Assembly: GCA_949293815.1 (NCBI GenBank)
Contig: CASFEZ010000024.1
Span: 1-37,140 of the forward strand
Source of the DNA: an uncultured Eubacteriales bacterium
GTDB taxonomy: Bacteria > Bacillota > Clostridia > Oscillospirales > Acutalibacteraceae
DNA: 37,140 nucleotides
Reading direction: 5' to 3'
Positions 1-37,140 of the stretch are shown here, piece by piece (position 1 is the first letter of the stretch; each line of letters starts with the position of its first letter). A model generated the notes under the pieces. The model was given only the letters and a program-made list of their open reading frames with translations, was not told the origin of the DNA and did not search any database. A program made the position numbers and the translations under genes.

Positions 1-14
1 TCGCTAAAATCAGG

Positions 15-97
15 GTAGAGCATATTTGTCATCTCCGTTCTGGTTTTTCATCAACTCCATTTTAACGGATTCCTACCAAATATGCTCTACTTTTTTT
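15..97. repeat. Long nested inverted repeat followed by a T-run
   Basis: A perfect 14-bp inverted repeat (15-28 with 77-90, arm GTAGAGCATATTTG) encloses a second 6-bp inverted repeat (34-39 with 64-69, TCCGTT/AACGGA). The right arm is followed by seven T residues at 91-97. Read on the plus strand it could be the terminator of a gene left of the window. The 48-nt spacer between the outer arms is long for a simple terminator, so a small structured RNA or a remnant of a palindromic element is also possible. No second copy occurs in the window. Confidence 0.6.
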
Positions 98-108
98 GCA
101 TTATTTTT

Positions 109-147
109 GCTCTATTTGGTTGGCTACCCCAACATTTAGTATAGAGC
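109..147. repeat. Second nested hairpin beside the gdhA terminator
   Basis: Outer arms GCTCTAT (109-115) and ATAGAGC (141-147) enclose inner arms GTTGG (119-123) and CCAAC (129-133). The left arm and the bases after it (GCTCTATTTGG) resemble the GAGCATATTTG arm of the preceding repeat, so the two may be related. No protein is encoded here. The function is unknown. Confidence 0.5.
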
Positions 148-149
148 CT

Positions 150-195
150 AAAAAAACTCTCCTAAATGATATAATCTATCAAATAGGAGAGTTTT
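150..195 (-). terminator. gdhA transcription terminator
   Basis: A perfect 12-bp stem (153-164 with 184-195, arm AAAACTCTCCTA) lies 33 bp beyond the gdhA stop codon. On the minus strand the stem runs into a row of seven T residues, as expected of an intrinsic terminator for gdhA. Confidence 0.85.
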
Positions 196-228
196 GTTCT
201 TAAAAATATTATCTATCTAATGCGCTGA

Positions 229-1575
229 TTATACCAAACCCTGTTCCAGCATCGCGTTGGCCACTTTGGTGAAGCCTGCAATGTTGGCACCGGCAATCAG
301 GTCATAGCCGAGTCCGTATTCTTCGGAAGCGGCGGCAGAGGAATCGTGAATGTTAATCATGATTTCCTTTAATTTATGATCGACTTTTTCCTCTGTCCAC
401 ATATTTCTGGTGGAGTTCTGACTCATTTCCAGCGCCGAAACGGCAACGCCGCCGGCGTTGACCGCTTTGGAAGGCGCAACGATCAGCTGATTTTTCAAAT
501 AATCCAACGCTTCGTTGGTGGTGGACATATTGGAGCACTCCAGATAGTATTTGGTGCCGTTTTTCACAATGGTTTCCGCGTCCGCCAAATCCACTTCGTT
601 CTGCGTGGCGCAGGGCATCACAATTTCAGCCGGTACGCCCCAGGGCTTTTCGCCCTCGTGGTACTCCGCGCCGAATTTGTCGGCGTACTCTTTCAGTACA
701 TTGCCGCGCCCTTTTGCGCGCATAACCAACAGGTAATCAATTTTTTCATCGGTAATCACGCCGTCTTTATCATACACATAGCCTTTGGAACCGGAAATGG
801 TAATCGGTTTTGCGCCCAGCTCCACCAGCTTTTTAATCGCGCCCCAGGTCACATTGCCGTAACCGGAAAGCACAATGGTCTTGCCATTGACTTCTTCGCC
901 GAAATGCTGCAGCATTCTTTCCAGATAGTAAACCGCGCCGTAGCCGGTTGCTTCCGGACGAATCAGAGAACCGCCGTATCCAAGACCCTTGCCGGTCAAA
1001 ACACCCTGCAGGCTTGCGCCGGTAATGCGCTTATATTGACCGTACAGATACCCGACTTCCCGGGCGCCAACGCCGATATCACCGGCGGGCACATCGGTGT
1101 CCGGACCGATATGGCGGTACAGCTCGGTCATAAAGCTCTGGCAGAACCGCATGATTTCCGCGTCGCTCTTCCCCTTGGGGTCAAAATCAGAGCCGCCCTT
1201 GCCGCCGCCTATCGGCAGACCGGTCAGGCTGTTTTTGAAAATCTGCTCAAAGCCCAAAAATTTCACCGTGCCCAAATAGACGGACGGGTGGAAGCGAAGC
1301 CCGCCCTTATACGGTCCGATAACGCTGCTGAATTGAATGCGGAAGCCGCGGTTGACGCGGAAATTTCCCTCGTCGTCAATCCACGGAACGCGGAAAATAA
1401 TCTGGCGTTCCGGTTCGGTAATGCGCTCGGCAATATTCGCCTTCTCGTATTCCGGATGCGCGTCAAAAACCGGAGACAGAGAGGTGAGGACTTCTTCAAC
1501 GGTCTGAATAAATTCCGGCTCGGCAGAATTTTTTTCTTTGACCTTTGCGATCACTTTCGCAAGATACTCGTTCAT
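229..1575 (-). CDS. gdhA: NADP-type glutamate dehydrogenase
   Basis: This 448-residue protein is full length for the hexameric bacterial glutamate dehydrogenases. It interconverts glutamate and 2-oxoglutarate plus ammonia in the cytoplasm and is mainly used for ammonium assimilation when NADPH-dependent. The substrate-binding core is visible as PIGGGKGG, with catalytic Lys126, followed by the conserved PAGDIGVGAREVGYL stretch and a Rossmann segment SGYGNVTWG. The start codon at 1575 is preceded by GGAAGGT about ten bases upstream. The gene stands alone, with its own promoter at 1659-1687 and a strong terminator at 150-195. It diverges from the pyruvate:ferredoxin oxidoreductase gene. NADP rather than NAD specificity is inferred from the family and length, not from a cofactor motif I can prove. 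Confidence 0.96.
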   Translation of the reverse strand: MNEYLAKVIAKVKEKNSAEPEFIQTVEEVLTSLSPVFDAHPEYEKANIAERITEPERQIIFRVPWIDDEGNFRVNRGFRIQFSSVIGPYKGGLRFHPSVYLGTVKFLGFEQIFKNSLTGLPIGGGKGGSDFDPKGKSDAEIMRFCQSFMTELYRHIGPDTDVPAGDIGVGAREVGYLYGQYKRITGASLQGVLTGKGLGYGGSLIRPEATGYGAVYYLERMLQHFGEEVNGKTIVLSGYGNVTWGAIKKLVELGAKPITISGSKGYVYDKDGVITDEKIDYLLVMRAKGRGNVLKEYADKFGAEYHEGEKPWGVPAEIVMPCATQNEVDLADAETIVKNGTKYYLECSNMSTTNEALDYLKNQLIVAPSKAVNAGGVAVSALEMSQNSTRNMWTEEKVDHKLKEIMINIHDSSAAASEEYGLGYDLIAGANIAGFTKVANAMLEQGLV

Positions 1576-1658
1576 TCTTATCTGACCTTCCGTTATTGAG
1601 ATCTTTGCTTGGGATATTCAGTCAGCCGATGCCGGTGAATATTCAGCAAATTAAAGCA

Positions 1659-1687
1659 ATTATACCATAAAATGTATAAACTTGCAA
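1659..1687 (-). promoter_or_regulatory. gdhA sigma-A promoter
   Basis: On the minus strand there is TTGCAA (1682-1687), a 17-bp spacer and a perfect TATAAT (1659-1664), about 85 bp upstream of the gdhA start codon. Confidence 0.8.
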
Positions 1688-1813
1688 GCCCGGAATCTTA
1701 TGTTTTCTGATGATACCGCGAAAAAAACATCAACTTGGCGATTGATATAGAAAAATGGACAATTTTCGCTTCTGAATCGGGTGGAAATTTTCTGAATTAA
1801 TTAAAAATTGATG

Positions 1814-1842
1814 TTTACAATCGCTGACAAGAGTGCTAAAAT
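1814..1842 (+). promoter_or_regulatory. Promoter of the PFOR gene
   Basis: TTTACA (1814-1819), a 17-bp spacer and TAAAAT (1837-1842) form a good sigma-A promoter. It predicts an untranslated leader of about 144 nt (roughly 1850-1993). The leader has only short potential hairpins, such as TCTGTC/GGCAGA, and I recognise no riboswitch in it. The promoter position also argues against translation starting at the upstream in-frame codon at 1808. The rest of the gap back to gdhA (1690-1813) is A+T-rich, with nothing else recognisable. Confidence 0.7.
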
Positions 1843-1993
1843 ACTATATGTTGCAATGGAAGCGGATTGCGGCGTTGCTTTTATGCCGTTTTTGTGCGGC
1901 ACGCCTTTGTTCGCGGATTTTGCTCTGTCTTTGCTTGCAAGGCAGAATCGGTCAGTCAAACAAATATTTCTCTCAAGGAGGATTTGTCAGCTT

Positions 1994-4900
1994 ATGGCAA
2001 GAAAAATGAAAACCATGAAAGGTAACGCTGCGGCGGCTTATGTGTCCTATGCGTTTACCGAAGTTGCAGCCATTTACCCGATTACCCCTTCCTCTGATAT
2101 GGCGGAAGAGACGGATCAGATGGCAGCAAAAGGCGTAAAGAATATTTTCGGTCAGACCGTAAAGGTTGCCGAAATGCAGTCCGAAGGCGGCGCCGCCGGT
2201 GCGGTGCACGGCTCTCTGGCTGCCGGTGCGCTTACCACGACTTATACCGCTTCTCAGGGTCTTCTTTTGATGATTCCCAATATGTACAAAATCGCGGGTG
2301 AGCTGCTTCCCAATGTTATCGATGTTTCCGCTCGCTGTGTGGCTTCTCATGCGCTGAATATTTTCGGCGACCATTCTGATATTTATGCTTGCCGCCAGAC
2401 CGGTTATGCCATGCTTTGCTCCGGCAATGTGCAGGAAGTGATGGATCTGGGCGCGGTAGCGCACCTGTCCACCATCAAGAGCCGCGTGCCCTTCATTCAT
2501 TTCTTTGACGGTTTCCGTACCTCCCATGAGATTCAGAAAATCGAAGTCTGGGATTATGAAGATTTGAAGAGCATGGTCGATTTTGACGCGGTCAATGATT
2601 TCCGCCGCCGTGCGCTGAACCCTGAGCATCCGGTGCTCCGCGGTTCTGCCCAGAACCCGGATATTTTCTTCCAGGCGCGCGAGGCCTGCAACCCCTACTA
2701 TGAAAACGTAGTAGATGTTACCGAGCATTATATGAACGAGGTCAACAAAAAGATTGGCACCGATTATAAATTGTTTAACTATTATGGTGCGGACGATGCC
2801 GAAAAGGTAATTGTGGCGATGGGTTCGGTTTGCGATACCATTAAGGAAACCGTAAATTATCTCAATGCCCATGGTCAGAAAACCGGTCTTGTAACCGTTC
2901 GTCTGTACAGACCGTTTTCCGCAAAACACCTCCTGGCGGCTATTCCCGCTTCCGTCAAGTGCATCTCCGTGCTTGACAGAACCAAAGAGCCCGGCTCTTT
3001 GGGTGAGCCGCTGTATCTGGATGTGGTTGCCGCGCTGCATGATTCGCAGTTTAAAGATGTTCCCGTTTACGGCGGCCGCTACGGCTTGGGCTCCAAGGAC
3101 ACCAATCCTGCCTGCATTGCTGCGGTATTCGCCAATATGGACGCCGCTGAGCCGAAGAAACGCTTCACCATCGGCATTGACGATGATGTAACCCATCTGT
3201 CTCTGCCCATTGTCGATTTCCCCGACACCACCCCCGAGGGCACCTATTCCTGCAAATTCTGGGGTCTGGGCTCCGACGGTACGGTCGGCGCCAACCAGAA
3301 CACCATTAAGATTATCGGCGATAATACCGATATGTATGCGCAGGGCTATTTCGCTTACGACTCCAAAAAGTCCGGCGGTCTGACCATCTCCCACCTGCGT
3401 TTCGGCAAAAATCCGATTACCTCTACCTATTATATCAACAGCGCCGACTTTGTTGCCTGCTCGAATCCGTCCTATGTAACCAAATATAATATGGATGAGG
3501 ATTTGAAAGACGGCGGTACCTTCCTGCTGAACTGCCAGTGGAGCCCCGATGAGCTTGATCGTGAGCTGCCCGGTCATATGAAGAGATATATCGCCAAGCA
3601 CAATATCAATCTGTATATCATCGATGCGATTACCATTGCCAAAGAGCTGGGTCTGCGCGGGAGAACCAATACCGTTCTGCAATCCGCCTTCTTCAACCTG
3701 ACCGGCATTATTCCGGCGGACAAGGCCATTGAACTGATGAAGGACGCCGCCACCCGTTCTTTCAGCAAAAAGGGTGAGGAAATCGTTAAGATGAACCACA
3801 GCGCCATCGAAAGAGGCGCCAACGGTGCGGTAAAAGTGGATGTTCCCGCTGTCTGGGCTGACGCGGATGATACTGTGGTTGAAAAGACCATCGTTTCCGA
3901 CCGTCCCGAAATGGTCGATTTTGTGAAGAATATTCTTGACCCCATCAACGAGCAGAAAGGTGATGCGCTGCCGGTTTCCGCTTTTGTAAAAGCTGCCGAC
4001 GGTACCTTCCCCCAGGGCTCCGCTGCCTTTGAAAAACGCGGCGTTGCCGTGGATGTGCCCACTTGGGATCCCACCAAGTGCGTACAGTGCCACCTGTGCT
4101 CCCTGGTTTGCCCCCATGCGGTTCTGCGTCCGGTTATCATGACCGCCGAGGAAGCCGCTGCTGCTCCCGAAGCGGCTAAGCTGGCTGACGCCAAACAGCT
4201 TCCCGACTATAAATACACCATGTCCGTTTCCGTGCTGGACTGCACCGGCTGCGGCTCCTGCGCCAATGTCTGCCCGACCAAGGCGCTGACCATGACCTCT
4301 CTGGTTTCTCAGGAAGACCAGCAGGCGGTATTCGATTACGGCACGACCATTCCCGCAAAAGAAGAAGCGAAAGAAAAATTCGCCAAGCAGCTTGTGAAAT
4401 CCAGCCAGCTGAACCAGCCTTTGCTTGAGTTCTCCGGCGCTTGCGGCGGCTGCGGTGAAACCCCCTATGCCAAACTGGTTACCCAGCTGTTCGGCGACAG
4501 AATGTATATTGCCAACGCCACCGGCTGCTCCTCCATCTGGGGCGGCAGCGCACCCAGCACGCCTTATACCGTCAACAAAGAGGGCAAAGGTCCCGCTTGG
4601 GCGAACTCCCTGTTTGAGGATAACGCTGAGTATGGCTTTGGTATGATGCTTGCCAATAACCAGATTCGCGCCAGACTGGCTGAAAAAGTAACGCTGATCA
4701 AAGACTGCGACGGCGCTTCCGATGCGCTGAAAGCCGCATGCGATGCCTGGCTTTCCACCATGGACGACAGCACCACCAACGCCAAACCTGCTGAAGAGCT
4801 TGCTGCCGCACTGAAAGCATATGACTTCAAATCCGATTGCTGCAAAGCGGCTGCTGCGGAAATTCTGGAGGATGCAGACTATCTCGCCAAGAAGTCCCAG

Positions 4901-5554
4901 TGGATTTTCGGCGGTGACGGTTGGGCTTACGATATTGGCTTCGGCGGTTTGGATCATGTAATTGCGCAGAATGAGGATGTCAATATCCTTGTGTTTGATA
5001 CCGAGGTATATTCCAACACCGGCGGTCAGGCTTCCAAGTCCACACCCACCGGCGCGGTTGCCAAGTTTGCCGCTAAGGGCAAGGTTGTCAAGAAGAAAGA
5101 TTTGGCGCAGATTGCCATGAGCTATGGCTATGTTTATGTAGCCCAAGTAGCCCTTGGCGCCGACCCGAATCAGTGCATCAAAGCGCTGAAAGAAGCCGAA
5201 GCATATAAAGGACCTTCCATTGTTATCTGCTATGCGCCCTGCATCAACCACGGCATCAAAGGCGGTCTTGCGACCAACATTGCTGAGGAGAAAAAGGCGG
5301 TTGCTGCCGGTTACTGGCATAACTTCCGCTTCAATCCGGAGCTGGCAGCTGAGGGTAAGAACCCGCTGACGCTGGACAGCAAAGCTCCGTCTGCGAGCTA
5401 TCGTGATTTCATTCTCAATGAAACCCGGTACACTTCTTTGCAGAGAACCTTCCCCGACAGAGCGGAGACACTCTTTGCTCAGTCTGAGTCGGCAGCAAAG
5501 GACAAATATGCTCACCTGCTCAAGCTGGTTGCGCTGTACGGCTCGGAAGAATAA
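1994..5554 (+). CDS. nifJ: Pyruvate:ferredoxin (flavodoxin) oxidoreductase
   Basis: This is the single-chain homodimeric pyruvate:ferredoxin oxidoreductase, 1186 residues, the usual length. It converts pyruvate and CoA to acetyl-CoA and CO2 while reducing ferredoxin, the central step of clostridial fermentation. Visible parts, in order, are the N-terminal pyruvate-binding domain (YPITPSS, TYTASQGLLLM), two [4Fe-4S] cluster motifs (CVQCHLCSLVCP near residue 696 and CTGCGSCANVCP near residue 750), a further cysteine motif CGGCGE, and the thiamine-diphosphate site GDGWAYDIGFGG near residue 973 followed by YSNTGG. The frame is open back to 1808, but the ATG at 1994 is chosen. It has AAGGAGG at 1975-1981, begins the conserved KMKTMKGNAAAAYVSYAF sequence, and lies downstream of the promoter. 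The gene appears monocistronic. Confidence 0.97.
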   Translation: MARKMKTMKGNAAAAYVSYAFTEVAAIYPITPSSDMAEETDQMAAKGVKNIFGQTVKVAEMQSEGGAAGAVHGSLAAGALTTTYTASQGLLLMIPNMYKIAGELLPNVIDVSARCVASHALNIFGDHSDIYACRQTGYAMLCSGNVQEVMDLGAVAHLSTIKSRVPFIHFFDGFRTSHEIQKIEVWDYEDLKSMVDFDAVNDFRRRALNPEHPVLRGSAQNPDIFFQAREACNPYYENVVDVTEHYMNEVNKKIGTDYKLFNYYGADDAEKVIVAMGSVCDTIKETVNYLNAHGQKTGLVTVRLYRPFSAKHLLAAIPASVKCISVLDRTKEPGSLGEPLYLDVVAALHDSQFKDVPVYGGRYGLGSKDTNPACIAAVFANMDAAEPKKRFTIGIDDDVTHLSLPIVDFPDTTPEGTYSCKFWGLGSDGTVGANQNTIKIIGDNTDMYAQGYFAYDSKKSGGLTISHLRFGKNPITSTYYINSADFVACSNPSYVTKYNMDEDLKDGGTFLLNCQWSPDELDRELPGHMKRYIAKHNINLYIIDAITIAKELGLRGRTNTVLQSAFFNLTGIIPADKAIELMKDAATRSFSKKGEEIVKMNHSAIERGANGAVKVDVPAVWADADDTVVEKTIVSDRPEMVDFVKNILDPINEQKGDALPVSAFVKAADGTFPQGSAAFEKRGVAVDVPTWDPTKCVQCHLCSLVCPHAVLRPVIMTAEEAAAAPEAAKLADAKQLPDYKYTMSVSVLDCTGCGSCANVCPTKALTMTSLVSQEDQQAVFDYGTTIPAKEEAKEKFAKQLVKSSQLNQPLLEFSGACGGCGETPYAKLVTQLFGDRMYIANATGCSSIWGGSAPSTPYTVNKEGKGPAWANSLFEDNAEYGFGMMLANNQIRARLAEKVTLIKDCDGASDALKAACDAWLSTMDDSTTNAKPAEELAAALKAYDFKSDCCKAAAAEILEDADYLAKKSQWIFGGDGWAYDIGFGGLDHVIAQNEDVNILVFDTEVYSNTGGQASKSTPTGAVAKFAAKGKVVKKKDLAQIAMSYGYVYVAQVALGADPNQCIKALKEAEAYKGPSIVICYAPCINHGIKGGLATNIAEEKKAVAAGYWHNFRFNPELAAEGKNPLTLDSKAPSASYRDFILNETRYTSLQRTFPDRAETLFAQSESAAKDKYAHLLKLVALYGSEE

Positions 5555-5571
5555 GCTATATATAAAATCAG

Positions 5572-5609
5572 TAAAGGCATTCGTCAAACTGGCGAATGCC
5601 TTTATTTTT
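5572..5609 (+). terminator. PFOR gene terminator
   Basis: A perfect 12-bp stem (5572-5583 with 5593-5604, arm TAAAGGCATTCG) with a 9-nt loop and a T-rich tail lies 17 bp after the stop codon. Confidence 0.92.
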
Positions 5610-5617
5610 CAGGCTCT

Positions 5618-6244
5618 TTGTCAATAGTTGGGGTAAGCCCGAAAAAAATGAAGTCAGCCGACAGGCGGCCGCCAACAAGCGGCAGCTTGTCGGCATTACG
5701 GTTTTTGGAAGATGCTGCCTGGCTTGACGCCACCACCCTGGAAGTACCCTATGGCACCTACACCATCACGGTGTCTTTGCCGGAAGCGTATGTACTCCTC
5801 GACGAGTACACTTCCTCGGTTACCCTGACGGTAGACAGCGAAACCACCGATTATTCCACCCGTTTTGTTTACCACAAAGAATCTGCGGATGGCATGGTCG
5901 AGGTTACGCCCGCTACCTGTGAATCCGAAGGGCTGAAGGCGCTGTACTGCGAGATTTACGGCGTGGTTCACGAATCCGAAGTACTGCCTGCCACCGGTCA
6001 TGATTATGTCGCTGTTGTGACTGAGCCGACCTGCACGGCGGACGGCTACACCACCTATACGTGCCAGAATTGCGGCGATGTGTATACCGATTCCGAAGTT
6101 GACGCGCTTGGACACAATTATGTTGCGGTTGTTACGCCGCCGACCGATACGACCGCCGGTTTTACCACTTCTTGTCATCTGTGTTTTTCAGACGGCAGGT
6201 CATCAGCAAAAGGCAGTCTTCGGGCTGCCTTTTGTGCTGTTTGA
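5618..6244 (+). pseudogene. Truncated fragment of a repeat-bearing surface protein
   Basis: The frame is open from 5618 to 6244 but has no convincing start, ribosome site or signal peptide, so I treat it as a gene remnant. From about 5690 it encodes a prealbumin-like (SpaA/Cna-B type) beta domain, VPYGTYTITVSLPEAY. This is followed by one and a half copies of a cysteine-containing repeat with GHDYVAVVTEPTCTADGY and TYTCQNCGDVY, then GHNYVAVVT. Such repeats are common in large cell-surface proteins of gut Clostridia. The homology stops near 6167, and the frame then reads into a terminator hairpin. N-terminal and C-terminal parts of the parent gene are therefore missing. It could instead be an internal-recombination scar. 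There is little chance that it is expressed as a functional protein. Confidence 0.65.
6208..6233 (+). terminator. UUCG-capped terminator
   Basis: The 9-bp stem AAAAGGCAG/CTGCCTTTT (6208-6216 with 6225-6233) is extended inward to a C(UUCG)G tetraloop. It follows the surface-protein remnant and was probably the terminator of the intact gene. The T-run is short. Confidence 0.75.
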
Positions 6245-6319
6245 CGCACGGGCGGCAAGGTTGTTTGTCTGTGTTTTCTGTCATTTATGCCCCGTCATCG
6301 TCAACCGGCAAATATTTCC

Positions 6320-6348
6320 TTGAAAAACGGGAATAAATATGCTATAGT
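6320..6348 (+). promoter_or_regulatory. Promoter of the small membrane-anchored protein gene
   Basis: TTGAAA (6320-6325), a 17-bp spacer and TATAGT (6343-6348) lie about 25 bp before the ATG, giving a very short leader. Confidence 0.75.
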
Positions 6349-6372
6349 TAAATCTGTTAGGGGGAATGCCTG

Positions 6373-6828
6373 ATGAAAAGCATGGTACTCAAGCTGCTTT
6401 TTTCCGCTTTGTTTTGGTTTGTGATGTTCTGGTCATCCGGAAAATTAAAAGAACTGTTCAAAAAAGAAAAAATTGAAGCACTGAGCGCGGATTATATCGA
6501 ATACATCGAACGGGACGGCAGGCAGATTTTGAAGTTTACCATTAAGAATGATACTTCTTCCGAGGTATGCTACCATACCGAAGGATATCTGAGCATAAAA
6601 AAACAGGATGGTTATGTGGATATCCCTATAAAAGAGCATCCCGCTTATTCCGGTGCGTCCTATTTTATTGCTCCGGGGGATATGCAGGACTACGAAATTG
6701 TCCTGAGTGATTATTACGATCCGCTGCCGCCCGGTGTGTACCGCTACAGCAAAACCGTTGGCTGTCTCGCAGTGGAAGTCGATTTTGAAATTCCCGACCC
6801 GGCGGTCAAACAGAAAAGGAAGAAATAA
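6373..6828 (+). CDS. Small membrane-anchored Ig-like protein, function unknown
   Basis: This 151-residue protein has an N-terminal hydrophobic segment (about residues 4-20, LKLLFSALFWFVMFW) flanked by lysines, acting as an uncleaved anchor or signal. One exported domain follows. The domain has strands such as LKFTIKNDTSSEVCYHTEGYLSI and ends LPPGVYRYSKTVG...AVEVDFEIPDP. That ending resembles the closing strands of small bacterial Ig-like domains found in many Firmicutes proteins (Big_14-like). The family assignment is from memory of the pattern and is tentative. The C-terminus is lysine-rich. The gene has its own promoter, the ribosome site TAGGGGGA and a terminator just downstream, so it is monocistronic. 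No partner is evident. Confidence 0.8.
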   Translation: MKSMVLKLLFSALFWFVMFWSSGKLKELFKKEKIEALSADYIEYIERDGRQILKFTIKNDTSSEVCYHTEGYLSIKKQDGYVDIPIKEHPAYSGASYFIAPGDMQDYEIVLSDYYDPLPPGVYRYSKTVGCLAVEVDFEIPDPAVKQKRKK

Positions 6829-6834
6829 CAGCAA

Positions 6835-6862
6835 AAAAAGACCTGTTTAAGCGGGTCTTTTT
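6835..6862 (+). terminator. Terminator of the small membrane-anchored protein gene
   Basis: An 11-bp stem with one G-T pair (6835-6845 with 6852-6862) has a 6-nt loop and runs into a T-tract. It separates this gene from the ruvC operon. Confidence 0.88.
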
Positions 6863-6928
6863 CTTGTTCTGCAAGGCAGCTACGACTGGTTATTTCATGA
6901 AAAAGCGGAAATTTCATACATTGTTTTC

Positions 6929-6957
6929 TTGCATTCGACTGTAAGACTTGCTATAAT
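6929..6957 (+). promoter_or_regulatory. Promoter of the ruvC-clp operon
   Basis: TTGCAT (6929-6934), a 17-bp spacer and a perfect TATAAT (6952-6957) sit about 22 bp before the predicted transcript start region of ruvC. No equally clear promoter was seen inside the following eleven genes. Confidence 0.82.
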
Positions 6958-6985
6958 AAACTGAATATGTATCTTGGAGTGTTCT

Positions 6986-7495
6986 ATGCGTATTTTGGGA
7001 ATTGACCCCGGGTATGCCATTGTTGGCTGGGGAGTCGTGGATTACGAAAAAAACCACTTTACGCCCGTTGACTACGGCGCGGTGCTGACCGCAGCCGGAA
7101 CGCCTTTTGAGCAGCGGCTGGAATGTATTTATGACGATGTTGCCGCCATTATCGACCGTTACCGCCCACAGGCGCTGTCCATTGAAAAACTCTTTTTTAA
7201 TACCAACGCCAAAACGGCAATCGATGTCAGTCAGGCGCGCGGCGTTATTTTGCTGGCAGCCGTTAAAGCCGAGGTGCCTGTTTTTGAATATACCCCTTTG
7301 CAGGTGAAGCAAAGTGTGGTGGGGTACGGCAGGGCGGAAAAGCAGCAGGTTCAGGAAATGACCCGTATTTTGCTGAACTTGCAAAAAGTGCCAAAACCCG
7401 ATGACACAGCCGATTCCCTTGCTTTGGCTATCTGCCATGCCCATTCCGGCACCTCGGCGCTCGGCGCCCTGCGCCGGACGGGACGAACTATCTGA
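6986..7495 (+). CDS. ruvC: Holliday junction resolvase RuvC
   Basis: RuvC is the dimeric endonuclease that cuts Holliday junctions symmetrically after RuvAB branch migration. The 169-residue product has the family's length. The four expected acidic active-site residues can be seen: Asp7 (ILGIDPG), Glu67 (SIEKLFF), Asp140 and Asp143 (PKPDDTADSLALAICH). The ATG at 6986 is preferred over the in-frame TTG at 6974, because GGAGT lies directly upstream of the ATG and the protein then begins exactly at the conserved MRILGIDPG. It is the first gene of a twelve-gene run and is followed 16 bp later by ruvA. Confidence 0.97.
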   Translation: MRILGIDPGYAIVGWGVVDYEKNHFTPVDYGAVLTAAGTPFEQRLECIYDDVAAIIDRYRPQALSIEKLFFNTNAKTAIDVSQARGVILLAAVKAEVPVFEYTPLQVKQSVVGYGRAEKQQVQEMTRILLNLQKVPKPDDTADSLALAICHAHSGTSALGALRRTGRTI

Positions 7496-7511
7496 TTCGG
7501 AGAGCGATTCT

Positions 7512-8117
7512 ATGTTTTACAGTATTACCGGAACCGTTGTTGCTGTTGAGGAGAGCGCCGCTGCCATTTCCTGCGCCGGTGTTGCTTTCCGCTGCCAAAC
7601 TTCCATGTCCACGCTGCGGCGCATTGGTTCTGTCGGCGCACAGGTCACCTTATATACCTATATGAGTGTGCGCGAGGATGCGCTGGAGCTGTTCGGCTTT
7701 GATACACAAGAAGAGCTGAACTGTTTTAAGATGCTCATTGCTGTCAACGGTGTTGGTCCGAAAGCTGCGATTGCCATTTTATCGGAAATGACACCCGACC
7801 GGCTGGCGCTTTGTATTGCTGCGGGCGATGCGAAACAGATTCGCAAAGCTCCGGGGATCGGACCAAAACTTGCCCAGCGTATTGTGCTGGAGCTCAAGGA
7901 TAAGGTTTCCCGCTCCATCGATACGCGGGAGTTGAATTTGTCGATGCCGGATGCCGGGATTATGTCCGCTTCCGGCGCTGCCGCTGAAGCGGTAAGTGCC
8001 CTGGAAGTGCTCGGCTATTCCCGCCAGGAGGCGTCTGCGGCGGTTGCAAAAGCAGACGAAACGCTTTCTGTGGAAGATAAAATTAAATTTGCGCTGAAGC
8101 TGCTTGCGAGAGGATAA
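7512..8117 (+). CDS. ruvA: Holliday junction branch migration protein RuvA
   Basis: RuvA is the tetrameric junction-binding subunit that loads RuvB hexamers onto Holliday junctions. The 201-residue protein shows the N-terminal OB-fold start ([10 protein letters not shown]) and two helix-hairpin-helix motifs ([13 protein letters not shown] and [19 protein letters not shown]). A C-terminal domain III around [15 protein letters not shown] contacts RuvB. The frame is open further upstream into ruvC, but the ATG at 7512 matches the family's start and has a purine-rich CGGAGAG site before it. RuvB starts 2 bp after its stop. Confidence 0.96.
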
Positions 8118-8119
8118 TT

Positions 8120-9154
8120 ATGCTTTTTCAAAACGATGAGGAAGGGCGCCTGGTGTCGCCTGAGTTCAACCGGGAAAACGACAATGAAACCGAAATTTCT
8201 CTGCGTCCAAAAACATTGGAGGAATATATCGGGCAGGAGAAAATTAAAGAAAACCTGAAAGTTTATATTGATGCTGCCGTTAAACGCGGCGAAGCGCTGG
8301 ATCATGTGCTGCTCTATGGTCCGCCCGGATTGGGCAAAACCACCCTTGCCGGTGTGATTGCCAATGAAATGCATGTGCAAATTCGCGTGACCTCCGGTCC
8401 GGCGATTGAAAAACCCGGCGATCTGGCAGCGCTTTTGACCAATTTGAACGAAGGGGACATCCTTTTTATTGATGAAATCCATCGTCTGTCAAGGGCGGTT
8501 GAAGAGGTTTTGTATCCTGCCATGGAGGACTATTCGCTGGATATTATCATCGGCAAAGGTCCGTCCGCCCGTTCAATTCGTCTGGACTTGCCCCATTTTA
8601 CGCTGATTGGCGCAACCACCCGCGCCGGGCAGCTGACAGCCCCGCTGCGCGACCGGTTCGGCTGTCTGTTCCGGTTGGAGCTGTATTCTCCCGAAGAACT
8701 CGGCACCATTGTGCGCCGCAGTGCCGGTATTTTGGGCATTAATGCCGATGAGGAGGGCGCCATGGAAATTGCCTCCCGCTCCCGGGGTACGCCGCGTATT
8801 GCCAACCGCCTTTTAAAGCGGGCGCGGGATTTTGCCGAGGTCATGGGCAGCGGTGTGATTACCGAAGAAGAAGCCCGCCGGGCGCTTTCACGCATGGAAA
8901 TTGACGAATACGGGCTGGATAATATCGACCGCCTGCTTTTGATGACCATGATACGCAATTACAACGGCGGACCAGTGGGTCTGGAAACCATTGCCGCTGC
9001 CATCGGGGAAGAGGCGGTAACCATTGAGGATGTATACGAGCCATATTTGATGCAGATAGGCTTTTTGTCTCGAACCCCGCGCGGCAGAACGGTGACGCCC
9101 GCCGCCTACCGGTATTTTGATTTGCCGGTGCCGGGGCAGCAGTCCATGCTTTAA
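8120..9154 (+). CDS. ruvB: Holliday junction DNA helicase RuvB
   Basis: RuvB is the AAA+ motor that drives branch migration with RuvA. The 344-residue protein has Walker A GPPGLGKT (residues 67-74), Walker B LFIDEIH (118-121 DEIH), sensor-1 IGATTRAG, an arginine-finger segment RDRFG and the C-terminal winged-helix signature [10 protein letters not shown]. The start is set by AGAGGA overlapping the end of ruvA. With ruvC and ruvA it forms the complete RuvABC resolvasome in one transcript. A methyltransferase gene follows after about 20 bp. Confidence 0.97.
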
Positions 9155-9174
9155 TCTATTTTTTGAGTGATACT

Positions 9175-10041
9175 ATGAGATTTTCCGAAAACTGGACAGA
9201 TTATGAATTGATTGATTGCTCCGAAGGGGAGCGACTGGAGCGCTGGGGCGATGTTGTTCTGATACGCCCCGACCCGCAGGTGATTTGGGCAACGCCCAAA
9301 AAAGACCCCCGCTGGTATAACGCCGATGCGCGGTATTTTCGCTCGAAAACCGGCGGCGGTCACTGGGAAGTGTACCATAAAATCCCCGACAGCTGGTTCA
9401 TATCTTATCGTCAGATGCGCTTCGGCATTAAAACCATGGGGTTTAAGCATACCGGTCTGTTCCCGGAGCAGGCGGCGAACTGGGATTATATTGCCGAACT
9501 GATACGCGCGGCGGGCAGAGAGGTCAAGGTGCTGAACCTGTTCGCTTATACCGGCGCGGCAACGGTTTCGGCGCTGGCAGCCGGCGCTGCGGTGACCCAT
9601 GTGGATGCTTCAAAGGGAATGGTAGCCTGGGCAAAGGAAAACGCCGCCGCCTCGCATTTGTCCGACCGTCCGGTGCGCTGGCTGGTGGATGACTGCAAAA
9701 AATTTGTAGAACGGGAAATCCGCCGCGGCAACCACTATGACATTATTATTATGGATCCGCCCTCTTACGGCAGAGGTCCGGGCGGGGAAGTTTGGAAATT
9801 AGAGGATGAGATTTTTCCTTTGGTTGAAAAATGCACTGAAATTTTATCGGAAAAACCGCTGGCTTTTCTGGTCAATTCTTATACGGCGGGGCTTTCGCCC
9901 GCCGTGATGCAGTATATTCTTGGTGTGACCGTTGCCGAAAAATTCGGCGGTGTGGTGCGTGCTGAGGAGATAGGTCTTCCGGTGAGCGCGTCCGGCTATG
10001 TATTGCCCTGCGGCTCTACCGCTGTTTGGAGTGAAAAATGA
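9175..10041 (+). CDS. Class I SAM-dependent methyltransferase, RlmI/RlmK-like
   Basis: This 288-residue predicted methyltransferase has a Rossmann core. SAM-binding motif I is LNLFAYTGAATVSALAAGA, a short acidic motif VDASKGMVAWAKENA follows, and motif IV is IIMDPPSYGRG. The MDPPSY sequence and the LNLFAYTGA pattern are typical of the RlmI/RlmK/YccW-like enzymes that modify 23S rRNA. The N-terminal PUA domain of RlmI is absent, although the N-terminal 110 residues carry a conserved substrate-side domain. The exact target base cannot be read from sequence. ATG 9175 is preferred to TTG 9163 on codon grounds, although the ribosome site is weak. It overlaps ecfA1 by 4 bp (ATGA), indicating translational coupling. 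Confidence 0.85.
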   Translation: MRFSENWTDYELIDCSEGERLERWGDVVLIRPDPQVIWATPKKDPRWYNADARYFRSKTGGGHWEVYHKIPDSWFISYRQMRFGIKTMGFKHTGLFPEQAANWDYIAELIRAAGREVKVLNLFAYTGAATVSALAAGAAVTHVDASKGMVAWAKENAAASHLSDRPVRWLVDDCKKFVEREIRRGNHYDIIIMDPPSYGRGPGGEVWKLEDEIFPLVEKCTEILSEKPLAFLVNSYTAGLSPAVMQYILGVTVAEKFGGVVRAEEIGLPVSASGYVLPCGSTAVWSEK

Positions 10042-10901
10042 AAGCAGATTCTATGATTGAAATACAAAATATATCCTATGCCTATGAAGGGGAAGAGGAG
10101 GGGGTAAAGCTCGCGCCGGTTATCCGTGATTTTTCACTGGATATCAAACGGGGGGAGTTTTTGGCAATCCTGGGACATAACGGTTCCGGAAAATCCACCC
10201 TTACGCGCCTTTGCAACGCCATGGCGGTTCCCGACAGCGGTAAAGTCTTTGTTGAAGGGATGGATACCGCCGACCCGGCGCTGGAATATGATATCCGTGA
10301 AAAGGTCGGCGTGGTGATGCAGAATCCGGATAACCAGATTGTTGCCACCATTGTGGAAGAGGATGTGGCGTTCGGTCCGGAAAACCTTGGGGTAGAGCCG
10401 GCAGAGATTCGCAGACGGGTGGACGATGCACTGAAGCGTGTCGGGATGTATGAATACCGCAGCCAGGAGCCGCATAAATTGTCCGGAGGACAAAAACAGC
10501 GGGTCGCCATCGCCGGGGTTATTGCCATGCGGACCGACTGCATTATTCTGGATGAGCCCACCGCTATGCTTGACCCGCAGGGTCGGCAGGAAGTAATGAA
10601 AACCATCAAAGAGCTGAACCGTGATATGGGGATCACCGTTGTGCTGATTACCCATTATATGGACGAAGCGGTGCAGGCTGACCGGGTTGCGGTAATGGAC
10701 GAGGGGCGCCTTGTGCTGCTCGGTACGCCGCAGGAGGTGTTCTCTCATCGGCAGGAGCTTTATCGATGTGGATTGGACATTCCCCAAAGTGCCAAATTGA
10801 CCGATCGGCTTCGGCAGATGGGCATCCCGCTTTCGGGCAGCATTCTGACTCCCGCCGATTTTATTTCCGCCTTTCGCGCATATGAGGAGGGCAGAAGATG
10901 A
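10038..10901 (+). CDS. ecfA1: ECF transporter ATPase A1
   Basis: This is the first ATPase of the energy-coupling factor transporter core, which powers vitamin and trace-nutrient uptake. The 287-residue protein carries Walker A GHNGSGKST, a Q-loop at VVMQNPDNQIVATIVEEDVAFG, the ABC signature LSGGQKQRVAIAGV, Walker B CIILDEPTAMLDP and the switch histidine in LITHYMDEA. The QNPDNQ Q-loop and the VAFGPENLG sequence are hallmarks of CbiO/EcfA proteins. It is followed by ecfA2 and ecfT with 4-bp overlaps. No substrate-binding S component is encoded in the window, so this is a group II module shared by S proteins encoded elsewhere. Confidence 0.96.
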   Translation: MKADSMIEIQNISYAYEGEEEGVKLAPVIRDFSLDIKRGEFLAILGHNGSGKSTLTRLCNAMAVPDSGKVFVEGMDTADPALEYDIREKVGVVMQNPDNQIVATIVEEDVAFGPENLGVEPAEIRRRVDDALKRVGMYEYRSQEPHKLSGGQKQRVAIAGVIAMRTDCIILDEPTAMLDPQGRQEVMKTIKELNRDMGITVVLITHYMDEAVQADRVAVMDEGRLVLLGTPQEVFSHRQELYRCGLDIPQSAKLTDRLRQMGIPLSGSILTPADFISAFRAYEEGRR

Positions 10902-11761
10902 GTTTGGTTGAAGTCAAAGATTTGGTCTATATTTATGGGCAAAACACGCCCTTTTGCACCACTGCGCTGGATCATATGTTTTTACAGATAGAAAAAGGCG
11001 GTATCAAAGCTGTTATCGGTCACACCGGCAGCGGCAAAAGCACCCTGATTCAGCACTTAAATGCGCTTTTACAGCCAACCTCCGGTCAGGTTCTGTTCGA
11101 CGGGCAGGATGTGAACGCCTCGAAAGAGATTTCCTATCGCATTCGCTTCCGGGTGGGGCTTTGCTTCCAGTACCCGGAATATCAATTGTTTGAAAGTACC
11201 GTCTACAAAGACATCGCCTTTGGTCCCACCAATATGGGACTGAGCGAAGCCGAAATTGATGCAGCCGTGCGCAAGGCGGCGGCGTATGTGGGGATTTCTC
11301 CGGATTTATTCGAGCAATCGCCCTTTGATTTATCCGGCGGGCAGAAGCGGCGTATCGCCATTGCCGGCGTGATGGCAATGGAACCGGATTTATTGATTTT
11401 GGATGAGCCGACCGCCGGTCTTGACCCCCGCGGTCGTGCGCAGATTTTGCAAATGATTCGGGATTATAAAGATAAATCGGGAAAAACCGTTCTGCTGGTT
11501 TCGCACAGTATGGACGATGTTGCCGAAACCGCCGATGAGGTGATTGTGGTAAGCGAGGGAAAAATCGCCATGCAGGGGAGTGTGCGCGATATTTTTTCCC
11601 GCAGCGAGGAACTGATGCATATGGGGCTGACCGTCCCCGAATGCGCCCGTATTATGAATGACCTGCGCGAGGCGGGCTACTGCCTGCCCGCCGGTATTTT
11701 TACCGTAGAAGAGGCGGCTGCCGCCCTGCGGGACTATCTGAGGGGAGGCGGTGCCGTATGA
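10898..11761 (+). CDS. ecfA2: ECF transporter ATPase A2
   Basis: This is the second, non-identical ATPase of the ECF module, 287 residues. It has Walker A GHTGSGKST, Q-loop FQYPEYQLFESTVYKDIAFGP, signature LSGGQKRRIAIAGVM, Walker B LLILDEPTAGLDPRG and SHSMDDVAE at the switch region. The FQYPEYQLFE form distinguishes EcfA2 from EcfA1. It is expected to form a heterodimer with EcfA1 and to couple to EcfT through the Q-helix region. The start ATG overlaps the ecfA1 stop and has GGAGGG upstream. Confidence 0.96.
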   Translation: MSLVEVKDLVYIYGQNTPFCTTALDHMFLQIEKGGIKAVIGHTGSGKSTLIQHLNALLQPTSGQVLFDGQDVNASKEISYRIRFRVGLCFQYPEYQLFESTVYKDIAFGPTNMGLSEAEIDAAVRKAAAYVGISPDLFEQSPFDLSGGQKRRIAIAGVMAMEPDLLILDEPTAGLDPRGRAQILQMIRDYKDKSGKTVLLVSHSMDDVAETADEVIVVSEGKIAMQGSVRDIFSRSEELMHMGLTVPECARIMNDLREAGYCLPAGIFTVEEAAAALRDYLRGGGAV

Positions 11762-12573
11762 TAAAGGATATTACCATCGGTCAGTATTTCCCGGGAAAAT
11801 CCTTTATTCACCGTCTGGATGCCCGAACCAAACTGATTCTGGTATTGGCGCTTTTGGTGATTATCTTTCTCTGCCAAAACTTTTTTTCGCTGGCACTGAT
11901 TTTTGTGTTCTCCCTGTTTTGCGTTCTGCTTTCCCGTATCCCCTTAAAAACCATGATGAAAGGCTTAAAGGCCATTGTCTTTGTGGTGATATTAACGGCG
12001 ATTTTGCAGATATTTTATAATGAGAGTGGGGATATTCTCTGGCAGTGGCGCGCCGTAAAAATCACCACCGGCGGCGTCAGCATGGCCATTTTTATTGCAG
12101 TGCGCATTGTCTGCCTGATTTTTATCAGCTCTCTTTTGACCTATACTACCTCGCCGACGCTATTAACGGACGGCATTGAGCGGCTTTTGAAGCCGCTTCG
12201 GCTGATTCATATTGAACCGCATACATTGGCGATGATGATGACCATTGCCCTGCGGTTTATCCCGACGCTGATAGAAGAGGTGGATCATATCATGTCTGCC
12301 CAAAAGGCACGGGGCGCGGATATGGAAACCGGCAATGTGATAAAGCGCGCAAAAGCCCTGATTCCAATCTTGATCCCGTTGTTCGTCAACTCTTTTCGGC
12401 GTGCCTATGATTTGGCATATGCCATGGAATGCCGCTGCTATCGGGGCGGCGACGGCAGAACCAGAATGCGGGTTATGAAATTCTCCTGGCGCGATGGCGT
12501 GGCGTTTGTGATATCCGCCGCCCTTTTGGCGGGGGTTATCCTGTTGAATCATTTCTTTGAGGCGGTTTTATGA
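11758..12573 (+). CDS. ecfT: ECF transporter transmembrane protein EcfT
   Basis: This 271-residue integral membrane protein links the two ATPases to interchangeable S components. It opens with the conserved TIGQYFPGKSFIHRLDARTK, has several hydrophobic segments (for example LILVLALLVIIFLCQNFF), and ends in another membrane helix. The two cytoplasmic coupling helices carry ARG-type signatures: AQKARGAD, and AMECRCYRGGDGRT, in which the second Ala-Arg-Gly has become Cys-Arg-Cys-Tyr-Arg-Gly. It overlaps ecfA2 and truA by 4 bp each, so the ecfA1-ecfA2-ecfT-truA order known from many Firmicutes is intact. Confidence 0.95.
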   Translation: MIKDITIGQYFPGKSFIHRLDARTKLILVLALLVIIFLCQNFFSLALIFVFSLFCVLLSRIPLKTMMKGLKAIVFVVILTAILQIFYNESGDILWQWRAVKITTGGVSMAIFIAVRIVCLIFISSLLTYTTSPTLLTDGIERLLKPLRLIHIEPHTLAMMMTIALRFIPTLIEEVDHIMSAQKARGADMETGNVIKRAKALIPILIPLFVNSFRRAYDLAYAMECRCYRGGDGRTRMRVMKFSWRDGVAFVISAALLAGVILLNHFFEAVL

Positions 12574-13307
12574 GCCGGAATATTCTTTTAACCCTTGCTT
12601 TTGATGGTACGGCGTACCATGGCTGGCAGCTGCAGCAGAATGCCGATACCGTGCAGGCGCGGGTGAACGCTGCGCTGTCTTCAGTATTAAATGAGCCGGT
12701 CAATGTCAGCGGGTGCAGCCGTACGGATACTGGCGTACATGCCGAGATGTTCTGCTGCAATTTTCATACAGAGAAGGCGATACCTGCCGAAAAACTGGTG
12801 CCTGCGCTCAACTTTTATCTGCCGCAGGATATTGCCGTTTATTCAGCTGAGGAAAAAGAAGCGGATTTTCATGCTCGGTTTTCCTGCAAGAAAAAGGAGT
12901 ATGTGTACCGCATCTGCAATACACCTCAGCGCGACCCGTTCTGGCGGAATCGGGCGCTGCTTTATCGGTATCCTTTGGATGAAGAGCTGTTGGCGCAGGA
13001 AGCGCAGGACTTTTTGGGTACCCACGATTTTTCTGCCTTTTGCAGCAGCGGTTCAGCGGTTCAGAATAAAGTCCGTACGGTGGAGGCGGTATCGGTGACG
13101 CGGGAGGGCAATCTATTGCTGTTTCGTGTCAGCGCTGATGGTTTCCTCTATAATATGGTGCGCATTATGGTCGGCACGCTGCTCGCTGTTTCTGAAAACA
13201 AAATTGAGCGAGGTTCGATTCCGGCGATTTTAGCCGGTCAGAATCGCTTATTGGCCGGCGCAACCGCACCGCCCCAGGGGTTATATCTGAGCAAAGTGTT
13301 TTATTGA
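12570..13307 (+). CDS. truA: tRNA pseudouridine(38-40) synthase TruA
   Basis: TruA converts U38-U40 in the anticodon stem-loop of many tRNAs to pseudouridine. The 245-residue protein starts with the family's ILLTLAFDGTAYHGWQLQ and has the catalytic aspartate Asp53 in GCSRTDTGVHA. It also contains the conserved RFSCKKKEYVYRI and FLYNMVRIMVGTLL segments. It is translationally coupled to ecfT by a 4-bp overlap. Confidence 0.96.
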   Translation: MSRNILLTLAFDGTAYHGWQLQQNADTVQARVNAALSSVLNEPVNVSGCSRTDTGVHAEMFCCNFHTEKAIPAEKLVPALNFYLPQDIAVYSAEEKEADFHARFSCKKKEYVYRICNTPQRDPFWRNRALLYRYPLDEELLAQEAQDFLGTHDFSAFCSSGSAVQNKVRTVEAVSVTREGNLLLFRVSADGFLYNMVRIMVGTLLAVSENKIERGSIPAILAGQNRLLAGATAPPQGLYLSKVFY

Positions 13308-13322
13308 AAAGGAGGCATAGCC

Positions 13323-14621
13323 GTGGATGATTTTGAGGTGTTGGACGGAGGTAAAAACCATTCATCCATACAAAGACAAAAGAAAGTACTGTCTGTTCTG
13401 CGTGTTTTGATGATTGTGCTGATTTTTCTTTTGGTTCTGTTTATTTTTGCGCGGCTGTTGTCCAACAATGGCGAATCGCAGGAATTGACGGCGGCAGGCG
13501 GTAATTATATCTACGAAATCAGCGGCGATGCGGTGCTGGATATGCAAAGCTGCAACGGCGGTCTGGCTATTTTAACATCGAACGCCGTGATATATGTCAA
13601 TCGCTCCGGCTCCGCTGCATATTATAATGCACATACTTATTCCTCTCCTGCCATTTGCGTTTCCGGCGACCGTGTTCTGCTTTACGACCGCGGGGGTACG
13701 GCTTACCGCATTGAAAACGAGGGCGGAACCCTGCTTGAATCCAAAACGGAACAGCCGATTATCACGGCGGCTTTCGGCGCAAAAGGCAATTATGCGCTGG
13801 CTGTTAAAAGCGATACGGCTCAGTCTTCGCTTTTGGTTTATAATCGAAAATATGAATTGACCTTTCAGTGGCAGTGCGCATCGGAATATATTATCGGGGT
13901 GGATCTGTCCCCAAACGGCAAAAGCGCTGCCGCCGCTGTGATGAGCGCGTCTAACGCAGCGCTGTACTCCCGGGTGCATTTGTTTGATTTAAGCGCCGAT
14001 TCTGCACTGGCAAGCTATGATTTTGAAGATGCGCTGTTTTCGGTGCAGTATGTGTCCAATTCCCGGGTCGCGGTTTTGGGGGAAAGTGTTTTAAGCTATG
14101 TTACCGAAACCGAACGAACCGATGCGCTTACCTATTCGTCTGTATCCAACCGCCGGTTTTCCCTGGATGCCGCCAGTGGGCAGGCAACTATTCTTTTGGC
14201 AAAATACGGCAACGATTCTTCAGGGGAACTGACTTCTTTTAATGCTGCCGGAGAAGCGGAGCTGACGCTGAATCTGAGCGAAGCGGTTACCTGGCTCAGC
14301 GCTACCTCCCGGTATGTTGCCATCGCGTTGGACGGTCGTGTGGAAATTTATAATATGGACGGCAAAATGGTAGGTTCCGTTGTATCGGATGAAGCTGCCG
14401 AGCGCATTTTAATTGACGGAACCAGTATTTATATTTTATCCGCAAACGGTATTTCCGTTTACGGCGTAACGGCGCATATTACAATAGAGACAACCGTGCC
14501 CGAAAATACGACCGTGCGGTCAGATCCATCGGCTTCCGATGCAGCCGTTTCGACAACCGCGCCGCCGCCTATTGCCGCATTTACCGAGGAAGGCACAACC
14601 ATTACACCGGCGGAGGGATAA
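13323..14621 (+). CDS. Membrane-anchored DUF5711-like beta-propeller protein
   Basis: This 432-residue protein of unknown function has a GTG start. It is supported by AAAAGGAGG (13307-13315) seven bases upstream. A short cytoplasmic tail rich in basic residues is followed by one transmembrane helix (about residues 23-46, VLSVLRVLMIVLIFLLVLFIF). The large extracellular part consists of repeated short beta-strand units, such as GDAVLDMQSCNGGLAILTSN and YVAIALDGRVEIYNMDGK, as in a WD40/PQQ-like propeller. It ends in a Thr/Pro/Ser-rich tail. The organisation matches the DUF5711 family of Clostridia, an assignment made from pattern memory. It sits between truA and cvpA, with cvpA beginning 1 bp after its stop, suggesting an envelope role. 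Confidence 0.8.
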   Translation: MDDFEVLDGGKNHSSIQRQKKVLSVLRVLMIVLIFLLVLFIFARLLSNNGESQELTAAGGNYIYEISGDAVLDMQSCNGGLAILTSNAVIYVNRSGSAAYYNAHTYSSPAICVSGDRVLLYDRGGTAYRIENEGGTLLESKTEQPIITAAFGAKGNYALAVKSDTAQSSLLVYNRKYELTFQWQCASEYIIGVDLSPNGKSAAAAVMSASNAALYSRVHLFDLSADSALASYDFEDALFSVQYVSNSRVAVLGESVLSYVTETERTDALTYSSVSNRRFSLDAASGQATILLAKYGNDSSGELTSFNAAGEAELTLNLSEAVTWLSATSRYVAIALDGRVEIYNMDGKMVGSVVSDEAAERILIDGTSIYILSANGISVYGVTAHITIETTVPENTTVRSDPSASDAAVSTTAPPPIAAFTEEGTTITPAEG

Positions 14622-14622
14622 T

Positions 14623-15297
14623 ATGCAATACCTTGTTGACATCATTTTTGTTGTTTTGGGCATGATTTTTATCATAAGAGCCGCCCAAAAAGGTTTTGTT
14701 GCGTCTGCTTTGAATTTTGCGTTTTCCTTGTTGGGAACGGCTGTTGCATGGGCTTTTGCAGCCGCCTTTTGCGAACAGATTTATGTTCGGTTCTTTCAGC
14801 CGGCGCTGCTGTCTTACCTGAATGACACTTTTTTGGTCAATCTGGAAGGTCATATGCAGAGCGATTGGAATGCACTGCTGTCAGCCGTTCCAGAATCGCT
14901 GCTGTCATTGGCGGAGCAAATCGGCATTACGCCGTCCCTGTCCTCGCTGGAGCTGTCCGGTTTGGTTACCGCAGAACAGCTGGAAAGTATTTTTTTCGGA
15001 CCGATAGCGGTCTTTGTTGTCAAATGTGCGCTGTTTATTGCTTTATCTGTTGTGCTGGGGCTGGTTTTGCGGCTGGTCGCGCGGCTGATTAACCGAGCCG
15101 TCAAGCGCTCGTTCCTGCAAGGCTTAAATACCGCATTGGGGGCGCTGTTCGGTGCGTTGCAGGCGGTTCTGGTCCTCTTCATCGCGGCGCTCTGTCTGAC
15201 GGCGGTTGCCTGTGCGGCGCCGGAATCTGCTTTCGCGACTGCGATTTCCGATTCAAAAATTTGCAGTTTAGCAGTAGAAATTTTACACATGATATGA
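14623..15297 (+). CDS. CvpA family membrane protein
   Basis: This 224-residue multi-pass membrane protein is of the colicin V production (CvpA) family. The start MQYLVDIIFVVLGMIFIIRAAQKGFVAS is typical: an N-terminal helix containing an Asp, then a Lys/Gly-containing turn. Further helices lie around residues 38-55, 128-150 and 170-195 (ALGALFGALQAVLVLFIAALCL). CvpA proteins are linked to envelope homeostasis in bacteria, but their biochemical role is not established. The frame is open further upstream inside the preceding gene. ATG 14623 is chosen because GGAGGG (14612-14617) precedes it and the family sequence begins there. Confidence 0.87.
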   Translation: MQYLVDIIFVVLGMIFIIRAAQKGFVASALNFAFSLLGTAVAWAFAAAFCEQIYVRFFQPALLSYLNDTFLVNLEGHMQSDWNALLSAVPESLLSLAEQIGITPSLSSLELSGLVTAEQLESIFFGPIAVFVVKCALFIALSVVLGLVLRLVARLINRAVKRSFLQGLNTALGALFGALQAVLVLFIAALCLTAVACAAPESAFATAISDSKICSLAVEILHMI

Positions 15298-15339
15298 TAT
15301 ACTGTTTTCAATATTCGTTTGGTTTGGGAGATTGGTGTT

Positions 15340-16029
15340 ATGAAAGAAGAAAAGAAGAAGTTTTATTTGTTTGAAAATGTTTGGACGATACCGAACCTGC
15401 TTTCTTTGATTCGGATTTTACTCATACCTGTTTTCGCGGTATTATTTTATCGCGATAATTTAATAGGCGCGGTTATTTGTTTGGCTATTTCCGGTCTTTC
15501 CGATTTTTTTGATGGAAAAATTGCCCGTCGTTTTAACCAAATCAGCGAATTGGGGAAAATTCTGGATCCCGTGGCAGATAAACTGACGCAAATAACCATT
15601 GCCATTGTCCTCTTTTTGAAAATGCACGCGGCTGAGGATGAGTTGATTCGTGCGTTCAGCTGGGTGTTTCTTGTCTTTGTTGCCAAGGAACTGCTTATGG
15701 TGTGTTTCGGCGGCATTATGATTTTAATGGGCATCCGCCCCGGCGCGGCAGAAATTTACGGCAAGGTCGCCACCTTTGTTTTTTACGCGGTGATGATTAT
15801 TGTTGTCTGCTTTGGTCCGGAGGTCGGCGCTTTTTCGGCAATCGACCCTTCGCTGGTGCTGCCGGATTGGGTAATGATTGTACTGGTTGTCATATCCGCC
15901 ATTCTTACGTTGGTTGCGCTGGCAAGTTATATTCCCGGTGTGTATTCTCAGCTAAAAGAACGGCACGAGGGAATCAAAAACGGTACCTGGGACAGAAAGA
16001 AGAATCAATTTATTGACACAAAAAAATAA
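15340..16029 (+). CDS. pgsA: CDP-diacylglycerol--glycerol-3-phosphate phosphatidyltransferase
   Basis: PgsA makes phosphatidylglycerol phosphate from CDP-diacylglycerol and glycerol-3-phosphate at the cytoplasmic membrane. The 229-residue protein contains the full CDP-alcohol phosphotransferase signature, with Asp55, Asp58-Gly59, Ala62-Arg63, Gly72, Asp76 and Asp80 (SDFFDGKIARR ... LGKILDPVADK). It also has the N-terminal WTIPNLLSLIRILLIPVF helix usual for PgsA and several further membrane helices. ATG 15340 with GGGAG upstream is favoured over a TTG at 15319. The C-terminal tail is charged and somewhat longer than in typical PgsA. Confidence 0.93.
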   Translation: MKEEKKKFYLFENVWTIPNLLSLIRILLIPVFAVLFYRDNLIGAVICLAISGLSDFFDGKIARRFNQISELGKILDPVADKLTQITIAIVLFLKMHAAEDELIRAFSWVFLVFVAKELLMVCFGGIMILMGIRPGAAEIYGKVATFVFYAVMIIVVCFGPEVGAFSAIDPSLVLPDWVMIVLVVISAILTLVALASYIPGVYSQLKERHEGIKNGTWDRKKNQFIDTKK

Positions 16030-16051
16030 ACATCAGGAGATACTTGCATAA

Positions 16052-18364
16052 ATGAAAACAATGATGTGCTCAAGATGCAAACAGCGACCTGCTGTCGTAT
16101 TCTTGCAGAAAATGGAAAATAACAAGCCCGTACAGGAAGGGCTTTGCTTAAAATGCGCCATGGAGCTGAATATTCCGCCGGTGCGCCAGATGATGGATCA
16201 GATGGGGCTTACGGAGCAGGATATTGACGATGCCATGGAGCAGATGAATGAAATGATGTCCGGCATGGGCGACGATTTCGAGCCGGGCGGCGCTTCCGTT
16301 ATGCCCTTTTTAAACGGCATTATGGGCGGCAACATGCCGCAAAATACGGCGTCCGATGAAAAGTCGGACGGCGGCGAGAAAACTGACCTTGCGCCTGCCG
16401 GCGAAAAGAAGGAAGAAGAGAAGGGCAAACATCGCCGCGGAAAAAACAAAAAGCAAACCAAACGGAAATTTTTGAATTTGTACTGCACGGATTTAACCGC
16501 GCGCGCCCGGGACGGGCAGATTGACCGTATTATTGGCCGCGACAGCGAGATTTACCGTGTGACGCAGATTCTTTGCCGCCGCACCAAGAACAACCCGTGC
16601 CTTATCGGCGAGCCCGGCGTTGGTAAAACCGCCATTGCCGAGGGGCTTGCGCAAAAAATTGCCGCCGGGGATGTTCCCGCAAAGCTGGCGGATAAGGAAA
16701 TTCATCTATTGGATTTAACCGCGCTGGTTGCCGGCACCCAGTTCCGCGGCCAGTTTGAAAGCCGTATCAAGGGTCTTGTGGAAGAGGTCAAGGCGGAGGG
16801 AAATATCATTCTCTTTATTGACGAGGTGCATAATCTGGTGGGCACCGGCGATGCGGAAGGCTCGATGAACGCCGCCAATATCCTGAAACCCGCCCTCTCC
16901 CGCGGCGAAATTCAGGTAATCGGCGCAACAACCTTTAACGAGTACCGTAAGCATATCGAAAAGGACGCCGCTCTGGAGCGTCGGTTCCAGCCGGTTAAGG
17001 TTGAAGAGCCTTCGATTGCCGATACCTATGAAATGCTCAAAGGCATTCGGGAATACTATGAAAATTTCCATAAGGTGAAAATTTCAGACGAGCTGCTCTA
17101 CAGCGCCGTTACCCTTTCCGAACGCTATATTACCGACCGCTTTTTGCCGGATAAGGCTATTGACCTGTTGGATGAAGCCTGCACCTGCGCCAATTTGCGC
17201 AATAAGGCCATCAGCGATTATGAAAAAAATGAAAACGCCCTGCAAGACCTGCGCGATGAGGAAGAAGACCTGATGTCCGAAACCGAAAATGTCGATTATG
17301 AAGAGCTTGCCCGGGTTCGTTCCGAGATTCTGGTTCTCGAGGAAAAGGAAGCGCCTCTGAAAGAAAAAGCCGCCGATAACGCCGTTACGGCCGATGATTT
17401 GGCGCGTGTCATCCATCTGTGGACGGGCATTCCGGCGCAAAAGGTAATTGACAGCGATATTAAGCGTCTGGCCGCCATGGAAGACCACCTCAAAGCGCGC
17501 ATTATCGGTCAGGACGAAGCCATTGACGCGGTTGTCAAAGCCATTAAGCGTACCCGTCTTCAGCTGAATCCGGTTCACCGTCCGGCTTCCTTTATCTTCG
17601 TAGGTCCCACCGGCGTAGGTAAAACCGAACTGGTCAAGCAGCTGGCGTCCGAGCTTTTCGATACGCCGGAAACGCTTATCAGGCTGGATATGTCCGAGTT
17701 TATGGAAAAGCACTCCGTCTCCCGTTTAATCGGTTCCCCGCCGGGCTATGTGGGCTATGACGAAGCGGGGCAGCTGACGGAAAAGGTGCGCCGCAAGCCC
17801 TATTCGGTCATTTTGTTTGATGAGATTGAAAAAGCGCATCCGGATGTTATGAATATTTTGCTGCAAATTCTGGATGAGGGAAAAACCAACGACGCCCAGG
17901 GGCGTACCGTCAACTTTGCCAATACGGTTATCATTATGACTTCCAATGCGGGCAGCGAACGGCGCGAAAACGCCATGGGCTTTGCTAAAAACGCAGCTGC
18001 CGCCAATCGGGATAAGGCAATGAAGGCATTGCGCGAGTTCCTGCGTCCCGAGTTCATCGGTCGTGTGGATGAAATTATTGTCTTTAATGAATTGTCGGAA
18101 GCGGATTGCTGTAAAATTGCCAAAATTCTGATTGACGAGTTCCGCCCTGCATTAAAGGAAAAAGGCGTTACCCTGAAAGTGGACGACAGTGTTTATGCCG
18201 CCATTGCCAAAGAAGGGTACGGCGGTTCCCGCGGCGCACGGGATATCCGCAATGTGATTCGCCGTGAGATTGAAGATAAAATTGCCGACATCATCATCAA
18301 TGCCACATTGCCGGTTACGGAAATTTCCATAACCGTTGTGGACGGGAAAATTATGGCGGCCTGA
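16052..18364 (+). CDS. Clp AAA+ ATPase with an N-terminal McsA-like zinc finger
   Basis: This 770-residue two-ring Clp/Hsp100 ATPase probably unfolds proteins for ClpP. The usual Clp-N double repeat is absent. Residues 1-40 instead form a CxxC...CxxC zinc finger (Cys6, Cys9, Cys32, Cys35; [15 protein letters not shown] ... [10 protein letters not shown]), strikingly like the start of McsA, the ClpC adaptor. A Met-rich stretch and a charged linker (about 100-140) follow. The first AAA+ module has Walker A GEPGVGKT (186-193) and Walker B ILFIDE (253-258). The middle domain is short, and the second module has GPTGVGKT (about 518) and [17 protein letters not shown] tripeptide near residue 641 stands where ClpC has its ClpP-docking loop. 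AGGAGA precedes the ATG. It is the last gene before a strong terminator. Confidence 0.92.
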
Positions 18365-18375
18365 CAGAACGAACA

Positions 18376-18407
18376 ATGAGCGGCAGACCACTCTGCCGCT
18401 CATTTTT
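18376..18407 (+). terminator. Terminator closing the ruvC-clp operon
   Basis: A perfect 12-bp stem (18376-18387 with 18392-18403, arm ATGAGCGGCAGA) has a CCAC loop and a run of five T residues, 11 bp after the clp stop codon. It lies only 25 bp before the start codon of the next gene. Confidence 0.93.
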
Positions 18408-18432
18408 GATAGAGCGATAAGGAGAGGTGTAT

Positions 18433-18675
18433 ATGGAAGTGTCCAACTATATCAATGAGATTATCCGTCCCAAAATTCAGGGAGACGGCGGCGAGATCAC
18501 CTTCGTTTCGGAAGAGGGCGACACCGTTTCGGTCTGTTTTCAGGGCGAATGCTCCAAGTGCCGGATTCTCGATCGCTGCATAGCCTGGATTGAATCTGAA
18601 ATTCTGCGCGAAACCGGACGAAAGGTAACGCTCTCTGCGCAGCGCAAAAAACCGTTTTTCTGGGACAAGGGATAA
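18433..18675 (+). CDS. NifU C-terminal-like small protein
   Basis: This 80-residue protein resembles the C-terminal domain of NifU (Nfu), which carries iron-sulfur clusters to client proteins. The opening YINEIIRPKIQGDGGEITFV fits the family's start, in which IRPxLxxDGGdvxxv is conserved. The expected CxxC is present as GECSKC (Cys40, Cys43), with extra cysteines at 35 and 49. AAGGAGAGG (18419-18427) precedes ATG 18433. An in-frame GTG at 18427 overlaps that site and is rejected. The gene directly follows the terminator of the preceding operon and precedes the alpha-mannosidase gene by 12 bp. The pairing with a mannosidase has no obvious functional logic. Confidence 0.82.
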   Translation: MEVSNYINEIIRPKIQGDGGEITFVSEEGDTVSVCFQGECSKCRILDRCIAWIESEILRETGRKVTLSAQRKKPFFWDKG

Positions 18676-18687
18676 GGAGGAAACGCT

Positions 18688-21624
18688 ATGGCACATATAA
18701 AAGTACAGCGCCGGAGCATGCGCCCGGAGGAATTTGTCCAGCTGCGTTACGGATGGCTCAAGCGGCATATTTATGAAGAGAAGCGGGAGATTACCACCTT
18801 TCAAATCCGCGATGCGCGGCAGACCGCTGAGGAAACCTACGAATACTATTCTGAGGATTATCGTCCCTTAAAAAGGGGGGATTTGTATTTCACGCCGGAC
18901 GGCACCGCCTTTATTCGTGCCACCGCTGAAATTCCCGCCGATTGGCAGGGCAGGGAAGTCTGGTTCTCCCTGAAGACCGCCGCCGAAATGGTGGTAAAGA
19001 TAAACGGCGTCTATGTGGGCGGTATTGACCCCAATCGGGAACGGGTTCTGCTTTCCCCCTATATTAAGGATGCAAAGCTGGATATCGAAATTGTTGGCTA
19101 TAACCGCTCCAAGCCCGATGATGAGCGCAACCCGGAGAGCCTTTCGGTACGCGGCTGCCGTCAGATTTTCGAAGGCGGCTACCTCAGCCTTGTCAATGAC
19201 GCGGTGCTCTCGCTTTGCTACGACTTGGAGCTTTTGCTGGATGCGGCGCTTTCCGAGTCCTTTGACGAGGACTTTTCCGCCATGGTCATTCGCGAATTGG
19301 ATACGGCGCTTAATTTTATTGATTTTGACGCGTTGTGCACGGCGGATATCAAAAAGGCTGCTGAACATATTGAGAAAAATATTTATCGAAACAAAAATTA
19401 TCAGGGCTCCGGCTCGGTGGCGCTGATTGGACATTCCCACCTGGACCTTGCCTACTATTGGCGGAAAATTCATACTGTGCAGAAAAATCTGCGCACGGTT
19501 CTGATTCAGCTTCGGCTGATGGATCGGTATCCCGACTTCCGTTATGCCCATACCCAGCCCTATACCTATGAAACCTTGGAGAAATACTATCCCGAGGTCT
19601 TTGCGGAGCTGAAAGAAAAAATCAAAACCGGTCAGTTTGAGCCGGCGGGCGTGATGTATGTGGAACCGGACTGCAATATCCCATCGGCGGAAAGCCTTGT
19701 GCGCCAGTGCCTGTACGGGCAGCGGTATTACCGGGAAAAGTTCGGGATTACTGTTGATAACTGCTGGCTGCCGGATGTATTCGGCAACAGCTGGATTTTG
19801 CCCCAAATCTTAAAGCAGAGCGGTGTCTCTTATTTTGTATCCAACAAAATGTCCACCTGGAACGACACCAACCGGTTCCCCCACAATAACTTTATCTGGC
19901 GCGGTCTGGACGGCACCGAGGTCTATGCCTGCGTGCCGCCGACCCACTTTATTTCCTGGAACGAGCCATCCCAGATTAAGGAGAATTGGGACGCCTATCA
20001 GGATAAGGACACCGGCGGCAGCACCATGCAGATGTTCGGTTACGGCGACGGCGGCAGCGGCTGCACCGAGGAAATGATTGAGCTGATGCACCGCTTTGAA
20101 AAGCTCTCCGTTATGCCCAAAACCGAGCATATGACCGGCAAGGAATTTTTGCACCGGAATTTTGACGGAAATCAAAACCTCGCCGTCTGGGACGGGGAGC
20201 TGTACCTGGAGATGCACCGGGGCACCTTTACCACCAAATCTGTGCTCAAACGCATGAACCGGATGCTCGAGTATCAATTCCGGGATGCCGAAATGCTCTC
20301 CGTTTCCCGTATGCTGAAAGGCGGAACCTATCCCGCAAAGGAACTGGAAGCACTGTATAAGCGTTTCCTGGTCACCCAGTTCCATGATATTTTACCCGGC
20401 AGCCATATCACGCCGGTTTGGCGGGATACGATAGCCGATTTGACCGCCGTCAGCGAAGGACTGGATGCCATTATCGGCACCGGCAATACCCTGTACAATA
20501 CCTGCAATTTCCCCCGCACCGAGCCGGTTTTTGTGCCGGATGAAAAGGGCAAGAGCGTGCGCCACGGTCTTGCCGGTAGCTACCAATTGCCCGTCTGTGA
20601 AGCCCTTGCGCCGGTTACGCTGTCGGCTGAAATCGATACCGATTGGTTCACCTTTGACGGTGAAGTGGTGCGCACGCCCTATTATCAGCTGAAATTCAAT
20701 CCGGATGGGAGCTTTGCTTCGCTTTTTGATAGTAAATTGCAGCGCGAGTGGGTAGACGGTGCATTTAATACCCTGAAAATCTACCGCGACTGCCCCGGCA
20801 ATTACGATGCCTGGGACATTTTGCCCGACTATGAGGCGGTGGAAGCGGATGTGCAGATTGCTGAACCGCTGTCTTTCCTTTGTGCCGACGGCGAAGCGGC
20901 GGAATTTACCGTCACGCTCAAAACAGGGGAGAGCACCTGGCGGCGCGTAATCCGTTTGTTCCGTCATTCCCGTGGTATCGAGGTGGAAAATATTGTCGAT
21001 TGGCATGAAAAACATAAGCTGGCGAAAGCGCTGTTTGATGTGAATGTGCTCTCGCGTGAGCTGATCTGCGATACCTCCGCCGGTTTCATCCGGCGCGAGA
21101 CCCACCGCAATACCTCCTGGCAGCAGGCGCGGTTCGAGGTCTGCCACCATAAATGGTGCGATATGGCGGAAAGCGGCGGCGGTGTCGCCTTGATCAACGA
21201 GGGCAAATACGGCGTAGGCGCCAAAAACAGCCGTATGTCTCTTTCGCTCCTCAGAGCCACCATCCGTCCCGACCCCACTTCCGATATGGGCGAACACGAT
21301 TTCTGCTATGTGATTTACCCCCACGAGGGCTCTTTCCTCGATGCCGGAATCAATCGCAAGGCCACCGAATACAATATCCCCCTGCTTTTCGCCGATGATT
21401 TTTCATTGCCCTTTACCGTGCCCGAAAACCTCATGCTGCAAGCGGTGAAAAAGGCAGAGGACAGCGATGCGGTCATTGTCCGTCTTTGCGAACAGGACGG
21501 CAAACGCGGTCAATTCACCCTCCCCAAACCGGTCAAAACCATGAACCTGTTGGAGGAAGTACAGCAGGAAACCGATACCATCTCCTATCACCCCTTTGAA
21601 ATTCTGACCTTTGCTATTTCATAA
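18688..21624 (+). CDS. GH38 alpha-mannosidase
   Basis: This 978-residue glycoside hydrolase family 38 enzyme is expected to remove alpha-linked mannose from oligosaccharides. Zinc-site and catalytic features are visible: HSHLDLAYYW (His251, Asp253), the nucleophile Asp363 in CWLPDVFGNSWILPQIL, and QFHDILPGSHITPVW (His566 the likely zinc ligand). An N-terminal beta-rich ancillary domain (about 1-230) includes AEIPADWQGREVWF and KINGVYVGGIDPN, as in bacterial alpha-mannosidases. The C-terminal half is beta-sandwich. There is no signal peptide, so it probably acts in the cytoplasm on imported oligosaccharides. AAGGAGG (18674-18680) lies seven bases before the ATG. Specificity for alpha-1,2, 1,3 or 1,6 linkages cannot be told from the sequence. 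Confidence 0.93.
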   Translation: MAHIKVQRRSMRPEEFVQLRYGWLKRHIYEEKREITTFQIRDARQTAEETYEYYSEDYRPLKRGDLYFTPDGTAFIRATAEIPADWQGREVWFSLKTAAEMVVKINGVYVGGIDPNRERVLLSPYIKDAKLDIEIVGYNRSKPDDERNPESLSVRGCRQIFEGGYLSLVNDAVLSLCYDLELLLDAALSESFDEDFSAMVIRELDTALNFIDFDALCTADIKKAAEHIEKNIYRNKNYQGSGSVALIGHSHLDLAYYWRKIHTVQKNLRTVLIQLRLMDRYPDFRYAHTQPYTYETLEKYYPEVFAELKEKIKTGQFEPAGVMYVEPDCNIPSAESLVRQCLYGQRYYREKFGITVDNCWLPDVFGNSWILPQILKQSGVSYFVSNKMSTWNDTNRFPHNNFIWRGLDGTEVYACVPPTHFISWNEPSQIKENWDAYQDKDTGGSTMQMFGYGDGGSGCTEEMIELMHRFEKLSVMPKTEHMTGKEFLHRNFDGNQNLAVWDGELYLEMHRGTFTTKSVLKRMNRMLEYQFRDAEMLSVSRMLKGGTYPAKELEALYKRFLVTQFHDILPGSHITPVWRDTIADLTAVSEGLDAIIGTGNTLYNTCNFPRTEPVFVPDEKGKSVRHGLAGSYQLPVCEALAPVTLSAEIDTDWFTFDGEVVRTPYYQLKFNPDGSFASLFDSKLQREWVDGAFNTLKIYRDCPGNYDAWDILPDYEAVEADVQIAEPLSFLCADGEAAEFTVTLKTGESTWRRVIRLFRHSRGIEVENIVDWHEKHKLAKALFDVNVLSRELICDTSAGFIRRETHRNTSWQQARFEVCHHKWCDMAESGGGVALINEGKYGVGAKNSRMSLSLLRATIRPDPTSDMGEHDFCYVIYPHEGSFLDAGINRKATEYNIPLLFADDFSLPFTVPENLMLQAVKKAEDSDAVIVRLCEQDGKRGQFTLPKPVKTMNLLEEVQQETDTISYHPFEILTFAIS

Positions 21625-21760
21625 TGTATGCACCCCTACGATGTTGTTGTCCGAAACAACCATCTATCAATCAAGGCGAAGCCTTCCATATCTTTACTCT
21701 TAAATCGCCTTATTGCGTCAAATTCGCAAAATAAATCGTTTCAGAAAGGTACAGTAACAG

Positions 21761-22618
21761 ATGTTAGCAAATGAAATCCACATCCGCGACCCCTTTGTCC
21801 TCACGGAGAACGGCTGTTATTATCTCTACGGCACCCGCGCTGCCGATTTCGGCAAAAAAATTGGCGGGTTCGATGTCTACGTAAGCCGCGATTTGGTGCA
21901 TTGGAGTGAGCCGAAGCCGGTGTTTACCTCGGAAGACTTCGATATGAACCACGGGGTCAACTGGGCGCCGGAGGTGCATAAGTACCGGGGTAGATATTAT
22001 CTGCTGGCAACCTTTACCCAAAAAAACAGCGACCTGCGGGGTACGGCGATCCTCTCCTGCGACACGCCGGACGGCACGTTCACGCCCCACAGCGATGGCT
22101 TTATCACCCCGGCGGACTGGTACGCGCTGGACGGAACGCTCTATATTGAAAATGAGGTGCCCTATATGGTCTTCTGCCATGAGCATGTGCAGATTCTCAA
22201 CGGCACCGTAGAGGCGGTGCGTCTGTCGGATGACCTGAAAAAGCCGGTTGGTGCGCCCTTTACCCTGTTCCGCGGTTCGGATGCCTACGGCGTAACCTAT
22301 CAGGAAGGGAAGCGCTATATCACCGACGGTCCTTTCCTCTACCGCCACCAAAATGGCAGCCTGTCGCTCATCTGGTCAACGGTCATCGACGGGCAATATG
22401 CCCAGTGCCGCGCCCTGTCCGACAACGGCAGCATCACCGGCCACTGGATCCAGCAGCCTCACCTCTTCACCCGCGACGGCGGACACGGTATGTTCTTCCG
22501 CGACCTTGGCGGTCAGCTTATGCTGACCCTCCACCGCCCCAACAACCAACCGGATGAACGCCCCGTATTCTTCCCGCTAGAAGAACAGGGCGACACCCTC
22601 CGCATCCCAGCCGAATAA
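21761..22618 (+). CDS. GH43-like glycoside hydrolase with altered acid site
   Basis: This 285-residue five-bladed beta-propeller enzyme of the GH43/GH32/GH68 superfamily has no signal peptide. The general-base motif is IRDPFVL with Asp10. NWAPEVHKYRGRYYLL (Glu71) and YALDGTLYIE (Asp124) follow. At the position where GH43 enzymes normally carry the catalytic acid Glu in an EGP motif, the sequence reads ITDGPFLYR (Asp189). This may be a subfamily variant or may mean changed activity. Substrate could be an arabinoside, xyloside or galactoside. AGAAAGG precedes the ATG. The 136-bp gap from the mannosidase gene has small inverted repeats (AAGGC/GCCTT near 21674-21686) but no clear promoter, so the two genes may be co-transcribed. 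Confidence 0.82.
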   Translation: MLANEIHIRDPFVLTENGCYYLYGTRAADFGKKIGGFDVYVSRDLVHWSEPKPVFTSEDFDMNHGVNWAPEVHKYRGRYYLLATFTQKNSDLRGTAILSCDTPDGTFTPHSDGFITPADWYALDGTLYIENEVPYMVFCHEHVQILNGTVEAVRLSDDLKKPVGAPFTLFRGSDAYGVTYQEGKRYITDGPFLYRHQNGSLSLIWSTVIDGQYAQCRALSDNGSITGHWIQQPHLFTRDGGHGMFFRDLGGQLMLTLHRPNNQPDERPVFFPLEEQGDTLRIPAE

Positions 22619-22704
22619 GACAAATCCCCACACCCCTACCGCTCATTCCTTGCGCGAAGCTGTGGAAACATACCACCAGCCGGACGGAATAAAAGAATAC
22701 CAAC

Positions 22705-22739
22705 AAAAAGAGGAAGCACCCCACGCTTCCTCTTTTTTT
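22705..22739 (+). terminator. Terminator of the mannosidase/GH43 unit
   Basis: A perfect 13-bp stem (22705-22717 with 22725-22737, arm AAAAAGAGGAAGC) has a 7-nt loop and a T-run. It ends the NifU-like/GH38/GH43 unit. Nothing else was recognised between 22619 and the promoter at 22844. Confidence 0.92.
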
Positions 22740-22843
22740 GGTGAAAAGGTTTGCTTTGCCGCAACCCTTTTTCCGGCACATCACAAAAGTTGAAGTTCTT
22801 ACTCCATTAAACGGAAATCTGTGAAAAGTGTGTGAAGAAAGTA

Positions 22844-22872
22844 TTGACAGAAAATGTTAAATAGGTTATGAT
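22844..22872 (+). promoter_or_regulatory. Promoter of the dockerin protein gene
   Basis: A perfect TTGACA (22844-22849), a 17-bp spacer and TATGAT (22867-22872) predict a leader of about 120 nt. The leader has a weak ATAACA/TGTTAT hairpin near 22882 and no recognisable riboswitch core. Confidence 0.85.
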
Positions 22873-23001
22873 AAAGTCAATAACAGTCATTTGTTGTTAT
22901 GCTATCAATCCGTTTGAAAGCCTGACAATAAATGACATCTGTAAAACACCGCACACACAACATACTCGCGCATAATAAGGAAACAAAAAGAGGAGGACAC
23001 C

Positions 23002-25974
23002 ATGAAAAAGCCCATCAAAAAATGCTTCGCCATCCTGTTAGTCATCACCCTAACCCTAACCGCCGCCCCCCTGAGCGGCTTTGTTGGTTTGGGCGAGAAG
23101 AGTTTCCATGTTGCTAATGCTGTGACAGAATCTTATTCGTATCAAACCGGTGATATCATTGAATTCGGTTCTTATCCACAGGATGAAGTGACTGACGAAG
23201 CGACGATTTCAGCGTTGAATGTTTTGAATAAAGAATGGTATGCTTTTGGATATTATTCTGGTAATGGTGAAATTGGCTCTGCTGAACAGGGCAATTTGAT
23301 GCAATATTGCGATGTTTATTATAATAACAACAAATATCGCGGCGTATGTATCTCTCAATATCGTCCCAACAATACATTTCTTCCGTCTTCACCGGCATAT
23401 AGTGAACAAGATAATAATGGATATTCATTAAATACGGTATATTGGTTTGAGTTTTCTTCCTTGAAATGGAGGATTCTTGACCCTTCACAGGGGTTAATTC
23501 TTTCTGAATCCGTTATTGATGTTCAGGCGTATAGCAATCTGATTTACGATAAGATCACAAATAATATTGAGACTTTTTATAATGATAAGCAGTTCCAAAA
23601 TTATGCAAATGATTATAAAACAAGTAGTATACGAGAATGGCTAAATAATGATTTTTACAACACAGCGTTTAATGAATCAGAACAAAATCAGATTTCCGTT
23701 TCTACCTTAGACAATAATAGTTGGGATGGGGTTACATATCTTAGCACTGATGATAAAATATTCTTGCCTTCTTGGGCTGAAATGACAAATACTGATTATG
23801 GCTTTTTAGAAGACAGTCATTCTCAAGACGAGAATCGCTGTGCAAAAGGTACCGATTATGCTAAAATTCAAGGTTTGATATGTTTGTCATCTAATAATAA
23901 CGAAGAAAATACCTTTTGGCGGCTTCGCACACCAGGATGGAAAGCCAATCTATCTTGTTATATTGGCAGCGACGGAGTTTTAAGTGACTACAGTTGTAAT
24001 GTTCATTTTGTCGAATTTGGCATTCGCCCGGCGCTCCGGTTGAATTCATTTAATGGCACAAATGTTAAATCGGAGGGGTATTTCCAAATCTATTCTAACA
24101 ACGCCACAAACTCTGTCCCCGTTGGGGAGCAAATGACATTCTGGCTTCGTGAGTATTATAATGCTTCTATTGTAAATGATTTGGATTCCTGTGTGATTTC
24201 TTTCGCTCCGGAGGGAATTTATCAGGTCACGGGTACTTCCGTTCAGAATTTAGGCGAGAATAACGATGTATATTATGGCGTCACTGTACAGGCGGAAACT
24301 GCCGGATCTACATTAATGACCATCAGCGATCCTAACACCGGGGTTTACATCAGTGTAGCTTTGACCGCAACGGATGCTATGAATGTCTGGCGGTTCAATA
24401 CCGTTCCCGTGGACACAAAGTACGAAGAGGATGTCAATACCAATTTTTATAACTATAACCGTCTTTGCATTGCCAATTTTGATTACGAGCTTGTGAATGA
24501 ACAGCCGAGCGAAGGCGAGGCAAAATATCAGATTGCAATGGATGCTTACAATGCTAACTTCCATTATGCTGCGGTAGTTGCCTACGACAAAAATGGTGAA
24601 ATTTATGACACAGCACTCATTGCTCCGCATAAAGAGAACGAGACAACATTGATAGAGAATGCGGGAGAATTGCTTTATTTAATTGGCGATACCTATCATC
24701 TGATTCAGAATGAATATTATTATACCGGTTGGTCAATTTCCACATATACAAGAGCAGAGGTAGACGTACCCGAGGATGGTTATATTGTTATTACCAACAA
24801 TTCCAGTAATCCGGTCGTGTATACAGCAAATCTTGTTGATATAGCAATCAATTTTGCTTTTACAAGTGCAAAGGTTGTTTCCGGAATGGTTTCCTCCACA
24901 AATACCAGCGACGCTGTTTCAAGTATTATTCGAGAAATATTGGTTAAGGCAGCTGAGGAAGGCGGTTGGGGTTTTATCGAGGCATTTGTGCAAAATGCTT
25001 TGAAAACACTAATTACAACAGAGACAGTTCATATTCTTTTGGAGAATTTTAGTAATTATTTGAATGAAGTTGATATAGACTTTAGCGTAATTGTAGCGGA
25101 TACATTAAATGCAAAGTTTTTCCTGACTCTTCCGGAGACTATTCTGTATAATGTTATCCCTTTTGGGAGGGTAATCAGTTTGCTTTTCTCCTCTTTGGAT
25201 GTTGCAAATTTTACTTCAGAAGTAATTGCATATTGCAACAGTTTTGAAGCTCCTATGATTGTCATTTATCACCCCTTAAACGATGACAAAGCCTATGTAA
25301 CCAACGGGGTGAACGTGATTCCTGAAAATGGTGTAGAGGAAGGGTATGTGGCGCATTCGTTTATTGTGGGCGAAGATGATACGATTATTTTGAATGCCCA
25401 AACGGCGTTGGATGCGATTTCCAAGAATCGCGTCGTTTATGATGTCACTTTATACCAAGGCGGAACGGCAACGCAGCCAGATGGAAAAATCAAGGTGATG
25501 CTCCCGATTCCGGAAGAATTTGACCGCGATAGGTTGACCGTATATTGGGTAAAAGAGAACGGCGAGCTGCAAAGTATGCATTGCTATCTGGAAGGTGAGT
25601 ATATCTGTTTTGAAACCGATCATCTGAGTTATTATGCCATTCTTGAACTCAATGCGGATAGCCCGTCAGATATTGAACCTGCTACCTCTGAAACAGACTC
25701 GCCTGTTACTGACCCTTCTACGGAGCCTTCCACCGAGCCGCCGGTGACAGAACCGTCCGAGCCGGAATATGTGCTGGGCGATGTCAACGGCGATGGGCGG
25801 ATTACTTCCGCAGATGCGCGGCTGGCCTTGCGGGCGGCGGTCAGTCTGGAAACGCTTGATGCGGTGCAACTGCTTTCTGCCGATGCCAATGGGGACGGCA
25901 AGGTCACATCCGCCGATGCGCGGCTGATTCTCCGTGTTGCGGTAGGCTTGGATGCTTTTGAGAAGAAAGAATAA
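23002..25974 (+). CDS. Secreted DUF6273-type protein with C-terminal dockerin
   Basis: This 990-residue exported protein has a signal peptide at residues 1-40 (KKPIKK, then a hydrophobic core CFAILLVITLTLTAAP). The next region starts TGDIIEFGSYPQDEVTD and contains LKWRILDP and SSIREWLNNDFYNTAF, patterns of DUF6273 proteins that often occur as surface modules in gut Clostridia. The middle third (about 360-850) is unassigned and largely beta-rich. A Thr/Pro/Ser/Glu linker (about 890-922) leads to a type I dockerin with two calcium-binding repeats: GDVNGDGRITSADARLALR and ADANGDGKVTSADARLILR. The dockerin implies docking to a cohesin on a scaffold or cell-surface protein. No cohesin is encoded nearby. 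The ribosome site is AGAGGAGGA. The first two thirds are visibly more A+T-rich than flanking genes. Confidence 0.88.
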   Translation: MKKPIKKCFAILLVITLTLTAAPLSGFVGLGEKSFHVANAVTESYSYQTGDIIEFGSYPQDEVTDEATISALNVLNKEWYAFGYYSGNGEIGSAEQGNLMQYCDVYYNNNKYRGVCISQYRPNNTFLPSSPAYSEQDNNGYSLNTVYWFEFSSLKWRILDPSQGLILSESVIDVQAYSNLIYDKITNNIETFYNDKQFQNYANDYKTSSIREWLNNDFYNTAFNESEQNQISVSTLDNNSWDGVTYLSTDDKIFLPSWAEMTNTDYGFLEDSHSQDENRCAKGTDYAKIQGLICLSSNNNEENTFWRLRTPGWKANLSCYIGSDGVLSDYSCNVHFVEFGIRPALRLNSFNGTNVKSEGYFQIYSNNATNSVPVGEQMTFWLREYYNASIVNDLDSCVISFAPEGIYQVTGTSVQNLGENNDVYYGVTVQAETAGSTLMTISDPNTGVYISVALTATDAMNVWRFNTVPVDTKYEEDVNTNFYNYNRLCIANFDYELVNEQPSEGEAKYQIAMDAYNANFHYAAVVAYDKNGEIYDTALIAPHKENETTLIENAGELLYLIGDTYHLIQNEYYYTGWSISTYTRAEVDVPEDGYIVITNNSSNPVVYTANLVDIAINFAFTSAKVVSGMVSSTNTSDAVSSIIREILVKAAEEGGWGFIEAFVQNALKTLITTETVHILLENFSNYLNEVDIDFSVIVADTLNAKFFLTLPETILYNVIPFGRVISLLFSSLDVANFTSEVIAYCNSFEAPMIVIYHPLNDDKAYVTNGVNVIPENGVEEGYVAHSFIVGEDDTIILNAQTALDAISKNRVVYDVTLYQGGTATQPDGKIKVMLPIPEEFDRDRLTVYWVKENGELQSMHCYLEGEYICFETDHLSYYAILELNADSPSDIEPATSETDSPVTDPSTEPSTEPPVTEPSEPEYVLGDVNGDGRITSADARLALRAAVSLETLDAVQLLSADANGDGKVTSADARLILRVAVGLDAFEKKE

Positions 25975-26037
25975 CCTTTTTCTTATGCGTTCATGCCAGC
26001 TTCGGCAGGTCATTTCGCATACAGCATAAATTGAAAA

Positions 26038-26087
26038 AGACAGTGCGTGATGCTCGGTTCAGAAAAGCCGATTGTCACGCACTGTCT
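26038..26087. terminator. Shared terminator between convergent genes
   Basis: A perfect 13-bp stem (26038-26050 with 26075-26087, arm AGACAGTGCGTGA) contains an inner CGGTT/AGCCG stem. On the minus strand it is followed by a T-run (complement of GAAAAAG), ending the ceramidase-like transcript. On the plus strand it can stop the dockerin gene. A second small nested hairpin lies at 25984-26021. Confidence 0.88.
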
Positions 26088-26157
26088 TCCTATTTGCACA
26101 AGCGATTGGCAGCATGAAGGCGAACCTTGCGAATGTTCACGCTCCGCGCGCCAATCT

Positions 26158-27741
26158 TTAATCCGCCTGATATTGAATGGATTTCAGGAGCGAGGTGAAC
26201 TCTTTGACGATTTTGGAGGCGGTGTGTTTGCCGGTGGAAACGCTTTCTTCATAGTGCAGGGGAGCGATGATGGAGCCAAAGTCGTTGTCGGGGATGATGT
26301 AGCCAATCTCATCGTTGCAAAGCCCTATAACCACAAGCCGGCTCCCGGCGGTTTCCTCCAGCGGCGCATAGCGCCAGCTGCTGCCGTCATAGCTCTCCTC
26401 TGCCGTCAGGCACCCGCCGCGAATGATTTCCGGCGCGACCTCGCCCGGCAGCATGGCGATTTTGATATCGCCGAGCTCGGCATAGCCCAGCTCGCTGACA
26501 ATGAGCAGCTTGCCGCCCTCGCCGCCTGTCAGTACATCGTTGTCAATAACCTGTATTTTTGCCAAAAGGTCAAAAATTTTATTGGAAATCGTCACCAGTA
26601 TCCGTTTGCCGGTGATGTTCAGCAGAGGTTCCACCGGCTGCATTTCTGCTTCCAGACAGAACCGCCCGATGGCTCTGCCGTATTCCTGAATGCTCTCGGC
26701 GCGGGAAAGCCCATCCGGCACATTGCCCGCCCGTTCGGTGGCAATGGCCAGCTGTGCGCCCTGGAAAAACAGGGCGTTTTCGCCCCTCTTCTCCCATTCC
26801 TCACAGATATAGTACGGATAGTCTGCGCTGATGATTTTATTGCTGCCGCCGAACTGGGTCGGATGCGCCGCCATGATGATGGCGCGGGTCGGCGCGGATC
26901 CGTCATCCGGCGTAAACAGCAGGGTGTTGATTTCCGTCATCATCACTTCCGGCGGACGCTTATCCCGCACGAACCGGCTGCCGTCCTGTATGCCATGCTG
27001 AAGCTGACCGGGTTTCATATTTTCTACAGCCGTGCGTATCACCCGACACGCAGCCTGTTTGAGGTTTTCCATAAACGACTCGTTCCTGCCGGAAACAAAG
27101 TCGGTTTCCTCCCGTTTTACCTTGCCGGGATTCACCTTGAGCGCGGTGGTCAACTCGCCCCAGACGCCCATGGTGTCAATACAGGAATGGGAGTGGGTGG
27201 CGCTGATATTGATGCTGACAATATTTTTTTCCTTGCAATCGTCCAAAAGCCGGGTGCGAATCTCATTGATGTCATGGTTGGAAATCCCCACGCAGTCGAT
27301 CACGGCAAAGACGGCAATGCCCCGACCGCTTCCGTCCGACAGAGCGACGCAGCGAATCATCTGGTCATCCAGCACCCCCTCGGCTACATTGGGCGGAAAG
27401 GCCAGATAGCCGCCGATATAGTATTTGTCGGCGCTGATGTCATCGGGCAAAAGGCTTTCTTTGGCAAAGCCTAAGTGCCAGCGGGCATTCGCCGCAGCCT
27501 TTTTCAGAAATGGTCCGGTGCCCGGCAGCAGCAAATCGGGCGAAAAGTCCAGAACATCGCCCGTTTCGCCGTCCGGCAGTACCGCGCCGATGACACTGCA
27601 AAGCCCATTTGCGGCGCCGTTTGCGGTATCGTATAAAAACCGCTTGCCTGCCGGCTCTTTCAATTTCTTTTGAATGTACGGCGCAGCGGCAGCCGCCGCG
27701 CCCACTGCAAGACCAAACTTCACAAAGTTTTTCAATTTCAT
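26158..27741 (-). CDS. Neutral/alkaline ceramidase-like membrane-anchored hydrolase
   Basis: This 527-residue protein resembles the N-terminal catalytic region of neutral/alkaline (non-lysosomal) ceramidases. Those are zinc amidases that split ceramide into sphingosine and fatty acid. A lysine-flanked hydrophobic segment (about 7-22) suggests a membrane anchor or signal. The YYIGGYLAFPPNVAEGVLD stretch and INISATHSHSCIDTMG (His183 and His185, the likely zinc ligands) match the family. FFQGAQLAIATERAG and a conserved MLPGEVAPE segment follow. Many bacterial members of this family have unknown substrates, so ceramide is not assured. AGAGGGA precedes the ATG, 3 bp after the stop of the upstream glycosidase-like gene, so the two are co-transcribed. 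Confidence 0.82.
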   Translation of the reverse strand: MKLKNFVKFGLAVGAAAAAAPYIQKKLKEPAGKRFLYDTANGAANGLCSVIGAVLPDGETGDVLDFSPDLLLPGTGPFLKKAAANARWHLGFAKESLLPDDISADKYYIGGYLAFPPNVAEGVLDDQMIRCVALSDGSGRGIAVFAVIDCVGISNHDINEIRTRLLDDCKEKNIVSINISATHSHSCIDTMGVWGELTTALKVNPGKVKREETDFVSGRNESFMENLKQAACRVIRTAVENMKPGQLQHGIQDGSRFVRDKRPPEVMMTEINTLLFTPDDGSAPTRAIIMAAHPTQFGGSNKIISADYPYYICEEWEKRGENALFFQGAQLAIATERAGNVPDGLSRAESIQEYGRAIGRFCLEAEMQPVEPLLNITGKRILVTISNKIFDLLAKIQVIDNDVLTGGEGGKLLIVSELGYAELGDIKIAMLPGEVAPEIIRGGCLTAEESYDGSSWRYAPLEETAGSRLVVIGLCNDEIGYIIPDNDFGSIIAPLHYEESVSTGKHTASKIVKEFTSLLKSIQYQAD

Positions 27742-27744
27742 ATG

Positions 27745-29964
27745 TTATCCCTCTTTTTTGGTAATCAATATTTCCGAAAACATCACGCCCATGGTTGGCT
27801 CGCGAAGCTCCAGAACGCCGCAGCCGTTTTGCAAAAGCCGTTTCGGCAGCGTATAAACCGCACTGACAAAGCCATGGGTTAAATAATGCCTGTCATACGC
27901 CGCATCCGCCTGCCCGAATTGGGCGCCGCAGTAGATGGTTTTCCCGTTAAAAATGACCTGATGCTTTGTCACATCGTCTTTTCTTTGGTCGAGATACACC
28001 ACACGGATTTGATAGTCGCAGTCCGCCATAAGACCGCTGACCTTGCAGCGGAAAGAAAAATTATCATAGACATTGAGGATGCTCATCGGTGCGTTTCCGT
28101 CATTGACGGACGGATTGTCGCCCCGGAAATTCAAATATACATATCCGTCCTGCTTCTCGCCGGTTTCGGCAAGTCCATGCAGGGCAACCGAGTAATAAAA
28201 CTCGTCTTTGCGGGGTTTTGTACGGTCACATACGGACTGCATAAATAAAAGGCGCTTTTCTTTCGGCAAGGCTTCGGCAAAGAGAAAGCGGTTCGCAAGA
28301 TACGCCCGGTCGGTGACGGGCAGGTCGATTGTCTCAAGCGTTGCGCCGCGCTCCCAGGAGTCGCAGCCGTACCGCTTCACATCCAGCTGATAGCCAATCT
28401 TTTCAAATAAAAAGGCGGCATATTCCTCTATTTTTTCCCGCAGGTTCTGATATTCGTCGGGCAGCGGCTCCGACAAAACTTGACGGCTTTTTTCATATTC
28501 GCCCTGCGCCAATGCTTTTTTCGCACGGCGAACCAGTGCAAGCTCAAAGCGGCGGCGCAGCTGCAATAGCCGGTCGCAGCTGGCGCGGAACAGGTGCATT
28601 ACATAGCGCCAGTTTTGGTATAGCTTGGGATTCTCTTCCCCCGCCGCCAGCCATTTTTGTAAGGTGCTTTCCACACAAGCGCTTTGCGCCGGGTCGGTGT
28701 TCCAGTTCTCCTCCAAACCGAAGATGGCATCGGTCAGAAGCTCGGTATTGCTGCCGGGGAAGAACAGCCGCACATAATCCATCACCGAAACACGCAAATC
28801 CGTCTCACCGAAATAGTCCATATCCGACCAAATCATCTTGTTGAGATCATCGTTGACCCCTTCGGAATAGCTGACGCTGCCGGCAAGATACCCCCGGGTC
28901 AGGCGGTGGATGCGGCGGTACTCCTTTGGGCGTGGGTTGACGCACTCCCGGCTCTCGCCGATGGTCCAGGCAAAATGCCAGTCGTCCCGGTCGAAATGCA
29001 CCGGATACTCGCACCGCACATTGTGCGTAATATCCGGATAAAGGCGAATCGGATACCGCCCATTAAGGCGCATGCGCAGCTCGTCCAAATCCATGGCGCG
29101 GTTCGGTCCCAAAATCACGCCGTCAATCTCCTGCGGCTGTTTTTCCATCTCCCGTATAAAGGTTTCCCCCCAGTGCGGGTACTGATGGGGCGCCTGCGCC
29201 GACGGCCATAGTTCGGCATTCGGATGATATTGCTTGAGCAAAGGGGAAATGGCTTTGACCCGGTGAATAAATTCGTCCGCATCAAAATCCCCCGGATCGC
29301 CGCCCGGCGGGAACAGGGCATCGATACGCGGCGTTGCCTGAAAAACAGCCTGACGGTTTTTCAGGGCTTCTTCCAGGGTATCTTCGGCATTCGGGTACCA
29401 GAGGGAAACATCCAAATCCCATTTGTCCGCAAGAGCCGATGCCATGGCGCACATCTCTTCGGAGCTGTATTGCATCAATTTGTTGCGCCGTCCGTTGCCC
29501 TCGGAGGGAATATGTTCCACTGTATTGACGCCGAAAAACATCAAATCCTTATAATACCGCTCGTAATCATCCAAATCCCAGGCGTCGTAAGCGTTAGGCG
29601 TGGTGCGGTAACCGAGCTGATGGCCGCGAATTTTCATATATGGCTCGTAAAAGCCGGTAATATCTTCCACTAAAAAAATGCTGCCGTCGCGGTATTCGGT
29701 TCGGCGCAGAAAAAGCCCAATGGCAAAGACAAGCCCGCGCAGTCCTTTTGCCGAAAAAATCAGCCGCGAACCGTCCGATGTTATTCGATAGGCGTCTTTG
29801 CCGGTGATAGCGCTGTCGCACAGCAGCTGAATATCTCCGCTTTCAGCCAGCGCCGGCGCTTCAGGTATACGCGCGGCCATCTCATCGCGCAGCAAGACCG
29901 CGGCGCGGAAAGCCGCCGCGTCTGCAAAATCGCAGCCAATTTGCGTTAGTTGGAATTGCCTCAT
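27745..29964 (-). CDS. Putative glycoside hydrolase, family not assigned
   Basis: This 739-residue protein is not confidently placed in a known family. The first 130 residues look like the alpha/beta domain preceding GH20, GH67 and GH84 catalytic barrels (AYRITSDGSRLIFSAKGLRG, then FAIGLFLRR). The next section begins YMKIRGHQLGYRTTPNAYD and continues YYKDLMFFGVNTVEHIP, as in a TIM-barrel glycosidase. Acidic motifs DVSLWYPNAED, GVILGPNRAMDLDEL and YSEGVNDDLNKMIWSD are candidates for catalytic or substrate residues. The C-terminal 200 residues appear to be a beta-sandwich. No signal peptide is seen. ATG 29964 has GGGGGTG seven bases upstream. In-frame ATGs at 29979 and 30024 are less supported. 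It is the promoter-proximal gene of a pair with the ceramidase-like gene. Confidence 0.75.
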   Translation of the reverse strand: MRQFQLTQIGCDFADAAAFRAAVLLRDEMAARIPEAPALAESGDIQLLCDSAITGKDAYRITSDGSRLIFSAKGLRGLVFAIGLFLRRTEYRDGSIFLVEDITGFYEPYMKIRGHQLGYRTTPNAYDAWDLDDYERYYKDLMFFGVNTVEHIPSEGNGRRNKLMQYSSEEMCAMASALADKWDLDVSLWYPNAEDTLEEALKNRQAVFQATPRIDALFPPGGDPGDFDADEFIHRVKAISPLLKQYHPNAELWPSAQAPHQYPHWGETFIREMEKQPQEIDGVILGPNRAMDLDELRMRLNGRYPIRLYPDITHNVRCEYPVHFDRDDWHFAWTIGESRECVNPRPKEYRRIHRLTRGYLAGSVSYSEGVNDDLNKMIWSDMDYFGETDLRVSVMDYVRLFFPGSNTELLTDAIFGLEENWNTDPAQSACVESTLQKWLAAGEENPKLYQNWRYVMHLFRASCDRLLQLRRRFELALVRRAKKALAQGEYEKSRQVLSEPLPDEYQNLREKIEEYAAFLFEKIGYQLDVKRYGCDSWERGATLETIDLPVTDRAYLANRFLFAEALPKEKRLLFMQSVCDRTKPRKDEFYYSVALHGLAETGEKQDGYVYLNFRGDNPSVNDGNAPMSILNVYDNFSFRCKVSGLMADCDYQIRVVYLDQRKDDVTKHQVIFNGKTIYCGAQFGQADAAYDRHYLTHGFVSAVYTLPKRLLQNGCGVLELREPTMGVMFSEILITKKEG

Positions 29965-29988
29965 CCAAAACACCCCCATATACAAATA

Positions 29989-30017
29989 ATAGTAACATAT
30001 CATACAGTTCTTCGCAA
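29989..30017 (-). promoter_or_regulatory. Promoter of the glycosidase-like/ceramidase-like pair
   Basis: On the minus strand there is TTGCGA (30012-30017), a 17-bp spacer and TACTAT (29989-29994), 24 bp before the ATG at 29964. Its position excludes starts further upstream. Confidence 0.65.
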
Positions 30018-30146
30018 GCCCCATACGGTTTTTTGTGGGAATTATCCTGTTTTTATGCTTGCCGAATAATGCAGGCGGTGAAAAGAAGAAATGTCATCTT
30101 CTCTTGTTATCCGTATTGCAAAATTATGAATTTTTCCATATTTCTA

Positions 30147-30174
30147 TTGACTACATCCGGGGAAAGAGTATAAT
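30147..30174 (+). promoter_or_regulatory. Promoter of the 43-codon gene
   Basis: TTGACT (30147-30152), a 16-bp spacer and a perfect TATAAT (30169-30174) place the transcript start about 25 bp before the ATG at 30208. Confidence 0.82.
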
Positions 30175-30207
30175 TTAACTATAAAATAAAAGTAGGAGGA
30201 TTTTACC

Positions 30208-30339
30208 ATGGATGTTACCACGACCACGGCTGCTCAGGACGATATCATTGTTAACGACTTTTTTGAGTTGAAATGGGCGGTTCTGTTTCAGCTTTTTGAC
30301 AAGATTCTGAAATTCTTCCAGACTATTTTTGGCTTTTAA
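30208..30339 (+). CDS. Small hydrophobic/amphipathic peptide, unknown function
   Basis: This 43-codon reading frame has an ATG preceded by AGGAGGA (30194-30200), seven bases away. A near-consensus promoter lies upstream and an intrinsic terminator downstream, so it forms a complete stand-alone gene. The peptide starts with a Thr/Ala/Asp-rich stretch (DVTTTTAAQDD). From residue 17 it becomes a bulky hydrophobic/amphipathic helix (FFELKWAVLFQLFDKILKFF, then QTIFGF) with Lys, Glu and Asp spaced along one side. No signal peptide or cysteine is present. It could be a membrane-associated regulatory peptide, a toxin-like or modulin-like peptide, or a partner of a neighbouring enzyme. I do not recognise the family. 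Confidence 0.72.
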   Translation: MDVTTTTAAQDDIIVNDFFELKWAVLFQLFDKILKFFQTIFGF

Positions 30340-30396
30340 TGGTCGGTCGGGTTCGGCTTCTTGCAGATTTATTGGACTGATAATTGTATAGCTTTG

Positions 30397-30429
30397 AAAA
30401 CGGGTGAGGTGGTTCTTGCCCGTTTTTTT
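30397..30429 (+). terminator. Terminator of the 43-codon gene
   Basis: The 8-bp stem AAAACGGG/CCCGTTTT (30397-30404 with 30419-30426) has a 14-nt loop and continues into a seven-T run, 57 bp after the small gene's stop. Confidence 0.82.
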
Positions 30430-30492
30430 CTGTATGCAAATCAAAACGAAATGTTGTTTTAGGCAGAAAAAACAGAAATTTTCGTTGTGCTC

Positions 30493-30521
30493 TTTACAAA
30501 GAAAGCAAATGCTGTTAAAAT
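30493..30521 (+). promoter_or_regulatory. Promoter of the oligo-1,6-glucosidase operon
   Basis: TTTACA (30493-30498), a 17-bp spacer and TAAAAT (30516-30521) lie about 43 bp before the ATG. I saw no convincing catabolite-response (cre) site. Confidence 0.75.
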
Positions 30522-30563
30522 AGTTAAATAATACAGTATTTATCTTTTGTGGAGGGTGTATGT

Positions 30564-32246
30564 ATGGCAGGTTCTATAAAAAAATCCTGGTATAAAGAAA
30601 TGGCTGTTTATCAGGTTTGGCCCCGCAGCTTTTGCGACGGCAACGGCGACGGCATTGGTGATTTGCAGGGCGTGCTTTCCAAGCTGGACTATATCAAAAG
30701 CCTTGGCGTAGACGCCATTTGGTTTTCCCCGCTTTATGTATCGCCGCAAAAGGATTATGGCTATGATATTGCCGACTATCGCAATATTGCGCCGGAGTAC
30801 GGAACCATGGATGACTTCAAAGCGGTGCTCGACGGCGCGCACGAGCGAGGACTGCGGGTGATTATGGATTTGGTTGTCAACCATACCTCCGATCAGCACC
30901 CCTGGTTTTTAGAAAGCAAAAAGAGCAAGAACAATCCCTATTCCGATTATTATATCTGGCGCAAGGGCAGATTGAACAACAAGCTGCCTCCCAATGACTG
31001 GAAATCCACTTTTGCCGAGCCGGGCTGGCAGTATGTGCCGGAGCGGGATGAATACTATCTGCATTTGTTTGCCAAAGAACAGCCGGATTTGAATATGGAT
31101 AACCCAAAAGTGCGCGCCGAAGTCAAGGATATCATGAAATTCTGGCTGGATATGGGCGTGGACGGCTTCCGCGAGGATGTTATCACCTTTATCTCCAAAC
31201 GCGAGGGGTTGCCTGATGGGTTCCCGCTGCCGGTGGCTGCCGGTGTGGAGCATTATATGGACGGTCCGCATCTGCACGAATATTTAATGGAATTTAAGGA
31301 TGTTTGGAGCAAATACGACTGCGTAACCATTGGCGAGGCGCCGATGATGACCCCCAAACGCGCCCTGAAGCATATTACCGAAGGGGAGAACCAGGAACTG
31401 AATATGATGTTCCACTTTCAGCATATGGAGGCGGACTGTATGTTCGTCAGCTGGATTAAAATGCCCTTCAACCTGAAAAAGCTGAAAAAGGTTTTTACCA
31501 ATTGGCAGAAAGCCCTTTATGGCAAGGCATGGAACGCGCTGTATATTGAAAACCACGACCAGCCCCGGGTTATCAACCGTTATGGCAGCTTGAAATACCG
31601 CAAAGAGAGCGCAAAAATGCTGGCGGTTATGTATATCTGCCAAAGCGGCACCCCCTTTATTTATCAGGGGCAGGAGATTGGCATGACCAATATCGGCATG
31701 ACCGATATCAACCAGTACGAGGATGTTTCCACCAAGAATATCTACAATATGGCGCGCAAATTCGGTGTGAAAGACGCATCCATCATGAAGCTGGCAAGCT
31801 ACGCTTCCCGCGATAACGCCCGTACACCGGTACAGTGGTCCAGTGATAAAAACGCCGGCTTTACCACCGCCGACAAGCCCTGGTTCCCAATCAACCCGAA
31901 TTATACCGATGTCAATGTCGCCGATGCGGAAAATGACCCGGATTCGATATTGAATTTCTATCGCAGGCTGTTAAAGTTCCGCAAGGAAAACGAGATTGTT
32001 ATTTACGGTGATTATACCGAATATTATCATGAGCGGGATGACCTGTTCTGCTACGGCAGGACCTATGAGGGAAAACGGATGCTGGTGATTTGCTCGTTCA
32101 GCGAAAAGAATATCTCTTTCAAAGCGCCGGGCGCCTATGATTTGTCTTTCGGCAAGTGTGTGCTTTGCAATTATGATGATCCTACCGCCGATGGGGTTGG
32201 CTGCACTCTGCGCCCCTATGAAACCCGTGTTTATATGTTTGGTTAA
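30564..32246 (+). CDS. malL: Oligo-1,6-glucosidase (GH13, MalL-like)
   Basis: This 560-residue cytoplasmic alpha-glucosidase of family GH13 (subfamily 31 type) releases glucose from short isomalto-oligosaccharides and related sugars. It starts with the standard WYKEMAVYQVWPRSFCDGNG. It has MDLVVNHTSDQHPWF, the nucleophile Asp205 in GFREDVITFISK, the acid/base Glu258 in TIGEAPMMT, and the transition-state residue Asp332 in IENHDQPRV. The valine directly after the nucleophile (Val206) is the residue known in this subfamily to favour alpha-1,6 linkages. GGAGGG (30551-30556) lies seven bases before ATG 30564. A GTG at 30549 is rejected because it overlaps that site. It is the first of three co-directional genes ending with galT. 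The gene symbol rests on the subfamily pattern. Confidence 0.93.
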   Translation: MAGSIKKSWYKEMAVYQVWPRSFCDGNGDGIGDLQGVLSKLDYIKSLGVDAIWFSPLYVSPQKDYGYDIADYRNIAPEYGTMDDFKAVLDGAHERGLRVIMDLVVNHTSDQHPWFLESKKSKNNPYSDYYIWRKGRLNNKLPPNDWKSTFAEPGWQYVPERDEYYLHLFAKEQPDLNMDNPKVRAEVKDIMKFWLDMGVDGFREDVITFISKREGLPDGFPLPVAAGVEHYMDGPHLHEYLMEFKDVWSKYDCVTIGEAPMMTPKRALKHITEGENQELNMMFHFQHMEADCMFVSWIKMPFNLKKLKKVFTNWQKALYGKAWNALYIENHDQPRVINRYGSLKYRKESAKMLAVMYICQSGTPFIYQGQEIGMTNIGMTDINQYEDVSTKNIYNMARKFGVKDASIMKLASYASRDNARTPVQWSSDKNAGFTTADKPWFPINPNYTDVNVADAENDPDSILNFYRRLLKFRKENEIVIYGDYTEYYHERDDLFCYGRTYEGKRMLVICSFSEKNISFKAPGAYDLSFGKCVLCNYDDPTADGVGCTLRPYETRVYMFG

Positions 32247-32272
32247 TGATTGATTCAGAAAGGAAATGTACC

Positions 32273-33208
32273 ATGGCTATTACCGTTACAGACGCCTATT
32301 TTAATTCCTCAACCGGAAAAAATAAAATTCATACCATGATTTGGAAGGACGACAGTGCCGACCCGAAAGCGGTTATTCAAATTGCGCACGGTGTTTGCGA
32401 ACATATTGAGCGCTACGATGATTTTGCCCGTTTTTTGGTGGGCTGCGGTTATGTTGTTGTCGGGAATGACCATCTCGGTCACGGTAAAAGCGTCAATACG
32501 CTGGATGAGCTTGGCTATTTTGCTGATGAAGACGGCGATGTGCGTATGGTGGACGATATGCACATTCTCTATCAGATTATGAAAAAGCGTTACCCCGATT
32601 TGCCGTACTTTTTATTTGGTCACAGCATGGGTTCCCTGCTGGCGCGCCAATATTGCGCGGTGTTCGGCTATGAACTCAGCGGCGCCATATTCTGTGGCAC
32701 CGGTAATATCATCGGTGCGGCGGTATTGTTAAAAACACCAATGGATAAGCTGGTGGAAAAGCTCGGCGCCGGCAGCGATAAAATTGATCTTTTCGCGCTG
32801 AACAGCAAGGCGTATAATCAGGGCTTCCGCGATGAAAATGATGACCTTGCCTGGCTTTCCCGCAATGTAGAAAACCGGGAGGTCTACCGGGCGGATCCTT
32901 ACTGCGGTTTCCAGCTGAAGGTCGGCGGTTTTCGTGACCTTGCTACCCTTATGCTCAAGGTCAGCCACCCGGACTGGGCGTTTAAGATTCCGGTAGATTT
33001 ACCGATTCTGGTTATTTCCGGCGCAAAAGATCCGGTTGGCGGCAACGGTAAGGGTGTATTGAAAGTGGTTGATGCGCTGGAGGCAGCCGGCAACGAGCCA
33101 ACGGTGATTTTGTATCCCGGCGACCGGCATGAAATCTTAAATGAAGATGACCGGGAGATTGTATATTCTGATGTCAAACAGTGGCTTTCCGACCAGCTGC
33201 ATGCATAA
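32273..33208 (+). CDS. Alpha/beta hydrolase, monoacylglycerol-lipase-like
   Basis: This 311-residue serine hydrolase resembles monoacylglycerol lipases/lysophospholipases (Hydrolase_4, serine aminopeptidase S33 fold). It shows the oxyanion region VIQIAHGVCEHIERYDDF, GNDHLGHGKS, and the nucleophile elbow GHSMGS with Ser118. The late-strand aspartate is in ISGAKDPVGG and the catalytic histidine in GDRHEILNE. No signal peptide is present. The substrate is not determined: a fatty-acid ester is likely by family, but an acylated sugar would fit the neighbourhood. The start at 32273 follows AAAGGA and is 26 bp after the glucosidase stop. Confidence 0.9.
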   Translation: MAITVTDAYFNSSTGKNKIHTMIWKDDSADPKAVIQIAHGVCEHIERYDDFARFLVGCGYVVVGNDHLGHGKSVNTLDELGYFADEDGDVRMVDDMHILYQIMKKRYPDLPYFLFGHSMGSLLARQYCAVFGYELSGAIFCGTGNIIGAAVLLKTPMDKLVEKLGAGSDKIDLFALNSKAYNQGFRDENDDLAWLSRNVENREVYRADPYCGFQLKVGGFRDLATLMLKVSHPDWAFKIPVDLPILVISGAKDPVGGNGKGVLKVVDALEAAGNEPTVILYPGDRHEILNEDDREIVYSDVKQWLSDQLHA

Positions 33209-33260
33209 GGCCGGCATGGTGCGGACGAACAGACAGTAACAAGGAAAAGGATGTTGTGAT

Positions 33261-34748
33261 ATGGATATTCAGCAGGCGGTTTCATCCCTTGTCGCCTATG
33301 GGTTAAAAAACGGTCTTTTGGAGGAAGCTGACCGGATTTATACCGTTAATTTGCTTCTTGAGCGTTTGGGACTGGATTCTTACGAAAGCGCCCCGCCGCT
33401 TGATGCGGATTTGGAACAGATATTAAAGGCGATACTCGATTACGCCTGCGCAAACGGTCTGTGTCAGGACAGTGTAACCTATCGGGATTTGTTTGATACC
33501 AAAATCATGAATTGCCTGCTGCCCCGTCCGTCTCAGGTGCGTAAAGCCTTTTTTGACCGCTACGCCCAGTCGCCACAGATGGCTACCGACTGGTACTATG
33601 CGTTTTCCCGGGCAACGGATTATATTCGTACCTATCGGGTGAAAAATGACAGGAAATGGGTCACCAAAACTGAATACGGCGATATTGATATTACCATCAA
33701 TCTGTCGAAGCCCGAAAAAGACCCCAAAGCCATTGCCGCAGCGGCAAATATGGCAAAAAGCTCCTATCCGCTCTGTATGCTCTGTCCCGAAAACGAGGGC
33801 TATGCCGGTCGTGTCAATCATCCGGCGCGGGAAAATCACCGCGTTATCCCCGTAACCATTGACGGCGGTCATTGGTTTATGCAGTATTCTCCCTATGTTT
33901 ATTATAATGAACATTGCATTGTGTTTAACGGCAGCCATGTGCCGATGAAAATCGACCGTTCCGCGTTCCGCAAGCTCTTTGATTTTGTGCGGCAGTTCCC
34001 TCATTATTTTATCGGTTCCAATGCGGATTTACCCATTGTCGGCGGCTCCATCCTTTCTCATGAGCATTTTCAGGGCGGGCGGTATGCGTTTGCCATGGAA
34101 AAAGCGCCGGTGCAGCAGGAAGTTTCTTTTCCCGGCTATCAATCGGTTAAGGCGGGCATTGTCAAATGGCCGATGTCCGTCCTGCGCTTAACCGGCGACA
34201 ACCCGGACGATATAGTCGATTTGGCGGATCGTATTCTTTGCAGCTGGCGGGGTTATACCGATGAAGATGCCTTTATCTTTGCCGAAACCGACGGCACGCC
34301 CCACAACACCATTACCCCCATCGCCCGCCGCAGAGGCGAGCAGTATGAACTGGATTTGGTGCTGCGCAATAATATTACTACAAAAGAATATCCGGATGGG
34401 GTATATCACCCGCACCCGGAGCATCATCACATTAAAAAAGAGAACATCGGTCTTATCGAGGTCATGGGGCTTGCGGTGCTGCCTGCGCGCCTGAAGCAGG
34501 AAATGGCTGCTCTGGCGGACGCAATGGTCAGCGGCAAGGACATTGCTTCGGATGAACGGATCGGCAAACACGCGGTATGGGCTGCGGATATTGCTGCCCG
34601 GCGTGAAGTGACCGCTGAAAATGTCCATGCGGTTTTGCAGGATGAGATTGGCAAAGTATTTGCGGATATTCTTGCCCAGTGCGGCGTATTTGCCCGTACC
34701 GAGCAGGGCATGGCGCAGTTTTTGCGTTTTATTCAGCAGGTATCGTAA
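33261..34748 (+). CDS. galT: UDP-glucose--hexose-1-phosphate uridylyltransferase, class II
   Basis: This 495-residue enzyme is the Firmicutes-type (class II) GalT of the Leloir pathway. It exchanges UDP between UDP-glucose and galactose-1-phosphate. Conserved parts seen are SYPLCMLCPENEGYAGRVNHPARENHRVIP, the active-site histidine segment SHEHFQGGRYAFAME, and HPHPEHHHIKKENIGLIEVMGLAVLPARL near the C-terminus. No galK or galE lies in the window. It ends the alpha-glucosidase operon and converges with the spoIVFB-like gene. Their 3' ends overlap by 16 bp, and the only obvious terminator lies inside the opposing gene. Confidence 0.95.
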   Translation: MDIQQAVSSLVAYGLKNGLLEEADRIYTVNLLLERLGLDSYESAPPLDADLEQILKAILDYACANGLCQDSVTYRDLFDTKIMNCLLPRPSQVRKAFFDRYAQSPQMATDWYYAFSRATDYIRTYRVKNDRKWVTKTEYGDIDITINLSKPEKDPKAIAAAANMAKSSYPLCMLCPENEGYAGRVNHPARENHRVIPVTIDGGHWFMQYSPYVYYNEHCIVFNGSHVPMKIDRSAFRKLFDFVRQFPHYFIGSNADLPIVGGSILSHEHFQGGRYAFAMEKAPVQQEVSFPGYQSVKAGIVKWPMSVLRLTGDNPDDIVDLADRILCSWRGYTDEDAFIFAETDGTPHNTITPIARRRGEQYELDLVLRNNITTKEYPDGVYHPHPEHHHIKKENIGLIEVMGLAVLPARLKQEMAALADAMVSGKDIASDERIGKHAVWAADIAARREVTAENVHAVLQDEIGKVFADILAQCGVFARTEQGMAQFLRFIQQVS

Positions 34749-35338
34749 TCTTTGATTAGGTGAAAGATGACATATGCGCCAAACAGGATGATTGTCCAGT
34801 TGATTCCCCTATAGGCGGCGGCAAAGGCAAATAACAATTCAATGGCGAGCACACTGCAAAAAGCGGCTTTTTCACAAAGAAAGCCGCTTTTTTCGCTTTC
34901 TCGTACCCATCGCAGGCTGCGAAAAATCCGCTCGCCATCCAACGGCCTTGCGGGGAACAGATTGGTCAGTCCCATAAAAAAGTTGATAGCTGCGCCGTGA
35001 AGCACAATGGGGGATTTGCAAAACAAAAATAACAGAATACAGCAAAAACATAGTATGCCGTTGAGCAAAGGTCCGCCCGCTGCCGTCAGTAAATCTTCCC
35101 GGTAAGAAGAAATATGTCCCCTGTCCGGCTGTATTTGTGCGCCCAAGGGCGAAAGAAGCACTTGCTGCGGTTCAGCGCCGAAACGGCGCATGATAATTAG
35201 ATGTCCCGCTTCATGCAAAAGCGCGCTGCCGACAGCAATCAGGTAAATTTCCCCTTGACCGGAGCAAAGCAGCATTCCCGCAAGAGCAAGGTCGGGTACG
35301 CTGAACTGAAATACAAGCCGGTTTCTTTTAAACCGCAT
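34733..35338 (-). CDS. spoIVFB: SpoIVFB-like site-2 (M50) intramembrane metalloprotease
   Basis: This 201-residue multi-pass membrane protease has the zinc motif HEAGH (42-46, Glu43 catalytic) in a membrane helix. A second metal-ligand motif, NLFPARPLDG, contains Asp134. This is the layout of SpoIVFB, which in sporulating Firmicutes cleaves pro-sigma-K in the outer forespore membrane. It is shorter than Bacillus SpoIVFB and appears to lack the C-terminal CBS domain. It starts 11 bp inside the end of the M23/LytM gene, the same neighbour order (spoIVFA-spoIVFB) as in Bacillus. A perfect terminator-like hairpin lies within the coding sequence at 34859-34893. Assignment as SpoIVFB rather than a generic M50 protein rests on the gene pair. 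Confidence 0.82.
   Translation of the reverse strand: MRFKRNRLVFQFSVPDLALAGMLLCSGQGEIYLIAVGSALLHEAGHLIIMRRFGAEPQQVLLSPLGAQIQPDRGHISSYREDLLTAAGGPLLNGILCFCCILLFLFCKSPIVLHGAAINFFMGLTNLFPARPLDGERIFRSLRWVRESEKSGFLCEKAAFCSVLAIELLFAFAAAYRGINWTIILFGAYVIFHLIKDYDTC
34859..34893 (+). terminator. galT operon terminator embedded in the spoIVFB-like gene
   Basis: A perfect 12-bp stem (34859-34870 with 34880-34891, arm AAAAGCGGCTTT) with a 9-nt loop and a six-T run lies 110 bp beyond the galT stop. It is antisense to codons near residue 150 of the M50 protease. On the minus strand the same hairpin is followed by about four T residues. Confidence 0.78.
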
Positions 35339-36134
35339 TCAAATCACCGAACAGCGCTTCCATTGGGTCTACACATTCGCCGTTGACGCGGTATTCCAGG
35401 TGCAGATGCGGACCGGTGCTGTCGCCGGTGCTGCCAACCAGCGCAATGGCCTCGCCTGCGCGTACAACGGTGTATGGCTCGACCAGTATTTTCAGGCAGT
35501 GCTGGTACAGCGTCTGTATTTTTTCTTCCTCGGTATCCTTATGGTCTATGATTAAAAAATTGCCCCGTCCGGGGGTATAGTCTACCATGCTGACGATGCC
35601 GTCCATCACCGCGCGAATCACTGTGCCTTCCTTGGCGGCTATGTCTACGCCTTTATGCTGTTCGTTGTAATTATATATCGGGGACACCCGATTGCCAAAG
35701 GAGGAGCTGACGGAGCCGGCAACCGGAAAAACCGGTGCTGTTTGGATTTGCTGGGATAAAAAGGCGGCGGAGGCGGTATGACTGCTGTCGAGCGGATAGA
35801 GAGGGGAGGTATTATCCTCCTCTAAAAGGGAAGCGCTGACTGCGGTTGTCGCTTCATCCTCGGCGGCCGCTTCCTGCGGCGGCTCGGTTGTCTGTTCTTC
35901 ATCGGTATCGCTTCGTTCTTCCGGCTCTTCTGTACCGCCGGAAAAAAGGGCGCGGAAATCATTAAAATCCATATCCTGGGCAGTCAGCTGTCTATAATCC
36001 GCCAGCAGACGGCTGCCGTCGTCTGCGGAAAAACGGCAATATAAAAAGCAGGTCATATAAAGCGCAAGCATCAGCATCAGCTGTATGGTGGTTATTTTAA
36101 CAAAAAAATCTTTTTTCCCTTCCGGTTTTGGCAT
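35328..36134 (-). CDS. spoIVFA: SpoIVFA-like membrane-anchored LytM (M23) protein
   Basis: This 268-residue protein has a short basic N-terminus, one membrane helix (about 13-33, KITTIQLMLMLALYMTCFLYC) and an acidic Glu/Thr/Pro linker (about 65-115). The C-terminal LytM/M23 domain has His160 and Asp164 in HKGVDIAA and the HxH pair His243/His245 in TGPHLHLEY, so all zinc ligands are kept. In Bacillus, SpoIVFA has this architecture and holds SpoIVFB inactive until forespore signalling proteases remove it. Immediate coupling to an M50 gene supports that role here. The start is either 36134 (nine bases from AAAGGA) or 36140 (three bases). I favour 36134. A sigma-E-like promoter lies upstream. Confidence 0.8.
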   Translation of the reverse strand: MPKPEGKKDFFVKITTIQLMLMLALYMTCFLYCRFSADDGSRLLADYRQLTAQDMDFNDFRALFSGGTEEPEERSDTDEEQTTEPPQEAAAEDEATTAVSASLLEEDNTSPLYPLDSSHTASAAFLSQQIQTAPVFPVAGSVSSSFGNRVSPIYNYNEQHKGVDIAAKEGTVIRAVMDGIVSMVDYTPGRGNFLIIDHKDTEEEKIQTLYQHCLKILVEPYTVVRAGEAIALVGSTGDSTGPHLHLEYRVNGECVDPMEALFGDLNAV

Positions 36135-36158
36135 GGCCATCCGTCCTTTCTTGTTAAA

Positions 36159-36187
36159 GAAATATGACGCCGGTATAACAAATATGC
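36159..36187 (-). promoter_or_regulatory. Candidate sigma-E promoter of spoIVFA-spoIVFB
   Basis: Minus-strand GCATATT (36187-36181) fits the Bacillus sigma-E -35 consensus KMATATT exactly. After 14 bp, CATATTTC (36166-36159) fits the -10 consensus CATACANT in its CATA half. No sigma-A promoter of comparable quality was seen for this gene. Sigma-E control is what would be expected for spoIVF. Confidence 0.55.
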
Positions 36188-36204
36188 CCGTCCGGATGTT
36201 TTTC

Positions 36205-36233
36205 TTGACATGCGGCGCGGAAAAGATTAGAAT
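36205..36233 (+). promoter_or_regulatory. Promoter of the mgtE leader
   Basis: A perfect TTGACA (36205-36210), a 17-bp spacer and TAGAAT (36228-36233) begin a transcript at about 36240. The mgtE start is therefore about 207 nt downstream, leaving a long leader. Confidence 0.85.
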
Positions 36234-36292
36234 AAATATGGATTTCAAACGATGGCTTGTTTTTATTTTACAGATAAAAGGAGATGAGAAGA

Positions 36293-36382
36293 ATGGACGC
36301 AGGCCCTGGCAGTAGATGTCACCGATGTAGTAAGAAGCATAGTGCGGCTGTTCGTTTTTCTGATCTCTTTTTCAAGGGATAG
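36293..36382 (+). CDS. 29-codon leader peptide upstream of mgtE
   Basis: This is a short frame in the mgtE leader. Its ATG is preceded by AAAAGGAGAT with core AGGAGA at 36279-36284, eight bases away, a better ribosome site than that of most genes here. The peptide begins MDAGPGSRCHRCSKKHSAAV and ends RFSDLFFKG. Its second quarter has a compact Cys/His group (Cys9, His10, Cys12, His16) resembling a minimal metal site, and it is rich in Arg and Lys. Its 3' half lies inside a large hairpin, so translating it must open that structure. It ends 64 bp before mgtE. I do not recognise the peptide, and a regulatory uORF is the simplest reading. Confidence 0.65.
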   Translation: MDAGPGSRCHRCSKKHSAAVRFSDLFFKG

Positions 36383-36402
36383 AAGAACAGTGATTTTATG
36401 CT
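36336..36402 (+). ncRNA. Structured leader hairpin of mgtE
   Basis: Stacked complementary blocks form one long hairpin: AGCATA (36336-36341) with TATGCT (36397-36402), CTGTTC (36348-36353) with GAACAG (36385-36390), and an apical ATCTC/GGGAT stem (36363-36367 with 36376-36380). No U-run follows, so it is not a simple terminator. The M-box magnesium riboswitch core was looked for and not found. Confidence 0.6.
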
Positions 36403-36446
36403 CCTTATGATATCTTTTATTAGATTTGATAAGGGGGTCTTTCTTA

Positions 36447-37140
36447 ATGAAAGATGAAATCATTAGCTTGATTGAAAAAAGAAAATATAAAAGTTTATAT
36501 GATTTGCTGGAAGTTATGAACGAAGTGGATTTGTCCCTTCTGATGGCGGAACTGAACAACGAGGACATGCTCAAGGTCTTTCGTCTTTTGCCAAAGGACA
36601 AGGCGGTGGATGTGTTTTCCTATCTGGACTCGGACGACCAGCAGCGCCTGATTGCCAGTCTGACAGACAACGAGCTGGAAAAAGTAATCGGCGATATGTA
36701 TTTGGATGATACCGTTGACTTGGTCAGTGAAATGCCCGCCAATATTGTGCGGCGAATCTTAAAGACCACCGACCCGCACCAGCGAAAACTGATCAATGAA
36801 ATCCTGCAATATCCCGAAGACAGCGCCGGCAGCCTGATGACGATTGAGTTTGTGGATTTGCGCTCCAGTATGACCGTGGATGCCGCCATCGAGAAAATCC
36901 GCCGCGACGCGATTGACAAAGAGACCATTTATACCTGTTATGTTTTAGATGAAACCCGCCATTTGACCGGCATCGTGACGGTAAAAGATTTGCTGGTTGC
37001 CAAAGGCGATACGCTGCTTTCCGATATTATGGAAACCAATATCATTTCCGCCAACACGCTGGAGGATAAGGAAGATGTGGCGAAAATGTTCGATAAATAC
37101 GATTTTCTGGCGCTGCCTGTGGTCGATTCTGAAAATCGTT
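36447..37140 (+). CDS. mgtE: Magnesium transporter MgtE (5' part)
   Basis: The gene runs off the window end, and 231 codons are visible. The N-terminal helical MgtE domain is clear (LLAELNNEDMLKVFRLLP-type repeats, such as LMAELNNEDMLKVFRLLPKD). The linker is QYPEDSAGSLMTIEFVDL, and a CBS domain begins at DAAIEKIRR and runs through YTCYVLDETRHLTGIVTVKDLL. In characterised MgtE proteins these cytosolic domains bind Mg2+ and close the channel when magnesium is plentiful. The membrane domain is beyond the window. AAGGGGGT (36431-36438) lies eight bases before the ATG. The long leader with a small ORF and hairpin suggests control before translation as well. Confidence 0.93.
   Translation, partial: MKDEIISLIEKRKYKSLYDLLEVMNEVDLSLLMAELNNEDMLKVFRLLPKDKAVDVFSYLDSDDQQRLIASLTDNELEKVIGDMYLDDTVDLVSEMPANIVRRILKTTDPHQRKLINEILQYPEDSAGSLMTIEFVDLRSSMTVDAAIEKIRRDAIDKETIYTCYVLDETRHLTGIVTVKDLLVAKGDTLLSDIMETNIISANTLEDKEDVAKMFDKYDFLALPVVDSENR

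Follow-up and report, generated by a model that had tools for sequence, protein, structure and literature searches.

A conserved leader open reading frame ahead of Mg2+-uptake genes in many Clostridia is probably a translation-driven switch

The window, a 37,140-nt stretch of DNA from an uncultured Eubacteriales bacterium, ends inside an mgtE gene, of which the first part is present (36447..37140; like all features described here, on the + strand unless indicated). Its ATG lies at 36447, and the fragment scored 211.9 bits against TIGR00400, whose curated cut-off of 232.75 refers to the whole protein. A consensus scan placed a sigma-70-like promoter upstream of the leader (TTGACA-17-TAGAAT, 36205..36233, 11 of 12 matches); the leader region contained two promoter-like sites against 1.7 expected in shuffles, and three leaders of the same genus have comparable promoters upstream. 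The leader contains an ORF of 29 codons plus stop (uORF, 36293..36382, peptide MDAGPGSRCHRCSKKHSAAVRFSDLFFKG), preceded by the ribosome site AAAAGGAGATGAG. A divergent ORF (35328-36248, − strand) is a putative M23-type peptidase gene; its listed TTG start overlaps the mgtE promoter, so the true start is probably further in. The window's genome also contains a second mgtE-like ORF, 82-84% identical (L002; G000 contig C44, 15115-15297), which is cut by the contig end, leaving its leader unreadable.

The 223-nt leader folded better than 200 of 200 shuffled sequences (z = −3.62). The 3′ half of the uORF can form a stem-loop (36345-36392, −15.9 kcal/mol), followed by ATTTTATG; a hairpin scan detected the two together as a terminator-like hairpin with a weak U tract (36345..36400). 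The initial annotation of this stretch had named the ORF, its ribosome site, the promoter and the hairpin, and all four lie where it put them. It had also described the 3′ half of the uORF as buried in the hairpin: the hairpin can form, but in the minimum-energy fold this half pairs with the uORF ribosome site and not with itself. That pairing, and the terminator-like nature of the hairpin, had been overlooked. In the paired form, here called P0, a 5′ arm that runs from the ribosome site of the uORF through its start codon to codon 4 (36275..36304) faces the last third of the uORF (3′ arm, 36343..36373), with a mapped duplex energy of −30.3 kcal/mol. Folding from the in-frame CGA (codon 11, 36323..36325) onward gave a further helix, P1, which joins codons 11-17 (36324..36342) to 36395..36414. 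The 3′ arm of P1 overlaps both the U tract and an anti-SD strand, GCTCCTTATGAT (36400..36411), that pairs with the mgtE ribosome site (36428-36437). An Rfam scan of the window returned no match at the gathering score, and around the leader (36000-36600) it gave two weak, irrelevant matches (E 0.72 and 4.1) and no M-box up to E 5; the annotated absence of an M-box core therefore holds.

We collected mgtE upstream regions from the same genus, family and order (matching genomes, 39/60 and 179/295). Among the matches listed, 103 regions were chosen and 100 retrieved, and 146 of 156 loci were readable, 10 being left out because the mgtE start could not be placed. Under a loose rule, which asked for an ORF starting with M-D or M-E and an SD match of 4 bases or more in front of it, 94 of the 146 readable upstreams among these listed matches carried a uORF. 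Seeding gave 86 uORFs, of which 10 were dropped by hand, so that curated relatives precede mgtE in 76 of the 146 (again among the matches listed). Another 15 leaders contain a similar SD-preceded ORF with an in-frame CGA-AGT, giving 91 of 146 among the listed matches; five hand-removed seed leaders (L120, L131, L134, L137 and L176) count among these 15. The curated uORFs have a median length of 29 codons and a median stop-to-mgtE distance of 72.5 nt, and by eye their consensus reads M-D-A-G-S-S-x-G-T-x-P-x-G-R-S, followed by a variable tail. For the comparison with chance we used 145 upstreams (one of the 146 was too short) and 30 dinucleotide-shuffled sets. ATG-started uORFs of 15-60 codons with an SD of at least 6 occurred in 67 of 145 upstreams versus 2.5 in shuffles. 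Requiring Asp or Glu as second residue left 59 versus 0.1, an additional in-frame CGA 56 versus 0 in all 30 shuffled sets, and CGAAGT 30 versus 0.

A tandem mgtE pair (L037; G008 contig C82, 25663-27833) has the uORF leader on its first gene, with none seen on the second. At L053 (G026 contig C52, 6555-7922), a 728-aa open frame contains three stretches matching the start of MgtE, as if the N-terminal domain were repeated.

The leader ORF that the annotation placed before a Mg2+ transporter gene is conserved and bears coding signatures, but the peptide is not conserved where the annotation had sought its function. A CHRC group with a nearby His had been proposed as a metal-sensing element. CHRC occurs in one of 76 curated uORFs, that of the window itself, and CxxC in 3 of 76; at the same position the three other leaders of the genus read RHRW, RHRW and NHRC. 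Since CHRC is private to the window, Cys/His metal sensing is unsupported. Comparing peptides across mgtE leaders, as suggested, instead showed the start MD(A)G and an in-frame CGA-AGU; what the uORFs conserve is their N-terminus together with two codons, CGA and AGU. Searches of five uORF peptides, the window's included, against Pfam-A and NCBIfam gave no family at E ≤ 1.

Several signatures indicate that the uORF is a coding, putatively translated ORF. Start codons of the 76 curated uORFs vary (ATG 69, GTG 6, TTG 1), as do the third positions of Ala3, Gly4, Thr9 and Pro11. Across 18 hand-picked pairs compared without gaps, codons 2-14 gave a dN/dS of 0.39; for the tail it was 0.81, a value that this procedure may inflate. 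The uORF frame stays open for at least 20 codons in 76 of 76 leaders (the filter was 10), the +1 frame in 50 and the +2 frame in 14. Where CGAAGT lay no more than 70 nt from an SD-like site with (A/G)TGGA, whether or not an ORF was present, it was in frame 0 in all 34 cases (33 leaders), with none in either of the other frames; inside the curated uORFs it lies 36 times in frame 0 and twice in frame 1.

The codons themselves are restricted. CGA makes up 92 of 245 Arg codons in the uORFs (38%) versus 42 of 811 (5%) in mgtE stretches of the same loci, and AGT 125 of 284 Ser codons versus 87 of 950. An in-frame CGA is present in 70 of the 76 curated uORFs, at codon 10-14 in 56 of these 70, and AGT follows directly in 36 of 90 cases counted; in the window, CGA is followed by TGT AGT and not by AGT directly. 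Pairing of CGAAGU with an ACUUC arm was considered as the reason for its conservation and rejected, as ACTTC occurs in only 17 of 76 leaders. The 43 tRNA matches in the window's genome, which is 96% complete, include a single tRNA-Arg(ACG) but no tRNA-Arg(TCG), so CGA is presumably decoded via the inosine-adenine wobble, which rests on inosine modification of the tRNA. A37 was found on tRNA-Arg(ACG), tRNA-Arg(CCG) and tRNA-Ser(GCT), and G37 on the Pro, three Leu, His and Val(GAC) tRNAs.

These tRNAs bear on how Mg2+ might be read. In mgtL, according to excerpts of PMC6335274, m1G37, and hence TrmD, governs slowing at Pro, Leu and CGG codons; by the same route, low Mg2+ would leave less m1G37 on tRNAs and slow translation of the uORF. 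Besides this precedent, Gly or Pro stands just before the chosen CGA in 50 of 70 uORFs. Yet tRNA-Arg(ACG), the only tRNA found able to read CGA, carries A37 and so speaks against the m1G37 model, and tRNA-Arg(CCG) and tRNA-Ser(GCT) likewise have A37. For the restricted codons CGA and AGU in the window's genome we therefore rejected TrmD, and we consider it highly improbable as the Mg2+ reader of the uORF in general.

The same codon preference could mean that the uORF senses a cue other than Mg2+, such as the charging of tRNA with arginine or serine, the modification of tRNAs or a general stress on translation, Mg2+ transport being induced because Mg2+ supports ribosomes. The codon-specific CGA and AGU and the Arg-rich uORFs of some leaders fit such a cue. 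However, the regulatory codons do not come in a row, most uORFs having a single CGA; around that codon the uORFs avoid synonymous codons for Arg and Ser, unlike an amino-acid sensor; and the pattern matches described below precede Mg2+ transporter genes. We regard a non-Mg2+ cue as rather improbable.

P0 is a common property of these leaders. We ranked each leader's own duplex against duplexes with swapped partners in 70 leaders, the six uORFs of the 76 without an in-frame CGA being left out. For P0 the mean rank was 0.20 (chance 0.5), with 54-56% in the best tenth, compared with 0.45/0.44 for a control region, codons 3-11. Own P0 duplexes averaged −25.4 versus −19.6 kcal/mol for swapped ones, and 32 of 76 reached the 5th percentile of swaps or lower; the control, the ribosome site of mgtE itself, gave −13.2 versus −13.6 kcal/mol. 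Fitted duplexes show several pair types at positions −8 to −1 and at the third base of codon 3, and the first base of the start codon pairs as A-U 51 times and as G-C five times. Both P0 and a helix closing the mgtE ribosome site are present in a consensus fold of the four leaders of the genus; two-sided changes occur in 3 of 43 pairs and the covariation term is +1.5, so covariation gives no added support at this depth. In a MAFFT alignment of 13 leaders the tails were misaligned, and this alignment was excluded from pair counts. The 3′ arm of P0 starts at a median of 58.5 nt past the start codon (IQR 49-67) and 26 nt past CGA (IQR 17-31), and the loop between the arms measures 49 nt (IQR 38-56, range 10-82). 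Assuming a 30-nt footprint, 46 of 70 leaders have room between the arms for an entire ribosome whose A site is at CGA.

A structured RNA could in principle sense without translation, P0 and its loop (AGUAGU, CGAAGU) binding Mg2+ or a protein and the ORF being incidental. P0 pairs in all 70 CGA-mapped leaders and places the conserved codons in its loop, as such a sensor would. What is conserved in its 5′ arm, though, is the SD, the start codon and GAC, with start codons varying as given above, the frame of CGAAGT is kept 34 to 0 despite varying distance, and dN/dS is low in codons 2-14; we judge this explanation decidedly improbable.

The stretch between uORF and gene shows an excess of terminator-like hairpins. 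At −6 kcal/mol or below they occurred in 43 of 76 leaders versus 14.0 in shuffles, at −8 in 31 versus 8.0, at −10 in 23 versus 4.0 and at −12 in 19 versus 1.75. In 20 of the 31 leaders with a hairpin of −8 kcal/mol or below, at least 40% of the stem bases lie within the P0 arm. We folded transcripts ending at the U tract in three states: ribosome-free, ribosome at CGA, and uORF ribosome site covered. The mean hairpin probability in these 31 leaders was 0.44, 0.50 and 0.84, respectively. Between the first and the last state, 15 of 31 gained more than 0.3 and none dropped; between a ribosome at CGA and a covered site, the difference exceeded 0.3 in 12 of 31. In this model, then, the terminator-like hairpin and P0 are predicted to exclude each other in part of the leaders. 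The window's hairpin went from 0.00 and 0.00 to 0.59, in agreement with the annotated idea that ribosome position on the uORF would decide whether the hairpin forms, and that of L035 from 0.00 and 0.00 to 0.88. In L034 the values were 0.74, 0.78 and 0.86, and L036 has no such hairpin, so clear switching is predicted in two of the four leaders of the genus (the window and L035).

With ribosome sites swapped in from other leaders, the mean gain was 0.20 versus 0.40 with the leader's own (p = 0.009), and 8 of 31 still gained more than 0.3; the modelled excess of switching over this control (15 versus 8) is modest. The switch did not exceed 0.3 in 16 of the 31 hairpin-bearing leaders. A further 45 of the 76 leaders have no hairpin of −8 kcal/mol or below, and another output is needed there.

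A rival explanation is that control is translational and not transcriptional. A ribosome on the uORF would choose between P0 and the hairpin together with P1, and P1 would hold the anti-SD strand and free the mgtE ribosome site. The SD-sequestering helix in the consensus fold of the genus leaders is consistent with this, and the P1 3′ arm overlaps the best anti-SD arm by at least 4 nt in 40 of 70 leaders (31.8 ± 3.8 expected). When the uORF ribosome site of the window was covered, the expected pairs of P1 rose from 0.2 to 7.2 and those of the SD-sequestering helix fell from 7.9 to 4.1, a weakening that would act opposite to the attenuator model set out below. Likewise P1, which in the window competes with P0 and overlaps the anti-SD strand, could yield a translational output of opposite sign. 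Against translational control, the accessibility of the mgtE SD in 63 leaders was the same with a ribosome at CGA as at the stop (medians 0.20 versus 0.22, p = 0.49), and without a ribosome it was slightly above the stop state (means 0.27 versus 0.25, p = 0.002). In the window it stayed between 0.02 and 0.15 across all six states tried. A simple switching of the mgtE SD by ribosome position was rejected given the likeness of the CGA and stop states, and translational control overall seems unlikely to us.

P1 was also considered as the main switch. Pairing of the CGA region with downstream sequence had a mean rank of 0.28/0.34 against swaps in the same 70 leaders, and a neighbouring control, the tail after the core, was itself slightly above chance (0.38/0.44); P1 is thus supported, but more weakly than P0.

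The association with Mg2+ uptake was also found without reference to mgtE. A DNA pattern consisting of SD, ATGGAYGCNGG and CGAAGT, run over the genome collection, matched 18 loci: at 16 mgtE comes next, one match runs off the end of its stretch (L189), and one precedes a Mg2+ P-type ATPase gene (L204, Candidatus Borkfalkia avistercoris; TIGR01524, magnesium-translocating P-type ATPase, 1116.6 bits against a cut-off of 610.75). A looser pattern matched 17 of 391 genomes of the class at 18 places. Its in-frame short ORFs all precede mgtE (8 of 8), two of these genes being merely 22.7 and 31.0% identical to the window's mgtE; nine of the remaining matches lie within longer ORFs, and one in a short ORF before mgtE with CGAAGT out of frame (L217, near 1513), the sole exception among short pattern matches. 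Phylum-wide, 15 of 348 genomes matched. The three in-frame matches comprised two inside long ORFs and one uORF, MDTDPGRS..., before mgtE (L299, from another class; the identity of its mgtE is 47.6% across residues 7-231).

Upstreams of mgtA gave a related picture. ATG-started MD/ME uORFs with an SD of at least 5 occur in 7 of 26 (25 from the class plus L204), namely L204, L270, L273, L279, L281, L284 and L288, and two of them, L204 and L281, have an in-frame CGAAGT. For P0, 4 of 11 mgtA leaders beat at least 95% of swaps (L270, L271, L273, L284), and 7 fell below, including L204 (0.30) and, clearly, L282 (0.97). SD-preceded uORFs without CGA-AGT are seen in the mgtA leaders L271, L284, L286 and L288, with a strong ribosome-site-to-tail helix in L271 and L284. 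The P0 design may therefore be wider than the CGA-AGU code.

M-boxes were found in 3 of 40 other mgtE loci scanned. The notion that M-box and uORF are mutually exclusive alternatives was not borne out (2 of 20 loci without the uORF, 1 of 20 with it), and with just 2 of 20, most uORF-less loci have neither device. At L038, an M-box (2516-2674, − strand) lies upstream of a uORF leader, placing both devices in tandem before one mgtE.

This unannotated uORF before Mg2+-uptake genes is probably a translation-driven switch for Mg2+ uptake in many Clostridia. As to how it works, we favour, with evenly balanced confidence, a ribosome-controlled transcription attenuator of Mg2+-transporter genes. At sufficient Mg2+, ribosomes would keep loading on and clearing the uORF, so that its ribosome site is covered and P0 prevented; the freed uORF tail would then form the terminator-like hairpin, and the transporter gene would be off. 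At low Mg2+, the uORF would go uninitiated, or a ribosome would pause or drop off within the first ~14 codons, the weakly decoded CGA-AGU codons being the proposed sensitive point, and P0 would close, in the latter case around a paused ribosome held in its loop. Closed P0 would block further loading and withhold one arm of the hairpin, and transcription would proceed into mgtE. That low Mg2+ is what impairs uORF translation is suggested by the genes controlled and by analogy with MgtL.

More tentatively, and with real doubt, the leader may be an undescribed kind of Mg2+ sensor in which the ribosome itself senses at codon-specific CGA-AGU, pausing locks the ribosome site onto the uORF tail, and MgtE or MgtA expression is thereby opened. 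Under this doubtful reading, CGA-AGU would be an inosine-adenine wobble followed by a G-U wobble within a loop of about one ribosome's size, and the sensor would be widespread in Clostridia and reach at least one further class of the phylum. If it is true, many Clostridia gauge Mg2+ by ribosome performance, with a counterpart of enterobacterial MgtL in another code and RNA design, and CGA-AGU would let one test directly whether given codon-anticodon pairs are a Mg2+-sensitive step of translation. We found no description of the uORF element among open-licence PubMed Central papers.

Like MgtL of mgtA in Salmonella and E. coli, the uORF is a short SD-preceded ORF with an acidic second residue ahead of a Mg2+ transporter gene. 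By eye the two sequences show no likeness, which supports the annotated view of an MgtL-like logic without MgtL sequence. In that proposed logic, as far as excerpts of PMC6335274 and PMC11282234 state it, the gene is silenced when its leader is translated efficiently and switched on when low Mg2+ makes translation poor, as we propose here. Unlike MgtL, the uORFs have no EPDP-type destabilising motif; that of the window begins MDAGPGS, and within residues 2-7 two or more acidic residues occur in 8 of 76 uORFs and Pro in 9 of 76. The codon restriction concerns CGA and AGU here and Pro codons in MgtL, and the predicted output is an intrinsic-terminator-like hairpin, whereas that of MgtL runs via Rho. 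Moreover, the uORF's own ribosome site would serve as the antiterminator arm, and the device stands mainly before mgtE, in Clostridia.

The M-box riboswitch (RF00380), for which the window gave no match, also occurs, in the same bacteria, in the leaders of Mg2+ transporter genes. In Gram-positive bacteria, control of such genes by Mg2+ is mostly credited to the M-box, which we found in 3 of 40 mgtE loci scanned, compared with a conserved uORF in 76 to 91 of 146 leaders among the matches listed and before some mgtA genes. Classical trp-type attenuators likewise use mutually exclusive helices set by ribosome position, one of them terminator-like. In contrast to these, the uORF has no run of one amino acid's codons, and the ribosome site of the leader ORF itself takes part in the alternative helix. 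In Mycobacterium tuberculosis, according to excerpts of PMC12810186, an M-box controls the conserved uORF rv1805A with Rho-dependent termination; that system shares a Mg2+-linked leader with a conserved small ORF, but the window's leader has no M-box. Finally, the mgtE motif SRC-65-1, a riboswitch candidate that the excerpted text of PMC11109978 reports only from Thioalkalivibrio, lies upstream of mgtE as the uORF leader does.
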